32,382 nt of DNA from the IMG/VR virus record IMGVR_UViG_3300035670_000849, positions 1 to 32,382 of that record. The stretch is one strand, 5' to 3'. The notes beneath the pieces are model-generated. The model made no database searches and was not told where the DNA came from. It saw nothing but the letters and a program-made list of their open reading frames with translations. The translations under genes were made by a program, and so were the position numbers. Source of the DNA: a virus. Of the stretch, positions 1 through 32,382 are shown piece after piece; the first letter of the stretch is position 1; each line of letters opens with the position of its first letter.

Positions 1-59
1 GTTTTGCGCGCCCTACCCTGTAACGATGGCACCCACCCTAGTCAATGCCGGCAGGGGGG

Positions 60-395
60 TTATAGGGGTTTGTTGCTTCGTGCTTGATTGCATCTGCGGT
101 GTGCTGGCGCTAGGTCGGCTAGGGATGTCACAGGTGTTGAGGGGTTGAGGTGGTCAGCTTCCCAAGGGTCGCCGTGTCTTGCGCCCTCTCCGCAGATGTG
201 ACAGAGATAGGCGGTTTGTCTTACTATCTTGGCTAGTCGTTGATAGTTGCCTGAGTATTGTCCGGTTTGTTGTTTGACTTGTTGCCGTCTTAGGTTGTTT
301 AGTTCATCTATTCTGGCTTGGTGGCGTGGGCAGCGTGAGTAGCCTGGCTGTGTTAGTTCGCCACAGTCTATGCAGGGTCGGCGGAATCTGCTCAT
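60..395 (-). CDS. HNH endonuclease with N-terminal zinc module
   Basis: Probable HNH DNA endonuclease of 110 aa. It opens with a zinc module, C-x2-C-x10-C-x2-H (CIDCG then CPRH), followed by a basic helix. A second C-x2-C pair (CHIC) precedes an EADHLNP core and a final H-R-R-C-N, which fits a compact HNH fold. The open frame extends to 446, but ATG 395 follows AGAGGA by 6 nt and overlaps the upstream stop as ATGA, so 395 is preferred. It is the last gene of the leftward operon. Small HNH proteins near phage genome ends can assist terminase, but this one could equally be a mobile nuclease. Confidence 0.8.
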   Translation of the reverse strand: MSRFRRPCIDCGELTQPGYSRCPRHQARIDELNNLRRQQVKQQTGQYSGNYQRLAKIVRQTAYLCHICGEGARHGDPWEADHLNPSTPVTSLADLAPAHRRCNQARSNKPL

Positions 396-856
396 CTTTT
401 CCTCTCTGGCAGGGATAGTTCTCGATAGCGTTTGCCGTCTGCCCATTCCCCTAGGGTGGTGGATGCCTCATAGAGTTTGGCTACTTGTTGAGGGGTTTGC
501 CAGCAGATGTTGTCGGTTAGGCAGAAAGCGAACCACAGTGGCGCTTGTTGTGTTGAGTAGGTTTGCTCTAACCAAGGCAGGTTGAGGTAGTCTTCCTCTT
601 TGAATTTCCTTGTGCCTTTGACTGACACTATGCCTGTCTTGTTTGTTTGAGGGTTGGTCACTACATAGTCTGGGAGTTGTCTTAGTGTCTTGCTTAGGTG
701 ATAGAAGTTTGGGACTGGGTTTTGTTTCTCATCGAATCCTATGCGCTGACAGATTAGACCTTGTGCAAAGCAATAGTCTGTGAATAGTTGCTCGCCTTGG
801 TTGATGAGCCTGTTGTTTCTTTCTTTATAGCTCTGGTTTCCGTGACCGTTGCTCAT
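392..856 (-). CDS. Hypothetical protein, possible PD-(D/E)XK-type nuclease
   Basis: 154-aa soluble protein that I do not firmly recognise. The middle reads LPDYVV followed about 16 residues later by GIVSVKG. This resembles a PD-(D/E)XK core (PD, strand, x-x-K), but serine sits where Glu or Asp is usual. The second half is rich in aromatics (WLEQTY, LWFAFC), as in small Holliday-resolvase-like or Vsr/MmcB-like folds. It sits between an FmdB-type zinc ribbon (4-nt overlap) and an HNH gene, near two methyltransferases, so a nucleic-acid role is likely. Function is inferred from weak motif similarity only. Confidence 0.55.
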   Translation of the reverse strand: MSNGHGNQSYKERNNRLINQGEQLFTDYCFAQGLICQRIGFDEKQNPVPNFYHLSKTLRQLPDYVVTNPQTNKTGIVSVKGTRKFKEEDYLNLPWLEQTYSTQQAPLWFAFCLTDNICWQTPQQVAKLYEASTTLGEWADGKRYRELSLPERKR

Positions 857-1032
857 TTGTCGGTCTTATAGAAGCCTGTGCCTTTGAATGTTACGGCAGG
901 CGCAGAGTACACCCTAACCATTGTGTGTCCACAGATTGAACAGTTATAGTTAGGGATATTGTCATTGATGTTCCAGATAACGGTTATGCGACTGTCTATA
1001 CAGTCTTTGCACTCGAACTCATAGATAGGCAT
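853..1032 (-). CDS. FmdB-type zinc-ribbon protein
   Basis: 59-aa protein reading MPIYEFEC at its start. C8-x2-C11 and C31-x2-C34 form a zinc ribbon, and the end (VRVYSAPAVTFKGTGFY) closely matches the FmdB/CxxC regulatory-protein family. Members are small zinc-ribbon proteins of uncertain role, sometimes called regulators. The start overlaps the methyltransferase stop as TAATG, and its own stop overlaps the next ATG by 4 nt. Family assignment is strong; biological role is unknown. Confidence 0.85.
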   Translation of the reverse strand: MPIYEFECKDCIDSRITVIWNINDNIPNYNCSICGHTMVRVYSAPAVTFKGTGFYKTDK

Positions 1033-1751
1033 TAGATTAGGCTTTCCATTGTGTAGGTTTCTTTTTCTTTCTGGCTCTCTATCTTTGAGAAGTCAAAGGT
1101 TTCCTGCGATAGGCGTTTAGCTATCAGTTCGCAATACTTTTCCTCTAGCTCGACTCCGATGGCTTTGCGCCCTAAGTTTTTAGCGGCGACAAGTGTTGCA
1201 CCTGATCCAGCGAAAGGGTCAGCGATTAGGCCATCTGGGCATCGCTCTATAAGCATCTCCATTAGGTGAATTGGCTTTGGAGTTGGGTGTCCTATCTTTG
1301 CCACCTCTATTGACCTTGCCTCTGTTGTAGTTATTACTGACCTCATTGGCGGTGAAGTTGATTTAAAGCCTTTGCCTAAAATGTATATTTCCTCATCTTG
1401 AGTCATAAATGGCATATTGGCTGGGCCTGGTGCTTGGCCGGCTTTATGCCATATTAATCTGTGCTGTGTATCAACTGGTCTGGCTATGCGCCAAGAGCCA
1501 AATACTATTGCTGGCTTGCTACCCCAAATGGCTAAAGCATTATCTCTCGCATCTGGACTTTCATCATTAGCAATGCCATCTGTTAGCTTTGAGTGGCGCT
1601 TACCATTTTTATATGCTCCAATTCCACCTTTCCAAGCCACACCATAAGGCGGATCAGTGACTAAAACATCTGCCTCAAGCCAAGCGTTCTGCTCTAAACA
1701 GTCACCGAGATAGAGGGTTACATACTCGTCTTGGTAATAGGGTTCACTCAT
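1032..1751 (-). CDS. DNA methyltransferase (DPPY type, beta class)
   Basis: SAM-dependent DNA methyltransferase of about 239 aa. The catalytic motif VTDPPYGV lies near residue 32, and the SAM-binding motif DPFAGSGATLVAA lies near the C-terminus. DPPY preceding FxGxG is the order of beta-class N6-adenine/N4-cytosine enzymes. Three in-frame ATGs exist (1763, 1757, 1751). I prefer 1751 because it gives the 8-nt ATGNNTGA overlap with the preceding mini-gene that recurs in this genome. No target-recognition specificity can be read by eye. No obvious partner restriction enzyme is adjacent, so it is probably an orphan enzyme that protects or modifies phage DNA. Confidence 0.92.
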   Translation of the reverse strand: MSEPYYQDEYVTLYLGDCLEQNAWLEADVLVTDPPYGVAWKGGIGAYKNGKRHSKLTDGIANDESPDARDNALAIWGSKPAIVFGSWRIARPVDTQHRLIWHKAGQAPGPANMPFMTQDEEIYILGKGFKSTSPPMRSVITTTEARSIEVAKIGHPTPKPIHLMEMLIERCPDGLIADPFAGSGATLVAAKNLGRKAIGVELEEKYCELIAKRLSQETFDFSKIESQKEKETYTMESLI

Positions 1752-1833
1752 CGTCATTCTCATCCCAAATCGCTATCACTACAAAGCCCACAATAAATGC
1801 GGCTATTAGTATCGCTATCATTCCCTCAAGCAT
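1744..1833 (-). CDS. Single-pass membrane mini-protein (29 aa)
   Basis: A 29-codon frame from ATG 1833 to TGA 1744. It has a short polar start, about 18 hydrophobic residues (MIAILIAAFIVGFVVIAIW) and an acidic tail ending DENDDE. It overlaps the stop of the upstream zinc protein by 8 nt and the methyltransferase start by 8 nt, fitting the tight coupling seen elsewhere in the operon. It could be a real membrane peptide or a translational spacer. No function can be assigned. Confidence 0.5.
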   Translation of the reverse strand: MLEGMIAILIAAFIVGFVVIAIWDENDDE

Positions 1834-2188
1834 TTGTAATCCTTGCTATGAATTGTCGGATGGCTTTATAGGCTTCTTCTTTTCCCTCGGCTCGAAGCGA
1901 TAGGGAATAAATCTTTAGCTGATTCATTAGTTCACTGTCATTGTATTCTGGCGCTCGCCGTAGCCCTCGGTTGTAGTGTGTCTTGCATAACCCTTTAGCG
2001 TGTACCTCTAGCCCACAGATTGAGCATTGTGGTTTGGGTTTGTTGGGTTTGTTGATGACTTCTAGGATGGCTGGGTCTAGGTTGTCTGGGAGTTTTCTTA
2101 GCTTCCTGAGTCGGTAAGCGTATTGGTAGTGTGTCCAGCAGACTCCGACACTAGCGATCTCTTTGTCACAGCCCTCGACCTTACACAC
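1826..2188 (-). CDS. Protein with two tandem C-x4/2-C-x9-C-x2-H zinc modules
   Basis: 120-aa protein with two copies of a small Cys/His module. The first is C2, C7, C17, H20 (GVCWTHY) and the second is C-x2-C-x9-C-x2-H (GLCKTHY), each followed by a basic RxLRR-like segment. The C-terminal 40 residues are helical and charged. Spacing is the same as in the protein at 6017-6355 and close to the N-terminal module of the HNH protein at 60-395. It starts at GTG 2188, overlapping the preceding stop as GTGTGTAA. Likely a zinc-binding nucleic-acid-contacting protein; exact role unknown. Confidence 0.75.
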   Translation of the reverse strand: MCKVEGCDKEIASVGVCWTHYQYAYRLRKLRKLPDNLDPAILEVINKPNKPKPQCSICGLEVHAKGLCKTHYNRGLRRAPEYNDSELMNQLKIYSLSLRAEGKEEAYKAIRQFIARITNA

Positions 2189-2360
2189 TTTTTTCAGCCT
2201 CTAGGATTTCGATGATGCGCTCTAGGAGTTTGACATCTAGGTTGGTGCTTATGACTGCATCTTTGTTGATGTTCTCAATGGCTCGGTCTATGGCTTTGTT
2301 TGCGCCCAGGTTTCGGTAGAAGCCTCTGATTGAGTGTGCTGGCTGATTGATTATTGTCAT
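2181..2360 (-). CDS. Hypothetical protein (59 aa)
   Basis: A 59-codon frame from ATG 2360 (ATGA overlap with the methyltransferase stop) to TAA 2181 (8-nt overlap with the next GTG). The protein is mostly helical with an amphipathic C-terminal helix (LLERIIEILEAE) and no cysteines. It fills the only gap between two convincing genes, with the coupling seen in its neighbours, so it is probably translated. No family recognised. Confidence 0.65.
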   Translation of the reverse strand: MTIINQPAHSIRGFYRNLGANKAIDRAIENINKDAVISTNLDVKLLERIIEILEAEKSV

Positions 2361-2836
2361 TCTGTTTCTCCCTTAATAAACAAAACCCAGTGAGTTCCCA
2401 TTCGCTTACCTGTCGGGTGTCCACAGACAGGCTTTTCTTGAGTTAGAGCAAGAATCTCTTTAAGAGGGATGCTGACTTCATTCCATTTAAAAATAAGTGT
2501 TCCATTAGGCTTCAAGACTCTAAAGCACTCGGCAAATCCTTTAGATAGGTCTGCTCGCCAAGTTTCTGCATTTAAAACACCATACTTTTTTCTCATCCAA
2601 GATTTTTCAGAAAGTCGCAGCATATGAGGTGGGTCAAAAATCACACAGTAAAATGACTCATCCTCATAGGGGATGTTTCTAAAGTCCATTACCTGGTCTG
2701 GCTTGATAGTTATTGTCTGCCCATTGGTGAGCTCGTGGGTTTCATCTTCCCTGATGTCGCCAAAAAGAACTCGGCTATCAACTTTGTCAAAATAGAATGA
2801 CCTCATTGATGATGCTGGGTCTAGTATTTTTTTCAT
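2357..2836 (-). CDS. SAM-dependent methyltransferase-like protein
   Basis: 159-aa class I methyltransferase-like protein. The start (LDPASSMRSFYFD) continues to VLFGDIR, then VIFDPPHM, which is a motif IV with His instead of Tyr. ECFRVLKPNGTLIFKWNE gives the typical strand-helix-strand, followed by a THWVLFI end. Similar small proteins are common in phages and are annotated as DNA methylases. The GxG loop is not obvious, so substrate and activity are uncertain. A strong Shine-Dalgarno (AAGGGAG) precedes ATG 2836, just after the HNH gene. Confidence 0.8.
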   Translation of the reverse strand: MKKILDPASSMRSFYFDKVDSRVLFGDIREDETHELTNGQTITIKPDQVMDFRNIPYEDESFYCVIFDPPHMLRLSEKSWMRKKYGVLNAETWRADLSKGFAECFRVLKPNGTLIFKWNEVSIPLKEILALTQEKPVCGHPTGKRMGTHWVLFIKGETE

Positions 2837-2873
2837 TTTCTCCCTTTCGTAAAATCTATGCTACCCGAATTTT

Positions 2874-3515
2874 TTACAACTTCCAAACTGTGCCGGACTT
2901 TTTCTTAGATAATTTCCATTCTGAAACAAACTTAGAGTGTTTTGATGTATTGCACTTAGCACAGGCAGCAGCTAGGTTTCCTATCCTGTGTTCACCACCT
3001 CGGCTTATTGGAATGATGTGGTCAATGTGCGTCTGATATGAGTATTCTTTGCAATAAATGCAGGGATTGCTAAGGATTTTAGATATGTCTTTTGGAGTAA
3101 CTAGGAATGACCTAGCATTGGCCTCTCTTGCTCTGCGCCTTAGCTTTTGATTTCTTGCTTTATCTGGATTCTGTTTTCGCCAAGACTGCAAATACTCTGG
3201 ATCATTGCGCCTTGAATAATTTGGGTTATCTTTGCGATAATTCCTAGCCCATTCACGCTGATACTCTAAATGCTTTTCTCGATTGGACTCTATCCAATTT
3301 TGATTGTTTTGCTTTTTCTTTTCTGGGTTATTAATTCTCCAGTTGGAAGCTCTTTGCTTTGCAGGCTCAGGGTTATCTGCATACCTAGTTTTTGCTTGCA
3401 GACTTGTGCAGGATTTGCAATAAGGAAAATAGCCGTCTTTGCGAGTTTTGTCTTTGTTATATAACTCAAGCGGCTTAAGTTGCAAACATTTTTTGCATAC
3501 TTTAGACTCATTCAT
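2874..3515 (-). CDS. HNH endonuclease, free-standing homing type
   Basis: 213-aa HNH nuclease. An N-terminal zinc finger (CKKC...CKSC with KDGY between) is followed by a long Arg/Lys/Asn-rich helical linker. The catalytic domain is near residues 150-200: CIYC, then HIDHIIPISRGG, IGNL and CAKCN. It is a clear paralogue of the plus-strand HNH protein at 23322-23978, sharing CLQ, KDGY, DHI-P-SRGG and IGNL-ACxxCN. GAGGAG precedes ATG 3515. Its DNA is visibly more A+T-rich than that of its neighbours, and its domain layout is typical of mobile phage HNH genes. Confidence 0.9.
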   Translation of the reverse strand: MNESKVCKKCLQLKPLELYNKDKTRKDGYFPYCKSCTSLQAKTRYADNPEPAKQRASNWRINNPEKKKQNNQNWIESNREKHLEYQREWARNYRKDNPNYSRRNDPEYLQSWRKQNPDKARNQKLRRRAREANARSFLVTPKDISKILSNPCIYCKEYSYQTHIDHIIPISRGGEHRIGNLAAACAKCNTSKHSKFVSEWKLSKKKSGTVWKL

Positions 3516-3540
3516 ACTGACTCCTCATTAGTCGGTCACG

Positions 3541-3580
3541 CCCCAGGTGATTCCAGTCACGCTGGGGTTTCTTCTATTCT
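3541..3580 (+). terminator. Hairpin with T-rich tail between HNH and phosphoesterase
   Basis: CCCCAG (3541-3546) pairs with CTGGGG (3562-3567), with an inner GTGA/TCAC extension and a 6-nt loop. On the plus strand it is followed by TTTCTTCTATTCT, so it reads as a plus-strand rho-independent terminator. On the minus strand it follows the phosphoesterase stop but has no T-run. No plus-strand gene precedes it, so its use is unclear. Confidence 0.45.
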
Positions 3581-3582
3581 AC
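3571..3582 (-). promoter_or_regulatory. Repeated motif GTAGAATAGAAG after the phosphoesterase
   Basis: Minus strand GTAGAATAGAAG, overlapping the phosphoesterase stop by 1 nt and 56 nt upstream of the HNH gene at 3515. One of five copies, all in the minus orientation. It contains TAGAAT. On the plus strand it forms part of the T-rich tail of the hairpin at 3541-3567. Confidence 0.4.
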
Positions 3583-4745
3583 TAGAGTTTTAAGACCGTT
3601 CCAGTAAAGTGAGAGCCTTGCTCTAGCTCGAAACAAACAATGCCTGTCTGTGAATCCTCGCCTGTATTTAGTCGCCACCAGTTAGAGCCGCCATCCATAG
3701 TGCAAACCTGCACCCAGAATCTTGAGCCACCGTTAGGCGCTTGGCCTAGCTCTTGAACTCGCAGGTGATGGAAGTGGCCAGATACTAGAACAGTTGCTCC
3801 AGCGACAGGCTGTTGCCCAAAGGCTTGACCTCGCCACCAAGTAGGCACAGCATCGGGTCTAGGGGCTTGATGTCCGTGAACCAAACCTAGGATGTGGAAA
3901 CCATCACCGAAAACATCGAGCGCCAAAGACTCATCGTGTTCCTGTGGGATATGGACTTTGATTGGCAGTTCGGTTTCTTGAGATAGTCGGTGAATCTGTT
4001 TGGCTATCATCACACCCCAGTCATCTCGACCAGGTGCGCCTACCTGCTGTTTGTTAATTCGGAACTGGCAATGATTTGAGGCAATAGAGGCAAAAGATAC
4101 CTCGTCACAGTATTTGCTTACTCGCTTGACTAAATCCCAGATAAGAGTGATGCCTAGGTCTACCTGATCCATAATTGAAAGGTCATTTGTAAAGGTTTGC
4201 TGAGTGTCTGCCTTACTGGTAAAGCCCTCAACTATGTCGCCAATCTCTGCAATGACTACTCGGCCATACTTTTCTTTTTTGATTCTGGCTTCGATGCGGT
4301 CATAACTAGCAAAGATGCGAGCTAGTGCCTCAGCCTTTCCGCCTCTATGGTCTACCTTGCCGAGTTGAAAATCTGAAACAGCGATAACAAATGCTTTGCT
4401 CTCGTCTAGTTTCTTGCTTGGTAAGCTTTTAGCTTTTTGCTTTGCCGTAGACCAGAGCAGTTTCAGGTCAGCATCTTTAGTGATGCGCCGAAAGTTGAAG
4501 CGGTAAGAGGTTCGCCAAGACTCGTCATACACCTGCCAGCGTGAGGTGCGAGGTGTGCCAACAATCTCAATCTCGGCAGGGTCGAAACCTGCATCTATTA
4601 GAAACTGGTCAAAGTTAGGCTTCTCACCGTCTGCAAAGCCAGGTGTGATAGCCCAGCCTGATTCTCCATCAACTTCTAGAGCAGGTCGCCAACCTTGAGG
4701 TGCAATTATTTTCTTTGCAGGTTCTAGGCTTTCAAGCAAGAGCAA
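3582..4745 (-). CDS. Calcineurin-like metallophosphoesterase
   Basis: 387-aa metallophosphoesterase. The expected metal-binding motifs appear in order: SDFQLGK (motif I, with Gln replacing the usual His), GDIVEG, SNH, VHGH and GHFHH near the C-terminus. The N-terminal 110 residues carry an extra domain. Phage members are usually considered nucleases or phosphodiesterases of nucleic-acid metabolism; the substrate here is unknown. Start TTG 4745 is chosen because GGAAAGGTG lies just upstream, inside the last codons of the HTH gene, which it overlaps by 22 nt. Confidence 0.88.
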   Translation of the reverse strand: MLLLESLEPAKKIIAPQGWRPALEVDGESGWAITPGFADGEKPNFDQFLIDAGFDPAEIEIVGTPRTSRWQVYDESWRTSYRFNFRRITKDADLKLLWSTAKQKAKSLPSKKLDESKAFVIAVSDFQLGKVDHRGGKAEALARIFASYDRIEARIKKEKYGRVVIAEIGDIVEGFTSKADTQQTFTNDLSIMDQVDLGITLIWDLVKRVSKYCDEVSFASIASNHCQFRINKQQVGAPGRDDWGVMIAKQIHRLSQETELPIKVHIPQEHDESLALDVFGDGFHILGLVHGHQAPRPDAVPTWWRGQAFGQQPVAGATVLVSGHFHHLRVQELGQAPNGGSRFWVQVCTMDGGSNWWRLNTGEDSQTGIVCFELEQGSHFTGTVLKL

Positions 4746-4954
4746 ACACCTTTCCGGTGATTAGTCACAGACTTATCTGAGAGCAAGATTCCGCGCTCAG
4801 TCATCGCCCTAGCTAGGTAGATGTGAGGGTAGGCATCTAAATCCCCCAGTGCCTTGCTAAAAATGGCGCGGTCTGATTCGCTAAGTTCATCGAGGATGGT
4901 TCTTATTCTGCACGATCTATTTGACCGTGGGCTAGGCTTCAAGTCTTCCAGCAT
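4724..4954 (-). CDS. Small helix-turn-helix-like DNA-binding protein
   Basis: 76-aa basic protein with a predicted helical core. The segment from about 45 to 72 (AMTERGILLSDKSVTNHRKG) looks like a helix-turn-helix with a recognition helix KSVTNHRKG, followed by CSC. Proteins ending in a similar HRKGxC motif are widespread in actinophages and annotated as HTH proteins. It overlaps the phosphoesterase start by 22 nt, so translation is probably coupled. Whether it regulates transcription is unknown. Confidence 0.7.
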   Translation of the reverse strand: MLEDLKPSPRSNRSCRIRTILDELSESDRAIFSKALGDLDAYPHIYLARAMTERGILLSDKSVTNHRKGVCSCLKA

Positions 4955-4958
4955 AGTT

Positions 4959-5165
4959 CTACCCTATCGCTCCGGCGTGAAATTCATCTGTTAGCGCGGT
5001 GGCTAAGTCTTGTGCAGCAGGTTCGGGGTCAGCGCCCTCAGCTATGCAGTCCAGGATACAGGCGAGGTGTCTGCGAATAACATCAAGGTCATAGCTCCAG
5101 ACTAGAGGTGCGCTTAGTAGTTGTGAGGCTTCTTTTATTGTTTCATACTGATCTTGGTATTTCAC
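4959..5165 (-). CDS. Hypothetical protein (68 aa)
   Basis: 68-aa acidic, helical protein starting at GTG 5165, preceded by GGGAGAG. It overlaps the previous stop as GTGA and ends 4 nt before the HTH gene. Only one region has any character: LACILDCIAEGADPEPAAQDLA. No family recognised. Confidence 0.65.
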   Translation of the reverse strand: MKYQDQYETIKEASQLLSAPLVWSYDLDVIRRHLACILDCIAEGADPEPAAQDLATALTDEFHAGAIG

Positions 5166-5392
5166 TTGTTCTCTCCCTCTATAAGGTCATTACCAAAAGT
5201 GTCAATTAGTTTGATGATTGTATTTCTTTGAGCGTCAGATTTCCAGATTTGTTCGTCATCTAAAATCTTGATTACTGAATTGACAATGTAAGGCACTGCC
5301 AACTTCTTGAATTGCCGATTACGCTTTGATTGCTCCGCTTGTAGTTCACTGCTCGCTATCCAGTGGGCTAATTTTAGTTTTCTGTTGCTCAC
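5162..5392 (-). CDS. Hypothetical protein (76 aa)
   Basis: 76-aa basic, helical protein starting at GTG 5392 with GGGAGAG upstream. It ends LIEGENK. The same 16-nt junction (last codons, Shine-Dalgarno, GTGA) occurs at its own 5' and 3' ends, so the gene is bounded by short direct repeats. No domain recognised. Confidence 0.65.
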   Translation of the reverse strand: MSNRKLKLAHWIASSELQAEQSKRNRQFKKLAVPYIVNSVIKILDDEQIWKSDAQRNTIIKLIDTFGNDLIEGENK

Positions 5393-5610
5393 TTGTTCTC
5401 TCCCTTGATAAGGGCGCTACAGCCAGCACATTCACATTCCCAAGTACCGTCAAGCATCCCGATTACTTCATCTTTTTCGCCTTTCTCAAACCATTCGTGA
5501 TTTTCTAGCAGTTTGATAATGCGTTCCTGCTCTTGCCTCACCCCAGTCTGCACACCCTGATTAAAAGCATTAATCGAGTTAGTCGCAATAAGGTCGTTTA
5601 AATCACTCAT
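5389..5610 (-). CDS. Hypothetical protein with C-x-C-x2-C cluster (73 aa)
   Basis: The open frame reaches 5670, but ATG 5610 (MSDLNDL) lies 9 nt after GGAGAGG and overlaps the upstream stop by 8 nt, so it is the likely start. The 73-aa protein is helical (RQEQERIIKLLEN), has a C-terminal CECAGC cluster and ends LIKGENK. Similar WECECAGC-type tails occur in small actinophage proteins of unknown role. Confidence 0.65.
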   Translation of the reverse strand: MSDLNDLIATNSINAFNQGVQTGVRQEQERIIKLLENHEWFEKGEKDEVIGMLDGTWECECAGCSALIKGENK

Positions 5611-5806
5611 CTGTTTCATCCTCTCCAAACCATTCAGGGATATAAGACTCAATAAGGTGAGCGACCTCACTGCAATTGCAGTTAGTTTTACCGCAAGAGT
5701 TCAAATCAACAACCCTGTCCCAAATTCTTGCTTTTATTCTGGCTTCGGCTTCTTCTTTACCGGCATTGAAGCCCTGCAACCAATACCGCTTCTCTAAGAT
5801 GGTCAT
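5603..5806 (-). CDS. Hypothetical protein with C-x4-C-x-C (67 aa)
   Basis: 67-aa protein. The N-terminal helix (FNAGKEEAEARIKARI) is followed by CGKTNCNC and an acidic C-terminus. Its size and layout resemble the next gene downstream. ATG 5806 overlaps the upstream stop as ATGA. Function unknown. Confidence 0.65.
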   Translation of the reverse strand: MTILEKRYWLQGFNAGKEEAEARIKARIWDRVVDLNSCGKTNCNCSEVAHLIESYIPEWFGEDETDE

Positions 5807-6024
5807 TTCTTGCCCCCATAGATGTATTTCCCAATATCGCGGTTAGCCTTTAGAGCATCGGTGTCCCTAGCTCCCTCAGCGAATCTCCCAGCATCGAACA
5901 TAATCTTGTCCCTTTCTTTCTGGTCTACTAGCGGCCGTCTTGGTTGCTTGTAGCTCAGGTCATTGCGCTCGGCTTCGAGGCGCTGCCAAAACTCCCAAGT
6001 CTGCTGATCTGTGAACTCAGGCAA
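5803..6024 (-). CDS. Hypothetical protein (73 aa)
   Basis: 73-aa charged protein with no cysteine. The start is TTG 6024, which overlaps the stop of the zinc protein by 8 nt (TTGCCTGA). The middle reads RDKIMFDAGRFAEGARD and is probably helical. No family recognised. Confidence 0.6.
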   Translation of the reverse strand: MPEFTDQQTWEFWQRLEAERNDLSYKQPRRPLVDQKERDKIMFDAGRFAEGARDTDALKANRDIGKYIYGGKK

Positions 6025-6355
6025 TTTTCAGCTCTTTCTTTACCCATTCCCAATACTTGTCTAGTTCAGCTCGATTCATTTCCGCTTCCTGGGCTTGTAA
6101 GTCTTGAAGCACAGTGTCAGGGGTGAACTTAGGTTGTGAGTTGCGGTAGTCAGCGAAATAGTGAGTAGCGCATTTACCGGCACACTTGTAGATTTCCTCA
6201 CAGCCCTCATAGTTGCAGATGCGTTCACCGGCAGCATTTAGGGTCACAGGAATTTCAGGCTTGTAGAGTGTGCCTCGGCGGAATCGCCCATAGTGCGCTC
6301 GACATAGACCGCGCCCGATAGTTGGCTTGATGCAGTCGCCAAAAGTGCAAGTCAT
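6017..6355 (-). CDS. Protein with two tandem C-x4-C-x9-C-x2-H zinc modules
   Basis: 112-aa protein with two modules of identical spacing: C3, C8, C18, H21 (GRGLCRAHYGRFRRG) and a second C-x4-C-x9-C-x2-H (GKCATHYF). A charged, Trp-rich C-terminal helix follows. It is the second member of the same module family as 1826-2188. The GLCxxHYxR signature is reminiscent of zinc knuckles next to HNH domains, but no HNH core is present here. TAATG coupling links it to the upstream gene. Confidence 0.75.
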   Translation of the reverse strand: MTCTFGDCIKPTIGRGLCRAHYGRFRRGTLYKPEIPVTLNAAGERICNYEGCEEIYKCAGKCATHYFADYRNSQPKFTPDTVLQDLQAQEAEMNRAELDKYWEWVKKELKIA

Positions 6356-6546
6356 TAGGCTATCTCGATTCTGTGGCGTAGGTATTGGATGGTTTTGACA
6401 ATGATGGCTGGTGACTGATCCTGTTCAATTAGCACTCGGTCAATGACCTCTAGGATTAGTTCTCTTTCGGCTTTTCTGGCTTCCGAAGCGGCCTCGGTCA
6501 GTGCCAAGGTGAATCCGCTAGTGGAGATTTCCATAAGGTCAGACAT
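6355..6546 (-). CDS. Hypothetical helical protein (63 aa)
   Basis: 63-aa acidic protein that is almost entirely helical (EAASEARKAERELILEVIDR). ATG 6546 overlaps the preceding stop by 8 nt (ATGTCTGA). It has no cysteine or membrane segment and could be a small coiled-coil partner protein. Unknown. Confidence 0.65.
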   Translation of the reverse strand: MSDLMEISTSGFTLALTEAASEARKAERELILEVIDRVLIEQDQSPAIIVKTIQYLRHRIEIA

Positions 6547-6709
6547 TCTCGACTCGCTTCATTAGATCAGTGACTTGCTTAGTTGGTTTCTTGATGTCGC
6601 CGAATAGTGCCAGAATCTCTTTCTTGAGTTCGGCTCTAGCAATAGCGCGTGATGCGGTGGTTGCCTCAGTCCAGTCGGCTTTGAGTTTGTCATAGATTGG
6701 TGTCGCCAT
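6539..6709 (-). CDS. Hypothetical helical protein (56 aa)
   Basis: A 56-codon frame from ATG 6709 to TGA 6539 fills the gap between two genes with 1-nt and 8-nt overlaps. The protein is helical with alternating charge (SRAIARAELKKEILALFGDI). It resembles the downstream 63-aa protein in size and in its R-A-E-L/K-x-E-I heptad-like core, so a duplication is possible. Function unknown. Confidence 0.65.
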   Translation of the reverse strand: MATPIYDKLKADWTEATTASRAIARAELKKEILALFGDIKKPTKQVTDLMKRVENV

Positions 6710-7017
6710 TAGAAACTCCTCTTGAGCTTAGAAACAAAGCGTTGCCATTTGCTTTCGTGCCATTCATTCCGAGTGTCTTCAAAGCTGTTGATAACTAGCA
6801 AAGTGCGTTCACGCTGAGTCAAGACTCGCTGTTCTTCCTCATTCCAAAAGGCAGGCGATAGTTCAGCCCAACCCATTAGGCCTGTGCGAGAGCCTATGGC
6901 TCTAAGAATCTCATAGCGTTTACCGCAATCACACTCCCAAACACTGCCCTCACCTAATAAATCGGTGCGTGGCTGCTCAGGCTCGCAACTGTGAACCTCT
7001 TTAATCATTTTTCCCAT
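6709..7017 (-). CDS. Hypothetical zinc-ribbon-like protein (102 aa)
   Basis: 102-aa protein. A His-Cys start (VHSCEP) followed by VWECDCGKRYE could coordinate zinc. A Trp-rich middle (MGWAELSPAFWNEE) and a basic C-terminal helix follow. Comparable WxCxCGxxY proteins are common in actinophage early regions without known function. AAAGGG precedes ATG 7017, which overlaps the nrdH stop as TAATG. Confidence 0.68.
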   Translation of the reverse strand: MGKMIKEVHSCEPEQPRTDLLGEGSVWECDCGKRYEILRAIGSRTGLMGWAELSPAFWNEEEQRVLTQRERTLLVINSFEDTRNEWHESKWQRFVSKLKRSF

Positions 7018-7277
7018 TAGTTTTCCCTTTCCTGGCTGTGAATAAAGTCTGCTAGACCTTTGATTTTGCTTAGTCTGAATCCAGACCAGATTTTGATGTC
7101 TGTTGTCACTATCGGGGCAGAGGTGAAACCGAGTGCCTGGAACTCTGCCAACTTCTTAGGCTCGGTGGTGAGGTCTTTTACCTCATAGATGATTCCGTGT
7201 TTATCCATCTCTTTTTTTGTCATCTGGCACTGCACACAATTAGGAGTTGTCCAGATAGTCACCGGAATCTTAGCCAT
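7017..7277 (-). CDS. nrdH: NrdH-like glutaredoxin
   Basis: 86-aa thioredoxin-fold redoxin. The active site C14-V-Q-C17 follows strand VTIWTTPN. SAPIVTT carries the cis-proline, and WSGFRLSKI matches the NrdH C-terminal signature (WSGFRPD). NrdH supplies electrons to class Ib ribonucleotide reductase using thioredoxin reductase. No nrdE or nrdF is present in this window, so it probably serves the host enzyme. Overlaps of 8 nt upstream and 1 nt downstream show coupled translation. Confidence 0.93.
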   Translation of the reverse strand: MAKIPVTIWTTPNCVQCQMTKKEMDKHGIIYEVKDLTTEPKKLAEFQALGFTSAPIVTTDIKIWSGFRLSKIKGLADFIHSQEREN

Positions 7278-7398
7278 TGCGCTTCTTCACTTTCAAATAG
7301 ATAGCAAAAAGAATGACTGGGGTTGCTAAGAAAGCCAGAAGTAAAAGAGCTGGCACTCCAAGCATTAGCAGTGGCAGTATCCACTCAAAGCCGTTCAT
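7270..7398 (-). CDS. Small membrane protein (42 aa)
   Basis: A 42-codon frame from ATG 7398 (ATGA overlap) to TAA 7270 (8-nt overlap with nrdH). Residues 6 to 34 are hydrophobic (ILPLLMLGVPALLLLAFLA, then VILFAIYL) and the tail is KVKKRNG. One long or two short membrane segments with a cytoplasmic basic tail are likely. No function assigned. Confidence 0.65.
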   Translation of the reverse strand: MNGFEWILPLLMLGVPALLLLAFLATPVILFAIYLKVKKRNG

Positions 7399-7685
7399 TT
7401 GGTACTCCAAACTAAGCATCGGCGATTGAATTGGGTTAAGCTCTCACCAACAGGCTTGATTAGTTCTAGGTTGTGCAGCTCTGATCTGCGTGAGCGAATC
7501 CCTGACTCTGAGGCTGGCTGTGCTTTGCCTTTGCGAGCTAGTTCTCGATAACGGTCAATTAGTTGCTCGTCTGTGTGAGGTTTCTTGAGAATGTCGAGGA
7601 TGGTTTTTTGAGTCGCGCTTAGGTGTTGCACCGATTCGGCGGCTAGGTGTGAGGTTACTGGGTCTTTCTTTCTAGCGAATGGCAT
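7395..7685 (-). CDS. Winged-helix-like protein
   Basis: 96-aa protein starting MPFARKKDPVTSHLAA. The DPxTSHxAA start is characteristic of a phage winged-helix family. The remainder gives helices at 25-35, 38-50 and 60-75, then a beta-turn with LTQFNRRCLVW, consistent with a wing. It is probably a small DNA-binding regulator of phage genes. The target is unknown. Confidence 0.75.
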   Translation of the reverse strand: MPFARKKDPVTSHLAAESVQHLSATQKTILDILKKPHTDEQLIDRYRELARKGKAQPASESGIRSRRSELHNLELIKPVGESLTQFNRRCLVWSTK

Positions 7686-7828
7686 TAGTAGTTCCTAACA
7701 ATTCGAGTGATTAGTTTTACCAGGTAGGCGACAGCGCCTAGCAGAATTGCAAAGCCTAGAAAGCCTGCGACCTGCGGAATGTTGATTAGTGCTAGTAGAG
7801 CTAAGAGGCTAAGAATGACGGCTGGCAT
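7685..7828 (-). CDS. Small two-segment membrane protein (47 aa)
   Basis: The frame extends to 7900, but ATG 7828 gives TAATG coupling with the upstream stop, so that start is chosen. The 47-aa product has two hydrophobic segments (AVILSLLALLALINI and FLGFAILLGAVAYLVKLI) and ends RIVRNY. Function unknown; its position among small cytosolic genes gives no clue. Confidence 0.6.
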   Translation of the reverse strand: MPAVILSLLALLALINIPQVAGFLGFAILLGAVAYLVKLITRIVRNY

Positions 7829-8034
7829 TATGCACCAGCCTCTACAAAGTTGCGAGCTGAAACTAGAACGGCCTCTAGCTGAGTTGCTGGCTGCTCCCAT
7901 AGGTTGCTGACTTCGCTCCAGCCAAAGTAGCTGTCTTCAATCTCGCGTGATGCGATTACCTGAACCATCTCGCCCTGGTAGGCGCTCTGGAACTTGTTTA
8001 CTGTGATGCTTCCGTTTGCTAGTTTGATAGTCAT
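7828..8034 (-). CDS. Hypothetical protein, first gene of the early operon (68 aa)
   Basis: 68-aa acidic protein with beta-rich first half (IKLANGSITVNKF) and a helical C-terminus. It is preceded by AAGAAAGGGAAAACAAA, a good Shine-Dalgarno, and by the promoter at 8065-8092. It therefore opens the operon that runs to the left end. Not recognised. Confidence 0.7.
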   Translation of the reverse strand: MTIKLANGSITVNKFQSAYQGEMVQVIASREIEDSYFGWSEVSNLWEQPATQLEAVLVSARNFVEAGA

Positions 8035-8064
8035 TTTGTTTTCCCTTTCTTTGGCTACAAGAAA

Positions 8065-8092
8065 AGGTTAGCACAAAAACGCGCCCTGACAA
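8065..8092 (-). promoter_or_regulatory. Sigma-70-like promoter for the 8034-to-60 operon
   Basis: On the minus strand TTGTCA (8087-8092) is separated by 16 nt from TAACCT (8065-8070), about 30 nt upstream of ATG 8034. It lies in the only non-coding gap between RusA (ending at 8119) and the operon. The sequence TTTGTCAGG in it also occurs upstream of the first gene of the late region (32315-32323). Confidence 0.6.
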
Positions 8093-8118
8093 ACTTTTTA
8101 CAGGAAAATTATCAACTG

Positions 8119-8541
8119 TTATGAATCTGTTATTTTCTCAATAATCACTCGACAGCCAGGCTCAGGCAGACCCCGAGTGTCCCCAACATAAACTTTTGAA
8201 GCAACTATCTCAGTCACTAGGCTGTCATCCTTTAGTATTTCGGCAATAACAATCGGATCAAGCAATCCGCGCACGAGCTTATCCAAATCGGGCTTCACCC
8301 CAGGCTGGGAAAACTTAGGCTTCTTAGGTTTAGGCAACACAAAGACAGCCGTCACTCGAACAGGGCTAGTAAAAGGCTCGACAGTCATTTGCTCGAGCTT
8401 GTAAAGGTTGCAGGCTGTGATGACCTGTTTGCGCCATTCAGGTAAACCCTTAGAGGCCTCGACCATCACAATCCTGTTACCCTGCCTAAAAGCCGACTTC
8501 GACCCTTGAGGCTTAGGCTCACCGTAAATAGTGAGAATCAT
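8119..8541 (-). CDS. rusA: RusA-family Holliday junction resolvase
   Basis: 140-aa RusA-like endonuclease. The start MILTIYGEPKPQGSK is typical. The acidic catalytic region is KPDLDKLVRGLLD (D85 and D87) plus a later DD pair in LKDDSLVTEIVASKVY. These enzymes resolve Holliday junctions or branched DNA before packaging. The frame is open to 8622, but the family match begins at ATG 8541, which also overlaps the small upstream gene as ATGA. It belongs with SSB and the exonuclease/annealing pair in the recombination block. Confidence 0.92.
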   Translation of the reverse strand: MILTIYGEPKPQGSKSAFRQGNRIVMVEASKGLPEWRKQVITACNLYKLEQMTVEPFTSPVRVTAVFVLPKPKKPKFSQPGVKPDLDKLVRGLLDPIVIAEILKDDSLVTEIVASKVYVGDTRGLPEPGCRVIIEKITDS

Positions 8542-8693
8542 TTGCGGAAGTGTTGCCGACCTGCAACAGCCCCAGCAAACACCATCCAAGACCCTGCAAC
8601 AATGCCCAGAATCTTCAACCACTCAGTCTGAACATCCCCAGCCAAAGCAAAAAGGATGAGCGCATAAGCGAAAGAGTAAAGAACGGCAAACAT
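8538..8693 (-). CDS. Small membrane protein (51 aa)
   Basis: A 51-codon frame from ATG 8693 (TAATG with the SSB stop) to TGA 8538 (ATGA with RusA). Two hydrophobic stretches (FAVLYSFAYALILFALAG and ILGIVAGSWMVFAGAVAG) are followed by a basic end. The protein explains the region better than the longer RusA frame that overlaps it. Function unknown. Confidence 0.65.
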   Translation of the reverse strand: MFAVLYSFAYALILFALAGDVQTEWLKILGIVAGSWMVFAGAVAGRQHFRK

Positions 8694-9055
8694 TAGAAAG
8701 GCATCTCGTCATCAACTTCGCGCCAAGACACAGGAATCTCAACAGGCTCACGCTGCTCTTTCAACTCAAAGCGAGCCGAATTAATAGCAGTTTCAACACT
8801 CTGCCCCTGTTTACCAGTCTGTTTAGAAATCACAGGGTTGCCATCCTTATCAGTCCAATCCCTGATCTTCGCAGAAAACAAACCCGAAAACTTACCAAAA
8901 GAACCCTGACCATAACTAAAAGGCTCATCAAACCAAGCTGTGTACTTACGCTCATAAGTCGAACCATCACGGCCCTTAACAGTCTCCACAACATCAACAC
9001 CCTTACCATTGTGGAAAACTCTCTTAGCAACACCCTCAACAGATAAAAAAGCCAT
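8693..9055 (-). CDS. ssb: Single-stranded DNA-binding protein (actinophage type)
   Basis: 120-aa protein with a beta-rich N-terminus (LSVEGVAKRVFHNGKG) and a C-terminal acidic tip DDEMPF. This tip resembles the DDDxPF tail with which bacterial SSB recruits partners. Its location beside RusA and near the recombinase pair supports an ssDNA-binding role in replication and recombination. The fold is not the standard SSB sequence signature, so this is a family inference from actinophage homologues and the tail. ATG 9055 is preceded by a weak GGA. Confidence 0.8.
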   Translation of the reverse strand: MAFLSVEGVAKRVFHNGKGVDVVETVKGRDGSTYERKYTAWFDEPFSYGQGSFGKFSGLFSAKIRDWTDKDGNPVISKQTGKQGQSVETAINSARFELKEQREPVEIPVSWREVDDEMPF

Positions 9056-9114
9056 CTCAAATCCAATCTCTAAAAACAGGCTTACAAAACAACACTAGCC
9101 GAAAAAGCCGACAA

Positions 9115-9375
9115 TTACTCAATATGATTTGGATTAATACAATCGCGGTGATTACAAAGCCTCGCCCCAGGCAGAAACAACTCACCATCACGCATCGGAT
9201 TATCCTCACGATCAAACGCGCCACGATGAGGCAAACACCTATCGCCACTATGACCAAACACAACCGTCAGCGCAGGTCTAGCCCTACAAGACTCACACAA
9301 ATCAGGTTCTTTGCGCCGATTAGGTTTCGGAATCCAGCCGAACCCACAGCGTTTGCAATTCACAAAATCTTCCAC
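9115..9375 (-). CDS. Zinc-binding, HNH-like small protein
   Basis: 86-aa protein with an N-terminal C-x2-C pair (CKRCGFGW) and CESCRA that make a zinc ribbon. A C-terminal CNHRDCINPNHIE follows, matching the C-x-NPxH end of HNH_3-type nucleases. A full catalytic His-Asn pair upstream is not clear (CLPHRGAFDREDNPM). It may be a nuclease or a degenerate zinc-binding relative. It sits between SSB and the structured intergenic region and ends 59 nt before ssb. Confidence 0.7.
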   Translation of the reverse strand: MEDFVNCKRCGFGWIPKPNRRKEPDLCESCRARPALTVVFGHSGDRCLPHRGAFDREDNPMRDGELFLPGARLCNHRDCINPNHIE

Positions 9376-9813
9376 AGGAAAAGATTACAGGTTATCTCTA
9401 TCCGGCAGGCTCTTGAGGGTAGGGAAACGGCTTATCTTAAACCGTTTACCTGACTATCCGTATAGGACTATCGGGCTTTTCTAACGGGTCATTCCTCGCG
9501 GTTATGACTGTCTACGCCAAATGCTTGCCAAATTACTAGGCGACCAGGTAGACACGATTGACCGCATCTGACAAGCTCTGTTCTACTCTCAAGAACTCTC
9601 ACCTGTTCTATTTCAGGTGTGATGAACTGGCGGCATCTAACGCCCAGTATCTCCGATTATGAATCGAGAGCCAATTGACTTAACGACAGTTTGACGGTCA
9701 CTAACCTCTGTCGCCGATAGCGAGGGTTAGGAAATTCCACTAAGCTGGAACTGCCGATACCACGATTATCGGATTGTGGGTCAGCCTTTTTATCCTTTAG
9801 GCTGGCCCACTTC
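9376..9813. ncRNA. 440-bp non-coding, hairpin-rich region (candidate structured RNA or origin)
   Basis: No convincing coding frame on either strand. Successive inverted repeats are visible: AAACGG/CCGTTT (9425/9442), GTCTACGCC/GGC..GTAGAC (9510/9539), CACCTG/CAGGTG (9600/9614), CTGGCG/CGCCCAG (9627/9641), CGATT/AATCG (9654/9662), CTAACC/GGTTAG (9701/9725), TTCCA/TGGAA (9735/9746), CCGATA/TATCGG (9754/9767), and the long hairpin at 9776-9810. The density is far above that of other gaps in the window. The final hairpin has a U·G pair and T-rich tail that favour plus-strand transcription. Alternatives are a minus-strand leader for the 9375 gene or a replication origin. No tRNA is recognisable. 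Confidence 0.4.
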
Positions 9814-9822
9814 TTATTCTAT
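9776..9822 (+). terminator. Strong hairpin with T-rich tail, plus strand
   Basis: GTGGGTCAGCCT (9776-9787) pairs with AGGCTGGCCCAC (9799-9810) over 12 bp with an 11-nt loop. The one non-Watson-Crick pair is U·G on the plus strand but A·C on the minus strand. TTCTTATTCT follows on the plus strand. It ends 4 nt before the HNH stop at 9814, so it could also stop minus-strand read-through, although there is no T-run in that direction. Confidence 0.6.
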
Positions 9823-10143
9823 CACTTTACTGCGATCCCAAGAGTTGTCAAGTACAAACCAAGCCTGTGCAACATTGTCCCAAATTGGGACTGATTCTGG
9901 CTCTTGCCATTTAGACAATTTCCAGCCCTTAGCCTTAGCCTCGCCAGCATACAAGACATTACTCTCAATCAGCCCATTCATCCTGCTACAAAGCAAGACA
10001 AGGTTAGAGGGCTTATCTAATTCCTTTGATCCGCCCATCCCCCGATTTGCCCTATGGTTCGGCGCGATAGCCTCAGTTTCCCCACAATGCACACAGCGCC
10101 CCAAGTCGCGCTCTAAAAGTTTCTTCCAGTCAGTCTTTTTCAA
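9814..10143 (-). CDS. HNH endonuclease-like protein
   Basis: 109-aa protein. WKKLLERDLGRCVHCGE leads to APNHRANRGMGGSKELDKPSNLVLLCS and MNGLIES, a compact HNH domain well known in actinophages. The second zinc-pair cysteine is atypical (single LCS), as in that subfamily. The start is TTG 10143, with AGAGGTG 7 nt upstream, overlapping the small membrane gene. It may act in recombination or packaging, or be a mobile nuclease. Confidence 0.85.
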   Translation of the reverse strand: MKKTDWKKLLERDLGRCVHCGETEAIAPNHRANRGMGGSKELDKPSNLVLLCSRMNGLIESNVLYAGEAKAKGWKLSKWQEPESVPIWDNVAQAWFVLDNSWDRSKVIE

Positions 10144-10249
10144 GCCGCTTCACCTCTAACCAAAACAGTATCCGCCAAACCCAGTCAGGCTTCTCAATGA
10201 ACAGCCCACCGATGACAAGCGCAGCAAGCCAGAAAAGTAAAGCAATCAT
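10130..10249 (-). CDS. Small membrane protein (39 aa)
   Basis: A 39-codon frame from ATG 10249 (ATGA overlap) to TGA 10130. The N-terminal hydrophobic segment (IALLFWLAALVIGGLFI) is followed by an aromatic-rich WVWRILFWL stretch and a charged end. It carries the Shine-Dalgarno of the downstream HNH gene in its last codons. Function unknown. Confidence 0.6.
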   Translation of the reverse strand: MIALLFWLAALVIGGLFIEKPDWVWRILFWLEVKRLEKD

Positions 10250-10587
10250 TTCAATACTCTAAGCTCGACTTCTATTTGACGGCTAATAGTCTGAGTCGCC
10301 ATCTGTGAAAGCTCTAACTGTTTCATCTTTGCCCGAACTCGGTTCAGTTCAGCCTTAGCCAAATCAGCCTGAAAGCGAGCCTCAGCAGCCTCAAGTTTTG
10401 CAACCGCTTGACGATCCGCAACAGTCCCCCCAGCCTCAATAAAGACTGTTTGCAAGCGAACCTCATAATCTCTTTCAGCCGAAGCCAACTTAGCCTCAGC
10501 ATCAAACAAAGCCTGAACCCCTTTAGCGGCTTCCTGTTGAATCCTTGTTAGTTCCTGAATCACCAGACTCGGCGAATAGTCGCTCAT
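10246..10587 (-). CDS. Coiled-coil protein of the recombination block
   Basis: 113-aa protein, almost all alpha-helical with long charged heptads (AEAKLASAERDYEVRL; KLEAAEARFQADLAKAELNRVRAKMKQLE). No cysteine or membrane segment. Similar coiled-coil proteins lie beside annealing proteins in actinophages, so a structural or loading role there is possible. Its 5' end overlaps the upstream gene by 65 nt, an unusually long overlap. AAGGA precedes ATG 10587. Confidence 0.7.
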   Translation of the reverse strand: MSDYSPSLVIQELTRIQQEAAKGVQALFDAEAKLASAERDYEVRLQTVFIEAGGTVADRQAVAKLEAAEARFQADLAKAELNRVRAKMKQLELSQMATQTISRQIEVELRVLK

Positions 10588-10732
10588 ACTCCATCATCCT
10601 TTCAATTGCCTGCTCTTTTACCGCGTTAGCCGTATTTGGGTTAGCTCCAGATTTAGGGTCTGTAAGTTCCAAATACAGCTCGCGCAGTTCAAGGATGCTA
10701 CTTAGCAGGATTTTCTTTCGCTGAGAGTCCAC
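10523..10732 (-). CDS. Hypothetical helical protein (69 aa)
   Basis: 69-aa helical protein (KILLSSILELRELYLELTD). It begins within the end of the annealing-protein gene and runs 65 nt into the coiled-coil gene. The first two thirds are the convincing part; the C-terminal 22 residues (after MMEYERL) are read in the overlap and are low-complexity (SGDSGTNKDSTGSR). Function unknown. Confidence 0.55.
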   Translation of the reverse strand: MDSQRKKILLSSILELRELYLELTDPKSGANPNTANAVKEQAIERMMEYERLFAESGDSGTNKDSTGSR

Positions 10733-11231
10733 TACCGATGTCCTTTATCTTGGCAACTATTTCGGCAGGTGCATTCATCCGCCTAGCCTTATTGTAAAGG
10801 TCAATCAGTTCTTTTTTCTTACCCTGCCAGGCAAGGTCATCGGCAGCCTTAATCCAGTCAATAGCAGGCTCAGGGGTGACATCCCTAGCGACCTTAGCCA
10901 TTTCCTCTCGGGTGGCTCGCTTATTACCTGAATACCCAGCATTGGCCAAAGCGCGACCGATGCTTGAGGTTTCGGCATTTTCTAGCGCCGAGGTTTTATT
11001 GGCCATTCCGACCCCATCAACCTCAAAGGCTAAACCTGTGGCTTTAGGTGTGCCTCTAAGCAATTCCTCGCCAGTAAAGTAAACAGCGGTCTTGACAACC
11101 CAAGTCGCTGCCTGTCGGTCAATAGCTGAGGTTAGGTTCTCGGTGATGATTCTGCCGTCACTGTGATCAGCATAAAACCGCTTGATTCTTTCCTCAACAG
11201 TTTCATAATCCTGTGGGTTGAAATTAGCCAA
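10698..11231 (-). CDS. ERF/Sak-like ssDNA-annealing protein
   Basis: 177-aa protein. An N-terminal YETVEERIKRFYADH is followed by DGRIITE, a WVVKTAVYF strand and the conserved NAETSSIGRALANAGYSG, typical of single-strand annealing proteins related to ERF. The C-terminus is Lys-rich. It lies in the same operon as the YqaJ-type exonuclease, which fits a two-component exonuclease plus annealase system. The start is TTG 11231, with GAGGTG upstream and an 8-nt overlap. Exact superfamily (ERF, Sak3 or other) cannot be settled by eye. Confidence 0.72.
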   Translation of the reverse strand: MANFNPQDYETVEERIKRFYADHSDGRIITENLTSAIDRQAATWVVKTAVYFTGEELLRGTPKATGLAFEVDGVGMANKTSALENAETSSIGRALANAGYSGNKRATREEMAKVARDVTPEPAIDWIKAADDLAWQGKKKELIDLYNKARRMNAPAEIVAKIKDIGSGLSAKENPAK

Positions 11232-11412
11232 CTTTATTCACCTCAGTAACCTCATCTGACCAGAAAGTAGATGTCAAACCTGCAATCTGAAACCAACTAA
11301 CATCCGGCTTAGTGTTGTGCAAACCAAGCGCGGTCAAGACACCTCGCACCGTTGTTGTGCCGTGAATCGAGTCAATAATCAGCTCGACTTCATCTCCAAT
11401 AAGAAGATTCAT
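11224..11412 (-). CDS. Hypothetical protein (62 aa)
   Basis: 62-aa beta-rich protein (VELIIDSIHGTTTVRGVLTALG) with one Trp-rich C-terminal strand. It is coupled by TAATG to the exonuclease and by an 8-nt overlap to the annealing protein. It could be an SH3-like or OB-like accessory to the recombinase. No family recognised. Confidence 0.65.
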   Translation of the reverse strand: MNLLIGDEVELIIDSIHGTTTVRGVLTALGLHNTKPDVSWFQIAGLTSTFWSDEVTEVNKVG

Positions 11413-12299
11413 TATTTCCCTTTCGATTTGTTAATGATGAGGAATGGTTTACCCTCACCCTTTTGCTGTCTTCTGGCGACAATAAACTCATCGTCATCAA
11501 CAGAAATATAACCTACCCGACTGACACCCATTTGATCTAGGGTTCTCGATTTTAGTTCATTTAGTTTTACAGTCAGCTCATCAATCTCAACCGCGGTATT
11601 TACCAGGTCAATGCCTAACTGTTGTGCAATCTCAGTTCGGTCATCGCTGAGAGGGTAAATTTCTCGCATAGTTTCATAAGTGCTTAGACTGCCGTCAAAC
11701 TGTGGTCTAATTCCCTGCTCAAAATCGCTGTAAAAGCCCCTTAGAGCCTCTAGCATCGCCTCAGCCATAAAAGGGTCATACTCGACATCAAACTCATTGT
11801 AATCGCCAGCAGTGAGGGCAACAATTTTAGCGTGACGAACCCCAAAGGTGTGCATATAGAACTGAACCTGTGACATATAGTGCAGAGGAATCTCGCTCCA
11901 AAAGTCCCTAGAAGTCTTGACCTCAATCAAATGCAGTTCACCATTCTCATCGGTGTAAAAAGCATCAGGGTTAGCGAGTAGAAAAGGCACAGCCTCTGGC
12001 GAGTAAGAACCTACCTTGAAGACACCCCACTCAGGATGCTCCTCTTGAAACAGGTCTAGTAAAGGTTGCTCTAACAGCGTTCCAAGGCGCATACGGCGGT
12101 TATAGCCGTTATCCTTAGTCAATTCCCCAGTCAGCCTGTAATAGACCGCTAGAGGGCTAGTCCAAGGCGAAAGACCCAACACTGCGCCAATCTCCGAGCC
12201 ACCAATGCGACCCTCTCGGAGTGCATACCATTCAGGCGATTGATTCTCAAAGATGCCGTGGAACTCGACACCTGTAAAGTGCATTTCTCTAGTTTCCAT
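11412..12299 (-). CDS. YqaJ-like (lambda-exonuclease family) recombinase exonuclease
   Basis: 295-aa PD-(D/E)XK exonuclease of the YqaJ family. REGRIGGSEIGAVLGLSPW is the conserved N-terminal DNA-binding motif near residue 30. The catalytic core is NPDAFY with LIEVKTS near residues 110-128, followed by Q-V-Q-F-Y-M. It would digest one strand of double-stranded ends to feed the annealing protein. AAAGGG precedes ATG 12299. The gene is divergent from whiB and opens the early recombination block. Confidence 0.9.
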   Translation of the reverse strand: METREMHFTGVEFHGIFENQSPEWYALREGRIGGSEIGAVLGLSPWTSPLAVYYRLTGELTKDNGYNRRMRLGTLLEQPLLDLFQEEHPEWGVFKVGSYSPEAVPFLLANPDAFYTDENGELHLIEVKTSRDFWSEIPLHYMSQVQFYMHTFGVRHAKIVALTAGDYNEFDVEYDPFMAEAMLEALRGFYSDFEQGIRPQFDGSLSTYETMREIYPLSDDRTEIAQQLGIDLVNTAVEIDELTVKLNELKSRTLDQMGVSRVGYISVDDDEFIVARRQQKGEGKPFLIINKSKGK

Positions 12300-12309
12300 A
12301 ATTTTCCCT

Positions 12310-12338
12310 TTGCTATTTTGCTCTCGCCAGTTTAGCCT
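12310..12338 (+). promoter_or_regulatory. Candidate whiB promoter (leaderless)
   Basis: TTGCTA (12310-12315), a 17-nt spacer, then TAGCCT (12333-12338), ending 6 nt before the whiB ATG at 12345. Transcription would start at or beside the ATG, and no Shine-Dalgarno is visible, so a leaderless mRNA is likely. Leaderless mRNAs are common in actinobacteria. Confidence 0.5.
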
Positions 12339-12358
12339 CTACCTATGACATCGCACAA
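12329..12358 (-). promoter_or_regulatory. Candidate promoter for the exonuclease operon
   Basis: On the minus strand TTGTGC (12353-12358) is separated by 18 nt from TAAACT (12329-12334). The start would fall about 22 nt upstream of ATG 12299, ahead of its AAAGGG. The -10 overlaps the opposing whiB -10, and the -35 lies inside whiB, so the two promoters may exclude each other. Confidence 0.5.
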
Positions 12359-12617
12359 AGCAGAAAAGGCATACAAGAAGCTACTGTTATCAATTCGTGA
12401 CAATGACGGGGTTGAGTGCGAGCAATTTCCAGACTTCTATTACCCCGAAGATTACAGCGGTGGCAAGACCTCAAGCTGGGATGTCCAATTTGCCAAGACC
12501 ATCTGTGGCCGATGCCCGATCAAGTTCGAGTGCCTAGATTATGCAATAGCGGCTCACGAAGACTGGGGCATTTGGGGTGGACTAACAGCCCACGAGCGCA
12601 AAACCTTTAGGCGCTAA
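12345..12617 (+). CDS. whiB: WhiB-family Fe-S transcription factor
   Basis: 90-aa WhiB-like protein, an actinobacterial hallmark. The cluster ligands are C25, C54, C57 and C63 (ICGRCPIKFEC). These are followed by the turn DWGIWGGLTAHERK, which contacts the sigma factor, and a basic KTFRR end. The protein would bind a [4Fe-4S] cluster and modulate sigma-A-dependent transcription. In mycobacteriophage TM4 a WhiB blocks host WhiB2 and contributes to superinfection exclusion. It is one of only two plus-strand genes and is tail-to-tail (4-nt overlap) with the lysis membrane gene. Confidence 0.95.
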   Translation: MTSHKAEKAYKKLLLSIRDNDGVECEQFPDFYYPEDYSGGKTSSWDVQFAKTICGRCPIKFECLDYAIAAHEDWGIWGGLTAHERKTFRR

Positions 12618-12961
12618 TCCTCGTCTGAGTCTAGGCTGTCAATCTCATCCAAGAACTCTAAATCATCAAAGTCAAAGACATCATCCTGCTCGACCTTGAT
12701 GGCATCCTGGATGTTCTCATTATCTTCGGCAGCTTTAGAAACAGCAGCGCGGAAAGAGTTAGTAATAGCCTCAATAGTTAGCTCACCTGACCAAGCCAAG
12801 CTGACACCAATCATTGTCAAAACAACAGCGAAAGCCGAACCGACACCGATAAGCGAACCCATAACCCAGTCACCAGCAACAGCACCAATAGCTGTACCGC
12901 CGAAAAAGGTTGCAAGTAGTAGACCGACTGAACGGATGAGAATTTGTTTGACTTTATCCAT
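12614..12961 (-). CDS. Holin-like membrane protein with acidic tail
   Basis: 115-aa protein starting at ATG 12961, with an 8-nt overlap with the peptidase stop. The open frame is 8 codons longer, but 12961 fits the coupling. Two membrane segments (about 7-28 and 33-58: LLLATFFGGTAIGAVAG; GVGSAFAVVLTMIGVSL) are followed by a strongly acidic C-terminus (FDFDDLEFLDEIDSLDSDED). Position directly after the M23 peptidase and membrane topology suggest a holin. There is no specific family signature. Confidence 0.7.
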   Translation of the reverse strand: MDKVKQILIRSVGLLLATFFGGTAIGAVAGDWVMGSLIGVGSAFAVVLTMIGVSLAWSGELTIEAITNSFRAAVSKAAEDNENIQDAIKVEQDDVFDFDDLEFLDEIDSLDSDED

Positions 12962-13412
12962 TCTTTTTAGCCTCAAATCTTTCAATAACTTTCACAATGT
13001 AACCGTGAAGATCGTAAACAGTGCCAGCCTTATAGGAGTCCACAGTAGGGCCTAGAGTAGCGTGCAAATGGTCACCAGAAGAATAAGTGCCGGTGTTGCC
13101 TACAAAGCCGATACGCTGACCCATTTTGATAGTCTGACCAACTTTGACAGCAGGTTTCTCTCGCAGGTGACAGTAACCGATGAACAGGGTGCGGTTAGCG
13201 TTAGATTGCACCAACACCCAACCCAAACCCTTTTCCTCAATAATCTTCTCAATTTTGCCAGAGGTCACAGCAGGGATTGATTTACCCTTAACACCTTTGC
13301 CGTAATCGACACCACGGTGAGGGCCGAGTCCCATTTTCTTTCTTTGCTCAGTCCAAACGCCAAAGCGGTCAGTTAGACACGAGTCGGGGAAAGGGAGCAT
13401 CCAGTTAGCCAT
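12954..13412 (-). CDS. M23-type peptidase endolysin
   Basis: 152-aa zinc metallopeptidase of the M23 (LytM-like) family. HRGVD (H32, D36) and the HLHA motif near residue 117 are the metal ligands, and the beta core reads TSGKIEKI and GYCHLREKPAVKVGQ. It would cleave peptidoglycan cross-bridges to release virions. It has no separate cell-wall-binding domain, which is short for an endolysin. It is flanked by two membrane proteins, a compact lysis cassette. ATG 13412 overlaps the preceding stop as ATGGCTAA. Confidence 0.9.
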   Translation of the reverse strand: MANWMLPFPDSCLTDRFGVWTEQRKKMGLGPHRGVDYGKGVKGKSIPAVTSGKIEKIIEEKGLGWVLVQSNANRTLFIGYCHLREKPAVKVGQTIKMGQRIGFVGNTGTYSSGDHLHATLGPTVDSYKAGTVYDLHGYIVKVIERFEAKKNG

Positions 13413-13611
13413 TTAGCACTCGAATCACTACTGCGACAATCGCTGAGCTAATAACAGCAGACAAAGTTCCTGTAAGCCAGGCGCTACTCCAGCGAGCCTT
13501 TTCTAAATCGCGAACGCGCAACTCCAAATCGGCATAACCGCGCACGAGGGCTTTTAGTTCAGCCATATCCTGAACTAGTTGGATGAGTAGTTTATTGTCT
13601 GGTTCGCTCAT
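13405..13611 (-). CDS. Single-pass membrane protein with N-terminal coiled coil (holin candidate)
   Basis: 68-aa protein. Residues 8-42 form an amphipathic helix (IQLVQDMAELKALVRGY, then LELRVRDLEKARW) and residues 45-66 a membrane segment (LTGTLSAVISSAIVAVVI). This layout resembles small phage holins or membrane-anchored accessory proteins placed upstream of the endolysin. It directly precedes the M23 gene with an 8-nt overlap. A holin or pinholin role is inferred. Confidence 0.65.
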   Translation of the reverse strand: MSEPDNKLLIQLVQDMAELKALVRGYADLELRVRDLEKARWSSAWLTGTLSAVISSAIVAVVIRVLNG

Positions 13612-13614
13612 TTT

Positions 13615-13920
13615 TTATAGTTCGGTTGTTGGGTCGGTTTCGGTGTTTTCTGATACAGCAGGAATCTCAGGTTCGATTACAGCCTCAGTGACTTCCGGCT
13701 CAACCGCAGGCTCAATCACAGGCTCTGCCATAGGTTCGGTTTCAGTTCCGACATTTTCAGCCTCTACAGGTTCGATGATGCCTTCACTGATAGCCCAAGC
13801 CTTGTATTCAGGGTTTTCTAGGTTGGCAGGGAATGATTTAAAAGCCCCTTCACCTAGGTCGAGAATGATGTGCTTTTGCTTTCCAGCGATGCCGTCAATT
13901 TCTATTTCTTCATAGTTCAT
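13615..13920 (-). CDS. Small tail-region protein with Glu/Pro-rich C-terminus
   Basis: 101-aa acidic protein. The N-terminal half (EIEIDGIAGKQKHIILDLGEGAFKSFPANLENPEYKAW) is a compact fold. The C-terminal half is a low-complexity repeat of the type EPVIEPAVEPEVTE, likely flexible. It lies between the tail fibre and the lysis genes and may be a minor virion or chaperone protein. No known family. Confidence 0.6.
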   Translation of the reverse strand: MNYEEIEIDGIAGKQKHIILDLGEGAFKSFPANLENPEYKAWAISEGIIEPVEAENVGTETEPMAEPVIEPAVEPEVTEAVIEPEIPAVSENTETDPTTEL

Positions 13921-13922
13921 TT

Positions 13923-15080
13923 TTATAACTCCGAGCTAAATCCGATGTAAGCCGTTGCACTGTTATTGCCTAGTAGGTTCGTCATTCGGTAAGTGGTCAT
14001 ACCAGTTGAAACAACCTGAACCCTAGCGATGTTGCTGTTTCCGTCACCGCCAAGGGCTGCGCTTGAAATGTTGTTAAGTATTGTTGTGTCGTTTACTCCG
14101 ATAGTGCCGCCGTAATCTAATGATGTTGGCGCTACTCTCATAGTTACTTTCAAAGGCACTAACACTGTAAGAAGTGTTGATGATGATGCAATTCCGCTTG
14201 CAAAGTGTCCGTACGCTGTTTCAGCAGTAATGCGCTGATAGTATCTTTGGCAGGCTGCTAGTTCTCCTTGTATAGTTCCAGCGGCACGACTAAACGGGGT
14301 AGCAACCGACCCAACCTCAAGCTGAACCTGCGAGAAAAATACCTTACCAGCAAAAGCCGTAGGCGTCGTAAAACGAACACAAATAGAGTTAGCCCCAGCC
14401 TGAACGGTGTGCGAAATAGTGAACTTTTGCCAAGAAGTAGTAACAGAATGACTGCCCTCGGTTTGGGTCGAAGAAGTGCTAGGAAAACCGTCAATGTCTG
14501 TGCCGTCGCGAACAGCCGACAAGAAAGTTCCTGAACCAGATGCCACCTTTGCCCAAAATGACAAAGTCAAAGTTTTACCGCGCAAAGGGACAACATCGCG
14601 AGTTTCTAAAATTTGAGTGTGAAACAAAACTGCGGTTGTAACCAAACCAGTAGCATCTATTTCTAAACAATAATTGTCAGTAGTTTGTTTGTCTGCCGTA
14701 TTCTGGCGAACTACTAGAGTCCCCGATGTGCGCTGATTTAGGGTAGTGACCCAACGGTCAGCGGTATAAGTATTAGAAACTGATGTAATTGATACGCTTG
14801 TGCCTCGTTGCCAAAAGTCGTGGCCACCGTTAATAATTTTGTTCTTACCAGCAACATCTTTAGGAGTAGCGTTAGTCCAACCATCCGAAGTGTACATATG
14901 CATTTCGTCATTGTCGGAAACATACCGCACCATACCCTCAGAAACCGCAGTCCCCAAAGCCGACCCAGCAGCCGCAGTCCCAGCAAACACCTGCACAACT
15001 TGGTCTTGTAAGTAACCCTGAACATTCGCAGCAGTTACAACCTCTAATGCACTCCAGGTTTTGCGACCTAATCCAGCCAT
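13923..15080 (-). CDS. Tail fibre / receptor-binding protein with carbohydrate-binding domain
   Basis: 385-aa protein. The N-terminal 90 residues (WSALEVVTAANVQGYLQDQ) resemble tail-attachment sequences. The module INGGHDFWQRGTS...YTADRW begins at about 103 and matches the carbohydrate-binding jelly-roll found in many phage fibres, with QVQLEVGSVATPFSR closing it near residue 275. A C-terminal beta-rich domain follows. It would contact surface glycans of the host. AGGAG precedes ATG 15080. Confidence 0.82.
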   Translation of the reverse strand: MAGLGRKTWSALEVVTAANVQGYLQDQVVQVFAGTAAAGSALGTAVSEGMVRYVSDNDEMHMYTSDGWTNATPKDVAGKNKIINGGHDFWQRGTSVSITSVSNTYTADRWVTTLNQRTSGTLVVRQNTADKQTTDNYCLEIDATGLVTTAVLFHTQILETRDVVPLRGKTLTLSFWAKVASGSGTFLSAVRDGTDIDGFPSTSSTQTEGSHSVTTSWQKFTISHTVQAGANSICVRFTTPTAFAGKVFFSQVQLEVGSVATPFSRAAGTIQGELAACQRYYQRITAETAYGHFASGIASSSTLLTVLVPLKVTMRVAPTSLDYGGTIGVNDTTILNNISSAALGGDGNSNIARVQVVSTGMTTYRMTNLLGNNSATAYIGFSSEL

Positions 15081-15090
15081 CTAAAATCTC

Positions 15091-16317
15091 CTAAAAACTC
15101 AGTGCGCCTTGGTCTAGTCTACCAAAGGCTATGTCATCCAAAATCAGGTAGGTGAGGTTTTGAGTTGCCAAACCTAGAGTCACCAAATGCTCACCTGACA
15201 AGTCCACAGTGTGATTCACTCGGATCACTGTTGCATACTTCAAAATAGCTGGCGGAATACTTGAGGGGGTGAAAGACACAGACACAGTGTCACCGAGTTC
15301 TAGCCCGATAACATCCGCGACCTGTGCATCTGTTAGCGAGTTTAGGCGAACTGTGAGCTGATCGAAGCGGTAAACAGGTTGAGCATTTTTCGCCACTAAC
15401 AAAGAAGCAATCTCAGCCAAGTCATCATTTGAGTTGTTTAGCAGACCAGAAAGAGTGGTGTTGAAGATACCGAAAGCCTGCTGTGAAGCCTCATCTGTTG
15501 CTGTGACCTGTGTGCCTGTGACATCTGACTCAACAACAACCTCATTAGCTAAGTCTTCCGACCCATAACCAATTAGCAGGTCTTGATAACCAATGCCTGA
15601 ACCGTCATCTGCAAAAGCAACAATATTCTCGCTAGTGCGGATGTCAGCCCTGTCACGGAAAGTTGCAACACCTGTCTTAGAGATAAAGAACAGACCTTGC
15701 TCAGACCGCTCAACAGTTTGCAGATAAGCCAAGACATTCTGATCTTCTGGGATTAGGTCTGCGCCGAGCTGTGACTGCCCAGCATCAATGTCGCGGTTGT
15801 CAGATGGCCACTGCACAAAAGGGTCATCAAGGATGGTGTTGATGCGAGCGCCAGAGAGTTGCACCGAGGATGTAGCCGAACCGAGGGTTTGGTTGTTTAG
15901 GTACACAAAACCATCTGAGGCAACAAAGGAAGCAATAGCATCACCGTTAGGGGTGTATACAAAGTTCCAGTCATCAATGACACCCTGGAACTGTTGCACC
16001 TCGTCAATGTAGTAGCGCACAACTCGCTTAGGCAAGATGTTCCCTGCGAAAGGTGAGGAGTCATACTCTGGGTCGAAAGCTCGAGAGCGGTTATCTAACT
16101 GCACCACAAAGTCGCCAGCAGAAATAGCATCAAGGTTGTTGTTTTTACCTCGGACTAGCGAAATCTCTTTGACATAAGAGGTGACATCATAATAAGCGAA
16201 TCCTGCCAGAGTGTAATCAACATTATTGAGCTGACCTTTTACAGGGTCATCAAGGGTAAAGAATGGCCCAGTTGGGAGAACTAGGTCAAAACCAATCTCG
16301 ACTCTCTCAGTTGGCAT
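15091..16317 (-). CDS. Minor tail protein (tail tip / distal tail)
   Basis: 408-aa beta-rich protein. LVRGKNNNLDAISAGDFVVQLDNRSRAFDPEY is a characteristic segment of actinophage minor tail proteins located after the tape measure, as are VVRYYIDEVQQFQGVIDDW and the C-terminal domain that ends in LAFGRLDQG-like strands. It probably forms part of the tail tip and contacts the fibre. TAATG coupling with the tape measure supports co-assembly. Confidence 0.85.
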   Translation of the reverse strand: MPTERVEIGFDLVLPTGPFFTLDDPVKGQLNNVDYTLAGFAYYDVTSYVKEISLVRGKNNNLDAISAGDFVVQLDNRSRAFDPEYDSSPFAGNILPKRVVRYYIDEVQQFQGVIDDWNFVYTPNGDAIASFVASDGFVYLNNQTLGSATSSVQLSGARINTILDDPFVQWPSDNRDIDAGQSQLGADLIPEDQNVLAYLQTVERSEQGLFFISKTGVATFRDRADIRTSENIVAFADDGSGIGYQDLLIGYGSEDLANEVVVESDVTGTQVTATDEASQQAFGIFNTTLSGLLNNSNDDLAEIASLLVAKNAQPVYRFDQLTVRLNSLTDAQVADVIGLELGDTVSVSFTPSSIPPAILKYATVIRVNHTVDLSGEHLVTLGLATQNLTYLILDDIAFGRLDQGALSF

Positions 16318-18509
16318 TACTTACTCGCCTTTGCATACTTGTTCAGCTCGGCTTGAATAGCGGCTCCAAGGGCTTTACCGTTAGTTGTGGCATCTGCCTT
16401 GACCGAGATGTTTACAACAGTTCCATAAGCCGTATACTCAGGTCGGTTGATAAGTTGTGCCGCTAGTTTAGCGTTTTGCTGTGCAATAGCGCCTGTTCCT
16501 AGTTCGCCAGTCATCTTCTTGATGTCAGCGAGAGTAAAGGAAAGAGTTTCCTTGCCGGTTGATTCGACAGTAGGAGTAGGTAGCGCCTGAACTTGGCTAG
16601 TGAAAGACTGATTAAAGACCTCAGCCATTTTCTTAGCCTGAGCAATCAGAGCTTCCTCTTGAGCCTTTAGACCTGCAATAAGTGATGAGGTGATAGTTTC
16701 ACCGGCATCATACATAATCTCGGCAGTCTGATTAGCAATCTCATTACCGACATTGTTTAGGTCAGCAAATAGGCTGTTTAGTTCGCTAACAGTTCCAGCG
16801 CCACCCTCGATGATGGCAGCAGCGGTTTGTGAGCCAGCCTCGACACCTGACTGCACAATCTGAGAGTAAAGGTTGCGATCAAGACCAAGTTCGCGCAGGG
16901 TCTTTAGCTGTTGTGCAAACTCTTTAGTCTTAGAGAGAACCGCTTTGAAGCCAGAAACAATATTGCCGTTAGATTTCAATTCCTCAATAGTGCGAGTAGT
17001 TGCAATCTTTACACCGCTAACAATGCGAGTAACTGTTTCGGTTACTGTTTCTGTCTGGCGCTCTAAGAAACTGTTTAGGTTAGCCAAACCAACAATCGCA
17101 GACTTAGTGTCGCGGAAAATAGACTCCGCTAGTGAGCGTTTAGCAGCAAGCTCATCACGCTGGCGAGCCAACTTCTCAAATGCAGCAGACTCAGCATTTA
17201 CATAAGCGAGCAGGTTAGCAGCGCCCTTAGCGCCAATGGTTTTGTCTAGCAGGCCTTGCTGAATTGTGTCGCGGATAGCGTTGAAGCTGTCCATCGCATT
17301 TTGCTCAAACTGGCCAATCTCTCGACCTGCATCAACAAGAGGCTGAATAGTTAGCCCAGCAAGTTCGGTCTTGAACTCAGCCAAGGCCTCATTCTGTTTC
17401 TTTAGAGCCTCAGCAGCGGCACTAGCCTTTTCAGCGAGCGCCTTAGCAGCCTCAGAAACCTTTTTGACAGCAGAAACAGTCTTGCTACCAGCAGAGCCAG
17501 TAACTCCACCGGTAATGGTAGAGATGACAGTGTTTTTGCCGATGTTCTTAGCGGCTTTGTCTTGCTCTTTGTAGATGTCAGCAACAAACTTGTTATAGCG
17601 GTCGAAGAATGTTGTCATATTCTTGCCAGCGCCAGCCCAGTTGCCAGTGACAATCTTGAAAACAGTGTCAGCGATGTCGGTCAAAACAAAAGCGAGCTGG
17701 GCAGCACCAACAGCGGTGGCCGAGATGATGTTGAGTAGAACTGTAAAAGCACTCTGCCCAAATACTCGGCGAGCCAAAATGTCAATCTGCTCAACAGCGA
17801 TCTTGATAGCAACAGCCATATCGCTAAAGGCTTTGCCGAACTCGGCGGTAGCAAAGTAGTCGCCGATTCGGTTTAGTAGAGGCAAGAAAGCGAAACCGAT
17901 TTGCTCTTGCAGTTCACCGATAATTACGCTCAGTCTTTGGAAAGGGTCATTTCTGGCAGCAGCCTCAGCAGTGCCACCAAACTGCTCCTCAAGTTGAGCA
18001 AAGACATCAACGCCTTTCTCGGCCTTGATGCCCAAGCGAGAGAGGGCAGTAGTGTTGCCCTGATAAGCCTTAGAAAGCGCAATAGCGACAGAGTTTAGGT
18101 CGCGCCCAGTTCCAGCAGAAACATCCAGAGCCAACTGAGTGAGCTTAGTTGCATTGCCAACATCGCCAGTAGCTCGCACCAACTGAGCAAAGGCAGGTCG
18201 CAAAACATCATCGGCAACAGCAGCCGAAAGCTGCATCTGTCGAATAGATTCCTCAACCGAACCAATCAGAGCATCATTAGCGCCCAAAGTATTGCGAAGC
18301 TGAGTTGCTAGAAGCGCCTGAGATTTAGCATCCTCGGCAGCAGCCTTAGTAGCTTGCTTGATAGCGTTAGCAGTAGCCGCTAGACCAACAGTAAGACCAA
18401 GAGCGCCGACAGTGCCTCGAATACTCTTAGACAGCCCACCAAAGGCTTTCTGTGCCTTTAGAACGCCAGTAGCATCAAACTGTGAAGCAATAACCGCTTT
18501 AATACTCAT
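16317..18509 (-). CDS. Tail tape measure protein
   Basis: 730-aa largely helical protein, the longest in the window. It has alternating Ala/Lys/Gln-rich helices (KAVIASQFDATGVLKAQKAF), central hydrophobic stretches (AFTVLLNIISATAVGAAQLAFVLTDI) and a TSQVQALPTPTVE region before the C-terminus. It sits downstream of the chaperones and upstream of tail-tip genes, as tape measures do. With the usual 0.15 nm per residue the tail would be about 110 nm, in line with a siphovirus. It overlaps the gp10-like gene by 4 nt. Confidence 0.92.
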   Translation of the reverse strand: MSIKAVIASQFDATGVLKAQKAFGGLSKSIRGTVGALGLTVGLAATANAIKQATKAAAEDAKSQALLATQLRNTLGANDALIGSVEESIRQMQLSAAVADDVLRPAFAQLVRATGDVGNATKLTQLALDVSAGTGRDLNSVAIALSKAYQGNTTALSRLGIKAEKGVDVFAQLEEQFGGTAEAAARNDPFQRLSVIIGELQEQIGFAFLPLLNRIGDYFATAEFGKAFSDMAVAIKIAVEQIDILARRVFGQSAFTVLLNIISATAVGAAQLAFVLTDIADTVFKIVTGNWAGAGKNMTTFFDRYNKFVADIYKEQDKAAKNIGKNTVISTITGGVTGSAGSKTVSAVKKVSEAAKALAEKASAAAEALKKQNEALAEFKTELAGLTIQPLVDAGREIGQFEQNAMDSFNAIRDTIQQGLLDKTIGAKGAANLLAYVNAESAAFEKLARQRDELAAKRSLAESIFRDTKSAIVGLANLNSFLERQTETVTETVTRIVSGVKIATTRTIEELKSNGNIVSGFKAVLSKTKEFAQQLKTLRELGLDRNLYSQIVQSGVEAGSQTAAAIIEGGAGTVSELNSLFADLNNVGNEIANQTAEIMYDAGETITSSLIAGLKAQEEALIAQAKKMAEVFNQSFTSQVQALPTPTVESTGKETLSFTLADIKKMTGELGTGAIAQQNAKLAAQLINRPEYTAYGTVVNISVKADATTNGKALGAAIQAELNKYAKASK

Positions 18510-19078
18510 ACGCGCTTCAACTTCCTGTTAATCGAGTCAGCCGCTTTTTCAATAGTGATAGCAACCTGTGAACGGATAAAAGGCAACTGTTTCTCAATCG
18601 CCGGATAAACATACCTAGAGGCTTTAGCGGGCAGGTTAGCAATCATTCCGCGACCCTGACCATTCACTCGCCTCTGCACAACCTCGCCAGTGCGAGGATC
18701 AACAAACCGCCGAGTCTTCGGATACTTATTAGGCTGATTAGCTCGCCCAGCCATATCCGCAATGTCAAAGCCAACTTTCCTACCCTGACCTGTTGCAGAG
18801 ATAGCGACAAGGTTAGAGGTAGTACTGCCAAAAGCTCGACTGCGCTGTGCAGGGGTGATGTTTACAGTCACCTTTGGCTTAGTCCAGGCAGTTCGCCCAT
18901 TGTGTATCATTCCCGAAAGAGGGGCAACATTAGGCGCAGTTGATTTGATACTCGACACAGCAGGCGCAACAATGCCTCGGATGTCTTTTCTTAGTTGCTT
19001 GTAAATCTCAGGCTCAAAGGTTCGCATCAAACCAATGGCTTCTTTCACACCATAAAATTTGACAATTTCCTCAGCCAT
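18506..19078 (-). CDS. HK97-gp10-like head-tail/tail completion protein
   Basis: 190-aa basic protein with the helical start IVKFYGVKEAIGLMRTFEPEIYKQLRKD and a central TTAPNVAP-like segment, consistent with the HK97 gp10-like/tail-completion family. Such proteins normally lie between the connector and the major tail gene. Here the gene is placed after the chaperones, directly before the tape measure. Upstream is a terminator hairpin and a GTAGAATGTAAG motif with the ATG 4 nt from AAGG, so transcription may restart here. Confidence 0.65.
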   Translation of the reverse strand: MAEEIVKFYGVKEAIGLMRTFEPEIYKQLRKDIRGIVAPAVSSIKSTAPNVAPLSGMIHNGRTAWTKPKVTVNITPAQRSRAFGSTTSNLVAISATGQGRKVGFDIADMAGRANQPNKYPKTRRFVDPRTGEVVQRRVNGQGRGMIANLPAKASRYVYPAIEKQLPFIRSQVAITIEKAADSINRKLKRV

Positions 19079-19080
19079 AC

Positions 19081-19092
19081 CTTACATTCTAC
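19081..19092 (-). promoter_or_regulatory. Repeated motif GTAGAATGTAAG, copy 1
   Basis: Minus strand GTAGAATGTAAG, extended upstream to GCGGTAGAATGTAAG, which is an exact 15-bp repeat of 21014-21028. It contains TAGAAT, a good -10 hexamer, 7 nt from ATG 19078. It follows the chaperone terminator. No clear -35 is visible. Confidence 0.45.
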
Positions 19093-19100
19093 CGCCTAAA

Positions 19101-19127
19101 CGAAAACCCCCCTCGCAGAGAGGGGGG
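19101..19127 (-). terminator. Terminator after the tail chaperone genes
   Basis: CCCCCCTC (19107-19114), a 5-nt loop and GAGGGGGG (19120-19127) make an 8-bp G+C stem. On the minus strand it is followed by TTTTCG. It lies 7 nt beyond the stop of the frameshifted chaperone (19134). This is a typical intrinsic terminator and separates head/tail genes from the tape measure block. Confidence 0.8.
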
Positions 19128-19133
19128 CTATCG

Positions 19134-19534
19134 CTACTTATTCAGTTGCTTAGACTTCCAAATAAGATAACGGCTCATAGTCCAAAGCATACGGTCAGAT
19201 TCTTCCATCAAAGCCCTAGGTGCAATGCCTGTTTCGCAGGCAAGGGTTGCTAGAAACCAATGAGAGGAATCGTCACCGAGTCCGACTATTTTGGGTTATC
19301 CGCTGCACCGACCGACTCAACCAACTCAATCCAGTCTTCAAAGGATTTGTCAGTCAAGCGCAGTCGGGTTTCAGCAGACCAGGCTAGAAAGAGCAAATAA
19401 GAAATTCTTAAATCAGATTCAATCTTTGCAACCGAGATGTTGAACTTGTCCTCGAACTTTACAAGGTCAGAGGCCGAGCAGATAACATCGCGTTCTTCGC
19501 CAGACAGAAATTTGATGCGTAGGGTGATTTTCAT
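19134..19534 (-). CDS. Tail assembly chaperone gpGT, -1 frameshift product
   Basis: Programmed -1 frameshift fusion of about 133 aa. The zero frame (19286-19534) runs to CCCAAAA (19289-19295), directly followed by TAG. A slip from C-CCA-AAA to CCC-AAA continues with IVGLGDDSSHWFLATLACETG and ends SRYLIWKSKQLNK at 19134. The LAxETGI...LMEESDR..W.MSRYL pattern is the well known T domain of phage G-T chaperones, which bind the tape measure during tail assembly. Slip site, stop position and downstream frame all agree. Confidence 0.9.
19286..19534 (-). CDS. Tail assembly chaperone gpG (zero-frame product)
   Basis: 82-aa short form of the chaperone pair. It starts at ATG 19534 and ends with the codons for NPK, followed by TAG. 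It contains a beta-strand start (ITLRIKFLSGEERDV), a helix (ASDLVKFEDKFN) and an LAWSAETR segment. The length is near the usual 80-150 aa. It directly follows the major tail protein gene, the normal position for this pair. Confidence 0.9.
   Translation of the reverse strand: MKITLRIKFLSGEERDVICSASDLVKFEDKFNISVAKIESDLRISYLLFLAWSAETRLRLTDKSFEDWIELVESVGAADNPK
19289..19295 (-). promoter_or_regulatory. Slippery heptamer CCCAAAA for -1 frameshifting
   Basis: Minus-strand C-CCA-AAA in the zero frame, immediately before TAG. It has the X-XXY-YYZ form and allows both tRNAs to re-pair in the -1 frame. The downstream -1 frame encodes a recognisable chaperone domain, which is strong support. Confidence 0.88.
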
Positions 19535-19549
19535 TTTTTAGCTTTCTAG

Positions 19550-19960
19550 TTATGAAACTGATCGGGTCACTGAGCCCACGGTTGGAAAAGTGACATCGAA
19601 GGTTTGAAGGTCGCCCACTGCCCCCGAGATGGGGGTATACTGCGAAATCAAGATTGTGGCCTGATACGCGGGATTGGCCGAGCCAATAGTGCCTGATGAA
19701 GGTCGGATAATTACAGTTCCCTCAGTGCCGATTAGAGGCCAAAGGGTTGCATCAATCGAACCTGCTGCAAAGTCTTGCTGGAAGTTTAGAGTCACAGAAC
19801 CCGACTTTAGACCAGCGGCAACTTCACGCCATCCGCCTGAGCCTAGAGAGGTCTTGTCTACTTCCTCGACAGTCAGCTCAAGAGATGCACCTGCGAGCGA
19901 TGAGCTAATGTCAGTTCCGTTTAGGCTGACATAGCGAGAGGTAATAACGGTCTTTGCCAT
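19550..19960 (-). CDS. Major tail protein
   Basis: 136-aa beta-rich protein. The opening TSRYVSLNGTDISSSLAGASLELTVEEVD, the middle GWREVAAGLKSGSVTLNFQQDF and the ending FDVTFPTVGS are typical of siphovirus tail tube proteins. It lies between the tail terminator and chaperones, the canonical location. It is short for a tail tube protein but complete. It would assemble in hexameric rings around the tape measure. Confidence 0.85.
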   Translation of the reverse strand: MAKTVITSRYVSLNGTDISSSLAGASLELTVEEVDKTSLGSGGWREVAAGLKSGSVTLNFQQDFAAGSIDATLWPLIGTEGTVIIRPSSGTIGSANPAYQATILISQYTPISGAVGDLQTFDVTFPTVGSVTRSVS

Positions 19961-19971
19961 TTTTATTCTTT

Positions 19972-20385
19972 CTAGTCTGCTTGAACGGTCAAGTCGAACT
20001 CAGCCGCCAAGTAATTTGTTTCTGCGATTGTTATTGAGCCGTAGTTTCTCATACCGGTCACAATCAGGGAATAAGCTGTCCCATCAAGTGTCCTATCTGA
20101 TTCTACCGCACCTTTGATACTTTGAGTCCCAGTAGGGGAGCAGTAAGCATCTAAAGTATTTTGTGCCGAGCGTTCAGAGGCTCGACCGACCACAACAGTA
20201 ATAGTGAAGTTGTAAGTGTTTAGGCCGTTGTTGAAAGCCTTGTGATAGTCCACAGAGGTAGGGGTGACAATGGCATAGGGTGGGTTTACATTGTCAGGGA
20301 TTTGCCCAGTAGGGGAAACTCGAAGCCCTGTAATGGTTGCCAGGTTCTCCGCAATCTCAGTTCTCAGAGTCGAGATTGATGCCAT
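19972..20385 (-). CDS. Tail terminator-like protein
   Basis: 137-aa protein. N-terminal helix (ISTLRTEIAENLATI) then GLRVSPTGQIPDNVNPPYAIVTP, a beta-sheet with an FTITVVVGR strand, and a C-terminal LAAEFDLTVQ strand. This alpha/beta arrangement and its position between connector and tail tube fit a tail terminator. 1-nt overlap with the connector. Function is mainly inferred from context. Confidence 0.7.
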   Translation of the reverse strand: MASISTLRTEIAENLATITGLRVSPTGQIPDNVNPPYAIVTPTSVDYHKAFNNGLNTYNFTITVVVGRASERSAQNTLDAYCSPTGTQSIKGAVESDRTLDGTAYSLIVTGMRNYGSITIAETNYLAAEFDLTVQAD

Positions 20386-20993
20386 TAGACAGCAGTCCTA
20401 ATAGTTCGATAAGGGTCAATCAACTGTGCAACATCTGGATCAAGGCGAGAGCCAACTCGCATAAAGCCAAGGTCAGGCGATGAAATAACACCTAAAGGCG
20501 AGTCTAGGCGCTTGAAGATTCGGCTCGACTGAATTACACAGGCTTGCTTGACAGCGATAGGCACAGCAGCCCAACCCCAAACACCAGTGACTCTAACTAG
20601 CGCATCTTGACGGCCAGAAGAATAGAAAGGGAAAGCATAGTCACCGACAGCGCGGATAGCGTTGTAAGGCTGAGTAATGCCATCGGCTACACCATTTAGA
20701 GGCTCTAGCTGATAGTCATTAGCAGTCCAAGTGGTGTAAGTGCCACCAACTTCATCGGTGGTGGCAAGCGTGGTTAGACTCTGCAAATCCTCAATAGCGG
20801 TGAGGTAAGAGTCATTAGCAGTGAAGTTCTTTGTTGCTGTTCCAGCGTTGTAGAAATAGCGCCCTGAGTAGCCGTCAATCGCGCGAGAGGCAGACTCAAC
20901 AGCCATCTCCAATAGGCTGTCATCTACGGAATCGGTTATGCGGAGTGCAGCCTTAATTTCCGAAAGTGAACAGTAGCCCTGTGTTATTGCCAC
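20385..20993 (-). CDS. Head-tail connector (gp6-like adaptor)
   Basis: 202-aa protein. The N-terminal helical part has the pattern SLSEIKAALRITDSVDDSLLEMAVESASRAIDGY, a clear match to phage gp6-like head-tail adaptors. A beta-rich extension follows (LTTLATTDEVGGTYTTW), with a late helical segment (AVKQACVIQSSRIFKRL). It would sit on the portal as a ring. The start is GTG 20993 with GAGG upstream. It follows the second GTAGAATGTAAG motif. Confidence 0.82.
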   Translation of the reverse strand: MAITQGYCSLSEIKAALRITDSVDDSLLEMAVESASRAIDGYSGRYFYNAGTATKNFTANDSYLTAIEDLQSLTTLATTDEVGGTYTTWTANDYQLEPLNGVADGITQPYNAIRAVGDYAFPFYSSGRQDALVRVTGVWGWAAVPIAVKQACVIQSSRIFKRLDSPLGVISSPDLGFMRVGSRLDPDVAQLIDPYRTIRTAV

Positions 20994-21013
20994 AATTACC
21001 TCGCTTATCTCTA

Positions 21014-21028
21014 CTTACATTCTACCGC
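21014..21028 (-). promoter_or_regulatory. Repeated motif GCGGTAGAATGTAAG, copy 2
   Basis: Exact 15-bp repeat of the copy at 19081-19095, 5' of the connector gene. It lies at the end of the cytidylyltransferase gene. TAGAAT could be a -10; a GAGG Shine-Dalgarno and GTG 20993 follow. Confidence 0.45.
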
Positions 21029-21440
21029 TAATGCGTTTCTTCAACTCTGTTGTAGAAATGCCCTGAGTATAAGGAACATACATAAGCCCAATACCTCGCT
21101 CATCGAGCCAGTCTTGAGTGAAGCCCATCTGTGAGTAATAGTCGCGCCTAGCCCAATCCGAGCCGATAACAATAATGTCAGGTTTGACTATCTCAATAGA
21201 GATGCGAGAGTCAGCGCCGCCATAGTTAGGGATAACATCATCAACCCAGCGACAAGAGCGCAAAACAGCTTCACGCTCCTCATAAGTATCAATCGGTGGT
21301 TTCCCCTTGTAAGCGGCAATGAACTGATCCGTGTTCAGAGAAACAGTCACAGAGCCAAGTTCGGCACAGCGTTTCAGCAGTTGAGCGTGGCCCCTGTGAA
21401 ACATCGAAAATGTCCCGCCGGTGTACACTCTCAGTCCCAT
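21015..21440 (-). CDS. TagD-like cytidylyltransferase
   Basis: 141-aa nucleotidyltransferase. The opening TGGTFSMFHRGHAQLLKRC carries the H15-x-x-H18 motif of the cytidylyltransferase superfamily, and GISTTELKKRI near the C-terminus is the second signature. TagD-type enzymes make CDP-glycerol or similar activated precursors. Located next to two glycosyltransferases, it probably activates a sugar or polyol for modification of virion or host surface. Substrate cannot be told by eye. Confidence 0.88.
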   Translation of the reverse strand: MGLRVYTGGTFSMFHRGHAQLLKRCAELGSVTVSLNTDQFIAAYKGKPPIDTYEEREAVLRSCRWVDDVIPNYGGADSRISIEIVKPDIIVIGSDWARRDYYSQMGFTQDWLDERGIGLMYVPYTQGISTTELKKRISGRM

Positions 21441-22078
21441 CGGTTATCTCTCCGAATCCTGAGTGACCATTCCCCTTGAGTATTGTCACCCTCTGCCAGC
21501 TTCTTGTTGTAGAGGGCAGCATTAGCGACATAAGACCGCGCGTTTTGCCCCTCGAAACCGCTCTTGAGTGTCGAGCTGTTTTCGTGATGGATGACAGCAG
21601 GAATGTGGTTAGTCGGAACTTGCGCCGCATCCACTCTGCGCTCAAGGTCATTGTCATCGAAATAAAGCGGATAAAATCGCTCATCATACAAGCCGACTTT
21701 CTCGACCATTCCCTCACCAAAGACCACAGCAGACCAAGGTGGATTCACTTGCAAGAAGTTTAAAGCCTGAGTGTCTACATTCTCGGCGATGGCTTGCAGA
21801 GCGCCCTTTTCAAACCAAGCATCATCATTGACCAAAACCCAATAAGGCGCATAAGGTGTTGATTTGACAATTAGATTCCAAGCACCGACAAGACCAAGCC
21901 CATAAGGAACTTCGATGTGCCAAAGGTTTTTCACACTCTCTGGCTTCTTTGGATACCAGGATTTAGTCCCAGAGTTATTGACAATGACCAAATGCTCGAC
22001 AGGGTAATCAATTGAAGCAAGCAAGCGTTCAGCTAGGTCAAACCGCTTTAGAGTGCAAAAGCCGAGAACAGGAATCAT
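21431..22078 (-). CDS. GT2-family-like glycosyltransferase
   Basis: About 215-aa glycosyltransferase. The frame is longer, but ATG 22078 follows GGAGAAG and overlaps the upstream stop as ATGA. Features: an N-terminal FCTLKRFDLAERLLASI, VNNSG, then YWVLVNDDAWFEKGAL (a DD motif at the metal site) and YFDDNDLERRVDA. A donor and acceptor cannot be inferred. It is adjacent to a GT4 enzyme and a cytidylyltransferase. Confidence 0.85.
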   Translation of the reverse strand: MIPVLGFCTLKRFDLAERLLASIDYPVEHLVIVNNSGTKSWYPKKPESVKNLWHIEVPYGLGLVGAWNLIVKSTPYAPYWVLVNDDAWFEKGALQAIAENVDTQALNFLQVNPPWSAVVFGEGMVEKVGLYDERFYPLYFDDNDLERRVDAAQVPTNHIPAVIHHENSSTLKSGFEGQNARSYVANAALYNKKLAEGDNTQGEWSLRIRRDNRWD

Positions 22079-23274
22079 TTGGACTTCTCCAACAGGCGAC
22101 CGATAACAGGCAGCCAATTTTCTTCCCAGACCTTTTCAACATCGAACTGTTTAGCGAACTCCATAGACACCTTAGAACGCTCTCTAGGGGCATTGTAAGC
22201 CTGCTCTAAAGCCTCGACAATTGACGGCACTAGAGGAACAGTCCAGATAGCATCCTGAGCCGAATCATACATAGGCTGACCATCAATCAACCAACCGTCA
22301 TCTGCAACCAAGTCAGGTGTTGCACCCCAGTTAGAACCGATAACCCTAGTGCCACAGGCTTGAGCCTCAACAGTAGGGATGCCAAAGCCCTCACCATAGC
22401 TAGGGGCAAGAAGAACATCCATCGCCGTATAAAGAGCCGCTAAGTCGCGCTGAGGCATACCGTATTTGTAATCCACCATCGGGGGAAACAACACAGCCTC
22501 TTTAGGGATACCGAAAGCTGCCATAACCTTGAGCAGATTCCAACCAATACCCCCACCGAGCGGATCAGTGTGCAGATACAAAACCGCGTCAGGGTGACGC
22601 TGTCTAAAGATAGAGAAAGCCAAAAGGTTCTCACTAAAGGCTTTGCGGTGAACCAAGCCAGAAGATTTGTTAGCAGCGTTCATCCCCACAACAAACTCAT
22701 CCGTTAGCCCCATCCACTCTCGAACAGGCTGACCCTCAACGGTCTTTGTAGGTTTGAAGATTTTAGTGTCAATGCCGTGAGGGACATACTCACACTCGAT
22801 ACCCTTTTGCTCCATCTGGCGCACACCATTTGGGGCCATAGCAATCGGAGCGACATTCTCTTTGCGAAGAAAAGCCTCGACAAGTGGGGGCATAGTTCCG
22901 TGATCGAGCGGTGTCCACCAACCAATGTTGATGTTATCCCAAGCCTGACCTTTGATAATCCAGCAGTCATAAAGACCAATCAGCGCATCTGGCAAACCCT
23001 TATTAGAGCCTTTGAAGTGAGCGTGATGCATCGGGCCAACATCATTAGAGTAGGCTTCCATTCCGCGAGGATAGTGAGGGATTTTGCCATAAGGGGTCGA
23101 GAGGGTAGACAGAGAACCCTCAAGCCCATAGTTAGAGATAGCGGCTACCTCAGCGCCATCGCGCTTTAGCCTATGAACTAGATACTCGGCTTGGACTCCG
23201 TATCCAGTAGATTGACCTGGTGTGTTAGACCAGACAGAAATTGCCCCATTTATTTTTTGCGTAGGTTTGCTCAT
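22075..23274 (-). CDS. GT4-family-like glycosyltransferase
   Basis: 399-aa glycosyltransferase. The frame extends to 23313, but MSKPTQK at 23274 is the likely start. Features: N-terminal SVWSNTPGQSTGYGVQAEYLV, NIGWWTPLDH, VPHGIDTKIF, and the C-terminal nucleotide-sugar motif SYGEGFGIPTVEAQACGTRV with the E-x7-E pair. No strong Shine-Dalgarno. Position after the capsid gene suggests virion glycosylation, known for some actinophages. Confidence 0.88.
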   Translation of the reverse strand: MSKPTQKINGAISVWSNTPGQSTGYGVQAEYLVHRLKRDGAEVAAISNYGLEGSLSTLSTPYGKIPHYPRGMEAYSNDVGPMHHAHFKGSNKGLPDALIGLYDCWIIKGQAWDNINIGWWTPLDHGTMPPLVEAFLRKENVAPIAMAPNGVRQMEQKGIECEYVPHGIDTKIFKPTKTVEGQPVREWMGLTDEFVVGMNAANKSSGLVHRKAFSENLLAFSIFRQRHPDAVLYLHTDPLGGGIGWNLLKVMAAFGIPKEAVLFPPMVDYKYGMPQRDLAALYTAMDVLLAPSYGEGFGIPTVEAQACGTRVIGSNWGATPDLVADDGWLIDGQPMYDSAQDAIWTVPLVPSIVEALEQAYNAPRERSKVSMEFAKQFDVEKVWEENWLPVIGRLLEKSK

Positions 23275-23293
23275 AGTTATACAATAGTAGAAA

Positions 23294-23320
23294 CCTCGGC
23301 GATGCGCGAACATCCCGAGG
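23294..23320. other. Hairpin between the divergent GT4 and HNH genes
   Basis: CCTCGG (23294-23299) pairs with CCGAGG (23315-23320) across a 15-nt loop. It occupies most of the short region between the GT4 start (23274) and the GTG of the HNH gene at 23322. It may be an insertion-site landmark or part of a promoter region. No clear function. Confidence 0.35.
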
Positions 23321-23321
23321 C

Positions 23322-23978
23322 GTGACCAAACTAGAGAAAGTAGTTCAGTTGTCTAATACTAAGCGATGCAATAGATGCCTGCAAGTTTTGCCTTTTGAAT
23401 TTTTTTATGTCCGGCGAGCTTCTAAAGATGGCTATGCATTTACCTGCATTAAATGCGACAAAGAGCGCAAGGCAAATTTAACCCCAGACCAAAAACAAGC
23501 GAATGTTTTAAAGTCTAAAAATTGGGCTATAAGCAATCCAGAGCGAGTATCTGCCAATAAAAAGAAATCTGCTGAGAAGAATCGCATTGCGAGAAATGAA
23601 AGAAATAGAGCAAGGTATCAGCAAAACCCTGAAATTTATAGAGCAAAATCACGGGCTTTGAGAAATGCAAATAAAGAACTTTACGATAGACACGGCATAA
23701 ACCGTAGAGCAATTAAGCGTGGCACAGGCGGAATAAAGCTTTCCGCATCAGAAATAATGCAAATTAGAAAGTCGCCTTGTTTTTATTGTGGAACGATTGG
23801 CTTGAATGAACTCGATCATATAGTGCCGCTTAGCAGAGGCGGTAAACATACAATTGGCAATTTAGTTTCAGCTTGTCGAACCTGCAATGCCTCTAAGGGA
23901 AATAAAACAATTATGGAGTGGCGCTTAAATAAACCGAGGGCCGACTCCCTACGCAGAGCCGACCCTCGGGGTCTTTAA
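23322..23978 (+). CDS. HNH endonuclease on the plus strand, inserted beside the capsid gene
   Basis: 218-aa HNH nuclease, paralogous to 2874-3515: N-terminal CNRCLQ...CIKC, a Lys/Asn/Arg-rich linker, then CFYCG, LDHIVPLSRGGKHTIGNL and CRTCNASKG. It is the only late-region gene on the plus strand. GTG 23322 is the longest start; TTG 23349 would give a start matching its paralogue. Its last residues (RADSLRRADPRGL) are encoded by the capsid terminator hairpin, so the gene seems inserted after an existing terminator. The linker DNA is A+T-rich. Confidence 0.88.
   Translation: MTKLEKVVQLSNTKRCNRCLQVLPFEFFYVRRASKDGYAFTCIKCDKERKANLTPDQKQANVLKSKNWAISNPERVSANKKKSAEKNRIARNERNRARYQQNPEIYRAKSRALRNANKELYDRHGINRRAIKRGTGGIKLSASEIMQIRKSPCFYCGTIGLNELDHIVPLSRGGKHTIGNLVSACRTCNASKGNKTIMEWRLNKPRADSLRRADPRGL
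23927..23969 (-). terminator. Terminator of the major capsid gene
   Basis: A 14-bp hairpin: 23934-23947 pairs with 23956-23969 around an 8-nt loop. Two pairs are G·U on the minus strand but C-A/A-C mismatches on the plus strand, so it was shaped for minus-strand transcripts. On the minus strand it is followed by TTTATTT (23927-23933), about 20 nt after the capsid stop. Confidence 0.9.
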
Positions 23979-23988
23979 TTGGGGCTAG

Positions 23989-25140
23989 TTATGAGCCAGC
24001 GCCCTTGAAGTAGCCAATGTGGGTAGCGTGGGTTAGTCCACCATCAAGGCGAATCAAACCACGGTAGGTTACAACATCGTTAGCGAAGCTGTAATCTGCG
24101 CTCTGGTCTACGCGGATACCGCCAGCAACACGAACCTTGAATGATGGTAGGTGTCCGAATAGTACCGACTTAGCGCCGGTGGCTACTGCCGCGACATTTG
24201 GATTCTCGAAGACATTGTAACCAAGCAAAGTGCCAGGCTGTCCGTCTACTGCTGAGTTAGTCCAGATGTAGTTGCCAGCGCCATCCTTGAGCTTGCGAGC
24301 GGTAGCGATACCGGTCTTGCTCATCTGGAAGCCTAGGCCTGGAAGAACGCGAGCGCCATCTGCGATGCCGTACACGAGGTCTACAAGGTTCTCGTAGGTG
24401 AAAGCACCTGCAACACCAGTGCCACCGGTTACTACTGAGCCAGCAGCAGCAGATAGCTTGGTGGTTAGAACTGAGTTAGCCTGTAGGCCTAGTGCAGTTC
24501 CAAGTTCCTGAGCGATGTAGCCAGTGATGTCGAAGCCTGCGTCTGAAACAAGTTCAGAAGCAACAGAAACCAAAGCACCGTACTTCTCAGCGCCAAGAGT
24601 GATGCTTGAGAAAGTTGGGTTTGACTCTGAGATAGCCGAGCCAGCAGCAACCGATCCAGCAGATGAGGTGGCGGTGACTGTCGGAATGACGAGGTTCTCT
24701 CCGCTGGCCGTGTTGAATACCTCAGAAACGGTTAGCATTGGGCCAACCAACTGAGCGATTTCAAATACGCGGTCATAGAATGACTGACCAACGGTGTTAG
24801 CCGATGGAACTAGAGCTGCACGAGCCTCACGAGCGAACTCGTGGCCACGAACTTCACCGCGAGCGATTGAGCGTAGCAAGTCTGCATCGGTAGCAGTTGC
24901 AGCCTGAGCAGGTACGAATGATGCAGCGGCTTCGGTTGCGCGAGCTTCGCGCTCTGCAACTTTCTGAGCGGTTGCGATAGCAGCATCACGGGCTTCAATG
25001 TCGGCCTCGATGCGAGCGATTTTTGCGTTGTCCTCAGCAGTAAGACCGCGACCCTCAGCTTCAGCGGTGTCTAGGACTTCGCGCATCTGGCTGATTAGGT
25101 TTGAACGGACTTCTGCCTGAGTCTTGATGAACTCTGACAT
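23989..25140 (-). CDS. Major capsid protein (HK97 fold)
   Basis: 383-aa HK97-type capsid protein. The N-terminal 90 residues are helical (IKTQAEVRSNLISQMREVLDTAEAE), a delta/scaffold domain cleaved by the protease in such phages. The mature domain begins near ARAALVPSANTVGQ and contains VIPTVTATSSAGSVA, the E-loop-like region AISESNPTFSSITLG, ALGLQANSVLTTKL, and the C-terminal FANDVVTYRGLIRLDGG. AGGAG precedes ATG 25140. A promoter/terminator complex upstream and a strong terminator downstream suggest high, separate expression. Confidence 0.94.
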   Translation of the reverse strand: MSEFIKTQAEVRSNLISQMREVLDTAEAEGRGLTAEDNAKIARIEADIEARDAAIATAQKVAEREARATEAAASFVPAQAATATDADLLRSIARGEVRGHEFAREARAALVPSANTVGQSFYDRVFEIAQLVGPMLTVSEVFNTASGENLVIPTVTATSSAGSVAAGSAISESNPTFSSITLGAEKYGALVSVASELVSDAGFDITGYIAQELGTALGLQANSVLTTKLSAAAGSVVTGGTGVAGAFTYENLVDLVYGIADGARVLPGLGFQMSKTGIATARKLKDGAGNYIWTNSAVDGQPGTLLGYNVFENPNVAAVATGAKSVLFGHLPSFKVRVAGGIRVDQSADYSFANDVVTYRGLIRLDGGLTHATHIGYFKGAGS

Positions 25141-25225
25141 TAGTTTTCTCCTAATAGATTTTGTTTGGGAAATCCTGCCGCGCTAACGCTGAACAGGCTA
25201 GAGGCCGTGAGTGACACAGAACCTA

Positions 25226-25237
25226 CTTCTATTCTAC
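25226..25237 (-). promoter_or_regulatory. Repeated motif GTAGAATAGAAG in the capsid leader
   Basis: Minus strand GTAGAATAGAAG, identical to the copies at 3571-3582 and 29536-29547. It lies about 86 nt upstream of the capsid ATG. It contains TAGAAT, so it could be a second transcription start for the capsid gene or a regulator site. Confidence 0.4.
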
Positions 25238-25394
25238 TGAGATTGTGTAAGTGCGTCCTTGGCAAGTCTGCCCCTGCAACCTTGGCAAACCATCCCCTTA
25301 AAGCACAAACCCCCAGCAGGGGGCTACTGAGGGCTTGTAACATTCCGCCAAGAATGTTTGGGTGTTTTATTTACATCGGTTGATGTATAGACAA

Positions 25395-25423
25395 ATTGTA
25401 TAGACATAAAAGCAAAAAAGCAA
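25395..25423 (-). promoter_or_regulatory. Capsid promoter with overlapping direct repeats
   Basis: On the minus strand TTGCTT (25418-25423) and TACAAT (25395-25400) are 17 nt apart. The 10-mer TGTATAGACA (plus strand) occurs at 25384-25393 and 25397-25406, a 13-bp period overlapping the -10 and start. The repeat could be an operator for a phage regulator. Confidence 0.6.
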
Positions 25424-25424
25424 A

Positions 25425-25474
25425 ACCCGAGCAGTTTGATCTATGCTCTCGCATTACAGGGACTGTTCTCGGGT
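25425..25474 (-). terminator. Second terminator hairpin upstream of the capsid promoter
   Basis: ACCCGAG (25425-25431) pairs with CTCGGGT (25468-25474), with an inner CAGT/ACTG pairing and a long loop. On the minus strand it is followed by TTTTGCTTTTTTG, a T-rich run that also contains the -35 of the capsid promoter. Terminator and promoter therefore overlap. Confidence 0.6.
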
Positions 25475-25496
25475 ATCCACTAATTATTTTACGGCA

Positions 25497-25534
25497 AAAA
25501 GAAACCCCACTGCGAAAGGGAGTAAACAGTGGGG
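25497..25534 (-). terminator. Terminator after the protease/small-protein operon
   Basis: CCCCACTG (25505-25512) pairs with CAGTGGGG (25527-25534) around a 14-nt loop. On the minus strand it is followed by TTTCTTTTTG. It lies about 60 nt beyond the stop of the 52-aa gene (25596). Confidence 0.85.
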
Positions 25535-25595
25535 TAAAGAAAACCAGAAAGAGTTAGGGTTATTCTTTTTGACCTGCGCTTATGTGGGCAGGAAT

Positions 25596-25754
25596 CTATC
25601 GAGTTTCCTTTGACTCTATAACTCTAGTTTCCTTTGCAGGATTCCCAGAGGCTTTGAGTTCTTTCACTAGCTCGGCAATGACTCCAGAGTCAGGCTTGCC
25701 TGAAACTTCCTCAATGACCTTGATGGCGGTTGCGATTTCTTCTTTGGTAGCCAT
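25596..25754 (-). CDS. Small helical head-region protein (52 aa)
   Basis: A 52-codon frame from ATG 25754 (TAATG with the protease stop) to TAG 25596. The protein is charged and helical (TKEEIATAIKVIEEVSGK; VIAELVKELKAS) and ends with VIESKETR. It lies between the protease and capsid, the position of scaffolding or head-assembly helpers in related phages. That role is an inference; no family is recognised. Confidence 0.68.
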   Translation of the reverse strand: MATKEEIATAIKVIEEVSGKPDSGVIAELVKELKASGNPAKETRVIESKETR

Positions 25755-27319
25755 TACAGACCTTTCATTAGTAGATCGAGTTTCTTTTTCTTGAGAGCAA
25801 GAATGTCGCCCTCGACCTCTTGAACTTCCTCGGTCTTGGTTAGTTTAGCAACAACCTCATTGATAAGGCTAGCCTGAGTTGGGTCTAGTTCTTCACCTAG
25901 TTCTAGCTTCATTAGCGAATCGGCTAGTTGGTCTGCATCAATGTTGCGAGATGAGCGCACTGACACACTGCCAGCAGTTCCCTCATAGGCTGGCCAAGAT
26001 ACTAGGCTGACTTCGTGAAGTCGGACTGATTCGAGGGTGCGCTGATTGCCATCGCGTGACCAAGAGTCTTTGATAACTGAGAAACCAAAGCTCATTGAGT
26101 CAATGGTTTTTGAGCGAATCAACTCGGCTACATCGCGCCCTTTTGTGGTGTTGGCTAGTCGAGCCTGAACCTTTAGACCACGGTCATCTTCCGTTAGCTT
26201 TAGAGTGCCACCACGAACAGATGCTAGAGGTTCGCCTGCATCGTGATTCCAGAGTAGTTTGATTTCATTTCGGCTTTGCAGTGACCGCTTGAAAGCACCT
26301 GGGGCAATGCGCTCGATGAAAGGCAGTGGCTCTGAGTCGCTGTTGAATACAGCAGCATAACCCTCAAAGGTCATCCCATCGCCGTCTTCGCGGATTTCTA
26401 GCGCCTCAGTGTTGATGCGAGTTTCATTCTTACCAATAGAGCGAGCCTCATCTGGCAATCCCTCAATCTTGGCTTTGATAGCCCAAGCAGCGCCAATCCA
26501 TTTGTCGCGCTCTGAAATAGTTTCAGTCATTCTTTCGCTTTCTTGCTCTGCCCTAATTCTAGCAACTACACTCTCAGCAAATGCCAAGGTTCGCTCTGCT
26601 GCTCGCTTTGATGGCCCTGAACCCCATAGCAGATGAGCAACAACTCCGGCACTCGGATAGTTCTCTGAGTTTGGGTCTGCATCTGGAGCATCTAGGTCGC
26701 CGAGGTGTCTAGCAATCCAGGCAGCAATCCGAATCCATTTGTCATCGCTGACATCGCCCTCAGCCATAGCCCTAGCCTCGCGGATGGTGCGCTCTACTAG
26801 ACCGTCACCGCCAAGACCTTGCTCATAGTATTCAAGTCCTCGCCTTGCTGCTGCTCTCATATAGGCAGGGGCAGGTTCATTGATTGCGCGAGATTCATCC
26901 AAGATGATTTCTTCCTCATCTGGCTCGCTATCCTCTGGCTCAATAACTTCCTCGACAGTGAGGGTTGGTCTAGGCACAATCTCTAACTTAAAGACATTGA
27001 TAATAAGCATCTTGCTAGTTGGCACAAACACACCATCTTCAAAGTCATAAAGTTTGATGACGGCATACTCGCCCTCGACCATTACAACCTCAGCCAAAAT
27101 CTCAGGGTTTAGAACATCCCAAGAAACATAATCCTCTGGCTCTAGAGCGTTGATAGCGGCTCGCTCGCCCTCAAATGGCTCATCCTCAGCGATTGAGATA
27201 GCAACAGCCTGATCAATGGCTGACTCTTTAGTGTCGTGACAGGCGATTAGTTCGCCATCTTCTTTGACAACAGCCCAGGTAGGGCAATCGGCTGAGTTCT
27301 CGGTGATGTAATACGGCAT
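25754..27319 (-). CDS. Prohead protease with N-terminal accessory domains
   Basis: 521-aa protein. The C-terminal 200 residues are an HK97-type prohead protease (U35): MTFEGYAAVF, APGAFKRSL, LLWNHD (catalytic His), DSMSFGFSV (catalytic Ser) and RLHEVSLVSWPAY. The N-terminal part holds MPYYITENSADCPTW and a beta-rich SH3-like segment around 60-115. An acidic linker (EPEDSEPDEEEI) and a helical domain ending AGVVAHLLWGSGP (about 150-265) follow. ATG 27319 overlaps the upstream stop as TGATG. An internal ATG at 26530 would give a protease of usual size. It processes capsid and perhaps itself. Confidence 0.9.
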   Translation of the reverse strand: MPYYITENSADCPTWAVVKEDGELIACHDTKESAIDQAVAISIAEDEPFEGERAAINALEPEDYVSWDVLNPEILAEVVMVEGEYAVIKLYDFEDGVFVPTSKMLIINVFKLEIVPRPTLTVEEVIEPEDSEPDEEEIILDESRAINEPAPAYMRAAARRGLEYYEQGLGGDGLVERTIREARAMAEGDVSDDKWIRIAAWIARHLGDLDAPDADPNSENYPSAGVVAHLLWGSGPSKRAAERTLAFAESVVARIRAEQESERMTETISERDKWIGAAWAIKAKIEGLPDEARSIGKNETRINTEALEIREDGDGMTFEGYAAVFNSDSEPLPFIERIAPGAFKRSLQSRNEIKLLWNHDAGEPLASVRGGTLKLTEDDRGLKVQARLANTTKGRDVAELIRSKTIDSMSFGFSVIKDSWSRDGNQRTLESVRLHEVSLVSWPAYEGTAGSVSVRSSRNIDADQLADSLMKLELGEELDPTQASLINEVVAKLTKTEEVQEVEGDILALKKKKLDLLMKGL

Positions 27320-28026
27320 CAGTCTTGCCTCATAACTGCTAGTTTGCAACCATTTACTAAAGAGGTTGCGTTGATGGTTGCATTAGGGTTCAGTGTAAAA
27401 GACAATTCCTCGCCTGCGCGTAGAACATAAGAGTTATCAACAGTGCCTAGCCAAATGCTGTTATAGCCGTTGTATTTCTCAGAGAAGCCGATCTGAAAGA
27501 AAACAGTTGTTGCCTGAGTTCCGACATTGCTAAAGCGCATCGCATACTCAGTGTTTGGCTCGAGAGTGTGAACCTTGTCGCTGTCAATACCGCCACCAGC
27601 TTGGTTAGTGGCCGTGACATACTCGGCGCTGATAGTTGTGCCGCCAGTGACGCTTGTAGTGGCTTTTAGAACCGAACTGTGAGCATCTGAATAGTTGCGG
27701 TTTAGGTTGTGAGCGGTGATAGGGTCGCCAGTTGTGACAATGGTTGCGCCCTCAATGAGTTCGGCATAGACATTAGCGGTGTCAGAGATGATTTCATAGA
27801 AGTCCAGTTGAGCGCCAGTAGGCCCAGTCAGAATCGAGAAAGCGGCAGATGCGCCGTTAGTAATAGTGAACTTTTGACCGATAAGATAAATGTCGCCCTC
27901 GCGAGCTGATTCCTCAGAGGTCTTAGGCTCAAGATTCTTTAGAACATACTGAACATAGTCATTAGTAGGTGCAACAACTGTGGTCGCTGCTGTGCCTACT
28001 GTGACAACCGACTGAACTAGCGCCAT
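27319..28026 (-). CDS. Beta-rich virion-associated protein (possible head decoration or fibre)
   Basis: 235-aa protein, Thr/Asn/Ser/Gly-rich with repeated beta-strands (VQSVVTVGTAATTVVAP; ITNGASAAFSILTGPTG; TTISAEYVTATNQAGG; YVLRAGEELSFTLNPN). The composition resembles phage structural proteins rather than enzymes. It sits between portal and protease, where no gene is needed in simple HK97-type heads, so it may be a head decoration protein. The function is inferred from composition and position only. Confidence 0.65.
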   Translation of the reverse strand: MALVQSVVTVGTAATTVVAPTNDYVQYVLKNLEPKTSEESAREGDIYLIGQKFTITNGASAAFSILTGPTGAQLDFYEIISDTANVYAELIEGATIVTTGDPITAHNLNRNYSDAHSSVLKATTSVTGGTTISAEYVTATNQAGGGIDSDKVHTLEPNTEYAMRFSNVGTQATTVFFQIGFSEKYNGYNSIWLGTVDNSYVLRAGEELSFTLNPNATINATSLVNGCKLAVMRQD

Positions 28027-28028
28027 TG

Positions 28029-29360
28029 CTAGACCTCGTAAACCCCAGCAGGATTAGCAGGGTCAATCTGTGCAACCTGTTGCAGCTGTGTTGATGGAAC
28101 TCCAGTGTGAGCCATAGGTGGCAGACCGAGCTTGGCCAAAACATCGGCAGGGTCGAAACCAACCTGAATGAGCATCTGAGCCATCTTGACTCGCTCTTGC
28201 TCCTCAACAATGGTGGTAGCGGTTAGTGCGATGTTCGCTAGTGGAACTCGGTGCTGATCGCCGTTGCCTACTGGGGAGTAGTCTTCGAGTGCGCGGATTT
28301 CGTTTACTGAGTAAGCGCCCATCTGAGAAAGCACAGAGTAAGCGGTCACACGGCTGTTGAAGTCACCGCGCTGGAGAGCGTTGGTGTTGAACTTGATAAA
28401 GGCTTCGACAGGTAGCAGGCGTGAGTAAGCCCATTCAAGTTTCTCGACAAATGGCCTAAGCGTGTTTGTGACAAACTGAATCTGATTCTGCTCGACTGAG
28501 GCATAGCTCTGAGTGCCTGGAATCCCCATAAGGCTTAGAGGGATGTTGAATAGGCGAGCAACTTCCTCGACAGCAAAGCGGCGAGATTCTAGGAACTGTG
28601 CCGAGTCATTGTCTACCTGAGTTGAAACATACTTAGCGCCACCTGACAGGATGCCTGTTTTGTGTGCTTTGCGGAAACCGCTGTGACGAGAGTCGAAGCC
28701 CTGTTGCAGTTGTTTAGCCTGCTCTTGAGTTAGAGGCCCAGGATACTCGATAACACCCTGAGTTGTTGCACCCTGACCAAAGAATCGGGCTGCATACTGT
28801 TGCAAAGCTGAGGCGACACCTAGAGCATCTGAGAGCTTGCTGACTCGGCTGATACCGCGCAAAGCGCCAGGCTCAATAACATCCACAATGTGCAAGACAT
28901 CCTCAGAGGTTAGAGTCTTTTCCTCGCCGGTTATGATGAAGATTTTGCGACCAAGGCCGTTGCGCCTTACCTCAACAGTTGAGGGGTCAAGTGCGACAAG
29001 GTTCACAATCTCGCCGTTGCCATCGCGGAAGATTCGCACAAAAGCGTTGCCGTCAATTAGCAGGGAAACTAGAACCTGACCATAGTGGCCCTGTCGAGTC
29101 AAATCAACATCTGGCTGATCAACCCAAGCAGGTCGAGGTCGGAAAGGTCTGCGAATACCGTCTTGACGGATGAAAGAATCAACAGGCAGGGTTGAGATGC
29201 TGTCGCTGATTAGGCTAACGGCTGAGAAGAAAGCAACAATCTCAAAAGCGGTCTTGTTGTTTACATTCACCCCAGCAGCGTTCTCAAGATACAGGTCTGA
29301 GCCTGTTCCCCAAACGGTCTGAAAAGAGATTGCTCTGCTCTCGGTCAATCTGTTCAGCAT
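28029..29360 (-). CDS. Portal protein (HK97 family)
   Basis: 443-aa portal. The N-terminal NNKTAFEIVAFFSAVSLISDSISTLP is the standard portal start. It is followed by DGNAFVRIFRDGNGEIVNLVALDP, LHIVDVIEPGALRG, RRFAVEEVARLFNIPLSLMG and SVEQNQIQFVTNTLRPFVEKLEWAYSRLL, all in family order. It forms the dodecameric DNA gate at one vertex. It overlaps the small membrane gene by 1 nt. It lies after terminase and before the protease, as expected. Confidence 0.95.
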   Translation of the reverse strand: MLNRLTESRAISFQTVWGTGSDLYLENAAGVNVNNKTAFEIVAFFSAVSLISDSISTLPVDSFIRQDGIRRPFRPRPAWVDQPDVDLTRQGHYGQVLVSLLIDGNAFVRIFRDGNGEIVNLVALDPSTVEVRRNGLGRKIFIITGEEKTLTSEDVLHIVDVIEPGALRGISRVSKLSDALGVASALQQYAARFFGQGATTQGVIEYPGPLTQEQAKQLQQGFDSRHSGFRKAHKTGILSGGAKYVSTQVDNDSAQFLESRRFAVEEVARLFNIPLSLMGIPGTQSYASVEQNQIQFVTNTLRPFVEKLEWAYSRLLPVEAFIKFNTNALQRGDFNSRVTAYSVLSQMGAYSVNEIRALEDYSPVGNGDQHRVPLANIALTATTIVEEQERVKMAQMLIQVGFDPADVLAKLGLPPMAHTGVPSTQLQQVAQIDPANPAGVYEV

Positions 29361-29497
29361 TAGTTACCTCTCTCCAAAGCCAGCCCAAAGAGTAGCGCCC
29401 CGATGCCGGCGATGATGATGCCAGCCGGAATGAAGATGAATCCAACACCCACAGCGATAACCGCAATTCCTGCGATTTGTAATCCAGTTGCTAACAT
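29360..29497 (-). CDS. Small membrane protein between terminase and portal (45 aa)
   Basis: A 45-codon frame from ATG 29497, preceded by AAAGAGGTTGA, to TAA 29360 (TAATG with portal). It is extremely hydrophobic (IAGIAVIAVGVGFIFIPAG; IIIAGIGALLFGLAL), with two membrane segments joined by a Pro-Ala-Gly turn. Similar unannotated small membrane genes often sit here in actinophages. Function unknown. Confidence 0.7.
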   Translation of the reverse strand: MLATGLQIAGIAVIAVGVGFIFIPAGIIIAGIGALLFGLALERGN

Positions 29498-29506
29498 TCA
29501 ACCTCT

Positions 29507-31027
29507 TTAGATAAAAAACTCAGGTATAACCTGTTCTTCTATTCTACCGCTTGCTCGGTCATAGGCAATCACCGCGCCAACAGCCGCGTCAATTTTGCGG
29601 TTAGAGTTGCGGTTCTCTTTCACAATGCGAGGGCCAAGGTTGTCAATCTTGACAACAGCATTAGACAAATGGCGAGCTAGTAGAGGGTTGCCATCGTGAG
29701 TTAGCCTTTCCTCGACTACCGCATCATAGAACTTGGCACAGGCTGTCACCATTCGGCGAGCTGAGGTAGAGGGGAACTCCACAATCGGCACACCCATATC
29801 CTGCATCACTTCCATAGACCTTTGCCAGCGAAAAGGGTCACAGGCTACTTCTCGGACTTTGAACCGAGCGCAAAAGTCAATGATTGTGTTTTCTGCATCC
29901 TGGATGTCTACTCGCCACAGGTCATCTGCCCCTGCTGGCTTTTCCCAAGCCTTGACCATAAAGACATAAGGTTTCTCATCGGCTTTAGGAATCTGACAAC
30001 CAACAATGACAGTCGAGTCACCTGAGAAAGAGCCGTCAAAGCCGAGGATGTATTCGGCATCAGGGTCAAGCTCTTTAGTGTCAGAGCAGGCTTCCCAAGT
30101 GCCAGAGGGCAACCAAGACAACTGCGAGCTAACCCACTGATTCATTCGCTTAGTTCTAAACTCCGCCTCTGGAGTTCGGCGCACAGCAGACTCAAAGTCT
30201 TCTCGGCTAACAATGTCATCAAAGCCAGGATTAGCAAGCGCCCAGTTAGCAGGGTCGCGGTGGTCAGCATCATCTGGGGCAGCCCACCAAGCCATAAAGA
30301 AAGCCGGATCAACAACCTCGCCAGAGGCTACCCTTTTGCCGTAGTTATAGAGCGAATAACAAACAGAGTCTTGACCTGTCGAGTCGGTCTTTACCCCAGC
30401 GGTAGTGATGGCGACTAACTGCCCAATCTTGCCTCGGTTTCCCATAGCAAGAGAGAAAACATCAAACAGCTCTCGGTTCTTGTGAGCGTGAAGCTCATCC
30501 ATAATCACTCGGCTAGGGTTCAAACCCTCTTTAGAGTAAGCCTCAGCAGAAACAACCCTAAACACCGAATTACTGGCAGGCACAAAGATTGAATCTCGAT
30601 AAACCTGAACTAGCTCTGAGAGTTCGCTGTTCTCCACCATTCGCTTTGCTTCGCCAAACACAATGCGAGCCTGTTCCTTTTCAGCAGCAACCGCGATAAC
30701 CTCGCCACCTGTGATGCCCTCAGCAATCAAAGAGTAGAGGCCGATAGCCGCACTAGAGAGCGCCGATTTGCCGTTCTTTCTCGGAAGCCCGAGGAGTGCC
30801 GTCTGTGCAAGCAAGCCACCATTCTCATCACGAGCGTAAAGGTGTTTTAAAAGTTCGGTCTGCCAAGGTCGCATCTTTAGCGCCTCACCTGCTCGACCTG
30901 CAATGCCGTCTTTACCAATAGAGCCAAAGGTTTCAGCGAACATAGCCGCAAACTCGCCATCGCCTCGCTCAATAGCCTCGGCAGGCACAGGGGTCAAATA
31001 AAGCGGTGGCCAACTAGAGGCTGTCAA
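29507..31027 (-). CDS. Terminase large subunit
   Basis: 506-aa terminase. The ATPase Walker A is LLGLPRKNGKSALSS, around residue 80, and Walker B is SRVIMDELHAH, near 172. The nuclease part has FDGSFSGDSTVIV, ACDPFRWQRSMEVM and the C-terminal KIDAAVGAVIAYDRA, as in terminase_1 proteins. It pumps and cuts the DNA during packaging. The start is TTG 31027, 14 nt inside the preceding mini-gene; no other start gives the full ATPase. Its end includes a copy of the GTAGAATAGAAG motif. Confidence 0.95.
   Translation of the reverse strand: MTASSWPPLYLTPVPAEAIERGDGEFAAMFAETFGSIGKDGIAGRAGEALKMRPWQTELLKHLYARDENGGLLAQTALLGLPRKNGKSALSSAAIGLYSLIAEGITGGEVIAVAAEKEQARIVFGEAKRMVENSELSELVQVYRDSIFVPASNSVFRVVSAEAYSKEGLNPSRVIMDELHAHKNRELFDVFSLAMGNRGKIGQLVAITTAGVKTDSTGQDSVCYSLYNYGKRVASGEVVDPAFFMAWWAAPDDADHRDPANWALANPGFDDIVSREDFESAVRRTPEAEFRTKRMNQWVSSQLSWLPSGTWEACSDTKELDPDAEYILGFDGSFSGDSTVIVGCQIPKADEKPYVFMVKAWEKPAGADDLWRVDIQDAENTIIDFCARFKVREVACDPFRWQRSMEVMQDMGVPIVEFPSTSARRMVTACAKFYDAVVEERLTHDGNPLLARHLSNAVVKIDNLGPRIVKENRNSNRKIDAAVGAVIAYDRASGRIEEQVIPEFFI
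29536..29547 (-). promoter_or_regulatory. Repeated motif GTAGAATAGAAG in the terminase 3' end
   Basis: Minus strand GCGGTAGAATAGAAG, same orientation as the other four copies and close to the end of the terminase gene. It lies inside coding sequence, so it may be partly constrained by codons. It precedes the small membrane and portal genes; TTGCCT lies 16 nt upstream of its TAGAAT. Confidence 0.35.
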
Positions 31028-31133
31028 TGTCTACCTCGATAAATCGGGCTGCCTCAAAATAGCGCCGAGCAACCAAGCGGTCAATTAGGCGCAGGTAGTA
31101 TTCAGCCCCAAAGCGGTATCGCCGTTTAGCCAT
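31014..31133 (-). CDS. Small basic protein between terminase subunits (39 aa)
   Basis: A 39-codon frame from ATG 31133 (8-nt overlap with the small subunit, ATGGCTAA) to TAG 31014. The sequence is basic and helical (AKRRYRFGAEYYLRLIDRL; VARRYFEAARFI) with a short acidic end. It could bind DNA or terminase, but this is inference. Coupling on both sides supports translation. Confidence 0.65.
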   Translation of the reverse strand: MAKRRYRFGAEYYLRLIDRLVARRYFEAARFIEVDIDSL

Positions 31134-31554
31134 TCTTAGCAGCCTTTAGTTCTAGTAGTTGATCTAGTTTAGATTTAGCTTTTGCCTCTGCAACTCCAGC
31201 CTTGAGGCGAGCCTCTGGCGTTAGTATCAAAGTCTTTAGGCTGTTCTCGATTGAATCTTCTAGCTTTCTAAGGGCTGCTCTTTGTCGCCAGTCATCGGGA
31301 TTCTCGATAAGCCAATTAGTCAAGATGTCGCGCTCATCCATTCGCTCGCACAGTAGGGCTAAAGCGGTATAGTCAGCATTTAGGCTAATCCAGCCCAGTG
31401 ACCAAGCCTGATTCCATAACTGCAAACCTGATTCCTCTAAGCGCCGAGGTGGGCTAGGGATTTTAGCAACAGGCTCACTGATTGCGAGAGTAGGGCTAGG
31501 CTCTCTTGACCCGATGAGCTTTTTCAACTCAGGTGATTTACCAGGATTAGGCAT
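31126..31554 (-). CDS. Terminase small subunit
   Basis: 142-aa protein. The start PNPGKSPELKKLIGSREPS and the middle SGLQLWNQAWSLGWISLNADYTALALLCERMDERD fit the P27-like small terminase family, with a C-terminal helical oligomerisation part (ARLKAGVAEAKAKSKLDQLL). It recognises the packaging start. It precedes the large subunit, with a short gene between, and follows an HNH gene by an 8-nt overlap (ATGCCTAA). Confidence 0.85.
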   Translation of the reverse strand: MPNPGKSPELKKLIGSREPSPTLAISEPVAKIPSPPRRLEESGLQLWNQAWSLGWISLNADYTALALLCERMDERDILTNWLIENPDDWRQRAALRKLEDSIENSLKTLILTPEARLKAGVAEAKAKSKLDQLLELKAAKNG

Positions 31555-32302
31555 TTAGACCCTCAATCAGTTTGTCGCTCTTTTGATTATTGCAAATCCA
31601 ATGAGCAAGTTGCAGGTTATCAATCTCATCTGTTCCGCCCTTAGATAGTGGAATGATGTGGTCAATGGTTGCACCAAATCGGCTAGTCCGAGCAAGCGTT
31701 AAGTCAATAGGCTCTTTACAGATTTGGCAGTCTGACCCATCTGTTTCAACTAACATCTCGACCCAAACTCTTGACGGTTTTACTGTGGCATTTTGACGCT
31801 TGACAGTTTTTATCCTGTTCCTGGCAGACTGAGCTTGCCTAGAGCATTCAGGATGGTAGCGTTTGACTCCGCCTAGTGGAGTCAATCGTTCAATCTTTTC
31901 TTCGCACCAATCGCAGTCGTAAACATAAACATCTTTCTTAGGATTTTTCTTGCGCCATTCAGTAGATGATTGCGATGCTCGGTAATCAAGTCGGCAATCT
32001 GTGGAGCAAAATCTTTGAGCCTTAATGCGAGTAATGAACTCTGATCCACAACCATCGCAAGATTTGGTCATTGGGTCATTTCTTTTGACCTTGCTGTCGT
32101 ACATACATTTACGAGTGCAAAATTTCTTTTCCTTATTTCTAGCCGACACAATGAACTCAGTTCCGCAATAGTCGCAAGGCTTAGAAACTTTAGGCGCATA
32201 GTAAAAAGATGACCTGCACTCCTTTGAGCAAAATAATGCCTGCCGCCCAGTTTGATTAGGCGCTTTTAGTGGAACATCCCCACCGCAGTATTTGCAGTTC
32301 AT
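31547..32302 (-). CDS. HNH endonuclease with four zinc-finger modules, next to terminase
   Basis: 251-aa protein. Four Cys-rich modules come first: CKYCGG...FCSKEC, CDYCGTEF...FCTRKC, CDGCGSEF...FCSTDC and CDWCEEKI...YHPEC. The C-terminal HNH domain (CQICKEP, IDHIIPLSKGGTDEIDNL, HWICN) follows. HNH proteins beside terminase genes are required for cos cleavage or packaging in HK97-like phages, so this one may be a packaging component. It is the first gene of the leftward late region; ATG 32302 has only a weak AGG. Confidence 0.88.
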   Translation of the reverse strand: MNCKYCGGDVPLKAPNQTGRQALFCSKECRSSFYYAPKVSKPCDYCGTEFIVSARNKEKKFCTRKCMYDSKVKRNDPMTKSCDGCGSEFITRIKAQRFCSTDCRLDYRASQSSTEWRKKNPKKDVYVYDCDWCEEKIERLTPLGGVKRYHPECSRQAQSARNRIKTVKRQNATVKPSRVWVEMLVETDGSDCQICKEPIDLTLARTSRFGATIDHIIPLSKGGTDEIDNLQLAHWICNNQKSDKLIEGLNA

Positions 32303-32314
32303 AAAACCATAATA

Positions 32315-32341
32315 CCTGACAAATGTTTGACAAGTGGTGGT
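32315..32341 (-). promoter_or_regulatory. Possible promoter elements upstream of the late operon
   Basis: On the minus strand two TTGTCA hexamers (5' of TTTGTCAGG, shared with the 8034 promoter) precede TATTAT, which lies 6 nt before the HNH ATG 32302. No TTGTCA is 16-18 nt from TATTAT, so a standard promoter cannot be fixed. Confidence 0.3.
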
Positions 32342-32362
32342 AGTTCCGAATCGTATTGGTTG

Positions 32363-32376
32363 CCTGCATATGCAGG
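32363..32376. repeat. 14-bp perfect palindrome at the right end
   Basis: CCTGCATATGCAGG is a perfect inverted repeat 6 nt from the window end, upstream of the terminase-proximal HNH gene. It may mark the packaging or cohesive-end region or a regulator site. Nothing in the sequence decides between these. Confidence 0.4.
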
Positions 32377-32382
32377 AAAAGA

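Follow-up and report, generated by a model that had tools for sequence, protein, structure and literature searches.

Organization of the locus

The window analyzed here is a 32,382-nt stretch of viral DNA (IMG/VR record IMGVR_UViG_3300035670_000849) that encodes a WhiB-like regulator along with HK97-type head proteins, features that identify it as actinobacteriophage DNA. Within the window, positions 9376–9813 separate two minus-strand genes. An HNH endonuclease gene (9814–10143) forms the upstream border of a slot that holds the replication initiator in many relatives. P0001 (9115–9375), the first gene 3′ of the large RNA described below, encodes a small zinc-binding HNH-like protein without a Pfam or PHROG match. 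A preliminary description of this DNA had called the region between these genes hairpin-rich and non-coding, and both attributes hold up. An ORF scan detected no contained reading frame of at least 60 aa, and the region folds better than its dinucleotide shuffles on either strand (z = −4.4 for the plus and −4.3 for the minus strand; 0/100 shuffles as good). From this single sequence, the strand of most of the region is undecidable. No GC-skew extreme marks 9376–9813.

Relatives of the HNH protein indicate Microbacteriaceae, Arthrobacter, and Microbacterium hosts. A host search with this protein yielded nothing beyond a Gordonia genome and, at 43% identity, a Microbacteriaceae MAG of the initiator type. 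The MAG contig (L231, CAKZKU010000079.1) carries an initiator-type relative of the replication cluster, a hint at host range.

A large structured RNA in the gene direction

A low-stringency comparison of the window with 80 HNH-linked loci revealed homologues of positions 9405–9711 in three of them (L120, L155, and L149). With two pattern scans, the homologues outside the window came to ~17 contigs, in one of which the RNA is truncated by the contig end; a third scan yielded no additional full-length homologue. Sixteen of the sequences, the window included, were aligned (alignment A6), and an nhmmer search with the resulting family model matched the window at 247.6 bits, the window being among the 16. 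Family-model match and covariation together point to a large structured RNA of a new family, ~310 nt long and encoded on the minus, gene-sense strand (9405–9711; 5′ end at ~9712, 3′ end at ~9404), with 14 helices that include two pseudoknots.

The minus strand of the alignment folds into a consensus of 74 pairs, with 94.8% of cells paired across the 16 sequences and double compensatory changes in 53 of the 74 pairs. The covariation score is 0.548, compared to 0.218 for shuffled alignments and at most 0.11 when pairing partners are slid; because the structure was picked on the same alignment, the paired fraction is biased in its favor, but the slid controls are still far off. Several observations bear on strand. 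The RNAalifold consensus energy is −133.8 kcal/mol on the minus strand, compared to −120.7 kcal/mol on the plus strand, and the pairs contain 107 G·U against 12 A·C combinations when read on the minus strand. When helices were chosen in a strand-neutral manner, using Watson-Crick pairs only, the ratio of G-U to A-C was 57 to 30, and 24 to 9 at a stricter threshold. This excess of G-U on the minus strand shows that the coding direction of the large RNA is that of the genes.

The 5′ domain (9685–9712) consists of H1 (9708–9712/9685–9689) enclosing the hairpin H2 (9703–9706/9696–9699). Both helices are 100% paired, and four of the five H1 pairs show compensatory changes. A first pseudoknot, PK1 (9671–9694), would join 9691–9694 to 9671–9674 and is less strongly supported than the other elements, with 81% of cells paired. 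It is followed by H3 (9651–9670), a hairpin with a T-loop-like UUCANAA loop (96% paired, compensatory changes in 4/8 pairs), and by a block at 9580–9647 comprising H4 (9642–9647/9627–9634), H5 (9614–9619/9600–9605), and H6 (9592–9596/9580–9584). These three helices are 97–99% paired, with compensatory changes in 14 of their 17 pairs. The next segment (9509–9576) holds a stack of H7 (9572–9576/9523–9527, compensatory changes in all five pairs), H8 (9566–9570/9529–9533), and H9 (9560–9565/9540–9546), and the H9 loop (9548–9554) pairs with 9509–9515 in the second pseudoknot, PK2 (96% paired, compensatory changes in 4/7 pairs). Lastly, the 3′ domain (9426–9508) is formed by H10 (9500–9508/9488–9495, up to 97% paired) and H11 (9441–9446/9426–9431, 92% paired). 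The preliminary description had listed a series of consecutive local inverted repeats here; the repeats exist, but several of them are arms of the minus-strand RNA rather than independent hairpins, as in the case of 9548–9554/9509–9515.

Upstream of H1, a TANNNT motif occurs at a distance of 9–11 nt in 10 of 16 RNA phages (those carrying the large RNA), compared to 2.7 expected, and reads TATAAT in four. In the window, TAGAAT at 9816–9821 on the minus strand is a candidate −10 element of a sense promoter reading into the large RNA. A TTGACA at 9846–9851 lies 24 nt upstream of TAGAAT and 16 nt from a second box, TAAAGT; a search for a sigma-70 −35 box turned up no consistent TTGACA for either the sense or the antisense promoter. 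The pyrimidine-rich 3′ end of the large RNA falls 25–60 nt ahead of the P0001 start codon, with no terminator in between.

Both the large RNA and the small antisense module described below are missing from Rfam. A search of the window with the Rfam 15 covariance models (GOLLD, ROOL, group I/II introns, RNase P, tmRNA, and others) gave no match at gathering thresholds, and at an E-value threshold only a chance snoRNA match (17.4 bits against a cut-off of 40). ARAGORN detected neither a tRNA nor a tmRNA in the window. The region was also judged to be neither protein-coding nor a group I/II intron or tmRNA. Compared directly with phage and plasmid collections, its DNA matched nothing meaningful, and two diverged homologues of the large RNA found nothing in the phage collection. 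The earlier suspicion of a large structured RNA from an unrecognized family is thus borne out, both by covariation among homologues and by the lack of an Rfam match.

A small, putatively antisense module on the plus strand

The part of the region next to the HNH gene contains a separate plus-strand element, a small antisense-RNA module (9740–9821) made up of a −10 box, a 5′ hairpin, a terminator hairpin, and a U-rich tail. The −10-like box is TAAGCT (9741–9746), and a TANNNT motif is found 7–8 nt ahead of G-CCGATA in 20/20 aligned modules. Given this spacing in all 20 modules, a transcript of ~65–70 nt is predicted; from the positions of the −10 box and the terminator, it would span 9753–9820 in the window. 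The first hairpin is CCGATA-CCACGAT-TATCGG (9754–9772), and it covaries in other phages (CCAACA/UGUUGG, CCGACA/UGUCGG). It is followed at 9776–9821 by a terminator-like 12-bp hairpin (9776–9787/9799–9810) and the U-rich tail TTCTTATTCTA.

The preliminary description was accurate for this last hairpin, for the U-G wobble on the plus strand, and for the T-rich tail, and the strand assignment extends to relatives: allowing plus-strand G-U pairs, the stem measures 12–14 bp in 20/20, compared to a mean of 5.9 bp with minus-strand wobbles. The proposal that the RNA of the region is antisense to the operon would hold for this ~65–70-nt terminator element, but not for the main RNA, which is gene-sense.

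A hairpin pattern common to the window and its nearest relative, L004, led to ~20 true homologues in other phages, whereas most of the 90 loci that matched the first hairpin pattern were due to chance. A covariance model (R1) trained on 17 homologues matched the window at 66.2 bits (E = 4e-21; the window is in the training set) and recovered about ten further modules outside the training set, in loci chosen by the HNH protein alone (L115, L183, L171, L180, L125, L143, L120, L147, L150, and L153). In the padded alignment of the module, arms were chosen for pairing, so its figure of 100% paired arises partly by construction; the R1 matches outside the training set and a symmetric strand test are independent of this choice. 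The module was not found in isolate Arthrobacter and Microbacterium phages.

In ~25 relatives without the large RNA, the small module lies opposite the leader of the replication-initiator mRNA. In these protein-type phages it occupies the other strand, 33–45 nt before the start codon of the initiator gene; in L004 and L107, another gene intervenes between module and initiator. In 25/25 initiator-type loci, the sense leader contains, just ahead of the Shine-Dalgarno site, an element whose sequence complements the 3′ arm of the first hairpin, compared to 1.6 loci expected when complementarity of at least 5 nt is counted, and this element changes along with the hairpin type. The module accompanies the large RNA only in the window and in L120, the other RNA phages lacking it. 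In the window, a corresponding element, which we call element C (minus strand, 9399–9408; plus-strand sequence TATCCGGCAG), is complementary to 9751–9759 (CTGCCGATA). This pairing closes the large RNA in the window phage. The large RNA thus lies within what corresponds to the sense leader of the protein-type phages, flanked by the two complementary segments. As read from these patterns of conservation, the region is two RNAs on opposite strands.

Exchange of the large RNA with a protein initiator module

In related phages, the HNH gene and P0001 delimit a slot in the order HNH-[X]-P0001-SSB-RusA. An initiator fills it in 93 HNH-initiator loci, which encode 83 distinct proteins, and the large RNA does so in most RNA phages; P0001 is conserved and comes after either kind of replication module. 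In the protein type, the initiator is O-like or RepA-like and often accompanied by a helicase or putative loader gene, as in the isolate Arthrobacter phage Pitbull, whose slot is annotated as 'RepA-like replication initiator' and 'DnaB-like dsDNA helicase'. Where the surroundings of the large RNA are available, most RNA phages show the order HNH-(methyltransferase or acetyltransferase)-large RNA-P0001-SSB-RusA. One exception is L194, where the large RNA sits in a different gene neighborhood.

The most direct comparison is with the nearest relative of the window (locus L004, genome G012), which is 95–98% identical on both sides of the slot. The two share 22,170 bp at 95.5% identity, and the differing part corresponds to 8702–9853 of the window, where RNA-P0001-SSB stands against GNAT-initiator-loader-P0001-SSB in G012. 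Between HNH and P0001, G012 has three genes: one for an acetyltransferase, one for a helix-turn-helix protein of 256 aa, and one for a protein of 136 aa. The helix-turn-helix protein has a match to PHROG 270 'replication initiation protein' (E = 1.7e-37) as well as to O-like families; other protein-type relatives add a DnaB-like helicase in the slot. As judged from this alignment, the difference between the two phages is a natural exchange of modules. Window positions 4978–5167 match both ends of the G012 record (L235/L236), which therefore appears to be a complete, circularly permuted genome of 30.6 kb.

Profile searches of whole records detected no initiator in 11/11 RNA records (the window and ten others of 19–35 kb, which may be incomplete), and the same searches found one in 4/4 protein-type controls. 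The PHROG 270/O-like profile matched G012 with E = 6.8e-96 and was absent from the window and the ten other RNA records. No RNA record contained DnaB, but of the four protein-type controls only one did. Integrase, ParA, and ParB were absent from all records searched (16 records for ParA/ParB), leaving maintenance as a prophage plasmid unsupported.

The phage of L120 (G011) differs from the others in having, in addition to the large RNA, a short 117-aa wHTH initiator elsewhere and an inverted SSB-RusA pair; the large RNA is therefore not always alone. The initiator gene, at 333–686 of contig L211 of this phage, encodes a wHTH-only protein and is followed at ~690–850 by iteron-like repeats (translated RTSKVERPDI..GRTTGHLRSNDRT); these could be a DNA origin, which in this phage would exist alongside the large RNA.

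A proposed role in replication and its alternatives

On these comparisons, a protein initiator and helicase appear to have given way to a new conserved RNA. We consider the region probably to be an RNA replication module standing in place of the phage's protein replication initiator. That the large RNA would do the initiator's job is suggested by its replacing the initiator and helicase genes in near-identical phages, and by the same antisense element fronting either. The origin or structured leader that the preliminary description offered as its main alternative comes close to this reading. The large RNA would be transcribed in the gene direction, ending just before P0001-SSB-RusA, and replication would start at or next to its locus through host enzymes, by analogy with ColE1 RNA II or with mycobacterial prophage RNA origins, making an initiator or helicase gene dispensable. 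It might prime synthesis as in ColE1, or its fold might recruit a primosome protein of the host; the pyrimidine-rich 3′ end mildly disfavors a classical R-loop. In the window and one other phage, a ~70-nt plus-strand RNA would be made opposite the 5′ leader of the large RNA. Given that the small module lies opposite the leader in both types of phage, it may act as an antisense brake on replication in both.

A broader version of this proposal, to which we give about even chances, is that in virulent-type tailed phages the pseudoknotted family acts as initiator of replication, recombining one-for-one with an O-like initiator plus helicase/loader module and, in some phages, falling under the same antisense RNA switch as the protein initiator. 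Signs of a prophage state are lacking in these phages, so that any part played by the RNA in lytic replication would be a novelty.

Could the large RNA instead be a cis-acting 5′ leader of P0001-SSB-RusA, riboswitch-like or protein-binding, with replication depending on an unrecognized protein or host factor? Its location on the gene strand 25–60 nt before the P0001 start codon, without a terminator of its own, is what such a leader would have. However, ~80 protein-type relatives carry the same downstream genes without one, and the large RNA swaps with initiator and helicase genes rather than with a regulator. The profile searches found no initiator-like protein elsewhere in the RNA records, and at ~310 nt, with two pseudoknots, the RNA is big for such an element, all of which makes this reading unlikely. 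We regard as rather more doubtful still a trans-acting RNA with no part in replication (an anti-defense decoy, a host-takeover factor, or a scaffold like GOLLD and ROOL) that occupies a variable slot by chance. Ornate phage RNAs without known function provide a precedent, and accessory genes (GNAT, methyltransferases) also vary in the slot; these genes, however, join the initiator, whereas the large RNA occurs without it. Nor would chance occupancy account for the lack of initiator and DnaB across whole records of RNA phages or for the control element common to the large RNA and initiator leaders.

Two further readings were weighed. If the region were a DNA origin, its inverted repeats would act as iterons, cruciforms, or single-strand hairpins; it does occupy the initiator slot, and the lambda origin lies within the initiator gene (PMC7157519). 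Against this, compensatory changes preserve long-range and pseudoknotted RNA pairs, the G-U bias is strand-specific, and no iterons were found in the region, so that a DNA origin is highly improbable. The single ~400-nt plus-strand RNA of the preliminary description, antisense to the operon and ending at the 9776–9810 terminator, has the plus-strand terminator in its favor but is contradicted by covariation of 9405–9711 as a minus-strand RNA. Moreover, most homologues of the large RNA lack the terminator module, and most terminator modules occur without the large RNA; we give this transcript almost no credence.

On the preferred reading of an RNA replication module, these uncultured actinobacterial phages may start copying their genomes with an RNA instead of a protein. 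The existence of phages that are 95% alike over 22 kb and differ by an RNA/protein exchange makes replacement of a protein by an RNA in replication initiation directly testable, and the small antisense switch in ~25 other phages may explain how initiator synthesis is limited in lytic phages.

Comparison with known systems

In most tailed phages, replication is started by a protein of the O-like, RepA-like, or DnaD-like type, and initiation by RNA only is known from ColE1-type plasmids. Since 2020, RNA-only initiation has also been known from some mycobacterial prophages (Wetzel et al., 2020, PMC7157519). The RNA origins of these extrachromosomal prophages (RedRock, Alma, LadyBird), which were shown genetically and whose RNA region is needed for lysogeny and not for lytic growth, are the closest precedent (PMC7157519). 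In both cases, a ~400–500-bp non-coding region, transcribed there and putatively transcribed here, replaces the initiator in actinobacteriophages, and protein-type and RNA-type phages are closely related. The two also differ in several respects. The mycobacterial origins maintain a prophage next to parABS, whereas parAB and integrase were not found here; the slot here is that of an O-like initiator; and no conserved pseudoknotted structure has been reported for the mycobacterial origins (PMC7157519). Homology was rejected: nhmmer detected no match between the Alma/RedRock ori RNA and the large RNA, and blastn gave only chance matches of 10–15 nt.

ColE1 RNA II/RNA I offers a second parallel, a large structured RNA being found there too instead of an initiator protein, with 0/11 RNA records carrying an initiator or DnaB and G011 as the exception. 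In the window and L120, a predicted short terminator-ended RNA would also lie opposite the 5′ end of the large RNA, in a position comparable to that of RNA I. There is no homology, however, and most RNA phages lack the antisense module. ColE1 replication relies on RNA II priming, RNase H cleavage, and Pol I extension, steps that would be hypothetical for the large RNA.

For the small module, the nearest counterparts are the I-complex (IncI alpha, IncB, IncK), IncL/M, and R1 plasmids, in which a small antisense RNA lies opposite the rep-mRNA leader. The protein-type phages show this arrangement in predicted form, with a covarying module 33–45 nt upstream of the initiator. As in these plasmids, a long-range pairing conserved in the leader would compete with sequestration of the Shine-Dalgarno site; the complementary elements are present in 25/25 protein-type phages. 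The arrangement resembles the antisense/pseudoknot control of repZ in I-complex plasmids reviewed in PMC10724649, although sequence and host differ. Lambda OOP is likewise a short terminator-ended antisense RNA adjoining the O replication gene, but it is antisense to cII and not to the O leader. GOLLD and ROOL resemble the large RNA as large structured RNAs borne by phages; the large RNA is smaller, has a different genomic context, and is not matched by their covariance models.

Other features of the window

Three further features were noted near the structural genes. A second gap of ~410 bp (25344–25753) lies between minus-strand genes close to the head-protein genes. Beside the major capsid gene, a plus-strand HNH endonuclease ORF (23322–23978) opposes all of its neighbors and resembles a homing insertion. 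Finally, a nucleotidyltransferase-like gene (of the cytidylyltransferase type, from its sequence) and glycosyltransferase genes lie within the structural block at 21015–23313, and a possible function for them is decoration of the capsid or tail.
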